Below are positions 1-64,000 of a stretch of 64,000 nt of DNA, piece after piece. The stretch's first letter is position 1. Each line of letters starts with the position of its first letter. The stretch comes from Janibacter terrae NBRC 107853 (GTDB taxonomy: Bacteria; Actinomycetota; Actinomycetes; Actinomycetales; Dermatophilaceae): positions 186,001 through 250,000 of the forward strand of contig NZ_BCUV01000003.1 of assembly GCF_001591405.1 (NCBI RefSeq), in the 5' to 3' direction. The position numbers and the translations under genes are program-made. Below the pieces are notes generated by a model. The model saw only the letters and a list, made by a program, of their open reading frames with translations, made no database searches and was not told the DNA's origin.

Positions 1-184
1 CGAGGTGCAGGTCGCCTTCTCGTGGCTCGCCTCCCGCCCGAGCGTCGCGAGCGTCATCGCCGGCGCGACCCGCCCCGAGCAGGTGGCCGAGAACGCCGGG
101 GCCGCGGGGTGGGTCCCGACGCCGCAGGACGAGGCGGAGCTCGACGAGATCTTCCCGCGGGTGCCCAAGGTGGCGCTCTTTTGA
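1..184 (+). CDS. Aldo/keto reductase, C-terminal fragment
   Basis: Only the last 60 or so codons are in the window; the 5' part lies upstream. The reading frame that starts at base 2 gives ...EVQVAFSWLASRPSVASVIAGATRPEQ..., the C-terminal helix and NADPH-binding tail (SVIAGATRPEQV, then NAGAAGW) of the aldo/keto reductase superfamily. It ends at TGA 182-184, overlapping the TTG start of holA by four bases, so the two are translationally coupled. The substrate cannot be told from this fragment. The gene normally found just upstream of holA in actinobacteria is comEC, so this is a departure from that order. Confidence 0.75.
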   Translation, partial: EVQVAFSWLASRPSVASVIAGATRPEQVAENAGAAGWVPTPQDEAELDEIFPRVPKVALF

Positions 185-1137
185 GCACGCCCCCCTTCGT
201 CCTCGTCCAGGGGCCCGAGACCGTCCTCGCCGACCGTGCCGTCGACCAGGTCGTCGCCGACGTGCGCGTCGGTGCGCCCGACCTCGAGGTCGTGACCCTG
301 CGCGCCGAGGGCTACGAGGAGGGTGAGCTCTCCATCCACGCCGGCCCCTCGCTCTTCGGCGAGGACAAGGTCATCGTCGTGCGGGACCTGCACCTGGCCC
401 CCGACGTCCTGCAGCTCGACCTGCTCGCCTACCTCGCCGACCCCGAGGACGGCGTGACCCTCGTCGTCACCCACGCCTCGGGCAACAAGGGCAAGAAGGT
501 GCTCGACACCCTCAAGAAGGCCAGGGCGCTCGTCCTCGAGGCGCCCGCCATCAAGAGCGACCGGGACAAGGCCGAGTTCGTCACCAACGAGTTCCGGCGT
601 GCTCGGCGCAAGGCCGATGCGGGGGCCGTCCAGGCGCTCGTCGAGGCCGTGGGCAAGGACGTGCGCGAGCTGGCCTCCGCCTGCCAGCAGCTCGTCGACG
701 ACACGACCGGTGTCATCGACGCCGACGTCGTCGAGCGGTACCACGGTGGTCGCGTCGAGGCCACCGGGTTCAAGGTGGCCGACGCCGCGGTGGCCGGCCA
801 GACGGGTGAGGCGCTGCGCCTGCTGCGCCACGCGGTCAACGTCGGGGTCGACCCCGTCCCGATCGTCGCGGTCCTCGCCCAGCAGCTGCGGCAGCTGGCC
901 AGGGTCGGGGGAGCCGGGCGCGGTCGCAGCGCCGACCTCGCCCGAGAGCTCGGGATGGCCCCCTGGCAGGTCGACAAGGCCCGCCGCGCGCTGCAGGGCT
1001 GGGGTGGCGACGCGCTCGGTCGCTCGATCCAGGCCGTCGCCGCGGCAGACTTCGAGGTCAAGGGCGGCGGGCGCGACCCCGTCTACGCCGTGGAGAAGGC
1101 CGTGCTCACCATCACGCGTGAGCGCAACGGCGGCTGA
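181..1137 (+). CDS. holA: DNA polymerase III subunit delta
   Basis: Clamp-loader delta subunit, which opens the beta sliding clamp during replication. The 318-residue protein matches the usual length of about 320 and shows the N-terminal HolA fold (PFVLVQGPE..., then [15 protein letters not shown] and [15 protein letters not shown]). The C-terminal collar region contains [14 protein letters not shown] chose the TTG at 181 because the frame upstream has no family similarity, TTG overlaps the preceding stop (TTGA), and AAGGTGG lies 8-9 bases upstream. rpsT follows, as in most actinobacteria. The start codon is the least certain part. Confidence 0.9.
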
Positions 1138-1149
1138 ACCACCCCGGGT

Positions 1150-1179
1150 TTGTCCGCGCCTGCTCGCCGCTGCTAGATT
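1150..1179 (+). promoter_or_regulatory. Candidate sigma-70-type promoter of rpsT
   Basis: TTGTCC at 1150-1155 and TAGATT at 1174-1179 are separated by 18 bases in an AT-richer patch of the 185-base holA-rpsT gap. This would leave a leader of roughly 140 bases before rpsT. Base matches only; no start-site data. Confidence 0.5.
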
Positions 1180-1321
1180 TGTCCATCGCGTGCGCGCATG
1201 GTCGTGCGCGCATCGCAGCACCACCCAGGGCGTCTCTCCCACGGTGTCCCCACGCCGGTCCCGAGATGCCTTGCCGCCCTCTAACGGCAGAAGCTCGACC
1301 AACCCAGTCAGAAAGATTCTT

Positions 1322-1582
1322 GTGGCAAACATCAAGTCCCAGATCAAGCGCGTCAAGACCAACGCGGCCCGGACCGAGCGCAACCGCGCGCACAAGTCCG
1401 AGCTGCGCACGTGGATCCGCAAGGTCCGCACGGCCGTCGAGACCGGCGACGCCGAGACCGCCAAGACCGCGCTGGTCACGGCCGGCAAGAAGCTCGACAA
1501 GGCCGTGAGCAAGGGCGTCATCCACGCCAACCAGGCCGCCAACAAGAAGTCGGCGCTGGCGAAGGCCGTCAACAAGATCTGA
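1322..1582 (+). CDS. rpsT: 30S ribosomal protein S20
   Basis: S20 binds 16S rRNA early in assembly of the 30S body. The 86-residue product begins [14 protein letters not shown] and is rich in Lys/Arg helices ([20 protein letters not shown], ending [13 protein letters not shown]), the classic S20 pattern and length. The start is GTG at 1322; the longer open frame upstream is noncoding leader. It is monocistronic, with its own candidate promoter and a perfect hairpin 14 bases after the stop. Confidence 0.97.
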
Positions 1583-1595
1583 TCTGTTGACCCCA

Positions 1596-1639
1596 GACGA
1601 AGGGGGCCGGTCACCGCGAGGTGACCGGCCCCCTTCGTC
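1596..1639 (+). terminator. rpsT intrinsic terminator built from GAAGGGGG motifs
   Basis: A perfect 19-bp stem (1596-1614 with 1621-1639) encloses a 6-base loop. Each arm begins with GACGAAGGGGG or ends with its complement, so the over-represented window motif supplies the base of the stem. No U-tract follows, which is usual for high-GC actinobacterial terminators. Confidence 0.85.
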
Positions 1640-1651
1640 ATGCCCGTGAAG

Positions 1652-1675
1652 CTGCATTCCCCTAGGGCAATGCAG
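1652..1675. repeat. CCTAGG-centred palindrome, copy 1
   Basis: A 24-base near-perfect palindrome (one mismatched pair) is centred on CCTAGG, with arms CTGCATT and AATGCAG. It lies between the rpsT terminator and the converging PemK-like gene. Two further copies are at 11134 and 11160. CTAG is normally rare in such genomes, so the repetition is notable. Confidence 0.8.
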
Positions 1676-1684
1676 GGAAGGGGG

Positions 1685-2125
1685 TCAGGCCGGGTCGTCG
1701 TCGTAGTCGCGGCCGGCGGCGACCGCCCGCACGCCCTCGACCACGGCGGCGAAGACGCGTTCGTCGAGGACCGCGCCGTCGCGGCGGACCTGCTCCGGGT
1801 CCACCCGCAGGACGCGGTTGATGCGGGCCTCGCTCGGACGACCCCGTCCGTCCCAGGCGCCCGCGCCGACGTCGACCCACCGGCGCCCCTCGGCGGCCTC
1901 CTGCTCGGCATCGAGGTCGTGGTCGGCGCTCGTCAGCTGCAGGCCGAGCAGCCACTCGCCGTCCCGGCCGACGAGCAGCACGGGCCGGTCCTTGCCCTGC
2001 GCGTGGTCCTCCTCGAAGGGCACCCACGTCCACACGACCTCGCCGGGGGACGGGGTGGGGTCGTCCGGGGTCGGGGCCCACCGCATCTCGGGGATGCCGA
2101 CGAAGTCGCCCGGGTAGCCGCTCAT
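1685..2125 (-). CDS. PemK/MazF-like toxin-family protein
   Basis: 146 residues. The N-terminal half reads like the PemK/MazF barrel: GEVVWTWVPFEEDHAQGKDRPVLLVGRDGEW, where the conserved feature is a short strand, an acidic loop and KxRPVLxV. Proven members are mRNA-cleaving toxins, but this family in actinobacteria also includes housekeeping-like solo genes. No antitoxin gene is adjacent; both neighbours are unrelated and on the other strand. A TACCGT box sits 8 bases before the ATG, suggesting leaderless transcription. The long acidic C-terminal half (DLDAEQEAAEG...) is not part of the toxin core. The family call is reasonably firm; toxicity is unproven. Confidence 0.65.
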   Translation of the reverse strand: MSGYPGDFVGIPEMRWAPTPDDPTPSPGEVVWTWVPFEEDHAQGKDRPVLLVGRDGEWLLGLQLTSADHDLDAEQEAAEGRRWVDVGAGAWDGRGRPSEARINRVLRVDPEQVRRDGAVLDERVFAAVVEGVRAVAAGRDYDDDPA

Positions 2126-2199
2126 GTCCCCCCACGGTAGTGGCCGTGGTCACGGGGTGAAAAGGCTCACGGGTCGGCGGACCTGCACGCCATCGGGCC

Positions 2200-2232
2200 G
2201 TCACCTGCGCGTCACCCGGGGGCACCAACTTT
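2200..2232 (+). promoter_or_regulatory. PHO-box-like direct repeats before phoD
   Basis: GTCACCTGCGC (2200-2210) and GTCACCCGGGG (2211-2221) are consecutive 11-base units, with a weaker third unit GCACCAACTTT (2222-2232). PhoP of actinobacteria binds 11-base direct repeats carrying GTTCACC. With a leaderless start at 2239 (CAACTT 7 bases before the ATG), the repeats cover the -35 region, as expected for an activator. Confidence 0.6.
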
Positions 2233-2238
2233 GCCCGC

Positions 2239-3930
2239 ATGCCCACCGACGTCAGTTCCCCTGTCCCCGGGCCCGGTCCCGCCCGTCGCGACGTCGTGCG
2301 CGGCGCCACGGTCGCCGCCGTCGTCACCGCGGGCGCCACGCCCTTCACCCGCTCCTCCACGGCGCAGGCCGCCACCGGCGCCACCGGCTTCCTCCACGGT
2401 GTCGCCTCGGGCGACCCGCTCCCCACGGCCGTCGTGCTGTGGACCCGCGTGACCCCGAGCGCCGACGCGACCCCGGGCTCCGGCAGGGGTGCGCGCGTCC
2501 AGGTCGACTGGGAGGTCGCCACGGACGAGTCCTTCACCCGCATCGTCCGCAGGGGCCGGGTCTCCACCGGCACCGAGCGCGACCACACGGTCAAGGTCGA
2601 CGCCACCGGCCTGTCGCCGGGCACGCGCTACGCCTACCGCTTCCGCAGCGGGGGCCAGATCTCGCGCACGGGCTGGACCGCGACCGCACCGGCACCCACG
2701 TCGACGCCCCCCAAGCTGCGCCTGGGGATCGTCTCCTGCTCCAACTGGGAGGCCGGGTACTTCGCGGCCTACCGCCACCTGGCCGACCACGGCGCGCTCG
2801 ACGCGGTACTCCACCTGGGCGACTACCTCTACGAGTACCCGACAGGCGAGTACGGCGCCAGGGGCGGCGCGGTGCGTGCGAGCGAGCCCGCCCGCGAGAT
2901 CGTCACCCTCACCGACTACCGGGTGCGCCACGGTCACTACAAGACCGACCCGGATCTGCAGCGCTTGCACGGGGCCGCCCCGTGCATCACCACGTGGGAC
3001 GACCACGAGAGCGCCAACGACGCGTGGAGCGGGGGAGCGGAGAACCACCAGCCCGGGACGGAGGGCTCGTGGCAGGACCGCGCGGCCGCGTCTCGCCGTG
3101 CCTACGACGAGTGGATGCCGATCCGTCTGTCCGGGAGCACCGCGCTGGGCGACGGGAGCCAGATCTACCGACACCTCGGGTTCGGCACGCTCGCCGACCT
3201 GCGGATGTTGGACCTGCGCAGCTACCGCAGCAAGCAGGCCTCCCCGGCGGCGCCCGGCGCCGTCGGCGACGCGGATCGCACGATCACCGGTGACGCACAG
3301 ATGACGTGGCTGAAGTCCTCGCTCAGCGAGTCCACCGCCACCTGGAAGCTCGTCGGCAACCCGGTGATGATCACGCCCGTGACCTTCGCGGCGGTCGACG
3401 CGGAGGTCGGGAACGCGGTCCACGAGATGGGTGGCCTCCTCCCGCCGGACGGCCTGCCGTACAACGTCGACCAGTGGGACGGCTACACCGCCGACCGCCG
3501 CGAGCTCATCGACCACCTCGCCGACCACGCGATCGACAACACCGTCTTCCTCACGGGTGACATCCACTCCGCGTGGGCCTGCGACATCCCCAAGGACGTC
3601 GGCACCTACCCGCTCAGCAGGTCGGTCGCGGTCGAGTGGGTCGGGACGTCGGTCACCTCCGACAACCTCGACGACATCCTCGGCGTCGAGCCGCGCACCG
3701 TCTCGCTCGGCGTCGAGGCCGCCATCCGCACCGACAACCCGCACGTGCGATACCTCGACTTCGACCGGCACGGCTACTCGGTGCTCACCCTGACGCCCTC
3801 GCGCGCCCAGATGGACTGGTACGCACTGGCCGACCGTACCGATCGCGACTCCGCCGTACGCTGGAGCGCCGGCTTCGAGACCCTGCCCGCCACCAACCGC
3901 ACCCGCCGTGTCTGGTACCCGGCGAGCTGA
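2239..3930 (+). CDS. phoD: Tat-exported PhoD-family alkaline phosphatase
   Basis: 563-residue secreted phosphatase or phosphodiesterase that frees phosphate from organic esters outside the cell. Residues 16-46 form a twin-arginine signal (ARRDVVRG, then a hydrophobic stretch and an Ala-rich cleavage site), so it is exported folded. The PhoD N-terminal domain starts at FLHGVASGDP, and metal and active-site blocks are visible: HLGDYLYEY, TWDDHESANDAW and FLTGDIHSAW. PhoD enzymes use Fe and Ca. It lies 13 bases before a second Tat-exported phosphodiesterase, and both may belong to a phosphate-starvation regulon given the upstream repeats. Confidence 0.9.
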   Translation: MPTDVSSPVPGPGPARRDVVRGATVAAVVTAGATPFTRSSTAQAATGATGFLHGVASGDPLPTAVVLWTRVTPSADATPGSGRGARVQVDWEVATDESFTRIVRRGRVSTGTERDHTVKVDATGLSPGTRYAYRFRSGGQISRTGWTATAPAPTSTPPKLRLGIVSCSNWEAGYFAAYRHLADHGALDAVLHLGDYLYEYPTGEYGARGGAVRASEPAREIVTLTDYRVRHGHYKTDPDLQRLHGAAPCITTWDDHESANDAWSGGAENHQPGTEGSWQDRAAASRRAYDEWMPIRLSGSTALGDGSQIYRHLGFGTLADLRMLDLRSYRSKQASPAAPGAVGDADRTITGDAQMTWLKSSLSESTATWKLVGNPVMITPVTFAAVDAEVGNAVHEMGGLLPPDGLPYNVDQWDGYTADRRELIDHLADHAIDNTVFLTGDIHSAWACDIPKDVGTYPLSRSVAVEWVGTSVTSDNLDDILGVEPRTVSLGVEAAIRTDNPHVRYLDFDRHGYSVLTLTPSRAQMDWYALADRTDRDSAVRWSAGFETLPATNRTRRVWYPAS

Positions 3931-3943
3931 CGACGGAGACACG

Positions 3944-5215
3944 ATGACCGACACCAAACAGCACGCCCGCACGCCCACCCGACGCACCGTCCTCGCGGCG
4001 GGCCTGGCCACGGGCGCGACCATCGCGATCTCGGGAGTGGCCGGGGCCCCGTGGGCCGCTGCCGCGCCCGTGGTCGACACCCGTCGCGTCTACGTGCTCG
4101 TCACCGACGGGCTCCGCCCCGACGAGATCAACGGCCTCAGCACCCCCAACATCGACGCCCTTCGCCGCGACGGCACCTGGTACCCGAACGCCCGGTCGCT
4201 GCCGATCATGGAGACCATCCCCAACCACGTGATGATGATGAGCGGCGTGCGACCGGACCGCACCGGCGTGCCGGCCAACAAGATCTACGACCGTGGTCTG
4301 GGCACGGTCCGGGACATGGACCAGCCCACCGACATCAAGGTGCGCACCGTCCTGGAGCGACTGCGGGACAAGGGGCTGACCACCGGCACCGTCCTGTCCA
4401 AGGACTACCTCTTCGGGGTCTTCGGCGACCGGGCGACCTACCGGTGGGAGCCCGAGCCGCTCATGCCGATCACCGACCACGCGCCCGACGCCTACACCTA
4501 CGACGCGCTCGTGGAGATGGTCGACGAGGCCGACCCGCACCTCGTCCTCGCCAACTTCGGTGACATCGACCGGGTCGGGCACGCCGACCTCGGCGGGGCG
4601 GTCGACCTGCCGGCGCTGCGCTCGGCGGCCCTGCTCAGCACCGACCGTCTGATCGGGCAGTTCGTCGACCACCTGAGGACGAAGGGGACATGGGAGCAGT
4701 CGGTCGTCATCGTCCTCGCGGATCACTCCATGGACTGGTCCTTCGCGCACCGCGTCATCTCCTTGGGCACCCCCATCTCGGCCGACCCGTCCTTGCGGGA
4801 CAAGGTCGAGATCGCGCAGAACGGCGGCGCGGACTGCCTGTACTGGACCGGACCCGCGGCTGAGCGGAGCCAGGGCCTGGAGCGGTTGCGCCGGCTCGTG
4901 CTCGCGCAACCCGGCGTCCTGTCCGTCCACACCCCGGCGCAGTTGCGGCTGAGCGACGTCGCGGGTGACCTCGTCGCCTACTGCAAGGCGGGCTGGCGCT
5001 TCTCCGACCCCACGGTCCTCGACAACCCGATCCCGGGCAACCACGGCCACCCGGTGACCGAGCCGATCCCCTTCGTCATCGCCGGCGGCTCGCCGCTGGT
5101 GCGACCGGGCACGCGCACGGCGGTCGCGCACACGATGGACGTGGCACCGACGATCGGGGAGATCTTCGGACTCGGTCGGCTGCCGGGCGGGTACGACGGC
5201 GTCTCCCGTCTCTGA
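3944..5215 (+). CDS. Tat-exported nucleotide pyrophosphatase/phosphodiesterase
   Basis: 423 residues with a Tat signal ([18 protein letters not shown], then AWAAAA-type cleavage). The core belongs to the alkaline-phosphatase superfamily, type I phosphodiesterase/NPP branch: [15 protein letters not shown] supplies the first metal Asp, and [15 protein letters not shown] contains the Thr nucleophile in the TxPNH context. [20 protein letters not shown] and PGNHGHP supply the remaining metal ligands. ATG 3944 was chosen because it sits directly before the Tat motif, 13 bases after phoD, making a two-gene operon for scavenging phosphate from nucleotides or phosphodiesters. The exact substrate is inference. 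Confidence 0.85.
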
Positions 5216-5294
5216 CGGGTTGCCGGAGCGGCTCCCCGTCCGTGGGAGGATGGAGGCCGACCCCTGTCCCGACGAACCCCGAGGTCCACCACCC

Positions 5295-7151
<1,857 letters not shown>

Positions 7152-7194
7152 CACATCCGTCGGGACAGGTAAGCGCTGGCTTAGTCTGGTGCGC

Positions 7195-7674
7195 ATGGCC
7201 CAGCAGACCTTCGACCTGTACCAGCGCCTCACCCGGCTCCCCGCGGGCAAGCGCATCTTCTCCCTCCTCTACAGCGTCAAGGCGCCGTACTTCGCGACGG
7301 TCCGCCCGCAGGTGCGTGAGGTGCGCGCCCACCACGCCGAGCTGTCGATCAGCAACCGCAGGCGCGTGCACAACCACATCGGCACCCTGCACGCGATCGC
7401 GGTGTGCAACGGGCTCGAGGCCGCGATGGGGCTGCTCGCGGAGGCGACCTGCCCGTCCGACCAGCGCTGGCTGCCCCGCGGCCTGCAGGTGCGCTACCTC
7501 GCGAAGTCCACGACCGACCTGCTGTGCGTCGCCGAGACCGACCCCGAGCAGTGGGCCGGCGAGGCGCCGTACGACGTCGACATCCGCGTCAGGGCGGTGC
7601 GCACCGACGGCGTCGTGGTCGTCGAGGGCGTCATCCCCGTCTACGTGACCGCGAAGCCGCAGCAGGCCGCCTGA
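7195..7674 (+). CDS. DUF4442 hotdog-fold protein (thioesterase-like)
   Basis: 159 residues. The sequence LPAGKRIFSLLYSVKAPYFATVRPQVREVRAHHAE... followed by HNHIGTLHAIAVCNGLEAAMG is the DUF4442 pattern, a hotdog fold related to acyl-CoA thioesterases; HNHIGTLHA corresponds to the helix and catalytic loop. The substrate is not known. ATG 7195 was chosen because TAGTCT lies exactly 7 bases upstream, so the transcript is probably leaderless. It is followed tail-to-tail by a phosphatase gene 3 bases away. Confidence 0.8.
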   Translation: MAQQTFDLYQRLTRLPAGKRIFSLLYSVKAPYFATVRPQVREVRAHHAELSISNRRRVHNHIGTLHAIAVCNGLEAAMGLLAEATCPSDQRWLPRGLQVRYLAKSTTDLLCVAETDPEQWAGEAPYDVDIRVRAVRTDGVVVVEGVIPVYVTAKPQQAA

Positions 7675-7677
7675 GCG

Positions 7678-8451
7678 TCAGGTCGTCAGGCGGGCGCGGA
7701 GGCGCTCGACCTCCGCCTCCTCCCACCCCGTGGTCGTCAGCCAGCCGACGGTCCCACCGAAGCCCTCGTGCAGATGGGTCAGGACGGCCTCCATCGCCTC
7801 GGCGCGCGGCGTCTGGTCATCGATGCTGTGGTGGGGGAGCGAGCGGCGGTAGGGCTCGACCTCGACGAGCCGCTCCATGATCCGGTGGATCCGCTCGGCC
7901 GTGCGCACGTAGTCGGCGATGATCTCCTCCTCGGGGACGCCGGCGACGGCCAGCGCCATCCCCACGACCGTGCCCGTGCGGTCCTTGCCGGCCGCGCAGT
8001 GCACCACGGCGCCGCCGGCGCTGTCGCGCACCGCGGCCAGGGCAGCGGCGACCGAGTCGGGACGCGTGCTGAGGTAGCCCGTGTAGTGCCGACCCCAGAA
8101 CTCGCCGTCGCGCACGACCGACTCGTCGCGCTGCCAGCGCAGCGCGAGCGCCTCCTCGACCGTGGTCTGCGCGTCGACGTCCTCGCGCAGCAGGCTGAAG
8201 TGGTGGTGCGTCAGGGGGGTCGCGCGCAGCGGACCCTCACCCGTGACCTCGTACTCGACGTTGCTGCGCAGGTCGACGACGTCGGTGACGCCGAGCTCCT
8301 CGACGAGGTGACGCACGTCCCCTTCGCTCAGGTCCTGGAGGTTGTCGCTGCGGATGAGCCGGCCCTCCCGGGTGCCGCGACCGTCGCGGGTGGGCAGGCC
8401 ACCGAGGTCACGCATGTTGACGACGCCATCGAGCTCGATCCACCTGGTCAT
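7678..8451 (-). CDS. Tyrosine-protein phosphatase, Y_phosphatase3 family
   Basis: 257 residues with the signature VVHCAAGKDRTGTVVGMALAVAGVP: the P-loop C-A-A-G-K-D-R holds the catalytic Cys and Arg. The N-terminal NMRDLGGLPT...RLIRSDNLQDLS is typical of the bacterial dual-specificity and lipid-phosphatase group that includes mycobacterial PtpB; targets here are unknown. I use ATG 8451 (MTRWIELDG) rather than a longer frame, because TAGCGT lies 7 bases before it. It is divergent from hemW, with only 37 bases between the starts. Confidence 0.88.
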   Translation of the reverse strand: MTRWIELDGVVNMRDLGGLPTRDGRGTREGRLIRSDNLQDLSEGDVRHLVEELGVTDVVDLRSNVEYEVTGEGPLRATPLTHHHFSLLREDVDAQTTVEEALALRWQRDESVVRDGEFWGRHYTGYLSTRPDSVAAALAAVRDSAGGAVVHCAAGKDRTGTVVGMALAVAGVPEEEIIADYVRTAERIHRIMERLVEVEPYRRSLPHHSIDDQTPRAEAMEAVLTHLHEGFGGTVGWLTTTGWEEAEVERLRARLTT

Positions 8452-8488
8452 GGGAGCCACGCTAGCCACCGGGTGGGAGGATGGGCCG

Positions 8489-9673
8489 GTGCGTCCCCCC
8501 TTCGGCATCTACCTGCACGTGCCCTTCTGCACCGTCCGCTGCGGCTACTGCGACTTCAACACCTACACGGCGACCGAGCTCGGCCCCGTCGGAGGAGCGA
8601 AGGGGGCGAGCCTGGCCACCTTCGTCGACGCCGCGATCGGTGAGCTCGACCTCGCCGCCGCCGCGGTCCCCGACGCGCCGCCGGTCTCGACGGTCTTCGT
8701 CGGCGGAGGGACACCGACGCTGCTGCCGCCGCAGGACCTCGTGCGCTTCCTCGACGCGGTCCGGAGGCGCTGGGGGCTGGCCGACGACGTCGAGGTGACG
8801 ACCGAGGCCAACCCCGACAGCGTCACCGAGGAGTCCCTGCGGGTCCTGGCCGACGGCGGGTTCACGCGGGTGAGCATCGGCATGCAGTCGGCGGTGCCCG
8901 AGGTCCTCGCGACCCTCGACCGCACCCACGACCCGGCCAACGTCTCGCGCGCCCTCGCCGCGGCCCGCGCCGCCGGGCTCTCCGTGAGCCTCGACCTCAT
9001 CTACGGCACGCCGGGGGAGAGCCTGGAGCAGTGGCGCACCTCGCTGGAGACCGCGATCGCGCTGGGGCCGGACCACCTCTCGGCCTACGCGCTGACCGTC
9101 GAGGAGGGCACCCGGATGGCGGTGCGCGTCCGGCGTGGCGAGCTGCCGATGCCGACCGGTGACGACGAGGCCGACAAGTACGAGCTGGCCGACGAGCTCC
9201 TCGCGGCCGCCGGGTACGAGTGGTACGAGATCAGCAACTGGGCACGCACCGACGCCGACCGGTGCCGGCACAACGAGGCCTACTGGCGCAGCCACGACTG
9301 GTGGGGCGTCGGGCCGGGTGCCCACAGCCACGTCGACGGCGTGCGCTGGTGGAACCGCAAGCACCCCGCCACCTGGGCGGCGCACCTCGCCGGCGGCGAC
9401 CCCGCGGCCGAGCGCGAGGAGCTGACCGCGGAGCAGCGGGCCGACGAGCAGATCCTGCTCGGGGTGCGCCTGCGCGAGGGACTGCCGACAGCTGTCCTCA
9501 CGGCCGACGGACGGAGGGCGGTCGCCGGCCTCGTCGCCGACGGCCTCGTCGAGGGGCCGGCCGCCCTGCGCGGGCGGGTCGTGCTGACCCGGCGCGGACG
9601 GCTGCTCGCCGACACCGTCGTGCACCACCTCGTGGCCGGTGCCCCCGACCCCGTGCGGGTGACCGGTGCCTGA
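8489..9673 (+). CDS. hemW: Radical SAM heme chaperone HemW
   Basis: 394 residues. YLHVPFCTVRCGYCDFNTY carries the CxxxCxxC cluster motif (with a further C two residues on) that distinguishes HemW from coproporphyrinogen dehydrogenase HemN. GGGTPTLL and the C-terminal HemW domain (NEAYWRSHDWWGVGPGAHS) follow. HemW binds and delivers heme and is not a HemN, although older annotations say so. GTG 8489 has GGGAGG 8 bases upstream, and translation gives MRPPFGIYLHVPFC. The next gene overlaps it by 8 bases. Confidence 0.93.
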   Translation: MRPPFGIYLHVPFCTVRCGYCDFNTYTATELGPVGGAKGASLATFVDAAIGELDLAAAAVPDAPPVSTVFVGGGTPTLLPPQDLVRFLDAVRRRWGLADDVEVTTEANPDSVTEESLRVLADGGFTRVSIGMQSAVPEVLATLDRTHDPANVSRALAAARAAGLSVSLDLIYGTPGESLEQWRTSLETAIALGPDHLSAYALTVEEGTRMAVRVRRGELPMPTGDDEADKYELADELLAAAGYEWYEISNWARTDADRCRHNEAYWRSHDWWGVGPGAHSHVDGVRWWNRKHPATWAAHLAGGDPAAEREELTAEQRADEQILLGVRLREGLPTAVLTADGRRAVAGLVADGLVEGPAALRGRVVLTRRGRLLADTVVHHLVAGAPDPVRVTGA

Positions 9674-10316
9674 CGTCCCGGAGATCCCCGACCTCATCGG
9701 CTTCTTCGACCTGCTCGGCGTCCTCGCCAACGGCCTGCTCGGGGGAGCGGTGGCCCGGCGCTACCAGCTCGACCCCGTCGGTTTCACCGTGATGGCCATC
9801 ATCTCCGCGCTCGGCGGCGGGGCGATCCGCGACGTGCTGCTCGACGTGCAGCCGGTGGCCCTGACCGACCTGCGCTACCTCACCGTCGCCCTCGTGGCCG
9901 CGGCCATCGCCTACCTCGTCCCGCTCGAGGGACGGCGCTGGCGCCAGATCTTCCCGTGGGTCGACGCCGTCGCGCTCGGCACGTGGGCGGTCGTCGGCAC
10001 GCAGAAGGCGCTGCTCCACGACATCCACTGGCTCCCGGCGGTCCTGCTCGGTGTCCTCACCGCGTGCGGCGGCGGTGTCGTGCGCGACATGATGCTCGGC
10101 AACGTGCCGGTGATCCTGCAGCGCTCCGAGCTCTACGCGACGGCGGCCTTCGCCGGGGGGTCGGCGCTCGTCCTGCTCCACCTCCTGACGTCCGGGCCGA
10201 TCGCCTCGCTCGGCGCACTGGTGGTCGGTGGCGGGGTCTGCATGCTCGCCCGCAAGCGCGGCTGGATGTTGCCGACCGAGCCGCCGTGGAAGCCGCCCCG
10301 CGTCCACCGACGGTGA
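9666..10316 (+). CDS. TRIC-type (UPF0126, YadS-like) membrane channel
   Basis: 216 residues with about seven hydrophobic segments and two internally repeated halves: the first has ISALGGGAIRDVLLD, the second LTACGGGVVRDMMLG. The duplicated GGGxxRD is the hallmark of the UPF0126 family, structurally homologous to TRIC cation channels. Older annotation as a glycine transporter is not supported by structure. GTG 9666 overlaps the hemW stop by 8 bases, so the two are translationally coupled. The transported ion is presumed K+ or another monovalent cation. Confidence 0.85.
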   Translation: MPDVPEIPDLIGFFDLLGVLANGLLGGAVARRYQLDPVGFTVMAIISALGGGAIRDVLLDVQPVALTDLRYLTVALVAAAIAYLVPLEGRRWRQIFPWVDAVALGTWAVVGTQKALLHDIHWLPAVLLGVLTACGGGVVRDMMLGNVPVILQRSELYATAAFAGGSALVLLHLLTSGPIASLGALVVGGGVCMLARKRGWMLPTEPPWKPPRVHRR

Positions 10317-10370
10317 CCGGTCCGCGGACCGCGCTGTGACCGACCGGTACGCGTGGCGCACGATGGACCC

Positions 10371-11126
10371 ATGACCACCACGCGTACCGCCATCGTCACC
10401 GGAGCCGCCCGCGGGATCGGCCGGGCCATCGCCCTGCGACTCGCCACCGACGGCCACCACGTCGCCGTCCTCGACCTCGACGAGTCCGCCTGCCAGGTGG
10501 TCGTCGACGAGATCACCGAAGGGGGCGGCACCGCCCTCGCCGTGGGCGTGGACGTCTCCGACCCCGACCAGGTCGAGGCGGGCGTCGCCCGCGTCGCCGA
10601 GGAGCTCGGCGCCCCGACCCTCCTGGTCAACAACGCCGGCATCATCCGCGACAACATGCTCTTCAAGATGACCGTCGACGACTGGGACTCCGTCATGGCG
10701 GTCCACCTGCGCGGCGCCTTCCTCATGACCAAGGCCACCCAGGCCCACATGACGGCCGAGAAGTACGGGCGCATCGTCAACCTCTCCTCCACCTCCGCCC
10801 TCGGCAACCGCGGTCAGACGAACTACTCGGCCGCCAAGGCCGGCATGCAGGGGTTCACCAAGACCCTGGCCATCGAGCTGGGCAAGTTCGGCGTGACCGC
10901 CAACGCCATCGCCCCGGGCTTCATCCAGACCGACATGACGGCCGCGACCGCCGAGCGCATCGGCGTGCCCTTCGAGGACTTCCTCGCGCACGCCGCGAAG
11001 GAGACCCCGGTCGGCCGCGTCGGTCAGCCCGAGGACATCGCCGCGACCGCGTCCTTCCTCCTGTCCGAGGAGGCCGGCTTCGTCTCGGGCCAGGTCATCT
11101 ACGTGGCCGGTGGCCCGAGGGACTGA
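10371..11126 (+). CDS. fabG: 3-oxoacyl-ACP reductase (SDR family)
   Basis: 251 residues. Classical short-chain dehydrogenase: TGAARGIGRA for the cofactor loop, LVNNAGI, the catalytic Ser (NLSSTSALGN), YSAAKAGMQG (Tyr and Lys) and a typical FabG end (FVSGQVIYVAGGPRD). NADPH preference is implied by the basic loop. It lies away from the fab cluster at the end of the window, so it could be a second FabG or a paralogue for another 3-oxoacyl substrate. ATG 10371 gives the canonical MTTTRTAIVTGA start. Two CCTAGG palindromes follow its stop. Confidence 0.85.
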   Translation: MTTTRTAIVTGAARGIGRAIALRLATDGHHVAVLDLDESACQVVVDEITEGGGTALAVGVDVSDPDQVEAGVARVAEELGAPTLLVNNAGIIRDNMLFKMTVDDWDSVMAVHLRGAFLMTKATQAHMTAEKYGRIVNLSSTSALGNRGQTNYSAAKAGMQGFTKTLAIELGKFGVTANAIAPGFIQTDMTAATAERIGVPFEDFLAHAAKETPVGRVGQPEDIAATASFLLSEEAGFVSGQVIYVAGGPRD

Positions 11127-11133
11127 CCCCGGC

Positions 11134-11157
11134 CTGCATTGCCCTAGGGCAATGCAG
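11134..11157. repeat. CCTAGG-centred palindrome, copy 2 (perfect)
   Basis: A perfect 24-base palindrome centred on CCTAGG, 8 bases after the fabG stop, between convergent genes. It shares sequence with the repeat at 1652. It can form a 12-bp stem without a loop, so it may act as a bidirectional terminator or protein-binding site. Confidence 0.85.
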
Positions 11158-11159
11158 AG

Positions 11160-11193
11160 TGAACCCGCATTGCCCTAGGGGAATGCGGGTTCA
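11160..11193. repeat. CCTAGG-centred palindrome, copy 3
   Basis: A 34-base palindrome with one mismatched pair, starting 2 bases after copy 2. The core is the same but the arms extend to TGAACCC and GGGTTCA. The two copies in tandem lie exactly between fabG and the DUF3097 gene, whose stop is 3 bases beyond. Confidence 0.85.
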
Positions 11194-11195
11194 GG

Positions 11196-12080
11196 TCATT
11201 CGAGGGCGGTGACGAAGTCGATGAGCTCCTCGACCCGCCCGAGCAGGGAGGGCTCGAGGTCGGCGTAGGAGCGCACGGTGCCGAGGATCTGCTTCCACGC
11301 CCGGGCGATGTCCGCCTGCGTCTCGTGCGGCCAGCCGAGATGGGCGCAGATCCCGCGCTTCCACTCCGTCGACCGCGGGATCGTCGGCCAGGCCTCCATG
11401 CCGAGGCGTTGCGGCCGGACCGACTGCCACACGTCGACGAAGGGGTGCCCGACCACGAGCACGTGGTCGGGTGCCACCCGGTTGGCCTCGGCGACGATCC
11501 GCGACTCCTTGCTGCCGGGCACGAGGTGGTCGACGAGCACGCCCATCCGCCGGCCCCGGCCGGGCCCGAAGTCCCGGATCGCCGCCGCGAGGTCGTCGAC
11601 GCCGTCGAGCGGCTCGACGACGACGCCCTCGACCCGCAGGTCGTGCCCCCACACCTTCTCGACGAGCTCGGCGTCGTGCCGCCCCTCGACGAAGATGCGC
11701 GAGGCCCGCGCGACCTTCGCACTCTTGTCGTGCACCGCCACCGACCCGCTCGCGGTGCGCGAGGCGGCCTGGTGGGCGGCGGCGAGGGCCGCGCGCTGCG
11801 CCCCCTTCGGCGCCGTCAGGGTGACGGGCGCACCGTCGACGTGGAACCCGGGGCCGAGCGGGAAGGCCTTGACCCGGCCGCGGCGGTCCTCGAGGTGCAC
11901 GACGTGGACGCCGCCGGCCTTCTCGACCGCGACGACGGCGCCGACCCAGCCGGTCTCGACGTCCTCGACGACCGTGCCGCGGGTCGCCTCCAGGGCGCGG
12001 GAGGTCGGGCGCGACAGCCTCCCCTTCGACTTCCAGTCGCCGGAGAGGACATCCTTGCCGTATCGATCGTTCACGGGCAT
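11196..12080 (-). CDS. DUF3097 family protein
   Basis: 294 residues. NDRYGKDVL... at the N-terminus, then a central region (IFVEGRHDAELVEKVWGHDLR, LVDHLVPGSKESRI, LVVGHPFVDVWQSVRP) is the actinobacterial DUF3097 family. The EGRHDAELVEKVWG segment resembles a Toprim-like fold (an E motif, then DH within LVDHL), so a nucleic-acid role is plausible but unproven. It usually neighbours hrcA-dnaJ, as here. The start may instead be GTG 12074 (MNDRYG), which lies 8 bases after a TACCGT box. Confidence 0.8.
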   Translation of the reverse strand: MPVNDRYGKDVLSGDWKSKGRLSRPTSRALEATRGTVVEDVETGWVGAVVAVEKAGGVHVVHLEDRRGRVKAFPLGPGFHVDGAPVTLTAPKGAQRAALAAAHQAASRTASGSVAVHDKSAKVARASRIFVEGRHDAELVEKVWGHDLRVEGVVVEPLDGVDDLAAAIRDFGPGRGRRMGVLVDHLVPGSKESRIVAEANRVAPDHVLVVGHPFVDVWQSVRPQRLGMEAWPTIPRSTEWKRGICAHLGWPHETQADIARAWKQILGTVRSYADLEPSLLGRVEELIDFVTALE

Positions 12081-12150
12081 CGACGGTAGGACGAAGGGGG
12101 GACACCCGGGCGACGGCACGCCGGACTTCGGGGAATGCGGCGCGCGGTCG

Positions 12151-12182
12151 TAGACTTGGCACTCAGTCGGACCGAGTGCCAG
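12151..12182 (+). promoter_or_regulatory. CIRCE operator with overlapping -10 box, hrcA promoter
   Basis: TTGGCACTC (12156-12164), nine bases, then GAGTGCCAG (12174-12182). This matches the CIRCE consensus TTAGCACTC-N9-GAGTGCTAA at 16 of 18 arm positions with the spacing kept. TAGACT at 12151-12156 is a likely -10, so HrcA bound here would block transcription of its own hrcA-dnaJ-rsmE operon. The operator starts 40 bases before the hrcA ATG. Confidence 0.9.
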
Positions 12183-12195
12183 CGAAGGAGGCAGC

Positions 12196-13230
12196 ATGAG
12201 TCAGGAACGCCGGATGGCCGTGCTCAGCGCCATCGTCGAGGACTACGTGCAGACCTCGGAGCCCGTCGGCTCCAAGGCGTTGCTCGACCGGCACCAGCTC
12301 AACGTCTCCGCGGCGACCGTCCGCAACGACATGGCGGTCCTCGAGGACGAGGGCCTCATCGTCGCGCCGCACACCTCCGCCGGTCGGATCCCGACCGATG
12401 CCGGGTACCGGCTCTTCGTCGACCGGCTGGCCGCCATCCGACCGATGTCGAAGGGGGAGCGGGCCGCGATCACCGACTACCTCGAGGGCGCCGACGACCT
12501 CGACGTCGTCCTCGACCGCACGGTGCGGCTGCTCTCGACGCTCACCCGCCAGGTCGCCGTCGTGCAGTACCCCTCGCTCACCCGCAGCACCGTCAAGCAC
12601 ATCGAGCTGGTGCCGATGGCGGAGACCCGGCTCATGGTCGTCGTCATCATGGGTACCGGTCGGGTCGAGCAGCGCATCGTGCCGATCGGCGTCGACTACC
12701 TGACGACGGCGGGGGCCGACGCCCTGGCGAGCGCCCGGGCCCGGATCAACGCCGCGACCCGGGAGCGTCGTCTCGCCGACGCCCTCACCTCGCTGGCGAC
12801 CCTCCACGAGGAGGACAGCCAGACCGAGGACGCCCTGACGGCGGGGGTGCTCGCGGCGCTCGAGGAGGCGCTCGCCGAGGAGCGCGCGACCAAGGTGACG
12901 CTGGCCGGCACGGCCAACCTCGCCCGCAGCTCGAGCGACTTCCCGATGACGCTCGAGCCGGTGCTCGACGCGCTCGAGCAGCACGTCGTGCTGCTGCGGC
13001 TGCTCAGTGCCGAGGCGGGCCACGACGCCACGGGCGTCTCGGTGCGCATCGGCTCCGAGAACCCCGTCACCGGGCTGCAGAGCACCTCGCTCATCACCTC
13101 GGGCTACGGCTCGGGCGACGAGCAGGTCGGCGCCGTCGGCGTGCTCGGCCCGACCCGGATGGACTACCCGGCGACGATGGCGCAGGTGCGTGCCGTCGCC
13201 ACCTACCTCTCGCGGATCATGGACGCCTGA
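12196..13230 (+). CDS. hrcA: Heat-inducible transcription repressor HrcA
   Basis: 344 residues. The N-terminal winged helix (ERRMAVLSAIVEDYVQTSEPVGSKAL, then VSAATVRNDMAVLEDEGLI) binds CIRCE, and the C-terminal GAF-like dimer domain ends with the TRMDYP segment (GPTRMDYPATMAQV). HrcA depends on GroEL for folding, so it is a heat-stress sensor. ATG 12196 follows GAAGGAGG at good spacing. A CIRCE site lies upstream and dnaJ follows 50 bases after the stop. Confidence 0.96.
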   Translation: MSQERRMAVLSAIVEDYVQTSEPVGSKALLDRHQLNVSAATVRNDMAVLEDEGLIVAPHTSAGRIPTDAGYRLFVDRLAAIRPMSKGERAAITDYLEGADDLDVVLDRTVRLLSTLTRQVAVVQYPSLTRSTVKHIELVPMAETRLMVVVIMGTGRVEQRIVPIGVDYLTTAGADALASARARINAATRERRLADALTSLATLHEEDSQTEDALTAGVLAALEEALAEERATKVTLAGTANLARSSSDFPMTLEPVLDALEQHVVLLRLLSAEAGHDATGVSVRIGSENPVTGLQSTSLITSGYGSGDEQVGAVGVLGPTRMDYPATMAQVRAVATYLSRIMDA

Positions 13231-13280
13231 CCGGCGTCCACCCGCACCGACCACCACCACGACCCACGAGGACGTCACGC

Positions 13281-14405
13281 GTGAACGACTACTACGAGGA
13301 CCTCGGCGTCAGCCGGCAGGCCACGCCCGAGGAGATCAAGCGGGCCTACCGCAAGCTCGCCCGCACCCTCCACCCGGACGTCAACCCGGGCCCGGAGGCC
13401 GAGGAGAGGTTCAAGGCCGTCTCCCAGGCCTACGACGTGCTCTCCGACGAGACCAAGCGGCGCCAGTACGACATGGGCGCCGACCCGTACGGCGGGGCGC
13501 ACGAGGGCTTCGGTGCCGGCTTCAGCTTCAGCGACATCATGGAGCAGTTCTTCGGCCAGGCCGGTGGCGGCGGCGGCCGCGGCCCCCGCTCGCGCTCCTC
13601 GCGCGGCCAGGACGGCCTCGTCGGGCTGGAGATCGACCTCGCGACCGCCGTCTTCGGCGGCCAGGAGGACCTGACGATCGACACCGCGGCGGTCTGCGGC
13701 TCGTGCTCCGGCGACGGTGCCCAGCCCGGCACCGGCCGACGCACCTGCGACACCTGTGGTGGCCGCGGTGAGGTCCAGCAGGTGCAGCGTTCCTTCCTCG
13801 GGCAGGTCATGACGACCCGTCCGTGCCCGACCTGCCAGGGCTACGGCGAGGTCATCCCCAACCCCTGCCACGAGTGCTCCGGCCAGGGCCGGGTCCGCAG
13901 CCGCCGCACGATGAAGGTGCGCATCCCCGCCGGGGTCGACTCCGGCACCCGCATCCATCTCGCGGGCGAAGGGGAGGTCGGTCCCGGTGGCGGTCCGGCC
14001 GGCGACCTCTACGTGGAGCTGCGCGTGCGTGACCACGCGACCTTCACCCGCCGCGGGGACGACCTGCACGCCTCGGTCTCGGTGCCGATGACCGCGGCGG
14101 CACTCGGCGTGACGATGAGCTTCGCGACCCTCGACGGGGAGCAGGAGATCGCCGTCAAGCGCGGCACCCAGCCGGGCGACACGATCGTCCTGCCCGGTCT
14201 GGGCGTGACCCACCTGCGGGTCGAGGGCCGCGGCGACCTCGTCATCCACATGGACGTGCGCACGCCCACCAGGCTCGACGCGGAGCAGGAGCAGCTGCTG
14301 CGCCAGCTCGCGCAGGTCCGCGACGAGGAGCAGCCCGACGGCGAGCTCGACGACGTCGACTCCGGCTTCGTCGGGCGCCTGCGCCACGCCTTCAAGGGAC
14401 GCTGA
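13281..14405 (+). CDS. dnaJ: Chaperone protein DnaJ
   Basis: 374-residue type I J-protein, co-chaperone of DnaK. The J domain (residues 1-68) holds the HPD triad in TLHPDVN, followed by a Gly-rich stretch (FGAGFSFSDIMEQFFGQAGGGGG). Four CxxCxGxG zinc repeats follow: CGSCSGDG, CDTCGGRG, CPTCQGYG and CHECSGQG, then the substrate-binding beta domains. This is the hrcA-linked copy; actinobacteria usually have another beside dnaK. The start is GTG 13281 (MNDYYEDLGVS). Confidence 0.95.
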   Translation: MNDYYEDLGVSRQATPEEIKRAYRKLARTLHPDVNPGPEAEERFKAVSQAYDVLSDETKRRQYDMGADPYGGAHEGFGAGFSFSDIMEQFFGQAGGGGGRGPRSRSSRGQDGLVGLEIDLATAVFGGQEDLTIDTAAVCGSCSGDGAQPGTGRRTCDTCGGRGEVQQVQRSFLGQVMTTRPCPTCQGYGEVIPNPCHECSGQGRVRSRRTMKVRIPAGVDSGTRIHLAGEGEVGPGGGPAGDLYVELRVRDHATFTRRGDDLHASVSVPMTAAALGVTMSFATLDGEQEIAVKRGTQPGDTIVLPGLGVTHLRVEGRGDLVIHMDVRTPTRLDAEQEQLLRQLAQVRDEEQPDGELDDVDSGFVGRLRHAFKGR

Positions 14406-14409
14406 CCGC

Positions 14410-15153
14410 GTGACCGCACCGCTCTTCCTCGTCGACCCCGGGGCCCTCGACGGCCTCGGGGTCGACGGCGTCGTCGACCTCACCGGTCCCGAGGCGCACC
14501 ACGCGGCGACGGTCATGCGCCTCGCCGTGGGGGAGGAGGCGCTCGTCGCCGACCGGGGCGGCGCCCGGGTGCTCACGACGGCCGAGGCCGTGGCCGGCGA
14601 GCTCGTGCGCCTGCGGGTCACGGCCCGCGCCGACGAGCCGGAGCCGTCCGTGCGCCTGACGCTCGTGCAGGCGCTCTCCAAGGACGGCCGGGACGAGGAC
14701 GCGGTCGAGGCCGCGACCGAGCTCGGCGTCGACGCCGTCGTGCCCTGGCAGGCGGACCGCTCGATCGTCCGGTGGAAGGGCCCGAAGGTCGACAAGGGTC
14801 GCCGCAAGTGGGCCAACGTCGTCGAGCGCGCGGCCAAGCAGTCCCGGCGCGGCCGGTGGCCGCGCCTCGGCGACCTCGTGACCACCGCGGGGCTCGCCGA
14901 CCTCTGCGGGGCGGGGGTGACCCCCTTCGTCCTGCACGAGGACGCGACCACCCCGCTCGCCACCGTCGACCTGCCCGAGGCCGGTGAGGTCCTCCTCGTC
15001 GTCGGTCCCGAAGGCGGCATCTCGCCGCAGGAGGTCGAGCGCCTGGTCGCCGCGGGCGCGACCCCGGTGCGTCTCGGAGCGCAGGTCCTGCGGGCCTCCA
15101 CGGCAGGACCCGCCGCGATCGCCGTCGTGAGCTCTCGCGGCCGCTGGCACTGA
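14410..15153 (+). CDS. rsmE: 16S rRNA (uracil1498-N3)-methyltransferase
   Basis: 247 residues. SPOUT-fold methyltransferase that modifies U1498 of 16S rRNA. Visible motifs are LTGPEAHHAATVMRL at the N-terminal PUA-like domain, LVQALSKDGRDEDAVEAATELGVDAVVPW, ERAAKQSRRGRWP and the trefoil-knot SAM loop VGPEGGISPQEVERL, then LGAQVLRASTAGPAAI. GTG 14410 lies 4 bases after the dnaJ stop, so it is the third gene of the hrcA operon. Confidence 0.95.
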   Translation: MTAPLFLVDPGALDGLGVDGVVDLTGPEAHHAATVMRLAVGEEALVADRGGARVLTTAEAVAGELVRLRVTARADEPEPSVRLTLVQALSKDGRDEDAVEAATELGVDAVVPWQADRSIVRWKGPKVDKGRRKWANVVERAAKQSRRGRWPRLGDLVTTAGLADLCGAGVTPFVLHEDATTPLATVDLPEAGEVLLVVGPEGGISPQEVERLVAAGATPVRLGAQVLRASTAGPAAIAVVSSRGRWH

Positions 15154-15178
15154 GCGAAGGGGGAGTCCTCCCCCTCGC
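15154..15178 (+). terminator. Candidate terminator after rsmE
   Basis: An imperfect hairpin directly after the rsmE stop pairs GCGAAGGGGGAG with CTCCCCCTCGC (one bulged base). It again contains the GAAGGGGG motif in its 5' arm. No U-tract. Confidence 0.55.
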
Positions 15179-15239
15179 GCGGCCGCTGCGGCGCCCCTAG
15201 TGTTCAGCAGGACCGAGGCCGAGGAGCAGGGGAGCAGAC

Positions 15240-16229
15240 ATGAGCGTCACCGAGGGCATGGATGCGGCTCGCATCCACCTGATCGCGGGTCGGCTGCAGC
15301 GCAGCAGCGAGCAGCTGGGGGAGCTCGGGACGCGGGGGCGCGGGCAGCTCTCGGTGCTCCACGGCGCGTGGGCGGGTCCCGACCTGGAGGACTTCGGACG
15401 CGAGTGGGGCGCTGCCGAGAGGTCGCTCCAGGCCGCCGGCCAGACCCTGTCGATGCTGAGCACGCGGTTGCGCGCCGAGGCGGGGGAGCAGGACGACACG
15501 TCGTCCTCCACGGGGAGCGTCCTCGGCGGAGGCGGTCTGCCCACCGGCCCCGGCCCGGGCGGTCCCGGCGGGCCGTCCGGTCCCGAGGGGGTCCCGTGGC
15601 TGGAGAACCTCTCCACGTGGGTCGGACGCGTCGGGGCCCTCGACGGCGTCAACGACATCATCAGGGCGCTCAACGCCGGTCGCGGCCTCGGTGCCCTGCT
15701 GAGCGGGATCCCGGCGCTGACCCGTCCGATCCTCTCGCCGGCCGCCCGGCTCGGGCTCTACCTGCAGGCGGAGCTGACCCACCCGCTCTTCGGCAGGGGG
15801 GCAGCGGCACTCTTCGGCAGCTCGCGCCTGGCGCCCCTGTTCAACTCCAGCCGGCTGGCCGCCCTCTCCGGTGGGTTCGGTCGCCTCCTGGGTCCGCTGT
15901 CCGTCGGTGTCGGGGCCTACGACCTCGTCCAGGGGGTCCGGGAGGGCGACTGGTCCCAGGCGATCTCCGGCGGCCTGGGCATCGCCTCGGTCGCGGCGCC
16001 CCTCCTCATCGCCTCCGGGCCCGTCGGCTGGGCCGTCGCCGGCGGCCTGGCCATCGGCTCCTTCGTCGTCAGCCAGTGGGGTGACGACATCGCCGCGGGC
16101 GCGCAGCAGGCGTGGGACTGGACGGGAGACCGGCTGTCCGACATCGGTGACAGCGCGCAGAGCTTCGTCGAGGACGCCGGTAGTGTCCTCTCGTCCGGCC
16201 TCAACACCATCGGAGGGCTGTTCTCGTGA
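15240..16229 (+). CDS. WXG100-leader protein with Gly-rich hydrophobic C-terminus
   Basis: 329 residues. Residues 8-80 form two amphipathic helices around GAWAG (W44) with an EW pair at 55-56, the shape of WXG100-type ESX substrates. A Gly/Pro hinge (about 98-115) follows. The remainder is Ala/Gly-rich and alternates helices with long hydrophobic stretches (LGIASVAAPLLIASGPVGWAVAGGLAIGSFVV), then an amphipathic tail WDWTGDRLSDIGDSAQSF. That resembles glycine-zipper, membrane-damaging C-termini of type VII effectors, but I recognise no named family. The N-terminal signature matches the nuclease toxin at 50660. The next gene overlaps the stop by 4 bases (GTGA). Exported effector is an inference. 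Confidence 0.6.
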   Translation: MSVTEGMDAARIHLIAGRLQRSSEQLGELGTRGRGQLSVLHGAWAGPDLEDFGREWGAAERSLQAAGQTLSMLSTRLRAEAGEQDDTSSSTGSVLGGGGLPTGPGPGGPGGPSGPEGVPWLENLSTWVGRVGALDGVNDIIRALNAGRGLGALLSGIPALTRPILSPAARLGLYLQAELTHPLFGRGAAALFGSSRLAPLFNSSRLAALSGGFGRLLGPLSVGVGAYDLVQGVREGDWSQAISGGLGIASVAAPLLIASGPVGWAVAGGLAIGSFVVSQWGDDIAAGAQQAWDWTGDRLSDIGDSAQSFVEDAGSVLSSGLNTIGGLFS

Positions 16230-17026
16230 CCGACACCACCGCCGCCGAGGCGCCGCTGCTCGACCTCGTGGCGAGCGACGAGGCCCAGCGCGTGTGCGCC
16301 GAGCTGCTCGACACCGCCCGCACCTCGCAGCTGCCGCTCGAGATCGGCACCCTCACCGACGAGGAGCTCGTCGCCTACCTCGGGTCCGAGGACGCGGCCG
16401 GACCCATGGGCGTCTGGTACTCCTCCCTCGTCGTCGAGGCCAAGCAGCTGACCCAGTTCGCCACGCTCCGGGCGCTCACGGCGCGCGGTCAGTTCCTCCA
16501 GCTCGTCGACGAGAGCGGCCAGGAGGCCTACCGGCTCGCCGAGCCGGTGCTGGCGACGCTGCGCCTGCGCGACACCGAGCCGCGCCTGTCCGCGCAGACC
16601 GCGCGTGACGACGGCCCCTGGTGGTACCTCCTGCGTCCGCTCGAGGGTGGGCTGTGGCTGCGCGAGGTCGTCACCCCCGCCGGGATGCACAGCTTCCACA
16701 TCGTGCGGGTCGAGGACGAGGAGGAGCTCTTCCTCACGGTCGTCGGTGTCACCGCGGGGGCCCCGGCGGCCGCGGTCGAGGCCGACCTGACGCCGGCGCA
16801 GCTCGAGACGCAGACCGAGGACAACTCCTTCCTCGCCGACTGCACGCACTCGACCTCGCTCATGGCGATCAGCCCCGGCCAGGCCACCCCGGACGTGCTC
16901 AACATCCACGTGGGGCAGGACGCCGCGGTCTTCCTCGGGCGCCGCATGGGTGAGCACATGGCCTTCCGCGGGGCGCCCGGTCAGGTCGTCGTCGACACCT
17001 GGCGATCGTGGGTCGCCGCCCAGTGA
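16226..17026 (+). CDS. Unrecognised soluble protein of the WXG-leader cassette
   Basis: 266 residues, acidic, no signal peptide or membrane segment. Visible blocks are LPLEIGTLTDEELVAYLG, a central WWYLLRPLEGGLWLREVVTPAGMHSFHIVRVEDEEE and a C-terminal GRRMGEHMAFRGAPG. Size and mixed alpha/beta character are compatible with a type VII secretion chaperone such as EspG or an EsaE-type adaptor, but I see no diagnostic motif. GTG 16226 overlaps the upstream stop by 4 bases and its own stop overlaps the next GTG by 4, so the three products are made in concert. A partner or chaperone of the upstream protein is inferred from coupling only. Confidence 0.5.
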   Translation: MTDTTAAEAPLLDLVASDEAQRVCAELLDTARTSQLPLEIGTLTDEELVAYLGSEDAAGPMGVWYSSLVVEAKQLTQFATLRALTARGQFLQLVDESGQEAYRLAEPVLATLRLRDTEPRLSAQTARDDGPWWYLLRPLEGGLWLREVVTPAGMHSFHIVRVEDEEELFLTVVGVTAGAPAAAVEADLTPAQLETQTEDNSFLADCTHSTSLMAISPGQATPDVLNIHVGQDAAVFLGRRMGEHMAFRGAPGQVVVDTWRSWVAAQ

Positions 17027-17838
17027 GCCGGGCCTTCTACCGGTGGTCCGGCGGGACGACCGCGGACCACGAGGCACTGGCGTGGTTCTCGTCGGCCACC
17101 CCGGGCCGCATGGGTCCGCTCGTCGCCCGGTTCCGTGGTGGGATCGGCGTCGGTGCGTGGGTGCGGATCGTCGGCGTCGGTCTCGGCGTCGGCGTCGTCC
17201 TCGGTGTCCTCGTCCTGCTCCTCGCCCCGGGCGCCGCGCTGGTGGCGGCCGTCGCCGCCTGCGCCGTCACGGTCGTCGTCGCGGTCCTGGCAGCGACGGG
17301 CGCACTGCTCGCGGCGCGGCGGTACCGCTACGACGTGCACGCCCACGGCCTGGTGCTGCGCGGCCTGCGCGGGGGGTACGACGTCCTCCCGTGGGCGAGC
17401 CTCGACCCCGGACGCGTCTTCATCGCGCGCAGCGTCCGCGCGATGACCCGCATGCCCATCGCCCTCCACCGCCAGCGGGCGGCCTTCCCCCCCGGCGTGG
17501 TCCTCAACGGGTGGACCAACAGCCCCACCGGGACCCACGAGGCCATCGAGGCCTTCTCCGGCGGTTACCGGTACCAGCCGACGGCGGGCGAGACCCCCTT
17601 CGGCTGGTGGCAGCTGGGCGTCACCGACCCGGCAGCGCTGCTCGGCGCGATCGAGCACGCCATGGTCGCCGACGGCTACGCGGCCGCCGGGCTCACCCCC
17701 TTCGCCCTCTCGCGTCGGTACTCGGCCGGTGATCTGCGCCGCGACCCGACGATCCAGCGGGAGCGGCAGCTCACCGACCCGGTGATCGGGCTCCCGACCG
17801 CCGCACGGCCGTCGCCCGCGGGACCCACGGGCCCGTAG
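17023..17838 (+). CDS. Two-helix membrane protein of the WXG-leader cassette
   Basis: 271 residues. Residues about 45-95 contain two strong transmembrane segments in tandem (WVRIVGVGLGVGVVLGVLVLLLAPGAALVAAV, then AVTVVVAVLAATGALLAARR). The rest is cytosolic and includes a strand-rich region (YRYDVHAHGLVLRGLRGGYDVLPWASLDPGRVFIAR) that looks PH-like. If the first gene encodes a membrane-active effector, this could be its immunity protein, since immunity to such toxins is usually membrane-embedded. That is inference; no family was recognised. GTG 17023 overlaps the previous stop by 4 bases. Confidence 0.5.
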   Translation: MSRAFYRWSGGTTADHEALAWFSSATPGRMGPLVARFRGGIGVGAWVRIVGVGLGVGVVLGVLVLLLAPGAALVAAVAACAVTVVVAVLAATGALLAARRYRYDVHAHGLVLRGLRGGYDVLPWASLDPGRVFIARSVRAMTRMPIALHRQRAAFPPGVVLNGWTNSPTGTHEAIEAFSGGYRYQPTAGETPFGWWQLGVTDPAALLGAIEHAMVADGYAAAGLTPFALSRRYSAGDLRRDPTIQRERQLTDPVIGLPTAARPSPAGPTGP

Positions 17839-17851
17839 GATCAGGAGCACG

Positions 17852-18904
17852 ATGCCTCAATCCGACCATCCCGACCTGCGCGCGCTCGACGCGATCTCCG
17901 ACGACCCCCGAGCGGCTGCCCCCGACGGCGCCCCGAGCGTCCAGCAGACCATCGTCCTGCCCGACAACATGCCCATGGTCAGCGTCCTCGGTCCGACCGA
18001 CGAGCTGCTGCGCACCATGGAGCGGGCCTTCCCCAAGACCGAGATCCTCGTGCGCGGCAACGAGTTCCGTCTGCGCGGTCCCGCCGATGACCTCGAGGTC
18101 ATCGACCGGCTCCTCGACGAGATCATGGAGATCGTCGAGGCCGGCCACCCGCTCAACAAGGACGCGGTCGAGCGCGCGATCACCATGCTGCGCGGCCAGA
18201 CCCGGGAGCGGCCGGCCGACGTGCTGACGATGAACATCGTCTCCAACCGCGGCCGCACGATCCGCCCCAAGACGCTGGGCCAGAAGCACTACGTCGACGC
18301 GATCGGCGACAACACGGTGATCTTCGGCATCGGGCCGGCGGGCACCGGCAAGACCTACCTCGCGATGGCCAAGGCCGTGGCGGCCCTGCAGGCCAAGCAG
18401 GTCGCGCGGATCATCCTCACCCGACCGGCCGTCGAGGCGGGGGAGAAGCTCGGCTTCCTGCCCGGCACGCTCGGCGACAAGATCGACCCGTACCTGCGAC
18501 CGCTCTACGACGCGCTGCACGACATGATCGACCCCGAGTCGATCCCGCGCCTCATGGCCGCGGGCACCATCGAGGTCGCCCCGCTGGCCTTCATGCGCGG
18601 CCGCACCCTCAACGACTCCTTCATCATCCTCGACGAGGCGCAGAACACCTCGCCCGAGCAGATGAAGATGTTCCTCACCCGCCTCGGGTTCGGCTCCAAG
18701 ATGGTCGTCACGGGTGACACCAGCCAGGTCGACCTGCCCGGCGGCACCGAGTCGGGCCTGAAGGTCGTCCAGCGCATCCTCACCGACATCGAGGGCGTCG
18801 AGTTCGTCCACCTCGACGCCTCCGACGTCGTCCGGCACCGGCTCGTCGGCGAGATCGTCGGCGCCTACGACCGCTACGACGCGACGAAGGGGCAGCGCCG
18901 ATGA
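17852..18904 (+). CDS. phoH: PhoH-like ATPase
   Basis: 350 residues. Walker A is [19 protein letters not shown] and Walker [24 protein letters not shown], with the family's strongly conserved [15 protein letters not shown] and [12 protein letters not shown]. The N-terminal 120 residues form a KH-like extension ([21 protein letters not shown]), placing it in the YbeZ branch that works with YbeY in rRNA and RNA metabolism. The stop overlaps the ybeY start (ATGA). A TAGGAT box lies 10 bases before the ATG. Confidence 0.93.
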
Positions 18905-19371
18905 GCGTCGACATCCTCAACGAGACCGACCACACCGTCGACGAGACCGAGTTCGTCGACCTCAGCCGCTACGTGCTCGAGCAGATGCGTGTGCACCCGC
19001 AGGCCGAGCTGTGCATCCGCCTCGTCGACGAGCCGACGATGACCGTCCTGCACGAGCAGTGGATGGACCTCGCCGGGCCGACCGACGTCATGAGCTTCCC
19101 CATGGACGAGCTGCGGCCCGGCCGCGAGGGGGAGAGCCCGCTCGAGGGTGTCCTCGGCGACATCGTCCTGTGCCCCTCGGTCGCCGAGGCCCAGGCGGTC
19201 GCCGCCGGGCACGCCACGATCGAGGAGATGCTGCTGCTCACGACCCACGGCATCCTCCACCTGCTCGGCTACGACCACGCGGAGCCGGACGAGGAGAAGG
19301 AGATGTTCGAGCTGCAGCGCCAGCTGCTCCTGACCTTCCTCGCGACCCGTGGCCGGGGGGACACGGGGTGA
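18901..19371 (+). CDS. ybeY: rRNA maturation endoribonuclease YbeY
   Basis: 156 residues. Zinc-dependent endonuclease for 16S 3'-end maturation and 70S quality control. The metal motif [11 protein letters not shown] (three His) is intact, as is the upstream [10 protein letters not shown] and [14 protein letters not shown]. It overlaps phoH by 4 bases at the start and the CBS gene by 4 at the stop, forming the conserved phoH-ybeY-hlyC-era operon. Confidence 0.95.
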
Positions 19372-20660
19372 CGAGCCTCATCGTCGGCGCGATCGTCTCG
19401 ATCGTCGCCGCGTTCGGCCTCACCCTCATCGACGCCGCGATCGGTTCCGCCTCGCGCGTCGCCGCCGAGGAGGCGGACAGCGAGGGACGAAGGGGGGCCC
19501 CCGCCCTCCGCGAGATCCTCGCCGACAGCGCCGGGCCGATCTCGGTGATCGCCTTCCTGCGCGCCGTCGCCGAGGCCGTGGCCGCGGTGCTCATCACCCT
19601 CGTCGTCGTCGACCAGGTCGAGCGGACGTGGTTGGCGCTGCTCGTCTCCGCCGCGATCATGGTCGTCGTGACCTTCGTGCTCGTCGGCGTCTCGCCGCGC
19701 ACCCTCGGTCGCCAGCACAGCACCGCGATCGCGCTGGCGACGGCTCCCTTCGTCATCTGGATGCGGCGGTTGCTCGGGCCGGTCGCCCGCCTGCTCGTCA
19801 CCTTCGGCAATGCCGTGACCCCCGGGCGCGGGTACCGCGACGGACCCTTCCGCTCCGAGGCCGAGCTGCGCGACCTGCTCGACCTCGCCGGGGAGTCGGC
19901 GATCATCGAGGACGAGGAGCGCGACATGCTCCACTCCGTCTTCGAGCTCGGGGACACGCTCGCGGGCGAGGTCATGGTGCCGCGCACCGACATGATCACC
20001 ATCGAGTCCGACAAGCCGGCGCGCAAGGCGCTCAACCTCTTCATCCGCTCCGGCTTCTCCCGGGTGCCCGTCGTGGGGGACGACACCGACGACATCGTCG
20101 GGCTGCTCTACCTCAAGGACGTCGTGCGACAGGTGCTCGCGGACGAGAGGAGCTCCGGGCGGGCGGTCGAGGACTTCATGCGGCCGGCCCCCTTCGTCCC
20201 CGAGAGCAAGCCGGTCGACGAGCTGCTGCGTGAGATGCAGCGCGACCAGATCCACGCCGCGATCGTCGTCGACGAGTACGGCGGCACGGCCGGCCTGGTG
20301 ACGATCGAGGACATCCTCGAGGAGATCGTCGGTGAGATCACCGACGAGTACGACCGCGAGGGGCCCGGTATCGAGGACCTCGGTGACGGGCGCCACCGCG
20401 TCCCCGCCGGCATGCACGTCGACGACCTCGGCGAGCTGTACGGCGTCGACCTCGACGACGAGGAGGTCGACACGGTCGGCGGGCTCATCGGCAAGGTCAC
20501 GGGCCGGGTCCCGATCATCGGGGCCCGCGCCGAGGTGGCCGGTCTGTCGCTCACTGCTGAGAAGATGTCCGGACGACAGCACCGCATCGCCACCGTCATC
20601 GTCGAGCCCCTCGCGGCCGACGCCACCGGCGGCCACGAGCAGGAGGAGATCGGGGCATGA
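19368..20660 (+). CDS. HlyC/CorC-type CBS-domain membrane protein
   Basis: 430 residues. N-terminal CNNM/DUF21 domain with three or four membrane segments ([40 protein letters not shown]). Paired CBS domains follow ([51 protein letters not shown] and [16 protein letters not shown]...[24 protein letters not shown]), then a C-terminal CorC_HlyC domain. The family is linked to Mg2+ and Co2+ efflux. GTG 19368 overlaps the ybeY stop. Confidence 0.9.
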
Positions 20661-21589
20661 CGCAGGACCAGGACGAGGCCACCTGGCGGGCGGGGTTCGC
20701 CTGCCTCGTCGGGCGACCCAATGCCGGCAAGTCGACGCTGACCAACGCCCTCGTCGGCGACAAGGTCGCGATCACCTCGAGCAAGCCGCAGACCACGCGG
20801 CACACGATCCGCGGCATCGTGACGCGCGACCACCAGCAGGTCGTCCTCGTCGACACGCCGGGGCTGCACAAGCCGCGCACCCTGCTCGGGGAGCGGCTCA
20901 ACGACCTCGTGCGCGAGACGCTGCTCGAGGTCGACGTCATCGGCTTCTGCCTGCCGGCCGACCAGAAGATCGGGCCGGGGGACAGCTACATCGCGGCCGA
21001 CCTGGCCGAGCTGCAGCGCGCCAAGCGCGTGCCCGTCGTCGCCATCGCCACCAAGGCCGACAAGGTCGACCGAGAGCGTCTCGCGGAGCACCTCATCGCC
21101 ATCGACCAGCTGGGGGACTGGGCCGCGATCGTGCCCTGCTCGGCTGTGCGCGGCGACCAGATCGAGGACGTGCTCGCCGTGCTCGGCGAGCACCTGCCCC
21201 CTTCACCCGCCCCGCTGTACCCCACGGACCAGCTGACGGACGAGGACGACGAGACGATGATCGCCGAGCTCGTCCGCGAGGCCGCCCTCGAGGGCGTGCG
21301 CGACGAGCTCCCGCACAGCCTCGCGGTCGTCGTCGAGGAGATCGTCCCGCGGGAGGGCCGGCCCGAGCACGACCCGATGCTCGATGTGCGGGTCAACGTC
21401 TTCGTCGAGCGCGACAGCCAGAAGGCGATCATCATCGGCCGGGGCGGGTCGCGCCTGCGCGAGGTCGGCACCACGGCTCGCGTCGGGATCGAGAAGCTGC
21501 TCGGTCAGAAGGTCTTCCTCGACCTGCACGTCAAGGTCGCCAAGGACTGGCAGCGCGACCCCAAGCAGCTCCAGCGCCTGGGGTTCTGA
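20657..21589 (+). CDS. era: GTPase Era
   Basis: 310 residues. Ribosome-assembly GTPase that binds the 3' end of 16S rRNA. G1 is GRPNAGKSTL, G2 region KPQTTRHTIRG, G3 DTPGL and G4 ATKAD. The C-terminal KH domain contains AIIIGRGGSRLREVG. It overlaps the previous stop by 4 bases and ends the operon. In many relatives leuA or recO comes next; here a 9-kb transport block intervenes. Confidence 0.96.
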   Translation: MTQDQDEATWRAGFACLVGRPNAGKSTLTNALVGDKVAITSSKPQTTRHTIRGIVTRDHQQVVLVDTPGLHKPRTLLGERLNDLVRETLLEVDVIGFCLPADQKIGPGDSYIAADLAELQRAKRVPVVAIATKADKVDRERLAEHLIAIDQLGDWAAIVPCSAVRGDQIEDVLAVLGEHLPPSPAPLYPTDQLTDEDDETMIAELVREAALEGVRDELPHSLAVVVEEIVPREGRPEHDPMLDVRVNVFVERDSQKAIIIGRGGSRLREVGTTARVGIEKLLGQKVFLDLHVKVAKDWQRDPKQLQRLGF

Positions 21590-21750
21590 GACTGCGGCCC
21601 GAGGTCACGAGTCGGTCACGAGCATTTGGGCGCAGGCCGGTGGGTGGGTCAGAGTGAGTGGTTGGGCAGTGCGCTGCCCGACGCCACCCAACTCGACAAC
21701 AGGAGGAGTGGCCCCGGCCGAACCCCTGCCGACCGGGCCATGTACACAAC

Positions 21751-23589
21751 GTGACCGAACCTACGCAACCGCCGACCTCCGGACGTGACGCCGCACCGCG
21801 CGACACCCGTCGCGTCGACCACCCGGCCCTCGAGCCGCGGCTCATCGCCAAGACCGACCGGCTCGGCATCGACTGGATCGTCTTCGGCATCACCGCCGTC
21901 CTCGCGATCGCCTTCGTCCTCTGGGGCGTCATCAGCACGGCCTCCCTCTCCGATGCATCGACATCGGGTGTCGACTGGGTCGTGACGAACACCGGTTGGC
22001 TCTTCGCCCTCGCCTCGACCGGCTTCGTCTTCTTCGTCGTCTGGCTCGCGGCCAGCAAGTACGGCAACATCCCGCTGGGCGCCGATGGCGAGCAGCCGGA
22101 GTTCCGGACCATCTCGTGGATCGCGATGATGTTCTCCGCGGGCATGGGCATCGGCCTGATGTTCTGGGGCGCCGCGGAGCCGTTGGCGCACTACCTCGCC
22201 CCACCGCCGGGGACGGGTGCGGAGGGCAACGACCACGTGACGCGCACCGCGATGGCGACGACGCTCTTCCACTGGACGCTGCACCCGTGGGCCATCTACA
22301 CGGTCGCCGGTCTGGCGATCGGCTACGGGGTCTTCCGCAAGGGCCGCGGCCTGACGATCAGCGCGGTCTTCGAGCCGCTCATCGGCAAGCGCCAGGTGCA
22401 CGGGCCGGTCGGCAAGGTCATCGACATCTTCGCCATCTTCGCCACGCTCTTCGGCTCTGCGACCTCGCTCGGCCTCGGTGCCCTGCAGATCGCCTCCGGC
22501 GCGAAGATCGTCGGCTGGGCCAACGACATCACCAACACGGTGCTCGTCGTGATCATCGTCGTGCTGACGATCTGCTTCATCTTCTCGGCCGTCTCCGGTG
22601 TCGAGAAGGGCATCCAGTGGCTCTCCAACACCAACATGGTGCTGGCCTTCCTCCTGGCCGCCTTCGTCTTCATCGCCGGCCCGACGATCTTCATCCTCAA
22701 CCTCGTGCCGACCTCCCTCGGCACGTACATGCAGCACCTGATGGAGATGGCCGCCCGCACCAACGCGCAGGGCGAGCACGGCATCAAGTCGTGGCTGTCC
22801 GGCTGGACGATCTTCTACTGGGCGTGGTGGGTCAGCTGGACCCCCTTCGTCGGCATGTTCATCGCCCGCATCTCCCGCGGTCGCACCATCCGTGAGTTCG
22901 TCACCGGCGTCCTCCTCGTGCCGAGCACCGTGAGCCTGATCTGGTTCGCGATCTTCGGTGGCGCCGCCATCAAGGCGCAGGAGATGGGAGCGAGGCTCGA
23001 CAAGTTCGGCGACGGCGAGGAGAGCACGCTCTTCGCGCTGCTCGACTCGATGCCGTGGGCCGCGGTCACGTCGGTCCTCGTCATGGTGCTCGTCGCGATC
23101 TTCTTCGTCTCCGGCGCCGATGCGGCCTCGATCGTCATGGGTTCGCTCAGCCAGCGCGGGACCCTCGAGCCCAACCGGTTCGTGGTCGTCTTCTGGGGTG
23201 TCGCCACGGGCGCCGCCGCAGCGATCATGCTCGTCATCGGTGGTGAGGACTCGCTGACGGGTCTGCAGCAGGTCACCATCGTCGCGGCGCTGCCCTTCGT
23301 GCTCATCATGATCGGCATGGCCGTCGCGCTCGTGCGGGACCTGCAGTCGGACCCGATGGCCATCCGTCGGGCGTACGCCCGCGAGGCGCTCAGGCAGGCC
23401 GTCGTGGCCGGTGTCACCGAGCACGGGGACGACTTCGTCCTGTCCATCGACCAGACCGCGCCCGGCGAGGGCATCGACCGCGACAAGGTCGTCCCGGCCT
23501 CGGCCACGGACGAGGCGCCGGATGCCCAGGCCGACGAGGAGCACCCGGAGCGACGCGAAGAGCACGGCAGCACGCCGGCCTCGAGCTGA
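21751..23589 (+). CDS. BCCT-family betaine/choline-type transporter
   Basis: 612 residues, 12 hydrophobic segments. Family signatures are MGIGLMFWGAAEPLAHY (the Gly-rich unwound helix), FHWTLHPWAIYTVAGLAIGY (the aromatic substrate box) and WAWWVSWTPFVGMFIARISRGRTIREF. These match Na+-coupled glycine betaine or ectoine carriers such as BetP, taken up against osmotic stress. The N- and C-terminal tails are long, hydrophilic and acidic, as in osmosensing members. The start is uncertain: GTG 21751 (MTEPTQPPTS) is chosen for length, but the only strong Shine-Dalgarno (AGGAGGAG, 21701-21708) is 40 bases too far upstream to serve it. Confidence 0.88.
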   Translation: MTEPTQPPTSGRDAAPRDTRRVDHPALEPRLIAKTDRLGIDWIVFGITAVLAIAFVLWGVISTASLSDASTSGVDWVVTNTGWLFALASTGFVFFVVWLAASKYGNIPLGADGEQPEFRTISWIAMMFSAGMGIGLMFWGAAEPLAHYLAPPPGTGAEGNDHVTRTAMATTLFHWTLHPWAIYTVAGLAIGYGVFRKGRGLTISAVFEPLIGKRQVHGPVGKVIDIFAIFATLFGSATSLGLGALQIASGAKIVGWANDITNTVLVVIIVVLTICFIFSAVSGVEKGIQWLSNTNMVLAFLLAAFVFIAGPTIFILNLVPTSLGTYMQHLMEMAARTNAQGEHGIKSWLSGWTIFYWAWWVSWTPFVGMFIARISRGRTIREFVTGVLLVPSTVSLIWFAIFGGAAIKAQEMGARLDKFGDGEESTLFALLDSMPWAAVTSVLVMVLVAIFFVSGADAASIVMGSLSQRGTLEPNRFVVVFWGVATGAAAAIMLVIGGEDSLTGLQQVTIVAALPFVLIMIGMAVALVRDLQSDPMAIRRAYAREALRQAVVAGVTEHGDDFVLSIDQTAPGEGIDRDKVVPASATDEAPDAQADEEHPERREEHGSTPASS

Positions 23590-24693
<1,104 letters not shown>

Positions 24694-24720
24694 TACCCGC
24701 GCTGCAGCCGTACGCGTCCG

Positions 24721-24764
24721 ACGACGAAGGGAGTGCCCCACCGCTGGGGCACTCCCTTCGTCGT
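24721..24764 (+). terminator. asd intrinsic terminator
   Basis: A perfect 20-bp stem (24721-24740 and 24745-24764) with a 4-base CCGC loop lies 28 bases after the asd stop. The stem base is ACGACGAAGGGAG, a variant of the window's repeated motif. Confidence 0.88.
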
Positions 24765-24770
24765 GCTCGT

Positions 24771-24846
24771 GTGTCGAACCGGTAGCCCGGCGAGTCGGGG
24801 ACCTCGCCACGGGCGCTGCCGGCACCGGGGGCTACCGGTTCGACAC
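24771..24846. repeat. 76-bp inverted repeat with internal hairpins
   Basis: Terminal arms GTGTCGAACCGGTAGCCC (24771-24788) and its exact complement (24829-24846) enclose at least one inner hairpin (GGCGAG ... CTCGCC at 24789-24808). It lies between asd and uspA, convergent genes, directly after the asd terminator. The layout resembles REP or BIME elements of actinobacteria. No open reading frame, and it is not a tRNA despite the GGTTCGA-like end. Confidence 0.8.
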
Positions 24847-24859
24847 AGAACGACTGCGG

Positions 24860-25252
24860 TCACCGCGGCGGCTTGACCGCCAGGACCGGGCAGGTGGCGT
24901 CGAGCAGGATGCGCTGCGCGGTCGACCCGAGCAGCAGCTTGCCCACGGGCGTGCGGTGGCGCAGCCCGATGACGATGAGCGAGGCGTCGACCCGCGCGGC
25001 CTCGTCGAGCACGAGGTCGGCGATGTCCGGGCCCATCGGGCGGGAGACCTCGTGCTCGAGGCCCGAGGCGTCGAGCTGCTGCTGGAGCTCGTCGATGTCG
25101 CCCTCGCCGCCGTAGCGCGGGTCGACGAAGGCGTCGCCCTTCGTGGCGTTGACGACGAGGACCCGTTCGCCACGCAGCCTGGCCTCCGAGAGGCCGCGCT
25201 CGAGGGCGTGGGTGCTGGCGGGTTCCGGGGTGAAGCCGATGACGACGGTCAT
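24860..25252 (-). CDS. Universal stress protein, UspA family
   Basis: 130 residues. Single Usp domain: [21 protein letters not shown] at the start and the ATP-type loop [32 protein letters not shown] near the end (G-2x-G-9x-G-S class). It is the last gene of the tct operon: its ATG overlaps the tctA stop by 4 bases. A coupled Usp behind a tripartite carboxylate transporter suggests energy- or nucleotide-dependent control of uptake, by inference. Confidence 0.88.
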
Positions 25253-26760
25253 GCCGAGACCTCCGAGGTCGTGGTGTCCTTGCGGCCGCGGAGGAGTCCG
25301 GTGACCGCCATGCCGATGAGACCGAGGGCGATGATCGCGTAGACGATGACGGCGGCAGGCTCGCTGACGAGCCCGCTCCAGTCGCCGCTCGACAGCAGCA
25401 GCGTCTTGCGCAGCTCCTCCTCGACGCGCGGGCCGAGGATGACGCCGATGATCAGCGGCAGCACGGGGACACCGAAGCGCCGCATGCCCAGCCCGACGAG
25501 CCCGAAGAAGAGCAGCAGGGCCAGGTCGAACCACTGCAGGTTGACCGCGAGGGCGCCGAGCGAGGCGAAGAAGAGGATGCCCGCGTAGAGGTACGGCCGC
25601 GGCGTGCGCAGCAGCTTGGCCCACAGGGGCGCGAGCGGCAGGTTGAGCACGAGCAGCAGGAGGTTGCCGATGAAGAGGCTCGCGATGAGGGTCCAGACGA
25701 GCGTGCTCTCGGACTCGAAGAGCGCCGGGCCGGGCTGGATGCCGTAGCCCATCATCGCCGCGAGCATGATCGCCGCCGTGGCGTTGGTCGGCAGGCCGAG
25801 GGCCAGCATGGGCACGAGGGTGCCGGCGGCCGAGGCGTTGTTGGCGGCCTCCGGCCCGGCCACGCCCTCGATGGCGCCGTGGCCGAACTCCTCGGGGTGT
25901 TTCGAGAGCTTGCGCTCGGTGATGTACGACAGGAAGGTCGGCAGCTCGGCGCCGCCGGCCGGGACCGCTCCGAAGGGGAAGCCGAAGGCGGTGCCGCGCA
26001 GCCACGGTTTCCACGAGCGCTTGAGGTCGTCCCTGCCCATCCACGGGCGACCCACGGGGATGATCTCCTGCGGGCGTCGGCGGAGGAAGGCGGCGACCCA
26101 CAGGGCCTCGCCGATGGCGAAGATCGCGACGGCGACGACGACGATGTCGATGCCGTCGCCGAGGAGCGGGATGCCGAAGGTGGCCCGGCTCTGCCCGGTG
26201 AGGCTGTCGATGCCGACGATGCCCACGGCGAGGCCGAGGAAGAGCCCGATGAAGCCGCGCAGCTTGGAGCTGCCGAGGACGGCCGTCACCGCGATGAGCG
26301 CCAGGACCATGATCGCGAGGTACGAGGGGTTGCCGAGCTTGACCGCCTGCACGGCGATCCACGGCGCGAAGAAGGTCAGCAGGGTGGTGCCGATCGCACC
26401 GGCGATGAAGGAGCCGATCGCCGCGGTGGCCAGGGCCTGTGCCGCCTTGCCCGCCTTGGCCATCTTGTTGCCCTCGATGGCGGTGATGACCGACGAGGAC
26501 TCGCCGGGCGTGTTGAGCAGGATGGAGGTCGTCGACCCGCCGTACATGCCGCCGTAGTAGATGCCGGCGAACATGATGAACGCGCTGGCGGGCTCGACGT
26601 TGTAGGTGATCGGCAGGAGCAGGGCCACGGTCATGGCCGGGCCGATGCCGGGCAGGACGCCGACCGCGGTGCCGAGGAGGACGCCGACGCAGGCGAAGAG
26701 CAGGTTGGCAGGGGTGATCGCCGAGCCGAAGCCGTCGATCAGGTGGTTGAGGTTGTCCAT
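25249..26760 (-). CDS. tctA: Tripartite tricarboxylate transporter, large membrane subunit
   Basis: 503 residues with about 12 membrane segments. Family marks are [20 protein letters not shown] and [26 protein letters not shown] near the start, and the duplicated [29 protein letters not shown]. TctA with TctB makes the Na+- or H+-driven channel fed by the binding protein TctC. The start overlaps the tctB stop and its stop overlaps the uspA start, so the operon is fully coupled. Confidence 0.93.
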
Positions 26761-27278
26761 CAGAGGATCCCGTCCAGGATGCCCGCGGGGAGCGGGACGC
26801 CGAGGGCGACGTAGAAGGCGTAGAAGGTGGCGACCGACAGCACGGCGCCGATGACGAGGTCACGCAGCCAGGTGCGGCTGCCGAGCGTCAGGGAGCACCC
26901 GGCGAAGAAGAGCGCCCCGGAGATCGCCCACCCGAGCAGGTCGACGGTGGCGATGAGGAAGACGAAGACGGCGACGAGCTTGGCCACGGTGACCCAGTCG
27001 GCCCCTTGGTCGAGGTCGACGTCCTCACCCCCTTCCTCCTCGGGGAGAGAGCCGCGCAGGATGGCGACGCTCAGCAGGGCGGCGGTGAGGTAGAGGAAGC
27101 CGGCGACGAGCCAGGGGAAGAACTTCGGTCCGACCGGGTCGGTCTCGGCGAAGTCGTTGCGCAGCCCGGCCGCGTCGACGACGAGGACGGTCGCGACGAG
27201 GACGAGGAATCCCACGACGACGAACTGCGCGAGGTCGCGCCGACGCTCGGGCGTGGTGGTCAGGATCGTGTCGTTCAC
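26760..27278 (-). CDS. tctB: Tripartite tricarboxylate transporter, small membrane subunit
   Basis: 172 residues, four hydrophobic segments ([83 protein letters not shown]). TctB is poorly conserved in sequence but recognisable by size, topology and position. GTG 27278 overlaps the tctC stop. It ends on the tctA start codon. Confidence 0.85.
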
Positions 27279-28264
27279 AGCAGTCCCAGCTCCTTCAGGG
27301 TCGTCTCGACGCGTTCGTCCTGGGAGGTGAGGAACTCGCCGAACTCGTCTCCGGTCATCCACGCATCGGTCCAGTTGTTCAGCTTCAGCGCCTCCTGCCA
27401 GCCGGTGCTGTCATGCATCTGCTGGAGCAGGTCGATGAGCTGCTCCCGACGAGCGGTCGAGATGCCGGGAGGGGCGAGGATCCCGCGCCAGTTGATGAAG
27501 GTCAGGTCGACGTCCGACTCCTTGAGCGTCGGCGCGTCGATGCCGGGCACCCGCTCCTCGCCCGAGACGGCGAGGACCTTGACCTGGCCCTTCTCGATCT
27601 GCTCGGCGTACTCGCCGAGACCGCTCATGCCGGCCTTGATCTTCGAGCCGAGCAGTGCGGGGAGCAGGTCACCGCCACCGTCGTAGGTCACGTAGTTGAC
27701 CTTGCGCGGGTCGATGTCGACCGCCTTGGCGAACTCCATCGGGAAGAGGTGGTCGGGGCCGCCGGGGGAGGAGCCTCCGCCGATGCTCACGGCCTTGGGG
27801 TCCTGCTGCCATGCCGTGATCAGGTCGGCGATGTCCTTGTAGGGGGAGTCGGCGGGCACGATGACGCCCTCGGACTCCTGGATGAGCCGGGCGAGGGGCG
27901 TCATGCCGGAGACACGGGCCTGCGACTTGTTGGTGAAGGTCGCGCCGACGACCCCGAGGCCCATGGCCATCATGAGGTCCTCGTTGCCGCGCTCGTTGGC
28001 CAGGCGCGCCATGGCGACGGTGCCGCCGGCACCGATGACGTTGAAGACCTCGAAGCGGCTGGTGATCTCGGCGTCCTCCATGACGCGCACGGCGGCGCGA
28101 CCGGTGAGGTCGTACCCGCCGCCGGGAGAGTTGGGGATCATCATGCGCAGCCGGGTGGAGCCGGCGTCGTCGCCGCGCGTCACGCCGCAGGCGGCGAGCG
28201 TGGGGACGGTGAGCGCTCCGAGCGAGGCCAGCAGCAGGGTTCGCCGCGTGGGGCCTGGGGACAT
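27275..28264 (-). CDS. tctC: Tricarboxylate transporter substrate-binding lipoprotein
   Basis: 329 residues. Signal peptide with lipobox LAACG (residues about 23-27) preceded by a twin-arginine-like TRRTLLLASLG. The mature protein has the Bug/TctC fold: MIPNSPGGGYDLTGRAAVRVM, GAGGTVAMARLAN, VSIGGGSSPGGPDHL and VNYVTYDGGGDLLPALLGSKI. Extracytoplasmic receptor for citrate or other carboxylates. It is the first gene of the tctC-tctB-tctA-uspA operon and is divergent from a sensor-kinase pair likely to control it. Confidence 0.92.
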   Translation of the reverse strand: MSPGPTRRTLLLASLGALTVPTLAACGVTRGDDAGSTRLRMMIPNSPGGGYDLTGRAAVRVMEDAEITSRFEVFNVIGAGGTVAMARLANERGNEDLMMAMGLGVVGATFTNKSQARVSGMTPLARLIQESEGVIVPADSPYKDIADLITAWQQDPKAVSIGGGSSPGGPDHLFPMEFAKAVDIDPRKVNYVTYDGGGDLLPALLGSKIKAGMSGLGEYAEQIEKGQVKVLAVSGEERVPGIDAPTLKESDVDLTFINWRGILAPPGISTARREQLIDLLQQMHDSTGWQEALKLNNWTDAWMTGDEFGEFLTSQDERVETTLKELGLL

Positions 28265-28370
28265 GTCGGCACGCCTTTCGTGGGGTGGGTGGTCGATGAT
28301 GGTCGTTGACGATGGTGGAGGGCGCGCGCGCCCCACGTCACCATTGCGGTCACAAAGGAGGTTGTGGTCA

Positions 28371-29966
28371 TTGCGGTCCCGGCGCGTGCGGTGGAGCCTT
28401 GCCGCCCAGTTCCTCGTCTGGCAGCTCGCCGCCCTCCTCCTCGTCCTCCTCGTCGTCGCGGTGATCACCGTGCAGCAGTCGACGCAGGACTTCCGGGCGT
28501 CCCGGGAGCAGCGGCTGCTCGCGGTCGCGGAGTCGCTGGCGGCCACACCGGTGGTCCGGTCCGAGCTGGTCGAAGGGGGGAACCGTCGCGCCCTCGACGG
28601 GCAGATCGGGCGGGCGGCGAGCCTGTCCGGGGCGCGCACGGTGCAGCTGCTCGACGCGGACGGGACCGTGGCCGCGTCGACCGACGCGACGGACCTCGGG
28701 AAGCGGCCGGCACTCGGCCTGGCGGCCAGTGACGGTCGGTCGTGGTCGGGGGACCTGGAGATCGACGGCGCCCGCGCCGTCGGCGGCCAGGCGCCCGTGC
28801 TCGCCGACGACGGTCGGGTCCTGGGCGCGGCACTCGTCGTCGAGGAGTACCCGCCGCTCACCCAGCGGCTGTCGCAGGCGGCCCCCGACCTGCTGCTCTT
28901 CCTCGGGGCCGCCGCGGCGCTGGGTGTGGCCGGTGCGTGGGGGCTCTCGCGGCTCATCCGGCGCCAGACCCGCGGCCTCGAGCCGGCCGACATCGCGCGG
29001 CTGGCCGACCACCAGGAAGCACTGCTCACCGGGATCCACGAAGGGGTCGTGGGGGTCAACGGTGCCGGCGTCATCACGCTCGTCAACACCTCGGCCCAGG
29101 AGCTCCTCGGGCTGTCCGAACGGGACGTGGGCCGTCCGGTGGGCGAGGTGCCGGTCCACGGCGGGGTCGCCGAGTTCCTCGCCTCGGCGGAGGACAGCGA
29201 CCCGACGCTCATCGTCGTCGGGGACCGGACGCTCGTGCTCACCCGGCGTCGCACCTACTTCGACGGGCGGCAGGTCGGGACCGTGACGACGATGGTCGAT
29301 CGCAGCGACCTGCTGGCCCTGCAGAGCCAGGTGTCGGCGCAGGCGAGCATCACCGACGCCCTGCGGGCGCAGACCCACGAGTTCGACAACCGGCTGCACA
29401 CGATCTCCGGGCTGGTCCAGCTGCAGGAGTACGACGAGGTGGTCGCCCTCATCGCCGACGTCAACCGACGACGTGGTGAGATCAGCGATGCCGTGACCCG
29501 CTACGTCGAGGACCCCCGCGTCGCGGCGCTGCTCATCGCCAAGGTCACCGCCGCGTCCGAGGTCGGCATCGAGCTGTCCATCGAGCCGGAGTCCCACCTG
29601 CCGCGCCTGGACCCGGCCGTCGCGGCGGACGTCATCACCGTCGTCGGCAACCTCATCGACAACGCCCTCGACGCGACGCGGGCCAACGGGGGGCGGGAGT
29701 CGTCGGTGCGTCTGCTCATGACGGACGACGGCCCGCTCGTGCGGGTCGCCGACACGGGTGCGGGCATCGCACCCGAGGACGTCGACCGGGTCTTCGAGCG
29801 CGGGTGGTCGACCAAGCCCTCGGGGGCGGCTGGCCGCGGCATCGGGCTCGCCCTGGTGCAGGCCGTATGCTCCCGGGGCGGTGGCCGGGTGACGGTCGTG
29901 CAAGGTGACTTCGGGGCCGTCTTCACCGCATCACTGGGCGGTACCGGGAGCGAGGAGGACCCATGA
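28371..29966 (+). CDS. DcuS/CitA-type sensor histidine kinase
   Basis: 531 residues. Two membrane helices (about 12-32 and 168-190) bracket a periplasmic cache-like domain. A PAS domain follows (LTGIHEGVVGVNGAGVITLVNTSAQELLGLS), then the H-box RAQTHEFDNRLHTISGLVQL and an ATPase domain with N-box GNLIDNALDA and G-box DTGAGIAP. These features define the citrate/C4-dicarboxylate sensor class. TTG 28371 is my start: AAAGGAGG (28354-28361) lies 9 bases upstream and no ATG fits. Divergence from tctC suggests it senses the transported carboxylate. Confidence 0.88.
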   Translation: MRSRRVRWSLAAQFLVWQLAALLLVLLVVAVITVQQSTQDFRASREQRLLAVAESLAATPVVRSELVEGGNRRALDGQIGRAASLSGARTVQLLDADGTVAASTDATDLGKRPALGLAASDGRSWSGDLEIDGARAVGGQAPVLADDGRVLGAALVVEEYPPLTQRLSQAAPDLLLFLGAAAALGVAGAWGLSRLIRRQTRGLEPADIARLADHQEALLTGIHEGVVGVNGAGVITLVNTSAQELLGLSERDVGRPVGEVPVHGGVAEFLASAEDSDPTLIVVGDRTLVLTRRRTYFDGRQVGTVTTMVDRSDLLALQSQVSAQASITDALRAQTHEFDNRLHTISGLVQLQEYDEVVALIADVNRRRGEISDAVTRYVEDPRVAALLIAKVTAASEVGIELSIEPESHLPRLDPAVAADVITVVGNLIDNALDATRANGGRESSVRLLMTDDGPLVRVADTGAGIAPEDVDRVFERGWSTKPSGAAGRGIGLALVQAVCSRGGGRVTVVQGDFGAVFTASLGGTGSEEDP

Positions 29967-30661
29967 GCGAGAGTGTCGACGTCGTGGTCGTGGACGACGA
30001 CTTCCTCGTCGTCAGGGTGCACACGCGCTTCGTCGAGAGCGTCCCGGGCTTCCGGGTCGTCGCGACCGCGCCCACCGGCGCCGCCGCCCTCGAGGCCGTC
30101 CGTGAGCACGGACCCGACCTCGTGCTGCTCGACGTCCACCTGCCCGACATGACGGGGATCGAGGTGCTGCGTCGGCTGCGTGCCGAGGGCAACGAGGTCG
30201 GTGTCCTCATGGTCACCGCCGCACGTGAGGTCGAGCAGGTGCGGGCGGCCCGGACCGGGGGCGCCGTGGGCTACCTGGTCAAGCCCTTCGGCCAGGCCGA
30301 TCTGACCGCCCGCCTGCAGGACTTCAGGGCCGAGCTGCAGCGACTCCAGCGGGTCGACGCCGACACCGCTGCGCAGGAGGACATCGACGCGATCTTCGGC
30401 GGGACCCCGGGGGCAGGGACGCCGACAGCTGTCCTGCCCAAGGGGCTGAGCGGGGAGACCGGCGAGCTCGTCCTCGCTGCGGTCCGCGGGGCGGGGGACC
30501 TCTCCGCCAGCGAGTGCGCGGAGGCGGTCGGGCTCTCCCGGGTCACGGCCCGGCGCTACCTGGAGCACTACGTCGGGACGGGTCGGCTCGAGGGCCGTCA
30601 GCAGTACGGACGGGTGGGTCGACCCGAGCGGCGGTACCGCTCCCCTTCGTCCGCATCGTGA
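29963..30661 (+). CDS. CitB-type response regulator
   Basis: 232 residues. The receiver has the acidic triad DDD at 11-13, phospho-acceptor D57 (LVLLDVHLPDMTG) and Lys in LVKPFGQADL. The C-terminal DNA-binding part (LSASECAEAVGLSRVTARRYLEHYVGTGRLEGRQQYGRVGRPERRYR) is the CitB/DcuR helix-turn-helix. It overlaps the kinase by 4 bases and is predicted to activate the divergent tct operon. Confidence 0.9.
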   Translation: MSESVDVVVVDDDFLVVRVHTRFVESVPGFRVVATAPTGAAALEAVREHGPDLVLLDVHLPDMTGIEVLRRLRAEGNEVGVLMVTAAREVEQVRAARTGGAVGYLVKPFGQADLTARLQDFRAELQRLQRVDADTAAQEDIDAIFGGTPGAGTPTAVLPKGLSGETGELVLAAVRGAGDLSASECAEAVGLSRVTARRYLEHYVGTGRLEGRQQYGRVGRPERRYRSPSSAS

Positions 30662-30703
30662 CCCGCGGCATGCCGCGCCGGGGCGAGGAGTATCGTGCTG
30701 GGC

Positions 30704-30745
30704 ATGCGGACGGACCTCCTCCTTCTCTGCCGCGGCGAGGCCTGA
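30704..30745 (+). CDS. leuA leader peptide
   Basis: A 13-residue frame, MRTDLLLLCRGEA, has four consecutive Leu codons (CTC CTC CTT CTC). It lies 69 bases before leuA in an otherwise empty 153-base gap. Leucine leader peptides before leuA are a known attenuation device in actinobacteria. Stalling at the Leu codons when charged tRNA-Leu is scarce would change downstream RNA pairing. Confidence 0.8.
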   Translation: MRTDLLLLCRGEA

Positions 30746-32551
<1,806 letters not shown>

Positions 32552-32557
32552 GCCCGG

Positions 32558-32587
32558 CGAAGGGGGAGGCGCGAGCCTCCCCCTTCG
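32558..32587. terminator. Bidirectional terminator between leuA and alkB
   Basis: A 13-bp perfect stem with a GCGA loop (CGAAGGGGGAGGC paired with its complement) lies between two convergent genes, 6 bases after the leuA stop and 6 before the alkB stop. Both arms carry the GAAGGGGG motif. Confidence 0.85.
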
Positions 32588-32593
32588 TGCGTC

Positions 32594-33217
32594 TCAGCGC
32601 ACGCCGGCCACGCGGAACTGGATCGACACCCGGGGCCCCACCGCCGCCGAGGTCTTGGGCACCGCGTGGTCCCAGGTGCGCTGGCAGGCGCCGCCCATGA
32701 CGACGAGGTCGCCGTGGCCGAGCGCGACCCGCTGCGACGGACCGCCGTCACGCGGGCGCAGCGCGAGGTGGCGGGCCGAGCCGAGAGAGACGATCGCGAC
32801 CATCGTGTCCTGCTCGCGGCTGCGCCCGATGCGGTCGCCGTGCCAGGCGACCGAGTCCTCGCCGTGGCGGTACAGGCACATGCCGGCGGTGACGAAGGGC
32901 TCGCCGAGCTCGCTGGCGTAGTGCTGGGAGAGGCGCTCGCGCATGTCGGCGACGAGCGGGTGGGGCAGGGGCTCCCCTGCGCGGTAGAAGCAGGTCAGGC
33001 GCGGCACGTCGACGACGGAGTCGTACATCTTGCGCCGCTCCGCCCGCCACGGGACCTCGTGCAGGAGCGTGTCGAGCACCTCGTCGGTGCCGCACGCCCA
33101 TCCCGGCACGAGGTCGAGCCAAGCCGTGCCGTCGAGGAATCGCCGGTGACGCCGCTCGAGGTCACCGAGGGTGGGGGAGTCGGCCGTGTCGAAGAGCGAG
33201 GACTGGAGCGCCTGCAT
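32594..33217 (-). CDS. alkB: Alkylated DNA repair dioxygenase AlkB
   Basis: 207 residues. Fe(II)/2-oxoglutarate dioxygenase that removes methyl adducts such as 1-meA and 3-meC. The iron ligands are visible: HxD in VAWHGDRIG and the distal His in RTWDHAVPK. The 2-oxoglutarate Arg and the substrate loop are in RVSIQFR. TAGGGT lies 6 bases before the ATG, so the mRNA is probably leaderless, and a perfect LexA box sits just upstream. It is convergent with leuA. Confidence 0.9.
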   Translation of the reverse strand: MQALQSSLFDTADSPTLGDLERRHRRFLDGTAWLDLVPGWACGTDEVLDTLLHEVPWRAERRKMYDSVVDVPRLTCFYRAGEPLPHPLVADMRERLSQHYASELGEPFVTAGMCLYRHGEDSVAWHGDRIGRSREQDTMVAIVSLGSARHLALRPRDGGPSQRVALGHGDLVVMGGACQRTWDHAVPKTSAAVGPRVSIQFRVAGVR

Positions 33218-33237
33218 ACCACGACCCTAGCAGCCCC

Positions 33238-33253
33238 TCGAACACACGTTCGA
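33238..33253 (-). promoter_or_regulatory. LexA (SOS) box upstream of alkB
   Basis: TCGAAC-ACAC-GTTCGA is an exact match to the Gram-positive/actinobacterial LexA consensus TCGAAC-N4-GTTCGA. It spans about -21 to -36 relative to the alkB ATG, just upstream of the TAGGGT -10 (33224-33229), where LexA would block polymerase. The gene on its other side, 22 bases away, ends there, so alkB is the only target. Confidence 0.88.
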
Positions 33254-33274
33254 TGATTCGCGATGGCGTGTCGC

Positions 33275-34315
33275 TCAGCCTGCGGCCACCGGGTGGTCGC
33301 CCTTCGCGCGCAGGCGCAGGCCGGCGGCGCTGGCCACGAGCAGCACGGCCCCGGCGACGAGCAGGGCCCCGGCGGCGCCGAGCGCACCGTCCGAGTAGTC
33401 CACCGCGGCCTCGGTGGCGGCCATCGTCAGCGCGACGACTCCGACGCCGAGGTAGGGCCACGACTGCGTCCGGACGTAGGCGAGGAAGCCGAGGACGCCG
33501 ACGACCGCCAGCAGCGCGTAGGAGACCCACGCGTGCTCCCAGCCCATGGCGACCTGGGCGCCGAGGATCGCCAGGACTCCTCCGACGGCGCGCCCGAGAT
33601 GGGTCTCGCGCCACAGCCCGGTCTCGGTCAGGGCGATCCATGCGGCGGCGAGCCCGAGGAGCGAGGCCGCGGCCACGAGCGGGGCGTTGTCCGAGGCGTC
33701 CGGCCCGAGGGCCAGCGTCATCGTCGTGATGGCCGCGGTGAATGCGGCGCCGAGCTGGCCGAGCCCGGTCGGTACGAAGCGGTAGCCGAGGACCATGAGC
33801 GCGCACGCCGTGCCGAAGCCGATGCTCACCGTGTAGGGCTCGCGCAGGTCGAGGACGTGGGTCGCCCACACCCCCGCCGCGCCTCCCGCGACAGCGGCGG
33901 CCGCCACGGCCAGCGTGCCCGCCAGGAGCAGCCGGGCCTGCCGCGCCAGCTCGGGGAGGGTCGCGGCGGAGCGTGCCGTGAGCCGCACGGCGACGGCGCC
34001 GGCGGCCAGGACGAGGGCGCTGACGAGCAGTGCCGCCACGCGGGTGCCCGGGCCCATCCGCGACCACTGCGAGGCGAGGAAGACCGCGGCTGCCGCGATG
34101 ACGAGGATGCCGCCGAGGTAGCCGGCGATCTCCGCGGCGATCCGGCCCGCAGGCGGGCGCGCAGTGGCTGGCTCCGGCCCGACGTCCACATGGCGGGCCA
34201 GCACGGCGCCCGCCCGGTCCCGGTCGCCCTCGGCGACGACACCCGCCCGGACGAGGTCGTCGGCGATCTGCCGGGAGCGAAGGGGGAGTGGGGCCTCGTA
34301 CGCGCGCCTGCCCAT
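33275..34315 (-). CDS. Polytopic membrane protein (DUF2157-like)
   Basis: 346 residues. The N-terminal about 60 are soluble ([27 protein letters not shown]), then about ten hydrophobic helices rich in Ala, Leu and Gly ([23 protein letters not shown] ... [21 protein letters not shown]). A short soluble head followed by YLGGxLVxxAAxxF resembles the DUF2157 family, function unknown. Good Shine-Dalgarno (AGGAGG) before the ATG. It is divergent from recO, 100 bases away. Confidence 0.65.
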
Positions 34316-34415
34316 GGTGAGCCTCCTGAGGACGACACCGCCGTGGCGTCACTCCCATTGTCCGCCCGGCGTGGCCGCCGTGGGAAGACCCGTCGTGCGT
34401 AGGACAATGGGGTGC

Positions 34416-35162
34416 ATGCCCCTCTACCGCGACTCCGGGGTCGTGCTGCGCACCCACAAGCTGGGCGAGGCCGACCGGATCATCACCGTGCTCACCCGCG
34501 GGCGCGGCAAGATCCGCACGGTGGCGAAGGGGGTCCGCCGCACGAAGTCGAAGTTCGGCGCTCGCCTCGAGCCGGGCATGCACGTCGACCTGCAGTGCTA
34601 CGAGGGCCGCAACCTCGACACCGTGACCCAGACCGAGTCGATCGACGCGTGGGGCGACGTCATCGCCCGCGACTACGCGCGCTGGACGGCGGCCACCGCG
34701 ATCCTCGAGACGGCCGACCGGCTGACCGAGGAGCACGAGCCGGCGCTGCAGCAGTACCACCTGCTCGCGGGTGCGCTGCGCTCGCTCGCCCAGGGTGACC
34801 ATGCCGCCGAGCTCGTCCTGGACGCGTACCTCCTGCGGGCGCTGGCGGTCGCCGGCTGGGCACCGAGCTTCCACGACTGCGCCCGGTGCGGCGACGAGGG
34901 CCCGCACCGCGCCTTCCACGTCGCCTCCGGTGGCGTCGTGTGCCGCAGCTGCCGCGTCCCCGGGGCCAACGCCCCCGCCCCCGAGACCCTCACCCTGCTC
35001 GCCGCGCTCCTCGCCGGTGACTGGGTGGTCGCGGACGCCTCCCTCGACCGGCACCGACGGGAGGGGTCCGGCCTGACCGCCGCCTTCCTCCAGTGGCATC
35101 TCGAGCGCGGGGTGCTCTCCCTTCGTCACGTCGACCGCACCCAACCGCAGAGGACCGGATGA
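34416..35162 (+). CDS. recO: DNA repair protein RecO
   Basis: 248 residues. Loads RecA at gaps with RecF and RecR. The N-terminal OB fold begins [32 protein letters not shown], and the zinc finger is [25 protein letters not shown]. The start has GACAAT 7 bases upstream, a probable leaderless arrangement. The stop overlaps uppS by 4 bases. Confidence 0.94.
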
Positions 35163-35941
35163 GCCGCTACGAGACCCCCTTCGCCCACCCGAGCGGGGCC
35201 ACCCCGCCGCCCGTGCCGGCCGAACTCGTGCCCGGTCACGTCGCGATCGTCATGGACGGCAACGGCCGCTGGGCCAACCAGCGGGGCCTCGCCCGGACCA
35301 AGGGCCACGAGGCGGGGGAGGGCGCGCTCCTCGACGTCGTCGCCGGGGCCCTGGACATCGGCGTCAAGCACCTGTCGACCTACGCCTTCTCCACCGAGAA
35401 CTGGCGCCGCTCGCCAGAGGAGGTGCGTTTCCTCATGGGGTTCAACCGGGACGTCATCCGCCGGCGGCGCGACCAGCTCGACGCGTGGGGCGTGCGCATG
35501 CGCTGGGTGGGACGTCGCCCGAGGTTGTGGAGCTCGGTCGTCAAGGAGCTGGAGATCGCCCAGGAGATGACCCGGGACAACGACGCGATGACGCTGTACT
35601 TCTGCGTCAACTACGGCGGTCGGGCCGAGATCGTCGACGGCGTGCGGCGGATCGCCGACGACGTCAAGGCTGGCCGGCTCAAGGGCTCGGGCATCGACGA
35701 GCGGACGATCTCGCGCTACCTCACCGAGCCGACGATGCCGGACGTCGACCTCTTCCTGCGCAGCTCGGGGGAGCAGCGCACGAGCAACTTCCTGCTGTGG
35801 CAGTCGGCCTACGCCGAGATGGTCTTCCAGGACACGCTGTGGCCGGACTACGACCGGCGCCACCTGTGGGAGGCCATCGAGACGTACGCCCAGCGCGAGC
35901 GGCGCTACGGCGGCGCGGTCGACGCACCATCGGGCTCCTGA
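35159..35941 (+). CDS. uppS: Isoprenyl transferase (cis-prenyl diphosphate synthase)
   Basis: 260 residues. Makes the C50 or C55 polyprenyl carrier for cell-wall synthesis. Motifs are [26 protein letters not shown] (catalytic Asp and Arg), [31 protein letters not shown] and [27 protein letters not shown]. In relatives this branch gives decaprenyl diphosphate; chain length cannot be read here. Coupled to recO (ATGA overlap). Confidence 0.94.
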
Positions 35942-36095
35942 GTCGCCCCGAGTGCATCGACCCGGCGAAGGGCGTTCAGGACCAGCCGCGCTCGATCGTG
36001 CACCCGACGCCGACACGGTCCGAGAGGACGTCGTGGCATACGCTGTCGAGGCCCGCGCGACCTGCGTTCATCGACCTGTCACATGAGGAGAACGT

Positions 36096-37046
36096 ATGTG
36101 TCGAGTTCTTGCCTACGTCGGTCCGGAGATCTCGCTGGAGAATCTCTTGCTCAAGCCGACGAACAGCCTGATCAACCAGTCCCTCGACCCGGAGACCCAT
36201 CCCGAGCTCCAGCTCGTGGGATGGGGGTTCGGAGCGTGGAGCGAGCACCTGCTCAAGCCGGAGGAACCCTTCATCTACCGCCGGCCGACGGCCGCCTTCT
36301 ACGACGACAACGCCACGCGCATGCTCCCCAGCCTCCAGGCCAGCACCATGTTGGCGCACGTCCGCGCTGCCGCCTACGAGGCCAGGGTCGTCATGGCCGA
36401 CGAGAACTGCCACCCCTTCTGCTTCGAGGGGACCCGGTGGATCGTGGCGCAGAACGGCTACCTGCCGGGCTGGCAGGTCCTGCAGCGGGAGCTGCTGCAG
36501 CACTGCAAGGACGAGTACCTGACGCAGATGCTCGGCACGACCGACACGGAGTTCATCTACGCCCTCTTCCTCTCCCTGCTGGAGGGTGACGGTGACGAGG
36601 ATGTCCAGCGCGCGGTCGAGGAGCTGCTGCGCCTGATCGCCAAGGCGATGAAGGACCTCGAGCTGCCGGGGCTGACCAAGCTGAAGATGGGGCTGGTCTC
36701 CCAGGACCGGGTCATCGGGATCAACTGGGGGCTCGGGCACCAGGGCGAGGTCGACCCGGAAGGGGACTGGCGGGATCTGCGCACGGCTGACGCCGGCACC
36801 GACGACCGCGCCCTCTCCATGCTCCTGGAGCCGATGTACCTGTTGCTGGGTCGCAACTTCCAGCACGACGAGGCGAACTACGGCTTCCAGGAGTGCACCG
36901 AGGAGAAGGCCACGGCGGCCATCTTCGCCTCCGAGCCGTTGAGCGAGGAGGGCGACGGCTGGTTGCCCCTGGAGTACGGATCGATCGTCTTCCTCGCCAA
37001 GGACGGCGAGCACATCACCAAGTCCGTCAGGCAGCTCCAGCTCTAG
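36096..37046 (+). CDS. Class II glutamine amidotransferase
   Basis: 316 residues. N-terminal nucleophile domain: MCRVLAYVGPE exposes Cys2 after Met removal, and LVGWGFGAW, LAHVRAAAYE and CHPFCFEGTRWIVAQNGYLPGW are the Ntn glutaminase blocks. That is the architecture of EgtC/YafJ-type proteins, but no egt genes lie here and the substrate is unknown. GAGGAG precedes the ATG. Codon use is slightly less GC-rich than its neighbours. The stop codon shares the tetramer CTAG with the zur stop on the other strand. Confidence 0.85.
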   Translation: MCRVLAYVGPEISLENLLLKPTNSLINQSLDPETHPELQLVGWGFGAWSEHLLKPEEPFIYRRPTAAFYDDNATRMLPSLQASTMLAHVRAAAYEARVVMADENCHPFCFEGTRWIVAQNGYLPGWQVLQRELLQHCKDEYLTQMLGTTDTEFIYALFLSLLEGDGDEDVQRAVEELLRLIAKAMKDLELPGLTKLKMGLVSQDRVIGINWGLGHQGEVDPEGDWRDLRTADAGTDDRALSMLLEPMYLLLGRNFQHDEANYGFQECTEEKATAAIFASEPLSEEGDGWLPLEYGSIVFLAKDGEHITKSVRQLQL

Positions 37047-37450
37047 GTCGTCGGCCGGGAGGCGCACTCCCCGCAGCGGCCGAAGAGCTCAAGGGTGTGC
37101 GCGACGTCGCTGAAGCCGTGCTCCTCGGCGACCCTGCCGGCCCAGCGCTCCACGGCGGGGCCCTCGACCTCGACCGTGCGGCCGCAGTCGCGGCAGACGA
37201 GGTGGTGGTGGTGGCCGGTGCTGCAGCGCCGGTAGACGATCTCGCCGTCGTCGGTGCGAAGGGAGTCCAGCGCCGCCTCGTCGACCATCGCCTGCAGCGT
37301 GCGGTAGACCGTCGCGAGACCGATCTTGTCGCCACCGGCGACCAGGCTCGCGTGGATCTCCTGGGCCGAGCGGAACTCGTCGGAGCGGTCCACGTCGGCC
37401 TCGATCGCCGTGCGCTGCCGCGTCGGGCGGCGGGTGCGGGTGTCGGTCAT
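37043..37450 (-). CDS. zur: Fur-family metalloregulator, probably Zur
   Basis: 135 residues. Winged helix (RPTRQRTAIEADVDRSDEFRSAQEIHASL... GLATVYRTLQAMVDEAALD), regulatory His cluster GHHHHLVCRDCGRTVEV and second Cys pair FGRCGECAS. The two CxxC pairs make the structural zinc site. Assignment to Zur rather than Fur rests on its place as the last gene of the znuA-znuC-znuB operon, whose promoter carries two Zur-like boxes. ATG overlaps the znuB stop. Confidence 0.88.
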   Translation of the reverse strand: MTDTRTRRPTRQRTAIEADVDRSDEFRSAQEIHASLVAGGDKIGLATVYRTLQAMVDEAALDSLRTDDGEIVYRRCSTGHHHHLVCRDCGRTVEVEGPAVERWAGRVAEEHGFSDVAHTLELFGRCGECASRPTT

Positions 37451-38454
37451 CGGGGGCTCCCCTGGAGGGTCGGGTCGGCGGGCGCGTGCTCCGGGTCGTG
37501 CTCGTCCCAGTGGTCGCCGTGCCGGGCGTGCCGGTGCCCGTCGTGCAGGTAGTCGACGTGGTCGCCGTGCAGGACGACGTCGTGGCCGCAGTCCTCCCAG
37601 TGGACGTGCTCGTGGACCTCCGCCGTGCGGTGGCCGCGGCGGCGCACGGCACGCAGCGCGGTGGCGGCGGTGGCCGAGACGACGAAGACCGCGATGGCGA
37701 GCAGGACGATCGTCGCGCCGGACGGGGTGTCGGCGTAGAAGCTCGTGACGACCCCGCCGACGCTCGTCAGCGTGCCGACGACGACTGCCCACCGCAGGCT
37801 GCCCCGGAAGGACCGCCCGAGGTACTGGCCGGTCGCGTTGGGCAGGATCATCAGCGCGCTGATGAGCAGCAGGCCGATGACCCGCATCGAGATGACGACC
37901 GTGACGCCGGTGAGGACGGCGAGCAGGATGTTGGTGCCGAGCACGGGCAGCCCGGAGGCGCGGGCGTACTCGTCGTCCTGGGCGACGGCGAAGAGCCGCT
38001 CGCGCAGCACGAGCACGGTGACGAGGACGACCGCGGCGAGGACCGCGAACTGGATGAGGTCGCTGCGGGTGACCGTGGTGAGGGCACCGAAGAGGTATCC
38101 CTGCAGGTTGGTCGCCGAGCCGGACGGCGCCTTGGCGATGATGACCACACCCGCCGCCAGACCGCCGTAGAACATCACCGCGAGCGCGAGGTCGCCACCG
38201 GTCCGCCCGAGGTGGCGCAGCAGCTCGATCGCCACGGCCGCGACGACGACGACGGCCAGGGCCGTGAGCACGGGCGAGGTGCTCGTCAGCAGGCCGATGC
38301 CGACGCCGGCGAGCGCGACGTGGCCCATCCCGTCACCGATGAGCGACATGCCGCGCTGGACGAGGAAGACGCCGACGAGCGGCGCGGACGCCCCGACCAG
38401 CAGCGCGGCGAGGAGTGCGTTGCGCATGAACTCGAGACCGAGGATGTCGATCAC
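37447..38454 (-). CDS. znuB: Zinc ABC transporter permease
   Basis: 335 residues. Eight or nine membrane helices of the ZnuB/MntB type (LVGVFLVQRGMSLIGDGMGHVALAGVGIGLL, RVIGLLLISALMILPNATGQYLG). Unusual: after the last helix there is a cytosolic tail of about 60 residues crowded with His, including HEHVHWEDCGHDVVLHGDHVD then DGHRHARHGDHWDEHDPEH, likely able to bind zinc. The stop overlaps zur by 3 bases and the start overlaps znuC. Confidence 0.92.
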   Translation of the reverse strand: MIDILGLEFMRNALLAALLVGASAPLVGVFLVQRGMSLIGDGMGHVALAGVGIGLLTSTSPVLTALAVVVVAAVAIELLRHLGRTGGDLALAVMFYGGLAAGVVIIAKAPSGSATNLQGYLFGALTTVTRSDLIQFAVLAAVVLVTVLVLRERLFAVAQDDEYARASGLPVLGTNILLAVLTGVTVVISMRVIGLLLISALMILPNATGQYLGRSFRGSLRWAVVVGTLTSVGGVVTSFYADTPSGATIVLLAIAVFVVSATAATALRAVRRRGHRTAEVHEHVHWEDCGHDVVLHGDHVDYLHDGHRHARHGDHWDEHDPEHAPADPTLQGSPR

Positions 38455-39257
38455 CGGGGTCCCCCCTTCGTCGTGATGATGGTCGAAGGGAGGGCCGAGG
38501 GTGCCGGGTCGTCCTCACCCTCGTGGTGGGTGTGGGCCTGTGCGTCGGCGGTGAGCTCGTCCGGGGCGCAGTCCTGCTCGATCGTGCCGCCGCGCACGAC
38601 CACGGCCCGGGTGACGATGTCGGCCAGCGCGTCGACCTCGTGGGTGACGATGACGAGGGTCGCCCCACGGGCGACGAGACGTCGCATCACGGCGACGAGC
38701 ACCTGCTGGTGGCCGCGGTCGACCCCGGCGGTCGGCTCGTCCATGACGAAGACGTCGGGACGGCTCGCGAGTGCGCGCGCGATGAGCACCCGGCGCTGCT
38801 GGCCGCCGGAGAGCGTGGCGACGTCGTGGTCCGCGAGGTCGCCCAGGCCGACGACCGCGAGGGACTCGGCGACGAGCGCGCGGTCGGCCGAGGAGCGGAT
38901 CCGCCACGGCGCCCACCAGGGCGTGCGCACCGTGCGTCCCGTCGTCACGATCTCGGAGGCGGTCGCCCTGACGGCCGAGGCGAGGGTGTGGCGCTGCGGG
39001 ACGTACCCGATACCGGCCCGCGCGTCCGCGCTGCCGACCTCGTGGCCGAGGACTCGGGCGGTCCCGGCGTGCTGGTCGGCGATCCCGAGCAACCCCTTGA
39101 CCAAGGTCGACTTGCCGGCCCCGTTGGGTCCGAGCACGGCGACGACCTCACCGCGGCGGACGGTGAGGTCGACGTCGTGGACCACGACGCGGTCGCCGTA
39201 GCCGAAGGCGGCGCCGGTCAGCTCGATCACGGGAGGGGCGGACGAGGTCAACTGCAC
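38451..39257 (-). CDS. znuC: Zinc ABC transporter ATP-binding protein
   Basis: 268 residues. Walker A GPNGAGKSTLVKG, signature LSGGQQRRVLIARAL, Walker B VFMDEPTAGVD and the H-loop VTHEVDAL are all present. A short His-rich C-terminal segment (AQAHTHHEGEDD) parallels the tails of its partners. It overlaps znuA at the start by 10 bases and znuB by 4 at the end. Confidence 0.94.
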   Translation of the reverse strand: MQLTSSAPPVIELTGAAFGYGDRVVVHDVDLTVRRGEVVAVLGPNGAGKSTLVKGLLGIADQHAGTARVLGHEVGSADARAGIGYVPQRHTLASAVRATASEIVTTGRTVRTPWWAPWRIRSSADRALVAESLAVVGLGDLADHDVATLSGGQQRRVLIARALASRPDVFVMDEPTAGVDRGHQQVLVAVMRRLVARGATLVIVTHEVDALADIVTRAVVVRGGTIEQDCAPDELTADAQAHTHHEGEDDPAPSALPSTIITTKGGPR

Positions 39258-40201
39258 CCCTGTCCCTTGCGGACGGTGGCCAGGTTGCTGCGCATGACCT
39301 CAAGGTAGTCCGATCCGGCGGACTCGTCCGTCAGTCCCTCGAGGGGGTCGAGGACGGCGACCTTCGCCCCGGAGTCGCGGGCGATGGTCCGGGCGACATC
39401 GGCGGGCACGAGGGTCTCCGCGTACACGGTGTCGACCCGCTCCTGCTTGACGTGCTTGATGAGGTCGGCCAGCGCGCTGGGGCTCGGCTCGCTGTCCGGG
39501 CTCAGGCCGCTCACCGACTCCTGGTGGAAGCCGTAGCGGTCCGCGAAGTAGGCGAAGGCGGTGTGGCCCGTCACGAGGTCCTGGCTGCGGCAGTCGGCGA
39601 GCCCGGCCCTGAGGTCCTTGTCGAGCGTGGTCAGCTCGCCCGTGAACTCCTTGGCGTTCGCCCGGTAGTCCGCGGCGTGGTCCGGGTCGGCCTCGGCGAA
39701 GCGCTCGGCGACGGCGTCGACGACGTCCGCGTAGCGCGTCGGGTCGAGCCAGAAGTGGGGGTCGACGGCCCCGTGGCCCTCCTCGTGGGCGGCGTGCTCC
39801 TCGGCGCTCTCGCCCTCGTGCCCCTCCCCCTGAGGTGCCTCGAGGTCCAGACGAGCGGCCGACGAGACGTCGAAGGCGGAGTCGCCCGCCTCCTTCGCCG
39901 CGTCGTCGACGGAGGGCTGGAAGCCCTTGAGGTAGACCAGGGCGTCGGCCCGGCTGACGTCGAGGACCTGGTTGGGCGTGAGCTCGAGGTCGTGCGGCTC
40001 GGCGCCGGGCTTGGTGAGGTTGGTGACCTCGACGTGGTCACCGCCGACCTGCTCCGCCGCCTCCTGCAGGGGGTAGAAGCTCGTCGCCACCGACAGGCTC
40101 GCGTCGCCCGCACCGTCCGTGGCGTCCTCGCCGGAGCCGCAGCCCGTGAGGGCGAGCAGGAGGGCGGAGACGCTGAGGACGAGACGGTGTCGGGACTTCA
40201 T
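39248..40201 (-). CDS. znuA: Zinc-binding lipoprotein
   Basis: 317 residues. Signal peptide with lipobox LALTGC, cluster A-1 solute-binding fold: SVATSFYPLQEAAEQVGGDHVEV, GAEPHDLELTP (metal His), HFWLDPTRYADVV and TGHTAFAYFADRYGFHQ. A His/Glu-rich loop (EGHEGESAEEHAAHEEGHG) precedes the second metal block, a hallmark of zinc importers over manganese ones. ATG 40201 overlaps the first Zur box. Confidence 0.93.
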   Translation of the reverse strand: MKSRHRLVLSVSALLLALTGCGSGEDATDGAGDASLSVATSFYPLQEAAEQVGGDHVEVTNLTKPGAEPHDLELTPNQVLDVSRADALVYLKGFQPSVDDAAKEAGDSAFDVSSAARLDLEAPQGEGHEGESAEEHAAHEEGHGAVDPHFWLDPTRYADVVDAVAERFAEADPDHAADYRANAKEFTGELTTLDKDLRAGLADCRSQDLVTGHTAFAYFADRYGFHQESVSGLSPDSEPSPSALADLIKHVKQERVDTVYAETLVPADVARTIARDSGAKVAVLDPLEGLTDESAGSDYLEVMRSNLATVRKGQGCS

Positions 40202-40237
40202 GAGAACGATTCTCACCGCACGTGAGAATCGTTGTCA
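40201..40237 (-). promoter_or_regulatory. Two Zur-type operators at the znuA start
   Basis: Two similar 15-base inverted repeats, 7 bases apart: TGAGAACGATTCTCA (40201-40215, perfect) and TGAGAATCGTTGTCA (40223-40237, one mismatch). They have the Fur-superfamily 6-3-6 shape and Zur is encoded in the same operon. The first overlaps the znuA start codon, so binding would directly block expression. Confidence 0.82.
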
Positions 40238-40240
40238 ACT

Positions 40241-40549
40241 TCAGCGGGGTACGACCTTGATCACCGTCAGGCCGACGAGCAGGACGATGACGGCGATGCG
40301 CATCAGGCGCTCGCTCGCGGTGAGGCGCGGCCAGGACAGCCCGAGCATCCACAGCAGGAAGAGCACGACCAGGCCGAGGGGGATCGCGCCCCACGGACCG
40401 AGGAAGCTGCCGAGCAGCACGAGCGCGAAGACGACGACGATCGGCACGAGCGGCGGCAGCTGGGACAGCGCCCGGGTGAGAGGCAGGCTCGCGCGCTCGA
40501 AGGCGTTGGTCGCGACGGGCTCGGGACGGGGCGTGGGGCTGCTGAACAC
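40241..40549 (-). CDS. Small membrane protein (DUF6703-like)
   Basis: 102 residues. A short soluble head ([29 protein letters not shown]), then three hydrophobic helices ([52 protein letters not shown]). This matches small actinobacterial proteins grouped as DUF6703, role unknown. GTG 40549 is favoured because TACCCT (40556-40561) ends 6 bases upstream, a leaderless arrangement; GTG 40555 would give two more residues. It is divergent from glyS, 60 bases away. Confidence 0.7.
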
Positions 40550-40609
40550 CCCCACAGGGTAGGCGGGCCGATGCAGGGGTCGGTCCGCGGCCCGGATAGC
40601 CTCTGTCCC

Positions 40610-42016
40610 ATGGCCAAGCAGACCTCCACCGTCGACACCGTCGTCAACCTCTGCAAGCGCAGGGGTTTCGTCTTCCCCTGTGGCGAGATCTACGGAGGCA
40701 CGCGCTCCGCGTGGGACTACGGACCGCTCGGGGTCGAGCTCAAGGAGAACATCAAGCGCCAGTGGTGGAGGTCGATGGTCACCGGCCGCGACGACGTCGT
40801 CGGCCTCGACTCCTCGATCATCCTGCCGCGCGAGACCTGGGTGGCCTCCGGACACGTCGGGACCTTCACCGACCCGCTCACCGAGTGCCTCAACTGCCAC
40901 AAGCGCCACCGCCTGGACCACCTGCAGGAGGCGATCGCGGACAAGGCGGCGAAGAAGGGTCAGGAGGTCGACCCCGACTCCATCCCCACGAGCGAGATCG
41001 TCTGCCCGGACTGCGGCACCCGCGGCCGGTGGACCGAGGCCCGCGAGTTCAACATGATGCTCAAGACGCACCTCGGGGTCATCGAGGACGAGTCCGGGCT
41101 GCACTACCTGCGCCCCGAGACCGCCCAGGGCATCTTCATCAACTTCAACAACGTCCTGCAGACCTCGCGCAAGAAGCCTCCCTTCGGCATCGCGCAGACC
41201 GGCAAGTCCTTCCGCAACGAGATCACGCCGGGCAACTTCATCTTCCGCACCCGCGAGTTCGAGCAGATGGAGATGGAGTTCTTCGTCAAGCCGGGCGAGG
41301 ACGAGGAGTGGCACCAGTACTGGATCGACGAGCGCACCCGCTGGTACACCGACCTCGGCATCAAGCCGGAGAACCTGCGCCACTACGAGCACGCGCAGGA
41401 GAAGCTGTCCCACTACTCCAAGCGCACCGTCGACATCGAGTACCGCTTCAACTTCGCCGGCAGCGAGTGGGGCGAGCTCGAGGGCATCGCCAACCGCACG
41501 GACTTCGACCTGACGAGCCACAGCAAGCACTCCGGCACGGACCTCGTCTTCTTCGACCAGGCCAACAACGAGCGGTACACGCCGTACGTCATCGAGCCGG
41601 CGGCGGGGCTGTCGCGCTCGATCATGACCTTCCTCGTCGACGCGTACGCCGAGGACGAGGCCCCCAACGCGAAGGGGGGCGTGGACAAGCGCACCGTCCT
41701 GCGCCTCGACCACCGGCTGGCTCCCGTCAAGGCGGCCGTCCTCCCGCTGTCGCGCAACGCGGACCTCTCGCCCAAGGCGCGCGACCTCGCCGCGCAGCTG
41801 CGCAAGAGCTGGAACGTCGACTTCGACGACGCGCAGGCCATCGGCAAGCGCTACCGCCGCCAGGACGAGATCGGGACGCCCTTCTGCATCACGGTCGACT
41901 TCGACACCCTCGAGGACGACGCGGTGACCATCCGCGAGCGGGACTCGATGGAGCAGCAGCGCATCTCCATCGACCAGGTCGAGTCCTTCCTCGCGCCCAG
42001 ACTCCTCGGAGCCTGA
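40610..42016 (+). CDS. glyS: Glycine--tRNA ligase, homodimeric type
   Basis: 468 residues. Class II synthetase core: [31 protein letters not shown], motif 2 region [24 protein letters not shown] and motif 3 [22 protein letters not shown]. The zinc-type insert has CLNCHK and CPDCGTRG. The anticodon-binding domain closes the protein ([29 protein letters not shown]). Length and a single chain place it in the eukaryote-like alpha2 type used by actinobacteria. TAGCCT is 7 bases before the ATG. Confidence 0.96.
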
Positions 42017-42021
42017 CGGGG

Positions 42022-42771
42022 ATGACCGGGCGGGGAGCCCCCCTTCGCCTCCTGCTCGTCCACGGCAGCCGGCTCAACGCCGCCGCGTGGATCCCGCTGG
42101 AGGAGGCCCTCCTCGGCCGGGTCGTCTGCGACCACCTCGACCTGCCCGGGCACGGGCTGCGGCGGGCGGACGCCTTCACGATGGGGGCGGCGCTCGACGC
42201 GGTCACCGACGCCGTCGCCGCGCTCGACCCGCAGGCGCACCGGGTCGTCCTCGCCGGGCACAGCCTCGGCGGGTACGTCTCGATGGAGTGGGCGGCGCGC
42301 CACCACCACGTCCTCTCGGGGCTGGTGCTCCTGGGCTCGACCGCGCAGCCGTCCTCGCGGCTCGCGGGCATCTACCGCGCCTTCGGCAGCGCCTTGCGCG
42401 CCGGCCTCGGGGACGAGCGGCGCGTCGGGCGCATCGAGGAGACCGACGCGGCGTCCCTGCGCCGGATCATCGGCCCGCGCACCGCGCAGGCCGTCCTCCA
42501 GCGGGGACGGGGGCTCGCCGCGATCCCCGACGCCTGGGACGCGGTCATCAACGAGGTCGACCTCGCCTCGCTGCGGGACGTCGACGTGCCGGTGCTCGCG
42601 ATCAACGGCGAGTACGACCAGTTCCGCGTCGGCGAGGCCGCGGCCCGTCGCCTGCGGCGGGACCTGCAGGTCGTCCACGTGCACGGCGCGACGCACTTCG
42701 CCCCGATGACGCACCCGGCGCCGGTGGCGCAGGCGATCTGCGACTTCGTGGCCGCCCTGCCCGACTACTGA
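42022..42771 (+). CDS. Alpha/beta-fold hydrolase
   Basis: 249 residues. LLLVHGSRLNAAAW gives the oxyanion HG, LAGHSLGGYVSMEWA the nucleophile elbow (Ser in GHSLG), VLAINGEYDQF the acid and HVHGATHFAPMTH the His, so the triad is complete. A cap region lies between (LAGIYRAFGSALRAGLGDERR). Substrate unknown. It starts 6 bases after glyS and runs 7 bases into the converging sulfurtransferase gene. Confidence 0.82.
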   Translation: MTGRGAPLRLLLVHGSRLNAAAWIPLEEALLGRVVCDHLDLPGHGLRRADAFTMGAALDAVTDAVAALDPQAHRVVLAGHSLGGYVSMEWAARHHHVLSGLVLLGSTAQPSSRLAGIYRAFGSALRAGLGDERRVGRIEETDAASLRRIIGPRTAQAVLQRGRGLAAIPDAWDAVINEVDLASLRDVDVPVLAINGEYDQFRVGEAAARRLRRDLQVVHVHGATHFAPMTHPAPVAQAICDFVAALPDY

Positions 42772-43589
42772 GCGCCGGTCGCGATCTCGCGGGACGGGTC
42801 GGTGATCCACTCGCTCCAGCTGCCGACGTAGACGTCGGCCTCGACGCCCGCCTCGTGCAGCGCCAGGGCGGTGTGCGCCGCGGTGACGCCGGAGCCGCAG
42901 TAGGTGCCGACGACCGTCACCTCGTCGATGCCCTCCCGGGCGAAGCGCTCCCGCAGCTGCGCCGCCGGGCGCAGTCGTCCGTCGTCGGTGACGAGCTCGG
43001 ACATCGGCACGTTGACCGCTCCGGGGATGTGGCCGGCGACGGGGTCGATCGGCTCGCTCTCCCCTCGGAACCGCTCGGGGGAGCGGGCGTCGACGAGCAC
43101 GCCGAGCTTGGCGGTCGCGGCCGCGTCCTCGGCGTCGAGGGCGACGAGCTCGTCGCCCTCGAGGTGGACCTCGCCGGGCTCCGGCGTGACCGGCTCGGTG
43201 CTCACGGCACCGCCGGCGGCGCGCCAGGCGGCGAGGCCGCCGTCGAGGACCCGGACGTCCTCGATCCCCGCCCACCGCAGGACCCACCACGCGCGGGCGG
43301 CACCGAGGGAGGTCGCCTGGTCGTAGACGACGACCCGCGTGTCGTCGCCGATCCCGGCGGCGCGCAGGCCCTCCTGCAGGACCGCGACGTCGGGGAGGGG
43401 GTGGCGCCCGCCGTCCCCGGGCGGTCCGGCGAGGACCGCGTCGAGGTCGACGAAGGGAGCGCCCGGCACGTGGCCCTGGGCGTACAGCGCCGGACCCTGC
43501 CCGTCGAGCGTGTACTGCACGTCGAGCACGACGAGGTCGTCGTCACCCAGCTCGTGCTGCAGGTCGGCGGCGGTGATCAGGGCGCTCAT
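42765..43589 (-). CDS. sseA: Thiosulfate/3-mercaptopyruvate sulfurtransferase
   Basis: 274 residues, two rhodanese domains. The first is inactive (VVVYDQATSLGAARAWW) and the second carries the catalytic loop GTYCGSGVTAAHTALAL; CGSGV(T) is closer to mercaptopyruvate sulfurtransferases than to CRKG-type rhodaneses. ATG overlaps the CDF exporter stop, so they are cotranscribed. Its 3' end overlaps the hydrolase gene by 7 bases. Confidence 0.86.
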   Translation of the reverse strand: MSALITAADLQHELGDDDLVVLDVQYTLDGQGPALYAQGHVPGAPFVDLDAVLAGPPGDGGRHPLPDVAVLQEGLRAAGIGDDTRVVVYDQATSLGAARAWWVLRWAGIEDVRVLDGGLAAWRAAGGAVSTEPVTPEPGEVHLEGDELVALDAEDAAATAKLGVLVDARSPERFRGESEPIDPVAGHIPGAVNVPMSELVTDDGRLRPAAQLRERFAREGIDEVTVVGTYCGSGVTAAHTALALHEAGVEADVYVGSWSEWITDPSREIATGAQ

Positions 43590-44542
43590 GGGGTCTCCTC
43601 GGGGTGGGGGTGCAGGGGGGCGATGGGGATCTCGTAGTCGCCGAAGTCGTGGTAGGCGCGCGGGTCCTCGCGCGGCTCGATGTGGGTGGTGACCTCGAGG
43701 TCGGGGAAGTCCCGGTGGAGGACCTGCTCGAGGTCCTCGACCACGTCGTGGGCGCGGCGCACCGACCACGCGCCGGGGACGAGGACGTGCACCTCCGCGA
43801 AGGACAGGTGGCCGGCGCCGCGGGTGCGCAGGCCGTGGAAGTCGATCTCAGCGGTGCGCTGGGCCTCCAGCACGGCGGCGAGGGCGGCGTTGACCTCGGG
43901 GTCGAGCGCCTCGTCCATCAGGCCGCGTCCGGACTCGTCGAGGAGCTTCCACCCGGTCCAGATGATGTTGGCACCGACGAGCAGCGCGACGATCGGGTCG
44001 AGCTGCTCGATCCCGGTGACCACGACGAGGAGCACGCCGACGAGCACGCCGACGGAGGTCCACACGTCGGTGAGCAGGTGCTGCCCGTCCGCCCGCAGGG
44101 TGATCGACCGGTGCTCGCGCCCGGCGCGCAGGAGCACTAGGGCGACGGCGCCGTTGATGACCGAGGCGACCACCGAGATGGTCAGGCCGATGCCGGCCTG
44201 GCTGATCGGCTGCGGGTCGAGCAGGCGCGCGATCGACTGCCAGATGATGAAGGTCGCGGCGACGAAGATCATCCCGCCCTCGATCGCGGCGGAGAAGTAC
44301 TCGGCCTTGCTGTGACCGTAGTGGTGGTTGTCGTCGGCGGCCCGCGCGGCCACGCGCAGCGCGATCAGCACGGCGATCGCCGCGACGAGGTTGACGATGG
44401 ACTCGGCGGCGTCGGCGAGCAGGCCGACGGAGTCGGTGATGTACCAGGCGCCCGTCTTGAGGGCGATGGTCGCCACGGCCGCGGCGATCGAGAGCCAGGC
44501 GAACTTCTCGAGGTTGGGTCGGGAGGTGGCCGGGGAGTCCAT
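43586..44542 (-). CDS. Cation diffusion facilitator (CDF) exporter
   Basis: 318 residues, six membrane helices (KTGAWYITDSVGLLADAAESIVNLVAAIAVLIAL...). The metal-site residues are DSxGLLADAAES in helix 2 and LRADGQHLLTDVWTSVGVLVG in helix 5 (HxxxD), with a C-terminal cytoplasmic domain containing IDFHGLRTRGAGHLSFAEVHVLVPG. HxxxD with DxxxD favours Zn2+/Fe2+ efflux. GACAAT lies 7 bases before the ATG, probably leaderless, and it is divergent from dusB. Coupled to the sulfurtransferase by an ATGA overlap. Confidence 0.9.
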   Translation of the reverse strand: MDSPATSRPNLEKFAWLSIAAAVATIALKTGAWYITDSVGLLADAAESIVNLVAAIAVLIALRVAARAADDNHHYGHSKAEYFSAAIEGGMIFVAATFIIWQSIARLLDPQPISQAGIGLTISVVASVINGAVALVLLRAGREHRSITLRADGQHLLTDVWTSVGVLVGVLLVVVTGIEQLDPIVALLVGANIIWTGWKLLDESGRGLMDEALDPEVNAALAAVLEAQRTAEIDFHGLRTRGAGHLSFAEVHVLVPGAWSVRRAHDVVEDLEQVLHRDFPDLEVTTHIEPREDPRAYHDFGDYEIPIAPLHPHPEETP

Positions 44543-44591
44543 GTGTGCGATTGTCCCTGCTCGTGCTCGCGGTGCGACACTGGGAGGCGCG

Positions 44592-45827
44592 ATGAGCACC
44601 CAGACCCTTGATCCCACCACCCCGGCGACCACGGGGGAGCGCGTGCTGCCTCCCCTTCGCATCGGCCGCCACGTCATCGACTCACCGGTCGTCCTCGCCC
44701 CCATGGCCGGCATCACCAACCGCGCCTTCCGTCGGCTGTGCCGCGAGGCGGGCGACGCAGGGCTCGCCGCGAGCGGCCTGACGGGCGCGAGCAGCCTCTA
44801 CGTCAACGAGATGGTCACCTCGCGCGCCCTCGTCGAGCGCACGCCGGAGTCGATGCGCCTCATCGAGCACGACGGGGACGAGCGCCCCCGCAGCGTGCAG
44901 CTCTACAGCGTCGACCCGGCGACGACGGCCGCCGCCGTGCGGATGCTCGTCACGGAGGAGCGCGCCGACCACATCGACCTCAACTTCGGCTGCCCGGTCC
45001 CCAAGGTCACCCGCAAGGGTGGCGGCGCGGCGCTGCCGTGGAAGCGCGACCTCTTCCGCGCGATCGTCGCCGCCGCGGTCACCGAGGGGGCGAAGGGGGA
45101 GATCCCCGTCACCGTGAAGATGCGCGTCGGGATCGACGCCGAGCACCACACCTACCTCGAGGCCGCGACCGCCGCCGTCGAGGAGGGCGTCGCGGCCGTG
45201 TCGTTGCACGCGCGCACCGCGAGCCAGGCCTACTCCGGGCAGGCGGACTGGGGACACATCCGGCTCCTGAAGGAGACCGTGACCTCCGTCCCGGTGCTCG
45301 GCAACGGCGACATCTGGTCGGCCGAGGACGCGCTGCGCATGGTCGAGGAGACCGGCTGCGACGGGGTCGTCGTCGGGCGGGGGTGCCTCGGCCGGCCCTG
45401 GCTCTTCGCCGACCTCTCGGCCGCCTTCGCCGGCACGCAGGTGCGGGTGCGCCCGACCCTCGCGGAGGTCACCGCGACCCTGCGCCGGCACGCCGAGCTG
45501 CTCACCGACTTCTACGACGGCGACGAGCTGCGCGCCTGCCGCGACATCCGCAAGCACATCGCCTGGTACCTCAAGGGCTTCCCGGCCGGCTCGACCGTGC
45601 GCAACCAGCTCGCGCTCGTCGACTCGCTCGCCGCCCTCGACCGGCTCATCGCGACGATGGACCCCACCAGTCCCTGGCCGGGCGAGGCCGCGGAGGGCCA
45701 GCGCGGTCGTGCCGGCTCCGCCCGCGTCGTCGCCCTGCCGGAGAACTGGCTCGCCTCGCAGGAGCTCGACGAGGCCCAGCGGGCGCAGGTCGCCGCCGCC
45801 GAGCAGTCGGTCGCCGACGGCGGCTGA
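44592..45827 (+). CDS. dusB: tRNA-dihydrouridine synthase
   Basis: 411 residues. FMN-dependent reduction of uridine in the tRNA D-loop. LAPMAGITNRAFRRLCREAG starts the TIM barrel. DHIDLNFGCPVPKVTRKGGGAALPW carries the catalytic Cys, and VSLHARTASQAYSGQADWGHI plus GDIWSAEDALRMVEETGCDGVVVGRG bind FMN and phosphate. It sits between CDF and pyc, ending 3 bases before the pyc stop. Confidence 0.93.
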   Translation: MSTQTLDPTTPATTGERVLPPLRIGRHVIDSPVVLAPMAGITNRAFRRLCREAGDAGLAASGLTGASSLYVNEMVTSRALVERTPESMRLIEHDGDERPRSVQLYSVDPATTAAAVRMLVTEERADHIDLNFGCPVPKVTRKGGGAALPWKRDLFRAIVAAAVTEGAKGEIPVTVKMRVGIDAEHHTYLEAATAAVEEGVAAVSLHARTASQAYSGQADWGHIRLLKETVTSVPVLGNGDIWSAEDALRMVEETGCDGVVVGRGCLGRPWLFADLSAAFAGTQVRVRPTLAEVTATLRRHAELLTDFYDGDELRACRDIRKHIAWYLKGFPAGSTVRNQLALVDSLAALDRLIATMDPTSPWPGEAAEGQRGRAGSARVVALPENWLASQELDEAQRAQVAAAEQSVADGG

Positions 45828-45830
45828 CCC

Positions 45831-48800
45831 TCACCCGACGACGACGAGCAGGTCGCCCCCTTCGACCTGCTGGCGCGCGCCGACGGCGACGCGGCGCACG
45901 GTGCCGGCCTGCTGGGTGGTGATCGCGGCCTCCATCTTCATCGCCTCGATCGTCGCGACCGTGGCCCCCGCCGCGACCTCGTCGCCCTCGGCGACCTGGA
46001 GCGTCACGACCCCGGCGAAGGGGGCCGCGACGTGACCGGCGGCGCTCGGGTCGGCCTTCTCCGCGGCGACGACGTCCGCCTCGACCGTGCGGTCGCGGAC
46101 CTGTACCGGGCGCAGCTGACCGTTGACCGTGCCCATGACGGTGCGCATGCCCTGCTCGTCGGGCTCGCTGACCGAGGACAGGCCGAAGGTCAGCGTCTTG
46201 CCCGGCTCGATCTCCACGTCGTGCTCCTCGCCCTGCTCCAGGCCGTGGAGGAAGAGGCCCGTGTCGAGGACCGAGGTGTCGCCGAAGGTGGCTCGCGCCG
46301 TGCGCATCTCGTCGGTCGGTCCGGGGAAGAGCAGCTCGTTGAGGGTCTCGCGCGGGTGCTCCCGCAGGGCCTGCTCCTGCTCCGGCGTCAGCTCGGCGGT
46401 CGGGGGCTGCTCGCGACGGCCCTCGAGCGCCTTGCTGCGGAAGGGCTCGGGCCAGCCGCCGGGCGGGTCGCCGAGGTCGCCGCGGAGGAAGCCGATGACC
46501 GAGTCCGGGATGTCGAAGCGGGCCGGGTCGGCCTCGAACTCGGCCGGGTCGGCGCCGAGGCCGACGAGGGCGAGCGCGAGGTCACCGACGACCTTGCTGC
46601 TCGGCGTCACCTTGACGATGTTGCCGAGCATGGCGTTGGCCGCGGCGTACATGTCCTCGACCTCCTCGAACCGGTCGCCGAGGCCGAGGGCGATCGCCTG
46701 CTGGCGCAGGTTGGACAGCTGGCCACCCGGGATCTCGTGGCGGTAGACCCGCCCGGTGGGGGAGGCCAGGCCGGACTCGAAGGGGGCGTAGAGGCGGCGC
46801 ACCCCCTCCCAGTACGGCTCGAGGGCGAAGACCTGCTCGATGTCCAGGCCGGTCGGCCGGCCGGTGCCGTCGGTCGCGCCGACGAGGGCGGAGAGGGAGG
46901 GCTGCGAGGTCGTGCCGGCCATCGTCGCGCTCGCGGCGTCGACCGCGTCGACGCCCGCGTCGATCGCCGCGAGGAGGGTGCCGATCTGGCCGCCCGCGGT
47001 GTCGTGCGTGTGCAGGTGGACGGGCAGGTCGAAGCGCTCCCGCAGCGCCCGCACGAGGGTGGCGGCGGCGGGCGCCCGCAGGAGCCCGGCCATGTCCTTG
47101 ATCGCGAGGACGTGCGCGCCGGTGTCGACGATCTGCTCCGCGAGGCGCAGGTAGTAGTCGAGCGTGTAGAGCCGCTCGCCCGGGTCGAGCAGGTTGCCGG
47201 TGTAGCACAGGGCGACCTCGGCCACGGCCGTGTCGGTGGCGAGGACCGACTCGACCGCCGGGCGCATCTGGCTGACGTCGTTGAGCGAGTCGAAGATGCG
47301 GAAGACCGACAGGCCGCTGCGCGCCGCCTCGGCGACGAAGGCATCGGTGACCGTCGTGGGGTAGGGCGTGTAGCCGACGGTGTTGCGACCGCGCAGGAGC
47401 ATCTGCAGCGCGATGTTGGGCATGGCCTCGTGCAGGGCCGCGAGCCGCTCCCACGGGTCCTCGTGGAGGAAGCGCAGGGCGACGTCGTAGGTCGCCCCGC
47501 CCCAGGCCTCGACCGAGAGCAGCTGCGGGGTGAGGCGGGAGACGTGCTCGGCGACGTGGAGCAGGTCGCGGGTGCGCACGCGGGTCGCGAGGAGCGACTG
47601 GTGGGCGTCGCGGAAGGTCGTGTCGGTGACCTGGACGTCGGTGCGCTCGCGCAGGTCGGTGGCGAAGCCGGCCGGGCCGAGGCGCAGGAGGCGGTCGCGG
47701 CTGCCTTCGGGCCGGTCGCCGGTCGGCAGCTCGGGCAGCTTGGTGCGTGGGCGCAGGTCGCTCGTCCGGGGGCCGTGCGGGCGGTTGACGGTGACGTCGG
47801 CCAGGTAGGTGAGCAGCTTGGTGGCCCGGTCCTTGCCGACGGGCGCGTCGACGAGGTGGGGGCGCTCGTCGATGAAGCTCGTCGTGACGCGCCCCTCCTG
47901 GAAGGCCGGGTCGGCGAGCACGGCCTCGAGGAAGGGGAGGTTGGTCGCCACGCCGCGCACGCGGAACTCGGCGAGCGCTCGGCGGGCGCGACGGACCGCG
48001 AGCGGGAAGGTCGCGGCGCGGCAGGTGAGCTTGACGAGCATCGAGTCGAAGTGGGCGCTCACCTCGGCACCGACGAAGGTCGTGCCGCCGTCGAGCCGGA
48101 CGCCGGACCCGCCGGCGGAGCGGTAGGCCGAGATGGTGCCGGAGTCGGGGCGGAAGCCGTTGGCCGGGTCCTCGGTGGTGATGCGGCACTGCAGCGCGAA
48201 GCCGTGCGTGCCGATGTCCTCCTGCCGGTGCCCGAGCCCGGCGAGCGTGGCGCCCGCGGCGATCTGCATCTGCATGACGACGAGGTCGACCTCGGTGACC
48301 TCCTCGGTGACCGTGTGCTCGACCTGGATGCGGGGGTTCATCTCGATGAAGACGTAGCGGCCGTCCTCGCCGAGGAGGAACTCCACGGTGCCGGCGTTGA
48401 CGTAGCCGATCGACCGGGCGAAGGCCACCGCGTCGGCGCACATCCGCGCGCGCAGGTCCGGGTCGAGGTTGGGGGCCGGGGCGATCTCGACGACCTTCTG
48501 GTGGCGGCGCTGCACCGAGCAGTCGCGCTCGAAGAAGTGCAGCACCTCGCCGGAGGCGTCACCGACGACCTGGACCTCGATGTGGCGCGGGTTGACCACG
48601 GCCTCCTCGAGGTAGAGCGTGGGGTCGCCGAAGGCGGACTCGGCCTCGCGCTGGGCCGCCTCGAGCGCGGCGCGCAGGTCCTCCCGTCGTCCCACCCGGC
48701 GCATGCCGCGCCCGCCGCCACCGCTCACGGCCTTGACGAAGACGGGGAAGCCGATCTCCTCGGCCGCGGCCTCGAGGGCGTCGAGGTCGGTCGTCGCGTC

Positions 48801-49205
48801 GGCGCCGACGAGGGTCGGCAGGCCGGCGGCCTTCGCCGCGGCGATCGCGCGGGCCTTGTTGCCGGTGAGCTCGAGGACCTCCGCCGGCGGGCCGATGAAG
48901 GTGATGCCGTGGCGGGCGCACTCCTCGGCGAGCTGGGGGTTCTCGGAGAGGAACCCGTAGCCCGGGTAGACGGCGTCGGCGCCGGCCTCGCGGGCGACCC
49001 GCACGATCTCCTGCGGGTCGAGGTAGGCGCGGACGGGGTGACCGGCCTCGCCGATGACGTAGGCCTCGTCGGCCTTCATCCGGTGCTCCGACATGCGGTC
49101 CTCGACCGGGTAGACGGCGACGGTGGTCGCGTCGAGCTCGGTGGCCGCGCGGAAGGCACGGATGGCGATCTCGCCTCGGTTGGCGACGAGGATCTTGCGG
49201 AACAT
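45831..49205 (-). CDS. pyc: Pyruvate carboxylase
   Basis: 1124 residues, the usual single-chain length. Order is biotin carboxylase (FRKILVANRGEIAIRAFRAA..., GGGGRGMRR loop, EMNPRIQVEHTVTEEVTEVD), carboxyltransferase with VTDTTFRDAHQSLLATRVRT, MLLRGRNTVGY and HTHDTAGGQIGTLLAAIDAG, then the biotinyl domain with AMKMEA. Replenishes oxaloacetate. ATG follows GGAGG in a 114-base gap divergent from dgt. Confidence 0.96.
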   Translation of the reverse strand: MFRKILVANRGEIAIRAFRAATELDATTVAVYPVEDRMSEHRMKADEAYVIGEAGHPVRAYLDPQEIVRVAREAGADAVYPGYGFLSENPQLAEECARHGITFIGPPAEVLELTGNKARAIAAAKAAGLPTLVGADATTDLDALEAAAEEIGFPVFVKAVSGGGGRGMRRVGRREDLRAALEAAQREAESAFGDPTLYLEEAVVNPRHIEVQVVGDASGEVLHFFERDCSVQRRHQKVVEIAPAPNLDPDLRARMCADAVAFARSIGYVNAGTVEFLLGEDGRYVFIEMNPRIQVEHTVTEEVTEVDLVVMQMQIAAGATLAGLGHRQEDIGTHGFALQCRITTEDPANGFRPDSGTISAYRSAGGSGVRLDGGTTFVGAEVSAHFDSMLVKLTCRAATFPLAVRRARRALAEFRVRGVATNLPFLEAVLADPAFQEGRVTTSFIDERPHLVDAPVGKDRATKLLTYLADVTVNRPHGPRTSDLRPRTKLPELPTGDRPEGSRDRLLRLGPAGFATDLRERTDVQVTDTTFRDAHQSLLATRVRTRDLLHVAEHVSRLTPQLLSVEAWGGATYDVALRFLHEDPWERLAALHEAMPNIALQMLLRGRNTVGYTPYPTTVTDAFVAEAARSGLSVFRIFDSLNDVSQMRPAVESVLATDTAVAEVALCYTGNLLDPGERLYTLDYYLRLAEQIVDTGAHVLAIKDMAGLLRAPAAATLVRALRERFDLPVHLHTHDTAGGQIGTLLAAIDAGVDAVDAASATMAGTTSQPSLSALVGATDGTGRPTGLDIEQVFALEPYWEGVRRLYAPFESGLASPTGRVYRHEIPGGQLSNLRQQAIALGLGDRFEEVEDMYAAANAMLGNIVKVTPSSKVVGDLALALVGLGADPAEFEADPARFDIPDSVIGFLRGDLGDPPGGWPEPFRSKALEGRREQPPTAELTPEQEQALREHPRETLNELLFPGPTDEMRTARATFGDTSVLDTGLFLHGLEQGEEHDVEIEPGKTLTFGLSSVSEPDEQGMRTVMGTVNGQLRPVQVRDRTVEADVVAAEKADPSAAGHVAAPFAGVVTLQVAEGDEVAAGATVATIEAMKMEAAITTQQAGTVRRVAVGARQQVEGGDLLVVVG

Positions 49206-49318
49206 GGAGCCTCCGGGGTGTGTCGGCAGTGTCCCCGCAACGCTAGCCCCACCGGTGCGATGACGAAGGCGGCGTTCCGCAGGGTGGAGTGCGCGTCGCC
49301 CGTCGTAGGCTCGCCAGC

Positions 49319-50548
49319 GTGAGCGAGAGCAGCGACCGGGAGCGGTGGGTCTCCGAGGACCCGGTGCACAAGCGGGCCGACCGTGACGACTTCGCGCGCG
49401 ACCGGGGTCGTCTCATCCACTCGGCCGCCCTGCGCCGTCTCTCCGCCAAGACGCAGGTGCTCGGGCCCGGCAGCGACGACTTCGTCCGCAACCGGCTCAC
49501 GCACAGCCTCGAGGTCGCGCAGATCGGCCGCGAGTTCGGTGGGGCCCTCGGCTGCCGGGCCGACGTCGTCGAGGTCGCCTGCCTCGCGCACGACCTCGGG
49601 CATCCCCCCTTCGGGCACAACGGGGAGACGGCGCTGGACGAGGTCGCGGCCGGGATCGGCGGGTTCGAGGGCAATGCGCAGACCCTGCGGATCCTCACCC
49701 GGCTCGAGCCCAAGCGGGTCCACCCCGACGGTCGCCCGGCCGGCCTCAACCTCACCCGCGCGAGCCTCGACGCGGCGACCAAGTACCCGTGGCGGCGCGG
49801 TCACGGGCCTGCTCCCACACCCAAGTTCGGCGTGTACGAGGACGACGTGGCGGTCTTCGAGTGGATGCGCGAAGGGGGGCCCGGCGGTGTCGTGCGCTGC
49901 CTCGAGGCCGACGTCATGGACTGGTCGGACGACGTGGCGTACTCCGTCCACGACGTGGAGGACGCGGTGGCCTCGGGCCGGCTCGACCTGCGGCGGCTGC
50001 GTGACGGCAGCGACGCCGGGGCCGTGCTCTCGGTCGCCGCGACCCACTTCGCCCCGGACCTGGGTCGGGACGCCGTGGGCGCGGGCCTCGAACGCCTGCT
50101 CGCCACGGGCGCGGTCCCCACGGACTACGACGGGTCCCGGGTCGCCCTCGCGGGGCTGAAGGACATGACCTCACGGGTCATCGGGCGCTTCGTCCACGCC
50201 GCCGAGGCGGCGACGCGCGCGGTCCACGGCCCGGGCGACCTCGGCCGCTACGATGCCCGCCTCGTCGTGCCGGACGAGTCGCGCGCCGAGGTGGCCGTGC
50301 TCAAGGCGGTCGCCGCCCACTTCGTCATGTTCTCGGGGGAGCGGGACGACGAGTACGCCCACCAGCGCCGTGTCGTGGCCGACCTCGTCCAGTGGTTCAC
50401 GGCCGACCCCGAGGCGCGCTTGGACGCCGACCTGCGCCCCGACCTCGAGGCCGCCCCCGACGACGCCGCCCGGCTGCGTGTCGTCGTCGACCAGGTGGCC
50501 GGCCTGACCGACGTGCGCGCGCTCGCGCTGCACGCCGCGCACTGCTGA
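49319..50548 (+). CDS. dgt: dGTPase-like deoxyguanosinetriphosphate triphosphohydrolase
   Basis: 409 residues. HD-domain metal site: RNRLTHSLEVAQIGRE and ACLAHDLGHPPFGHNGE, then DVMDWSDDVAYSVHDVED. N-terminal RDRGRLIHSAALRRLSAKTQVLGP is conserved. Hydrolyses dNTPs to nucleoside and triphosphate. TAGGCT is 7 bases before GTG 49319, so leaderless. In many actinobacteria dgt precedes dnaG directly; here a toxin-immunity pair is inserted between. Confidence 0.92.
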   Translation: MSESSDRERWVSEDPVHKRADRDDFARDRGRLIHSAALRRLSAKTQVLGPGSDDFVRNRLTHSLEVAQIGREFGGALGCRADVVEVACLAHDLGHPPFGHNGETALDEVAAGIGGFEGNAQTLRILTRLEPKRVHPDGRPAGLNLTRASLDAATKYPWRRGHGPAPTPKFGVYEDDVAVFEWMREGGPGGVVRCLEADVMDWSDDVAYSVHDVEDAVASGRLDLRRLRDGSDAGAVLSVAATHFAPDLGRDAVGAGLERLLATGAVPTDYDGSRVALAGLKDMTSRVIGRFVHAAEAATRAVHGPGDLGRYDARLVVPDESRAEVAVLKAVAAHFVMFSGERDDEYAHQRRVVADLVQWFTADPEARLDADLRPDLEAAPDDAARLRVVVDQVAGLTDVRALALHAAHC

Positions 50549-50659
50549 GCAGCCGCCGGGTGAACCCCGGGTGACAGGGGAGTCCTCCCCATTCCCGCTC
50601 CTCGGGGGCTGCTGACAGGGTCGGTGCGACCGAGAGGCCACCGGCAGGAGAAGCACGTG

Positions 50660-51523
50660 ATGCTCACCCACGCGATGGACCCCGCGCGGGTCCGGGAGGT
50701 CGCGGCGACCCTGCGCGCGCAGGCCCGCACGGTCGAGGACCTGCGGACCTCCGGGCAGGCGAGCTCCCTGGTCCTGCGCGGGGCCTGGCAGGGGGGCGAC
50801 ACCGAGGCGCTGCTCTCGGAGTGGGACGACCTCAGCCCGCGGCTGACGGATGCGGCCCGGACCCTGCACGAGGTCGTCGCCGCGTTGCACCGGGGTGCCG
50901 CGTCGCAGGACGCGACGTCGGGCGAAGGGGGCGGGGCACCCCCTTCGTCGACCAAGACGTCCGCGGCAGACACCAACCCCGCCCCGCGGACCGTCATGGC
51001 GGGGGCGCCGGACCCCGGGACCGGCCAGATGACCGAGGGGGAGGCGGAGCGGTGGCGGGCGGAGCACACCGACGGCGTCAACCCGGCATGGGACATCGAC
51101 CCGGAGGAGGGGACGGCGATCGTCAGCGGGCGGGCCGTGCCGAACAACGACTTCGCGGGGCGGACGTACGACGGCCCCCAGTGGAGCGAGGAGCTGCAGG
51201 AGCGCTACCCCGACGGGGTGGAGATCGACGAGTTCGGCTTCCCGGACTTCTACCCCTACGTCAACGCGGAGCACGGGCCGGTGCTCATCGAGCTCACCGA
51301 GACCTCGAGCAAGGACATCCGGCTCGCCTACGGGGCGGCCGGCATCGACAAGGACGAGGCCAAGGCGCTCCAGGAGGACTGGGTCTGGCACCACACGCAC
51401 GCCTACGACCCCGAGAGCGGGCGCGGTGAGCTCGTCCTCGTCCCGCGTGACCTCCACGCCGCGGTCAAGCATGCTGGGGGCCGGTCACTGCACAAGCACG
51501 ACGGAGCCGAGACGAGCGACTGA
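50660..51523 (+). CDS. WXG-leader nuclease toxin, HNH/ENDO VII (WHH) type
   Basis: 287 residues. Residues 7-80 are a WXG100-like helical hairpin (GAWQG at 41-45, EW at 54-55), the export module of type VII (ESX) substrates. A Thr/Ser/Pro linker (about 84-120) follows. The C-terminal part has the polymorphic-toxin nuclease pattern: EELQERYPDGVEIDEFGFPDFYPYV, then WVWHHTHAYD (His244-245) with LVPRDLHAAVKHAGG (His266, His271). Predicted to cut DNA or RNA of rivals. An SMI1/KNR4 gene overlaps the stop by one base (TGATG). No ESX genes in the window. AGGAG precedes the start; GTG 50657 is an alternative. Confidence 0.82.
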   Translation: MLTHAMDPARVREVAATLRAQARTVEDLRTSGQASSLVLRGAWQGGDTEALLSEWDDLSPRLTDAARTLHEVVAALHRGAASQDATSGEGGGAPPSSTKTSAADTNPAPRTVMAGAPDPGTGQMTEGEAERWRAEHTDGVNPAWDIDPEEGTAIVSGRAVPNNDFAGRTYDGPQWSEELQERYPDGVEIDEFGFPDFYPYVNAEHGPVLIELTETSSKDIRLAYGAAGIDKDEAKALQEDWVWHHTHAYDPESGRGELVLVPRDLHAAVKHAGGRSLHKHDGAETSD

Positions 51524-51987
51524 TGGACTTCCGCACCAGCTACCCAGCACCCGACGAGTCGAGCCTGCGCGCCCTCGAGGCCGCCCTCGGCGTGCCGTTG
51601 CCTGCCGACTACCGGGCGTGGTTGCAGGGCAACGGTGGTGGCGTCACCGAGGACGACCTCAAGTACGGCACCGACGACCTCTCGGTCGAGGAGCGCACCC
51701 ACCCCGTGGTCACGATCTTCTTCGGGCTCGGGGTGGCGGACCGCGAGCTCGACCTCGGCGGGGCCCGCGGTGTGTACGACCGGCGGCTGCCGCCCGAGGT
51801 CACCCCGATCGCGACCAACGACGCCGGCGACCTCGTCTGCCTCGCTGTGGCGGGCGAGCACGCCGGGTCCGTGTGGTCCTGGGCGCACGAGGAGGAGTCC
51901 GCCGACGGGCCGTCGTGGGCCGGCCTGACCCGCGTGACGGACGGGTTCACCCCCTTCGTCGACGGGCTGCGCGCCGTCCCCTGGTGA
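51523..51987 (+). CDS. SMI1/KNR4 (SUKH) immunity protein
   Basis: 154 residues. [34 protein letters not shown] is the SUKH N-terminal motif (helix, GxxLPxDYxxWLxxNGG). TIFFGLG and VTPIATNDAGDLVCLAV complete the fold. SUKH proteins neutralise nuclease toxins of contact-dependent and type VII systems. Its start overlaps the toxin stop, a tightly coupled toxin-immunity pair. The next gene, dnaG, begins 68 bases later. Confidence 0.88.
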   Translation: MDFRTSYPAPDESSLRALEAALGVPLPADYRAWLQGNGGGVTEDDLKYGTDDLSVEERTHPVVTIFFGLGVADRELDLGGARGVYDRRLPPEVTPIATNDAGDLVCLAVAGEHAGSVWSWAHEEESADGPSWAGLTRVTDGFTPFVDGLRAVPW

Positions 51988-52055
51988 CCGGGCCCGGCCC
52001 GGCCGCCGCCGGCACCTAGACTCGGAGGCCACGAGGGCGAGACCAGGAGGTGGCC

Positions 52056-53978
52056 GTGGCGGGACGGATCCGTGCCGAGGACGTGCAGGCGGTCAAGGAG
52101 CGCTCCTCGATCACCGACGTCGTCCGTGAGCACGTCAACCTGCGCGCCGCCGGCATCGGCTCGATGAAGGGCCTGTGCCCCTTCCACGACGAGAAGACGC
52201 CGAGCTTCACCGTCCGCGAGACCGTCGGCGCGTACCACTGCTTCGGCTGCGGCGAGGGCGGTGACGTCATCTCCTTCGTGCAGAAGCTCGACCACCTGAC
52301 CTTCGCCGAGGCCGTCGAGCGGCTCGCCGGCAAGCTCGGGATGGAGCTGCGCTACGAGGAGGGCGGCGGCCCCCGCGACGGGGTGGGGCTCGGCAAGCGC
52401 TCGCGGCTCATCGAGGCGCACCGCGCTGCGGCAGAGTTCTACCACTCCCGGCTGCTCGAGACGCCCGAGGCGCGCATCGGCCGGGACTTCCTGCGGGAGC
52501 GGGGGTTCGCCTCGCCCGAGGCCAAGCTCTTCGGCATCGGCTACGCGCCCCGCTCCGGCGAGGAGCTCGCCCGCCACCTGCGCGGCAAGGGCTTCAGCGA
52601 CGAGGAGCTGACGATCGGTGGCCTGTGCGGGCGCGGCTCGCGCGGGCTCTACGACCGCTTCCGCGGCCGGCTCGTCTGGCCGATCCGCGACATCACCGGC
52701 GACACCATCGGGTTCGGCGCGCGGCGGCTGTGGGACAACGACCGCATCGGCGCGAAGTACCTCAACACCACCGAGACGCCGATCTACAAGAAGTCCAACG
52801 TCCTCTACGGCCTCGACCTGGCGAAGAAGGCCATCCGGGACGAGCGTCGCGTCGTCGTCGTCGAGGGGTACAGCGACGTCATGGCCGCGCACCTGTCCGG
52901 GGTCGAGGGCGCCGTCGCGACCTGCGGCACCTCCTTCGGGGCGGACCACATCAAGGTCATCCGGCGCATCGTGCGGGACGAGGAGGACCTCGCACCCGCC
53001 AAGGTCATCTTCACCTTCGACGGTGACGCGGCCGGGCAGAAGGCCGCGATGGCCGCCTACGCCCAGGACGACAAGTGGGCCAGCCAGAGCTTCGTTGCGG
53101 TGGCCAAGGACGGCATGGACCCGTGCGACCTGCGCCTGCGCGAGGGCGACACCGCCGTCCGCGAGCTCGTCGAGGACGCGGTGCCGATGTTCGAGTTCGC
53201 CGTGCGGACGCTCCTCGCGCGCTTCGACCTCTCGACCGCCGAGGGGCGGGTGCAGGGGATGCGCGCCGTCGCGCCCGTCATCAACAGCATCCGCGACACC
53301 TCCCTCCGCCCCGAGTACGTGCGCACGGTCGCCGGCTGGGTCGGCGTCGAGGTGGACCAGATGCGCAGCGCGGTCGACCGGGCCGGTCGCCTGCAGGCAC
53401 GCGAGGACGCGAAGGGGGACTCCCGCGCCAACCCGGAGACCCCCGAGCCGACCCGGGGCGAGGCCTCCTCCGGCATCCCGGCGCCCAACCTGCGCGACCC
53501 GATCGTCATGGCCGAGCGGCAGCTGCTCCAGTCGCTGCTCCAGCACCCCCAGATGTTCAGCCCCGAGGACCTCGACGCCATCGAGCCGGAGAGCTTCACC
53601 GCGCCGGCCCACCGGTCGGTCTTCGACGCGATACGCGAGGTCGGGCCGCTCGAGCAGGGCGTGACGCTCTCGTCGTGGCACGCCCGGATCGACGAGGCGA
53701 CGCCGCTCGCCGTGACCTCGCTCGTCGCCGAGCTGTCGGTCGCCCCCCTTCCCGTCGTCCACGACCAGTCGACCGGCATGCCCCCACCGAGCTACACCCG
53801 ATCGCTGCTCGTGCGCGTGCGCGAGGTCTCGATCAGTCGCCGCATCTCCGACGCGATGTCGCAGATGCGACGCCTCGCCGCCGACCCGTCCGCGGACCAG
53901 GGCGCACTGCGCGAGCTGTCCCTGGCCCTGCAGACGCTCGAGCGGCAGCGCGCCGCCCTGAGGGAGGCGGTCCAGTGA
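52056..53978 (+). CDS. dnaG: DNA primase
   Basis: 640 residues. Zinc-binding CHC2 domain (CPFHDEKTPSFTVRETVGAYHCFGCGEGGD), catalytic Toprim region (VVVVEGYSDVMAAHL, with DGDAAGQKAA) and a C-terminal DnaB-interaction domain after the linker near residue 450-480. Makes primers for Okazaki fragments. GTG 52056 (MAGRIRAEDVQAV) is preferred over GTG 52050 because AGGAGG (52045-52050) lies 5 bases upstream and would otherwise overlap the start. A TAGACT box is seen near 52018. Confidence 0.95.
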   Translation: MAGRIRAEDVQAVKERSSITDVVREHVNLRAAGIGSMKGLCPFHDEKTPSFTVRETVGAYHCFGCGEGGDVISFVQKLDHLTFAEAVERLAGKLGMELRYEEGGGPRDGVGLGKRSRLIEAHRAAAEFYHSRLLETPEARIGRDFLRERGFASPEAKLFGIGYAPRSGEELARHLRGKGFSDEELTIGGLCGRGSRGLYDRFRGRLVWPIRDITGDTIGFGARRLWDNDRIGAKYLNTTETPIYKKSNVLYGLDLAKKAIRDERRVVVVEGYSDVMAAHLSGVEGAVATCGTSFGADHIKVIRRIVRDEEDLAPAKVIFTFDGDAAGQKAAMAAYAQDDKWASQSFVAVAKDGMDPCDLRLREGDTAVRELVEDAVPMFEFAVRTLLARFDLSTAEGRVQGMRAVAPVINSIRDTSLRPEYVRTVAGWVGVEVDQMRSAVDRAGRLQAREDAKGDSRANPETPEPTRGEASSGIPAPNLRDPIVMAERQLLQSLLQHPQMFSPEDLDAIEPESFTAPAHRSVFDAIREVGPLEQGVTLSSWHARIDEATPLAVTSLVAELSVAPLPVVHDQSTGMPPPSYTRSLLVRVREVSISRRISDAMSQMRRLAADPSADQGALRELSLALQTLERQRAALREAVQ

Positions 53979-54478
53979 GCCGGTTCCGCTGGCGGCGCGA
54001 GCGCGCCGTCCCCGTGCCCGACGACGTGGCGCTCGCGCGCGGCGAGCGGGTGCTCGCGACCGCCCGGGCCGGGGAGTCGACGCTCGTGCTCACGTCGCAC
54101 CGGCTCCTCGTCCCCGGCGAGACGGACGAAGGGCGTGCCTGGCACCTCGTCGACCGCGGGCGGTGGGACCCCGGGACCGACACCCTGTCGGTGACGTGGG
54201 TCGACCACGCGCCCGCGGGGCGGTGGGTGCTCACCGAGGCGGGGGGCGTCCCGGACGCCTTCCACGAGCGGGTGCAGGCCAGCATCGTGCTCGTCGAGGA
54301 GGTCGTCCTGGACCGCACGCGACGAGCGCGCGTGGTGCTGCGCAAGGACCTCGCGACCGACCGGATCCTCGCCCAGACGATCGTCGGCCCCCGCTGCGAC
54401 CCCGACGACCCGGAGCTCGTCGCGGCCACCGAGGCGGCCGCCGCGCGGCTCGCCGAGCAGGTCGGTCGCGAGCCCTGA
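53975..54478 (+). CDS. Conserved dnaG-linked protein, unknown function
   Basis: 167 residues, no signal peptide or membrane segment, rich in Arg and Asp. The central part reads as alternating strands (RVLATARAGESTLVLTSHRLLVPGE, LVDRGRWDPGTDTLSVTWVDH, VLRKDLATDRILAQTIVGPRCDPDDPE), suggesting a small beta-rich domain. GTG 53975 overlaps the dnaG stop by 4 bases, so it is coupled to primase. I do not recognise a family. Confidence 0.6.
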   Translation: MSRFRWRRERAVPVPDDVALARGERVLATARAGESTLVLTSHRLLVPGETDEGRAWHLVDRGRWDPGTDTLSVTWVDHAPAGRWVLTEAGGVPDAFHERVQASIVLVEEVVLDRTRRARVVLRKDLATDRILAQTIVGPRCDPDDPELVAATEAAAARLAEQVGREP

Positions 54479-54484
54479 TCCCGA

Positions 54485-54514
54485 TTACGTCCCGCGCTGA
54501 GTTCTTGCTATGGT
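54485..54514 (+). promoter_or_regulatory. Candidate promoter of tRNA-Asn
   Basis: TTACGT (54485-54490) and TATGGT (54509-54514) with an 18-base spacer lie 20 bases before the tRNA 5' end, in an AT-richer patch. Confidence 0.45.
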
Positions 54515-54534
54515 GGCGCAGCGCTTCGGCGCGG

Positions 54535-54607
54535 TCCCCCATAGCTCAATTGGCAGAGCATTCGACTGTTAATCGGAGGGTTCTTGGTTCGAGTCCAAGT
54601 GGGGGAG
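54535..54607 (+). tRNA. tRNA-Asn (GTT)
   Basis: 73 nt. Acceptor arms TCCCCCA (54535-54541) and TGGGGGA (54600-54606) pair fully. D-arm, anticodon loop CTGTTAA (anticodon GTT) and T-arm GGTTCGAGTCC are intact; the discriminator is G73. CCA is not encoded. A strong hairpin follows. Confidence 0.97.
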
Positions 54608-54614
54608 CCCGATG

Positions 54615-54656
54615 AGGGCCCCGGACAGGCTGTGTGCCTGGCCCGGGGCCCTTTTC
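54615..54656 (+). terminator. tRNA-Asn terminator
   Basis: GC-rich hairpin with arms GGGCCCCGG ... CCGGGGCCC and an inner ACAGGC/GCCTG extension, followed by TTTT. One of the few terminators in the window with a U-tract. Confidence 0.8.
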
Positions 54657-54734
54657 ATGTGCTCGGACCTCGCGTGAGATCCCCGTCCTGGACGTCGCCG
54701 ACCTGGCGGCCGGTCCCGACGTGGTGTGAGTCAG

Positions 54735-55688
54735 CTAGCTCGTCCCGGAGGTCACGCTCGACGAGGAGCTCTCGCTCGCCGGCGGGGGAGGGCAGTCCTG
54801 CAGCTTCGGTGGCCGGAGCGTGGACGTCGGCAGCATCGACGTCGCGAGGTTGCTGCGCACGGCCTTCTTCCAGGCGCCGGAGTCGACCATGTCCTCCAGC
54901 GCCGCGCTCACGTCCTCGCACAGCGCGCTGTCGGCCGGGCGCATCGCGACGCCCCACCGCTCACGGGCGAAGCTGTGCCCGCTGAGGCGCAGCTTGTCGG
55001 GGGCACGCGAGCGCCTGGCGAAACCCGCGAGGATCGCCGCGTCGGAGGTCACGGCCTTGACCTTGCCCTCCTCGAGCAGCTTGACGCAGTCGGACACGCG
55101 CGGCTGGACGGTCAGGTGCAGACCGGGGTGGTCGTCGACGAGCTCGCTCGTCGACGTGGACCCCTGCACGCTGCAGACGGTGAAGCCGCGCAGCTGTCCG
55201 GGGGAGCGGATCGTGCTGCGGGAGGAGACGAGCAGGTCCTGCCCGGTCGTGAGGTAGGGCCCGGCGAAGGTCACCTCGTCCTTGCGCTCGGGCGTGATCG
55301 AGTACGAGGAGAGCACGAGGTCGGCCTGGCCGGTCGCGAGCAGCGTCTCGCGCTGGTCGGTCATGCCCTCGACGAAGCTGATCCGGTCGATACCCAGGTG
55401 GCGGGCGATGTAGCGCGCGACATCGACGTCCAGACCCGAGTACGTGTCCCCCTCGCGCAGCCCGACCCCCGGTTGGTCGAAGGAGATCGCCACGCGCAGC
55501 GTGCTCGGCAGGTCGGTCTCGTGCAGGGAGGGTGACGAGGTGCCGCTCGGGGACGAGGTGCTCGCGGGCGCCTGCGTCGAGACCACGGGGCTCGTCGGCC
55601 CGGTCGGCTCGACGTCGACCGGGCGCACGCACGCGCTCAGCAGGGCAGCGCCGAGCGCGGTTGCGGTCACCACCCGGGCACGGCGCAC
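54735..55688 (-). CDS. Orphan GluB-like solute-binding lipoprotein
   Basis: 317 residues. Lipobox LLSACV. Family 3 amino-acid-binding fold closely resembling GluB (60122): DQPGVGLREGDTYSGLDVDVARYIA, GQADLVLSSYSITPERK, CSVQGSTS, and three further Cys at matching places. It has a Thr/Ser/Pro spacer after the lipid anchor and a low-complexity tail (PPPPASESSSSS). No permease or ATPase is adjacent. GTG 55688 sits 5 bases after AAGGGGG; it may use GluCD or act in sensing. Confidence 0.82.
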   Translation of the reverse strand: MRRARVVTATALGAALLSACVRPVDVEPTGPTSPVVSTQAPASTSSPSGTSSPSLHETDLPSTLRVAISFDQPGVGLREGDTYSGLDVDVARYIARHLGIDRISFVEGMTDQRETLLATGQADLVLSSYSITPERKDEVTFAGPYLTTGQDLLVSSRSTIRSPGQLRGFTVCSVQGSTSTSELVDDHPGLHLTVQPRVSDCVKLLEEGKVKAVTSDAAILAGFARRSRAPDKLRLSGHSFARERWGVAMRPADSALCEDVSAALEDMVDSGAWKKAVRSNLATSMLPTSTLRPPKLQDCPPPPASESSSSSVTSGTS

Positions 55689-55761
55689 GTCATCCCCCTT
55701 CGTCGATCGGGACCATCCTCTCAGGCCCGCTGCCATGACGAAGGGGGGAGTCCGTCGCGCG

Positions 55762-56424
55762 TCAGCGCTTGAGCGTCGTCGAGGCCTTGCCCCAGGTGTT
55801 GGAGGTGTCGACGGTCGCGATCTGCCAGTAGCGGGTGGTGGAGGCGTAGGCCTTGAGGGAGACCCGGCCGTAGCGGTCGGTGGTGCCGGACCTGACCCAC
55901 TTCCACGAGCACGACGAGCAGGACTTCTGCCGCAGGGAGACCTTGGCGCCCGACCAGGCGCGGTAGGTCCCGGCGCTGGGGGAGTAGCGGGTCGCGGTCG
56001 CCCTGACCGTGACGTAGCGACCGCTGCGCGAGCTGCTGGCCGCGGTCCGGGACCCGAGGCGCACGGTCATCGTGCGGGTGTTCTGGTTGACGTCGTTGTA
56101 GTTGTAGTCGTACGCGAAGTCGGGACGGATCGTGTAGGTCCCGAGCGGGGACCAGTCGTACCAGTCCTCGACGTCGCTGCTGGCGCCGTCGAAGTTGAAG
56201 GAACCTTCCCAGCCCTGGGTCGGGTGCATGATGTCCCACCACGCGGACTCGGTGTACCCCAGGCAGCCGGCACTGAACTTCGCGGTGATCGCCCGGTAGG
56301 TGCTCGTGACCGAGACCTTGCTCGGCACGCTGATCGAGCAGGAGTACGCGGCCTGCGAGGGGGCGGCGACCATGACGGTCGGGACGAGGGAGAGAGCGGC
56401 AGCAGCCGCGACGCGCTTGAGCAT
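55762..56424 (-). CDS. Secreted Tyr/Ser-rich protein of unknown function
   Basis: 220 residues. Sec signal peptide (LKRVAAAAALSLVPTVMVAAPSQAA). The mature part is beta-rich, with aromatic runs (WYDWSPLGTYTIRPDF, YDYNYNDVNQNTRT) and four cysteines (two in CSSCSWKW); calcium-site-like Asp/Asn clusters are visible. The C-terminus (TTDRYGRVSLKAYASTTRYWQIATVDTSNTWGKAS) resembles repeats seen in actinobacterial exported proteins. AGAGGA precedes the ATG. Function not recognised. Confidence 0.7.
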   Translation of the reverse strand: MLKRVAAAAALSLVPTVMVAAPSQAAYSCSISVPSKVSVTSTYRAITAKFSAGCLGYTESAWWDIMHPTQGWEGSFNFDGASSDVEDWYDWSPLGTYTIRPDFAYDYNYNDVNQNTRTMTVRLGSRTAASSSRSGRYVTVRATATRYSPSAGTYRAWSGAKVSLRQKSCSSCSWKWVRSGTTDRYGRVSLKAYASTTRYWQIATVDTSNTWGKASTTLKR

Positions 56425-56638
56425 GAGGGTCCTCTGGGAGTGGCGAAGGGAGCGCCGCTGGGAAACCGTCTCCCCCCGGCGATCCACAGCCTAGGACCGA
56501 GCGGTGACAACCCCTGCGCAGGCGCGCCCGGGGCCGGCCCCATGAAGGAGTTCTCACCCGGATCTCATGATCGTTTCACAGCGGGCCGATGGGATGGCGG
56601 TGCCGGCAAGGAGCCGGCCCAGGACGGGGAGGATGGAC

Positions 56639-57115
56639 ATGGGTTCCAGGAGTGTGGGCACCGCGGTGCTGACCGTGGGCTTGGCGATCGGGGTCACCGG
56701 CGGTGCCGCTGTCGTGCAGAGTGCGCCTGCCGAGGCGGCGAACGTCACGCGCGTGCAGTCGTCGATCGACGTGGGTGGGTGCGTGATCCGGCTGTACTCG
56801 TACGGGCCGCGGGTGCACGCCAACCACACGCACACGTGCGTCGGGGTGAAGAGCGTCAACATCACGGGCACGGGACGGCTGCAGATCCACTTCAGCGAAC
56901 CGGGGCGCACGGTTGGCCTGTCCGCCGGGTCGGACGAGACGCTCACCGGTCGCGGGATCGCGGCGGGCATCGACGGCACGTCGCGGTACGCCACGGTGAG
57001 CCTCTACGACACGCGCCTGAAGCGGCGCCTGCACCTGGGCCGCAGCACCGACTACCGCAGGGCGGCCGGTGCCTCGTCGAACATCTGGTTCAGCTCGACA
57101 CGGGTGCTGTCGTGA
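56639..57115 (+). CDS. Small secreted protein, tandem paralogue A
   Basis: 158 residues. Signal peptide (VGTAVLTVGLAIGVTGGAAVVQSAPAEAA). The mature protein is short, beta-strand-like, with one Cys pair (GGCVIRLYS, HTHTCVGV) and a basic tail. The C-terminal half aligns with the next gene (see the findings). ATG 56639 sits 6 bases after GGGGAGG; ATG 56633 is too close. Coupled to the next gene by a GTGA overlap. Unknown role. Confidence 0.7.
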   Translation: MGSRSVGTAVLTVGLAIGVTGGAAVVQSAPAEAANVTRVQSSIDVGGCVIRLYSYGPRVHANHTHTCVGVKSVNITGTGRLQIHFSEPGRTVGLSAGSDETLTGRGIAAGIDGTSRYATVSLYDTRLKRRLHLGRSTDYRRAAGASSNIWFSSTRVLS

Positions 57116-57573
57116 GGCGCCTCGCCGGTGCCGCGGCCCTGGTTGCCGTCGGCCTCGTCGGTGGGGCAGCCGGGTCGCACGCGATGTCGACGAACCGACC
57201 TGCGGCCATCGCGCCCGCGCAGGTCGAGGTCATCGCCTGCCACATCGAGTGGGACGCGCAGGCGCGCGCCCCTCGGTTGGACCGTGGGAGCGGCAGTGGT
57301 TGCAGCGGCGTCTGGGGCACGCACGTGGACGCCCGGGGTCGCGTCGTCGTCGACCACGCCTCCGACCCCGTCATCTCGATCGAGGTGACGCCCGACGAGG
57401 CCGCCGTCGCCCGGGGCATCTCGGCCGGCCCCTCCGGGGGCGGCAACACGACGAAGCTGACCGTCCACGACTCGCGCGTCCGACGCGCCCTGGACCTGTC
57501 GTCGCGCTCGGACGCATCGCGTCTGGGCGGCGGCTCGGGCTGGTGGCTCGTCATCACCCACGACTCGCGCTGA
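57112..57573 (+). CDS. Small secreted protein, tandem paralogue B
   Basis: 153 residues. Signal peptide (RRLAGAAALVAVGLVGGAAGSHA). One Cys pair (IACHIEWD, GSGCSGVW) and a Gly-rich strand region. DEAAVARGISAG and TTKLTVHDSRVRRALDLSS parallel DETLTGRGIAAG and YATVSLYDTRLKRRLHLGR in the upstream protein, so the two are diverged duplicates. GTG 57112 overlaps the upstream stop. No recognised domain. Confidence 0.7.
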   Translation: MRRLAGAAALVAVGLVGGAAGSHAMSTNRPAAIAPAQVEVIACHIEWDAQARAPRLDRGSGSGCSGVWGTHVDARGRVVVDHASDPVISIEVTPDEAAVARGISAGPSGGGNTTKLTVHDSRVRRALDLSSRSDASRLGGGSGWWLVITHDSR

Positions 57574-57589
57574 GCGGGGGACGAAGGGG

Positions 57590-57663
57590 TGGGGCGACTG
57601 GGGCTTGAACCCAGGACCGGCGGATTATGAGTCCGATGCTCTGACCGACTGAGCTACCGCCCC
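57590..57663 (-). tRNA. tRNA with CAT anticodon (elongator Met or Ile2)
   Basis: 74 nt on the minus strand. Acceptor arm GGGGCGG pairs with TCGCCCC (one G-U), anticodon loop CTCATAA, T-arm with TTCAAGC loop, discriminator A73; CCA is not encoded. CAT anticodons read AUG (Met) or, after TilS lysidine modification, AUA (Ile2). The variable loop CGGTC looks slightly more like Ile2, but I cannot settle this by eye. Confidence 0.9.
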
Positions 57664-57906
57664 GTGCGCCCGGAGGCGTCGGCGTGAGAGTACCGCGCGA
57701 GGGGCCGCGACCCGTGGTGAGGGTGAGGCGCACGTGAGGGCTGGTGCTCCTGTGATCCATGGGGCACAATGGCCGTCACAAGCACGTCCGCGTGCACATA
57801 TCGCTCGAGCAGCACACCGCGACAAGCAGTAGCGCGCAGCCGTTCGGTCCTCCGGGTGAGTGCCTGGCGTTGGGGAAGACGTCCATCGCACTCAAGGAGG
57901 ATCAGG

Positions 57907-58419
57907 ATGTCTGCAGGAAAGCGCATCAGCACCCGCGGGGTGGTGTTCATCCACAGCACCCCCACGGCCCTGTGCCCCCACATCACGTGGGCGCTCGAGG
58001 CCGTGCTGGGTCAGGCTGTGTCACTGGACTGGACCGATCAGACGATCGGCCGGTCTCTCAAGCGTGCCGAGTTCTCCTGGACGGGGGAGCCCGGCACGGG
58101 CGCGAAGCTCGCCTCTGCCCTCCGCGGCTGGGAGGGCGTGCGCTACGAGGTGACCGAGGAGGCCACGCCTGGCCTCGACGGGTCCCGGTGGAGCCACACC
58201 CCCACCCTCGGCATCCACCACGCGACGATCTCCGCGTCCGGCGACGTCGTCCTCCACGAGAACCGTCTGCGTGAGGTCATGACCCTCGCCCAAGGCGCCG
58301 GCGAGGCCGTCGAGGACATGCTCGGCGAGCTGCTCGGCGATCCCTGGGACGCCGAGCTCGAGCCCTTCCGTCACGCCGGCGACGGCGCGCCGGTCCGCTG
58401 GCTGCACAAGGTCGGCTGA
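57907..58419 (+). CDS. DUF3145 family protein
   Basis: 170 residues. Typical DUF3145 pattern: RGVVFIHSTPTALCPHITWALEAVLG, LDWTDQTIGRSLKRAEFSWTGEPGTGAKLASALRGW and the middle YEVTEEATPGLDGSRWSHTPTLGIHH. Widely conserved in Actinomycetota, function unknown. ATG 57907 follows AAGGAGGA at normal spacing. A strong bidirectional terminator follows. Confidence 0.88.
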   Translation: MSAGKRISTRGVVFIHSTPTALCPHITWALEAVLGQAVSLDWTDQTIGRSLKRAEFSWTGEPGTGAKLASALRGWEGVRYEVTEEATPGLDGSRWSHTPTLGIHHATISASGDVVLHENRLREVMTLAQGAGEAVEDMLGELLGDPWDAELEPFRHAGDGAPVRWLHKVG

Positions 58420-58436
58420 GCAGACCCGCCCACCCC

Positions 58437-58486
58437 CATGACGAAGGGGGCCGCGCTCCCTCCTTGACGCGGCCCCCTTCGTCATG
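58437..58486. terminator. Bidirectional terminator with GAAGGGGG arms
   Basis: Perfect 19-bp stem (58437-58455 and 58468-58486) with a 12-base loop, between the convergent DUF3145 gene and gluD. Both arms hold ATGACGAAGGGGG or its complement, the fullest form of the window's repeated motif. Confidence 0.88.
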
Positions 58487-58498
58487 CCCGGATCCGGG

Positions 58499-59368
58499 TC
58501 AGTCCTCCGCTCCCGGGACCGTCGGCGCGGCCGCGATCGCGTCCCCGGCGGTGCGCCCGCGACGGTTGATGCGCCGCTCGAGGAGACCGGCGAGGGAGGT
58601 GAGCGCCCAGTTGACGACGATGAACATGATCGCCACGACGACGAGCGCGGCGAAGATGTTGGAGTGCAACGAGGAGAGGTTCTGCCCCTGCTGCAGCAGC
58701 TCGGGGTAGGTGATGACCGTGCCGAGCGCCGTGTCCTTGAGGATGACGACGAGCTGGCTCACGAGGGCCGGGAGCATGGCCGTGACGGCCTGCGGGATCT
58801 GGATCGAGCGCAGGACCTGGCCACGCGAGAGGCCGACGGACAGGCCGGCCTCGCTCTGCCCGGACGGCAGCGAGTGGACGCCGGAGCGGAGCAGCTCGGC
58901 CATGACCGACCCGTTGTAGAGGGTCAGCGCGGTCACGACGGCGGCGAGCGGGTTGAGGTCGGCGGAGAAGACGCCGTTGTAGGCGTAGATGCCGAAGAAG
59001 AAGATCATCATGATCAGCACGGGGATGGCCCGGAAGAACTCGACCACCGCCCCGCTGACCCAGCGGATGACGCGGTTGCCCGAGAGCCGACCGGTCCCGA
59101 AGACCAGCCCGAAGAGGGTTGCTCCGACGACCGAGAGGCCGGCTGCCTTGAGCGTGTTCCACAGGCCCAGGAGCAGGTAGTAGCGCCACGTGGACCACTC
59201 GAGCATCGGCGACCACTTGGCCCCGGAGAACTCGTCGTACTCGTTGAGCTTGCCGACGACGACCCAGAGGATGCCGGCGGCGACGAGCAGGCCGAGGAGG
59301 GCGACGATGCGGTAGCGGACCCGCGCCCGGGGCCCGGGGTTGTCGAAGAGGACGGTGCTCGTGCTCAT
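58499..59368 (-). CDS. gluD: Glutamate ABC transporter permease GluD
   Basis: 289 residues, HisMQ-type permease with about six membrane helices and the EAA loop QSEAGLSVGLSRGQVLRSIQIPQAV. The N-terminal extension before the first helix is longer than in GluC, as in corynebacterial GluD. ATG overlaps the gluC stop by 4 bases. Last gene of gluABCD. Confidence 0.9.
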   Translation of the reverse strand: MSTSTVLFDNPGPRARVRYRIVALLGLLVAAGILWVVVGKLNEYDEFSGAKWSPMLEWSTWRYYLLLGLWNTLKAAGLSVVGATLFGLVFGTGRLSGNRVIRWVSGAVVEFFRAIPVLIMMIFFFGIYAYNGVFSADLNPLAAVVTALTLYNGSVMAELLRSGVHSLPSGQSEAGLSVGLSRGQVLRSIQIPQAVTAMLPALVSQLVVILKDTALGTVITYPELLQQGQNLSSLHSNIFAALVVVAIMFIVVNWALTSLAGLLERRINRRGRTAGDAIAAAPTVPGAED

Positions 59369-60045
59369 CGCTTGACCGCCAGACGCCGCGAGAGGCTCGT
59401 CATCCCGATGCCGATCGGCAGGGTGAGGAGCAGGAAGAACCCGGCCACGAGGGCGAAGGTCAGGTAGTTGAGGTCGGCGCGCAGCTCGATGGCCGAGCTC
59501 ATCAGCGCGGCGGTCTCGGCGACGCCGATGGCGGCGGCGACCGTCGTGTTCTTGATGAGCGCGATGATCACCGAGGCGAGCGGGGCGATGGCACCGCGCA
59601 CGGCCTGGGGGAGGACCACGTGGCGCAGGTTCTGCGCGAAGCCCAGGCCCAGCGAGCGCGCGGCCTCGGCCTGGCCAGGTGGGACGGTGTTGATGCCGCT
59701 GCGCAGCGCCTCGCACACGAAGGCCGCGTGGTAGACGGCCAGACCGACGATGGCCCAGCGCACCCCGTTGTCCGTGATCGACGTGGGGCTCGACTCGTCC
59801 GCGAGGTTGATGCCGAGGTCGTAGAGCATGACGAGGATCGTGAAGGTGAGGATCAGCGTCAGCGGGGTGTTGCGGACGATGTTGACGTACGCCGCGCCCG
59901 CGAAGCGGAAGATGCCCACCGGGCTCACGCGCATGATCGCCACGACCGTGCCGATGACCAGTGCCCCGACGAGGGAGAACAGGGCCAGCCTGATGGTGAG
60001 CCAGAAGGCCCCCCACACGTCGAACTGCTGGAAGAGCTCGTTCAT
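59365..60045 (-). CDS. gluC: Glutamate ABC transporter permease GluC
   Basis: 226 residues, HisMQ-type permease. EAA loop PGQAEAARSLGLGFAQNLRHVVLPQAVRGAI is clear; five helices. Pairs with GluD. It lies 76 bases after gluB. Confidence 0.9.
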   Translation of the reverse strand: MNELFQQFDVWGAFWLTIRLALFSLVGALVIGTVVAIMRVSPVGIFRFAGAAYVNIVRNTPLTLILTFTILVMLYDLGINLADESSPTSITDNGVRWAIVGLAVYHAAFVCEALRSGINTVPPGQAEAARSLGLGFAQNLRHVVLPQAVRGAIAPLASVIIALIKNTTVAAAIGVAETAALMSSAIELRADLNYLTFALVAGFFLLLTLPIGIGMTSLSRRLAVKR

Positions 60046-60121
60046 CCACTACTCCTTGTGCGCGTGCGTCGTCGTCCCCGCGGTCGGGGTGGGCCGAGCG
60101 GCCCACCCCGACCGCTCGCCG

Positions 60122-60955
60122 TCAGGAGCAGGCGTCGAGCTTCGGCGGGTTGGTCTTGGTGTCGACCTCGAAGCCGGCCGGGCCGAAGTTGTCCTCGACC
60201 GCCTTGTCCCAGGCGCCGTCGTCGACCATCTTGGTCAGGGCCTTGTTGACGTCCTCGCACAGGGCCGTGTCGCCCTTCTTGAGGCCGACGCCGTAGCGCT
60301 CCTCCGAGAAGGGGGCGCCGACGACCTTGAGCTTGCCCTTGTACTGGTCCTGCGCCGCGTAGCCGGCGAGGATCGTGTTGTCGGTGGTCAGGGCGTCGAG
60401 CTGCCCCTTGGACACGGCCTCCGCGCACTTGGAGTAGGTGTCGAACTCCTGCAGGTTGACGCCCGGCACCTCCTTCTTGACGTTGTCGGCCGACGTGGAG
60501 CCGGTGACCGAGCACAACTTCTTGCCGTCGAGGTCCTTGGGCCCGGTGATCTTGGCGTCGGACGCGACGAGCAGGTCCTGACCGGCGACGAAGTACGGGC
60601 CGGCGAAGGAGACCTTCTGCTTGCGCTCGTCGGTGATCGAGTACGTCGCGAAGATCAGGTCGACCTGGCCGGTCGCGATGAGGTCCTCGCGCTGCTTGCT
60701 CGGGGCCTGGACGAACTGGACGTCGGTCTTGCCCAGCTCCTTGGCGACGTAGTTGGCCACGTCGACGTCGAAGCCGGAGTAGGTGTTGCCCTCCTTGAGG
60801 CCGAGTCCGGGCTGGTCGAACTTGATGCCGATCTTGATCGAGCTGTCGCCGCCGCCACCGCCGTCGGTCCCTCCACCGTCGTCGCTGCCACAGGCGGCGA
60901 GGGCGGCTGCGAGGGCGAGGGTGGCGCCTGCAGCGCCGATGCGTCGCATGGTCAT
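60122..60955 (-). CDS. gluB: Glutamate-binding lipoprotein GluB
   Basis: 277 residues. Lipobox LAACG, then a Gly/Asp spacer. Family 3 binding fold: FDQPGLGLKEGNTYSGFDVDVANYV, GQVDLIFATYSITDERK, CSVTGSTSADNVK, with cysteines that also occur in the orphan paralogue at 54735. GGAGG precedes ATG 60955. Extracytoplasmic receptor of the Glu/Asp importer. Confidence 0.92.
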   Translation of the reverse strand: MTMRRIGAAGATLALAAALAACGSDDGGGTDGGGGGDSSIKIGIKFDQPGLGLKEGNTYSGFDVDVANYVAKELGKTDVQFVQAPSKQREDLIATGQVDLIFATYSITDERKQKVSFAGPYFVAGQDLLVASDAKITGPKDLDGKKLCSVTGSTSADNVKKEVPGVNLQEFDTYSKCAEAVSKGQLDALTTDNTILAGYAAQDQYKGKLKVVGAPFSEERYGVGLKKGDTALCEDVNKALTKMVDDGAWDKAVEDNFGPAGFEVDTKTNPPKLDACS

Positions 60956-60996
60956 GGTGTCCTCCTGGTTGGTGGTGCTGTCGGGTCGGTGCGGCT

Positions 60997-61755
60997 CTAG
61001 TGGCTGAGGATCTTGCCGAGGAAGTCCTTGGCCCGCTCGCTCTGCGGGTTGGTGAAGAACTCCTCGGGGGTGGCCGTCTCGACGATCTGCCCGTCGGCCA
61101 TGAAGACGACGCGGTCGGCCGCGCGTCGGGCGAAGCCCATCTCGTGGGTCACGACGACCATCGTCATGCCGGACTGGGCGAGCTGGATCATGACGTCGAG
61201 GACCTCGTTGATCATTTCCGGGTCGAGGGCCGAGGTCGGCTCGTCGAAGAGCATGACCTTGGGTTCCATGGCCAGGGAGCGCGCGATCGCCACGCGCTGC
61301 TGCTGGCCGCCGGAGAGCTGCGCGGGGAACTTCGCGGCCTGGGCCTCGACCCCGACACGGGTGAGCAGCTCCTGGGCGCGCTGCTGCGCCTCGGCCTTGG
61401 ACTTCTTGCGCACCTTCATCGGCCCCAGGGTGACGTTGTCGAGGATCGTCTTGTGGGCGAAGAGGTTGAAGGACTGGAAGACCATGCCGACGTCGGCGCG
61501 CAGGCGGGCCAGCTCCTTGCCCTCCTCGGGCAGCGGCTGGCCGTCGATGGTGATGCTCCCGGACTCGAAGGTCTCCAGGCGGTTGATCGTCCGGCACAGG
61601 GTCGACTTGCCCGACCCGGAGGGGCCGATGACGACGACGACCTCACCCTTGCCGATCGTCAGGTTGATGTCCTTGAGGACGTGCAGCTGCCCGAAGTGCT
61701 TGTTGACGTCGGTGAGCACGACGAGGGGTTCATGGGTGGCGTGCGCGGTCGGCAT
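60997..61755 (-). CDS. gluA: Glutamate ABC transporter ATP-binding protein GluA
   Basis: 252 residues. Walker [14 protein letters not shown], signature [15 protein letters not shown], Walker [15 protein letters not shown]-loop VTHEMGF. First gene of gluABCD. TAGGTT lies 7 bases before the ATG, so the operon message is probably leaderless. Upstream, divided by 47 bases, ends accD. Confidence 0.94.
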
Positions 61756-61802
61756 GGCGACGAACCTATCGCCCTGAGCGTGTGCCGCGTCGTTCCCTGG
61801 GG

Positions 61803-63242
61803 TCAGAGCGGGATGTTGCCGTGCTCCCCACGTCGTGCCGGGGCCTCCGCCAGGGCAGCGGCCACCGCAGAGCGGGTGCGCGTCGGCTCGACGATCTCGT
61901 CGACGACGCCGATCTCGACGGCCCGCGCCAGGCCGCCCGAGAGGCGGTCGTGCTCGTCGGCCAGCTGCTGCTCGACCTCGGCGAGCTCGGACTCCTCGAC
62001 CTCCGCGAGCCGGCGGCGGTGCAGGATCCGGATCGCGGCGACCGAGCCCATGACGGCGACGTGCGCGTCGGGCCAGGCGAAGACCTTGGTCGCGCCGAGC
62101 GAGCGCGAGTTCATCGCGATGTACGCGCCGCCGTAGGTCTTGCGGGTCACGACCGTCACCCGCGGCACGACCGCCTCGGCGAACGCGTGGAGGAGCTTGG
62201 CCCCCCTTCGCACGACGCCGTCCCACTCCTGGCCGACGCCGGGCAGGTACCCGGGGACGTCCACGAGGACGACGAGCGGCACGCCGAAGGCGTCGCACAT
62301 GCGCACGAAGCGCGCTGCCTTCTCCGCGGACGAGGAGTCCAGGCAGCCGCCGAGGCGCATCGGGTTGTTGGCGACGACGCCGACCGTGCGGCCGCCCATG
62401 CGCCCGAGGGTGGTGACGATGTTGGGCGCCCACCGGCCGTGCAGCTCCTGCAGCGGGCCGTCGTCGAGGAGCTGCTCGACGAGCGGGTGCACGTCGTACG
62501 CCCGCTTGGCGGACTCCGGCAGCTGCTCGGCCAGGTCGACGTCGTTGACGGCGCCGAGGTCGAACTCGCCCTGGTCGCCGAGGAGCCGGCAGAGCGTGCC
62601 GGCCCGGGCGAAGGCGTCGTCGATGGACTCGGCCAGCACGTGGACGACGCCGGAGCGGCGACCGTGGGGCTCGGGACCACCCAGGCGAAGGGCGTCGACG
62701 TCCTCACCCGTGACCGAACGGACGACGTCGGGCCCGGTGACGAAGATCCGCCCCTCCGGGGCGAGGATGACGATGTCGGTGAGCGCGGGACCGTAGGCGG
62801 CACCCCCGGCGGCCGCGCCGATGACGACGGAGATCTGCGGGATCCTGCCGGAGGCCCGGGTCATGATCGCGAAGACCTCGCCGACCGCGTGCAGCGAGAC
62901 GACGCCCTCGGGCAGGCGGGCGCCGCCCGAGTGCCACAGGCCGACGACGGGGACGCCGTCGGCCAGGGCCCGCTCGTACGCGGCCACGACGACCTTGCAG
63001 CCGGCGACGCCCATGGCGCCGCCCATGATCGTCGCGTCGGAGACGAAGACGACGACCGGCTGACCGGCGACGGTGCCCGTCGCCGCGAGCATCCCCGAGT
63101 CGTCGTCCGGGGTGATCAGCTCGAGCGAGCCGTCGTCGAGGAAGGCCGCGAGCCGGTGGTTGGGGTTGCGGGGGTCCTCCTCGCGGGGGACCTTCGGGCG
63201 CTTGCCGACGGCCGCGGACGCCGCGTTGGGCTGGCGGGTCAC
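61803..63242 (-). CDS. accD: Acyl-CoA carboxylase beta (carboxyltransferase) subunit
   Basis: 479 residues. Carboxyltransferase with [38 protein letters not shown] (acyl-CoA), [29 protein letters not shown] and [20 protein letters not shown] (biotin side). This matches actinobacterial AccD6-type subunits in the fas-II operon, making malonyl-CoA (or methylmalonyl-CoA). GTG 63242 overlaps the fabF stop by 4 bases. Confidence 0.92.
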
Positions 63243-64000
63243 CGGACGGTCCTGAAGGCGAGGGCGACGTTGTGGCCACCGAACCCGAAGGAGTTGTCCA
63301 GGACGAGCAGCTCTCCGTCACCGAGCTGGCGCGGCGTGTCCCGGATGATGTCGAGGTCGACGGCGGGATCGAGGTTGTCGATGTTGATCGTCGGGGGAGC
63401 CACCCGGTCGCGGACCGCCTGGATCGCGAAGACGGCCTCGAGGGCGCCGGCGGCGCCGAGGAGGTGCCCCGTCATGGACTTGGTCCCGCTGATGGCCATG
63501 TGGTCGGCGTCCTTGCCGAAGGCGCGTCGGATCGCGGCGACCTCGGCCACGTCGCCCACCGGGGTGGACGTCGCGTGGGCGTTGATGTGGCACACGTCGG
63601 CGGGCGTGGCGCCCGCGTCGCGGACCGCGTCGGCCATGGCGCGGGAGGCGCCCGCCCCCTCCGGCTCGGGGGCGGCGATGTGGTGCGAGTCGGCGCTCAC
63701 GCCGAAGCCGGCGAGCTCGCAGATGATGTTGGCCCCGCGTGCCTTCGCGTGCTCCTCGGACTCGAGCACGAGGATCGCCGCGCCCTCACCGAGGACGAAG
63801 CCGTCGCGGTCGGTGTCGTAGGGGCGCGAGGCGGACTGGGGGGCGTCGTTGCGGGTCGACAGCGCCTGCATCGCGGCGAAGCCGGAGATGGGCAGCGGGT
63901 GGATCGAGGCCTCGGAGCCACCGGCGATGACGACGTCGGCGAGCCCCTCGCGGATCAGGTGGGCGCCGTAGCCGATCGACTCCGCGCCGGAGGAGCAGGC
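63239..64000 (-). CDS. fabF: 3-oxoacyl-ACP synthase II, 5' part beyond window
   Basis: About 253 C-terminal residues are present; the start lies outside. At the window edge the frame reads ACSSGAESIGYGAHLIREGLADVVIAGGSEA, which contains the catalytic Cys. The two His are in CHINAHATSTPVGDVAE and FGFGGHNVALAF. Thiolase-fold condensing enzyme extending fatty acids, followed by accD in the fab operon order of actinobacteria. Confidence 0.92.
   Translation of the reverse strand, partial: ACSSGAESIGYGAHLIREGLADVVIAGGSEASIHPLPISGFAAMQALSTRNDAPQSASRPYDTDRDGFVLGEGAAILVLESEEHAKARGANIICELAGFGVSADSHHIAAPEPEGAGASRAMADAVRDAGATPADVCHINAHATSTPVGDVAEVAAIRRAFGKDADHMAISGTKSMTGHLLGAAGALEAVFAIQAVRDRVAPPTINIDNLDPAVDLDIIRDTPRQLGDGELLVLDNSFGFGGHNVALAFRTVR

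Follow-up and report, generated by a model that had tools for sequence, protein, structure and literature searches.

A perfect candidate LexA box at a probably leaderless alkB promoter in Janibacter terrae, and its recurrence among Actinomycetota

In Escherichia coli, alkB belongs to the ada-alkB adaptive response, in which Ada acts as the inducer. In the Actinomycetota, LexA/SOS control of AlkB has been published for two species. According to the passages of PMC9380542 cited here, ChIP-seq places alkB of Streptomyces venezuelae (vnz_32390) among the core LexA targets, and the gene goes up 11-fold with mitomycin C; Table 1 of that paper marks the alkB box as validated, while its text on SPR names lexA, recA, dnaE2 and uvrA. 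Passages of PMC8151990 describe Mycobacterium tuberculosis AlkB (Rv1000c) as the product of a putative SOS-box-regulated gene, detected only after mitomycin C. The first-pass annotation of the locus studied here had presented LexA control of alkB as unusual, on the ground that AlkB-type repair is usually linked to Ada and not to SOS. This generalization fits E. coli, but it fails for the Actinomycetota as far as these passages go (PMC9380542, PMC8151990). The box is kept in close relatives and the control has been published for both S. venezuelae and M. tuberculosis, so the wiring is real and the surprise is not upheld. Two further papers, PMC7739468 and PMC2248561, cover actinobacterial LexA and leave alkB unnamed in the passages concerned, and a title-level literature search, with most subscription journals outside its reach, returned no work on alkB-LexA control over the whole phylum. 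The LexA-alkB link itself is already known, and what is added here is its breadth, the shifting position of the operator and the divergent recO neighbour.

The window, i.e. the whole stretch of 64,000 nucleotides that was analysed, was scanned for TCGAAC-N4-GTTCGA, and it turned out that TCGAACACACGTTCGA at 33238-33253 is the sole exact copy in the 64 kb. When up to two mismatches were allowed, 6 sites were found while shuffles average 2.9 sites per window, so weak matches by themselves carry little weight. A site with one mismatch at 6400-6415 lies within long open frames and is probably a chance match. On the minus strand, TCGAACGTGTGTTCGA (33253-33238) is followed by 8 nt, TAGGGT (33229-33224), 6 nt and the ATG of alkB (33217-33215), and the features of the neighbourhood are collected in Table 1. 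The perfect box just upstream of a TAGGGT -10, which the first-pass annotation had placed within 33217-33253, is exactly there, 8 nt from the -10, and these coordinates are correct. A spacer of 17-18 nt would put the -35 inside the box, so bound LexA would cover both the -35 and the spacer. As the -10 ends 6 nt ahead of the ATG, the alkB transcript is probably leaderless, its first base being the A of the ATG or a neighbour of it. A consensus scan of 32400-34500 found neither a sigma-70 promoter nor a terminator, and such a scan is blind to promoters with a -10 alone.

Table 1. Features around the alkB start in the window (positions of the window)
Feature	Position	Strand	Basis
Candidate LexA box, perfect palindrome TCGAAC-N4-GTTCGA	33238..33253	-	exact match; over expected -35/spacer of alkB promoter
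-10 element TAGGGT (TANNNT type)	33224..33229	-	direct reading
6-nt gap, -10 to ATG	33218..33223	-	direct reading
alkB, AlkB-type 2OG-Fe(II) dioxygenase, 207 aa	32594..33217	-	PF13532, E 9.4e-16
DUF2157-like membrane protein gene	33275..34315	-	PF09925, E 2.8e-5, under Pfam cut-off
recO	34416..35162	+	PF11967 and PF02565

The match of the gene product to the AlkB-like 2OG-Fe(II) oxygenase domain PF13532 exceeds the cut-off. H126, D128, H184, R196 and R202 do not vary among 9 aligned sequences and line up with identical residues in ALKBH3; we take the first three to be the HxD...H iron ligands and the last two to be the C-terminal arginines of AlkB dioxygenases. The closest solved structures are 16 PDB sequences matched at E<=0.001, all of them ALKBH3 (best 8.6e-16) or ALKBH2 entries, and E. 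coli AlkB is absent among these 16. Judging from its sequence, the product is an AlkB-type dioxygenase, for which repair of alkylated bases is predicted. The gene was found in all 16 genomes of the genus, in which AlkB identity is 82-93% except for one genome at 69% (G149), and the nearest named loci belong to Janibacter sp. Soil728 (93%) and Candidatus Janibacter merdipullorum (91%).

Within the genus, a box with 0 or 1 mismatch starts 36-38 bp ahead of alkB in 15 of 16 genomes. The only member that has no box adjacent to alkB is G117, in which an IS110-family transposase gene (PF01548, PF02371; L303:2636-3766) separates the -10 of alkB from its ATG. Beyond the element, 1319 bp from the ATG, G117 keeps an exact box and a TACGCT -10, so this genome has a split promoter and not a lost operator. 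The empty insertion site is seen in G138, where the query ends match adjoining bases, while G150 has two other copies of the same element at 87%. An exact box and one with a single mismatch precede the LexA-like gene of G117. Loss of the box in this close relative was considered and rejected, since the IS110-family insertion accounts for the exception. Besides, the SOS promoter of G117 now faces the transposase, and AGGAG stands immediately before its alkB ATG.

For the family we drew 149 genomes, of which 134 have alkB and 15 gave no match; three distant second copies (L150-L152) were treated separately, and we omitted a weak additional match in G019, a fragment in G025 and another in G153 (L244, too short). 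The box positions given below rest on starts chosen by script, a choice that favours starts with a -10. Generally, most family loci carry the box: it is exact in 29, has one mismatch in 41 and two in 33, i.e. 103 of 134 loci at <=2 mismatches. Dinucleotide-shuffled versions of these windows reach this level in 22 of 2680 cases, and other windows from the family loci in 20 of 823 (here with loci of the three distant homologues included). The same box upstream of alkB in relatives, proposed as a check by the first-pass annotation, is present in both genus and family. The remaining 31 loci exceed two mismatches; of these, 24 retain an intact half-site close to the start, whereas 7, G117 among them, lack one. 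Overall, an intact half-site (TCGAAC then A/G, or its mirror) within -60 to +20 occurs in 116 of 134 loci and in 45 of 2680 shuffles. The three distant AlkB-like second copies, at 34-43% identity, have no box at <=2 mismatches (5, 3 and 5 mismatches).

The promoter layout is conserved together with the box. In 119 of the 134 family loci and 78 of the 80 named ones, TANNNT ends 5-8 nt ahead of the alkB start codon, and the gap is 6 or 7 nt in 116 of the 134 with a sharp peak at these two values, while the shuffle background is about 0.9-1% per position. An earlier count favoured starts having a -10 and was set aside, so these figures come from a count free of that preference. Together with the 6-nt gap at our locus, they bear out the suspicion of the first-pass annotation that the alkB start is probably leaderless.

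The position of the box on the promoter shifts among relatives. In the family, box centres lie between -41 and 0, with 73 in the range -45 to -27, 20 at -26 to -12 and 10 at -11 or 0. Where the centre is at 0, the start codon falls inside the box; this is the case for 9 loci of the family, 1 named locus and 3 loci of the phylum draw, with L145, L188 and L265 as examples. In two distant actinobacteria (L265 and L287), there are two LexA-like boxes before alkB, the second of which spans the GTG start codon. The 80 named loci, which include Streptomyces, Micromonospora, Amycolatopsis and Aeromicrobium, are the best matches to the query and not a random set; a few are from the family and some may duplicate strains among our genomes. 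A box at <=2 mismatches is present in 57 of them, compared with 15 of 1311 control windows, and 50 of the 57 boxes are centred between -45 and 0, while the other 7 are further upstream and may be chance matches. In an even draw over the phylum, 58 of 296 genomes have an alkB match. Outside the family, 53 loci of this draw were read, 50 with a usable start (G262 and G328, with split or weak matches, were left out); a box at <=2 mismatches is present in 33 of the 50, in 28 of which it is centred at -45 to 0, and 17 of the 50 have none at this threshold. Three families (f9, f41 and f47) show no box near the start in 11 loci, with one 2-mismatch match at -128, although a LexA DNA-binding domain is encoded in each of these 11 genomes. 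Streptomyces, Micromonospora, Amycolatopsis and distant actinobacteria all include loci with the box, yet it is not everywhere.

We also counted the palindrome over whole genomes. The exact form has 4 copies in the 3.58-Mb genome of our strain and 93 over the 16 genus genomes (2-8 each), while a backward control pattern has 0 in all 16. At <=1 mismatch, our genome contains 16 sites and the backward pattern 6; as this control is not empty, some 1-mismatch sites are expected by chance and the argument leans on exact sites and conservation. There are 12 sites with exactly one mismatch, several of which sit in open frames and look like chance. One may ask whether the palindrome before alkB is itself a chance match or the site of another regulator, considering that sites with 1-2 mismatches do arise by chance in this G+C-rich genome. 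The 93 to 0 difference for exact matches, the conservation of position and pattern and the presence of the same sequence at lexA make this extremely improbable, and a chance match in particular was rejected on the genome-wide counts and shuffles.

The other boxes of the genome outline a candidate LexA regulon. The lexA gene (PF01726, PF00717) has an exact box and a second box 70 bp off with one mismatch, and recA, followed by recX, has TCGAACACCTGTACGG with two mismatches, 190 bp upstream of its ATG. The first-pass annotation had asked for lexA and recA with the same box; lexA has it, and recA only in part, its 2-mismatch box being a counterpoint to full SOS wiring. For comparison, the recA box of G462 is at -155, and that of S. 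venezuelae is printed at -162 in the passages of PMC9380542. An exact box also stands immediately ahead of a DUF6504 gene, after which come a HEPN_SAV_6107 gene and a PHP-domain gene resembling the beginning of DnaE2; on the opposite side of this box, 87 bp off, there is a polyprenyl synthetase gene. Boxes with one mismatch lie 3 bp before possible starts of four DUF222 genes (L036, L042, L043 and L044, at 1501-1516 in each), three of which have an HNH match. Besides, an exact LexA box is located between aconitase and dxs, 538 bp before dxs (L032:1501-1516; G000:C6:148243-148258), and its target is ambiguous. In M. tuberculosis, the RecA-dependent genes named in passages of PMC8151990 include imuA', imuB, dnaE2, alkB, recX, five putative HNH endonucleases and lexA, a set which the box-bearing genes of our genome closely resemble.

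The box might also serve mainly the divergent recO gene, or both genes, so that its place before alkB would be partly a by-product. At our locus, the DUF2157-like gene, upstream of alkB and on the same strand, ends at 33275, 21 bases from the box, and lies between alkB and recO, which begins about 1.16 kb past the box; leuA is downstream of alkB on the other strand. In many relatives recO is much closer. It directly adjoins the alkB upstream region in 14 of 16 genus genomes, and of the 134 family loci 65 have a divergent recO N-terminus <=480 bp from alkB, as do all 7 additional genus loci and 8 of the 80 named ones; wherever recO is close, it is divergent and the box is in the stretch between alkB and recO, a stretch of only about 57 bp in one family member (L017). 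On the other hand, the box of our genome is still exact although recO is 1.16 kb off behind another gene. Moreover, recO is missing within 480 bp at 69 of the 134 family loci and at 72 of the 80 named ones, and by subtraction at least 38 of these 69 and at least 42 of these 72 keep the box near the alkB start. We regard a box that serves mainly recO, or both genes, as unlikely.

Alternatively, alkB might be governed by an Ada-type adaptive response, the arrangement found in E. coli. Within the family the Ada zinc domain (PF02805) does occur: 56 of 149 genomes match and 41 match strongly. In the genus, however, there are only partial matches in 2 of 16 genomes, and a domain search of our own genome gave no match. 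The box at <=2 mismatches is present before alkB in 22 of 36 genomes with strong Ada and in 81 of 98 without it (Fisher p 0.012); kinship is ignored in this comparison, so we make no claim that the presence of Ada weakens the box. Ada control was rejected for our locus, the genome having no Ada domain, and we give it hardly any chance.

The box, the -10, the leaderless geometry, the AlkB-type gene, the boxed lexA and recA, the conservation and the absence of the Ada domain are all shown by the sequence. With a probability of roughly 0.9, we consider that alkB belongs to the LexA (SOS) regulon and would be directly repressed at a leaderless promoter. The direct LexA control put forward in the first-pass annotation gains support from three sides at the sequence level, namely the box on the promoter, the boxed lexA and recA, and the conservation. 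In an undamaged cell, a LexA dimer would bind the 16-bp box, cover the -35 and spacer and keep the alkB promoter off. DNA damage would activate RecA and lead to self-cleavage of LexA, by which alkB would be derepressed. RNA polymerase would then transcribe alkB without a leader, starting at the ATG or right beside it, and AlkB is expected to take alkyl groups off DNA bases.

LexA may be one of several inputs, with a LexA-independent damage route (PafBC-like or other) driving much of the induction of alkB. In passages of PMC8151990, M. tuberculosis AlkB was overproduced in a recA-deleted, pafBC-silenced strain, and alkB was still responsive to mitomycin C. Between the box and the ATG of our locus, no second element was recognised by eye. 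A large share for such a route is a tentative possibility, clearly less probable than membership of alkB in the LexA regulon, and it deserves more weight than the alternatives discussed above.

The comparison over the phylum allows a wider proposal. For the ALKBH2/3-like AlkB of Actinomycetota, control by LexA may be an ancient default throughout the phylum, in which the operator was kept while moving from the -35/spacer to the -10 and the start codon. An operator that is kept while it moves along the promoter would mean that selection acts on the link as such and not on any single site, and Dermatophilaceae may also couple AlkB to the divergent RecO. We hold the odds of this proposal to be about even. 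It favours the idea that, across much of a bacterial lineage, the oxidative reversal of alkylation damage answers to the general SOS alarm in place of the dedicated Ada sensor of textbooks; if so, AlkB would be produced after any replication-blocking damage. The varied operator positions and one natural IS insertion also provide material for studying how a repressor site drifts with its target kept.

The S. venezuelae box can be compared directly with our loci. The printed alkB box GGTTACGCTGGATC plus one base was found in 3 of 295 genomes of one genus (that of G335), which is Streptomyces by blastn to named loci (83-88%). In all 3 genomes the extended sequence immediately precedes the alkB ATG and TACGCT forms the -10, and LexA-like sequences are located about 20 bp above it (L274, L275 and L276, with 2, 3 and 3 mismatches, the third by eye). 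The box is printed at -20 in the passages of PMC9380542, compared with -15 in the three loci read here. It is possible that the alkB box given in these passages coincides with the -10 region, and that the better LexA-like sites are those about 20 bp upstream.

In conclusion, the alkB locus of our strain shares features with each of the described systems. It has in common with the E. coli ada-alkB system an AlkB-type dioxygenase that would be made on demand, and differs from it in that Ada is missing here by domain search. Named loci from Streptomyces share the -10/ATG layout of our locus and many of them have a box upstream, but their boxes before alkB are imperfect compared with the perfect palindrome found here. 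M. tuberculosis Rv1000c, which is also made without RecA, resembles our alkB and its candidate regulon in being counted with lexA, dnaE2 and HNH endonucleases, according to passages of PMC8151990.
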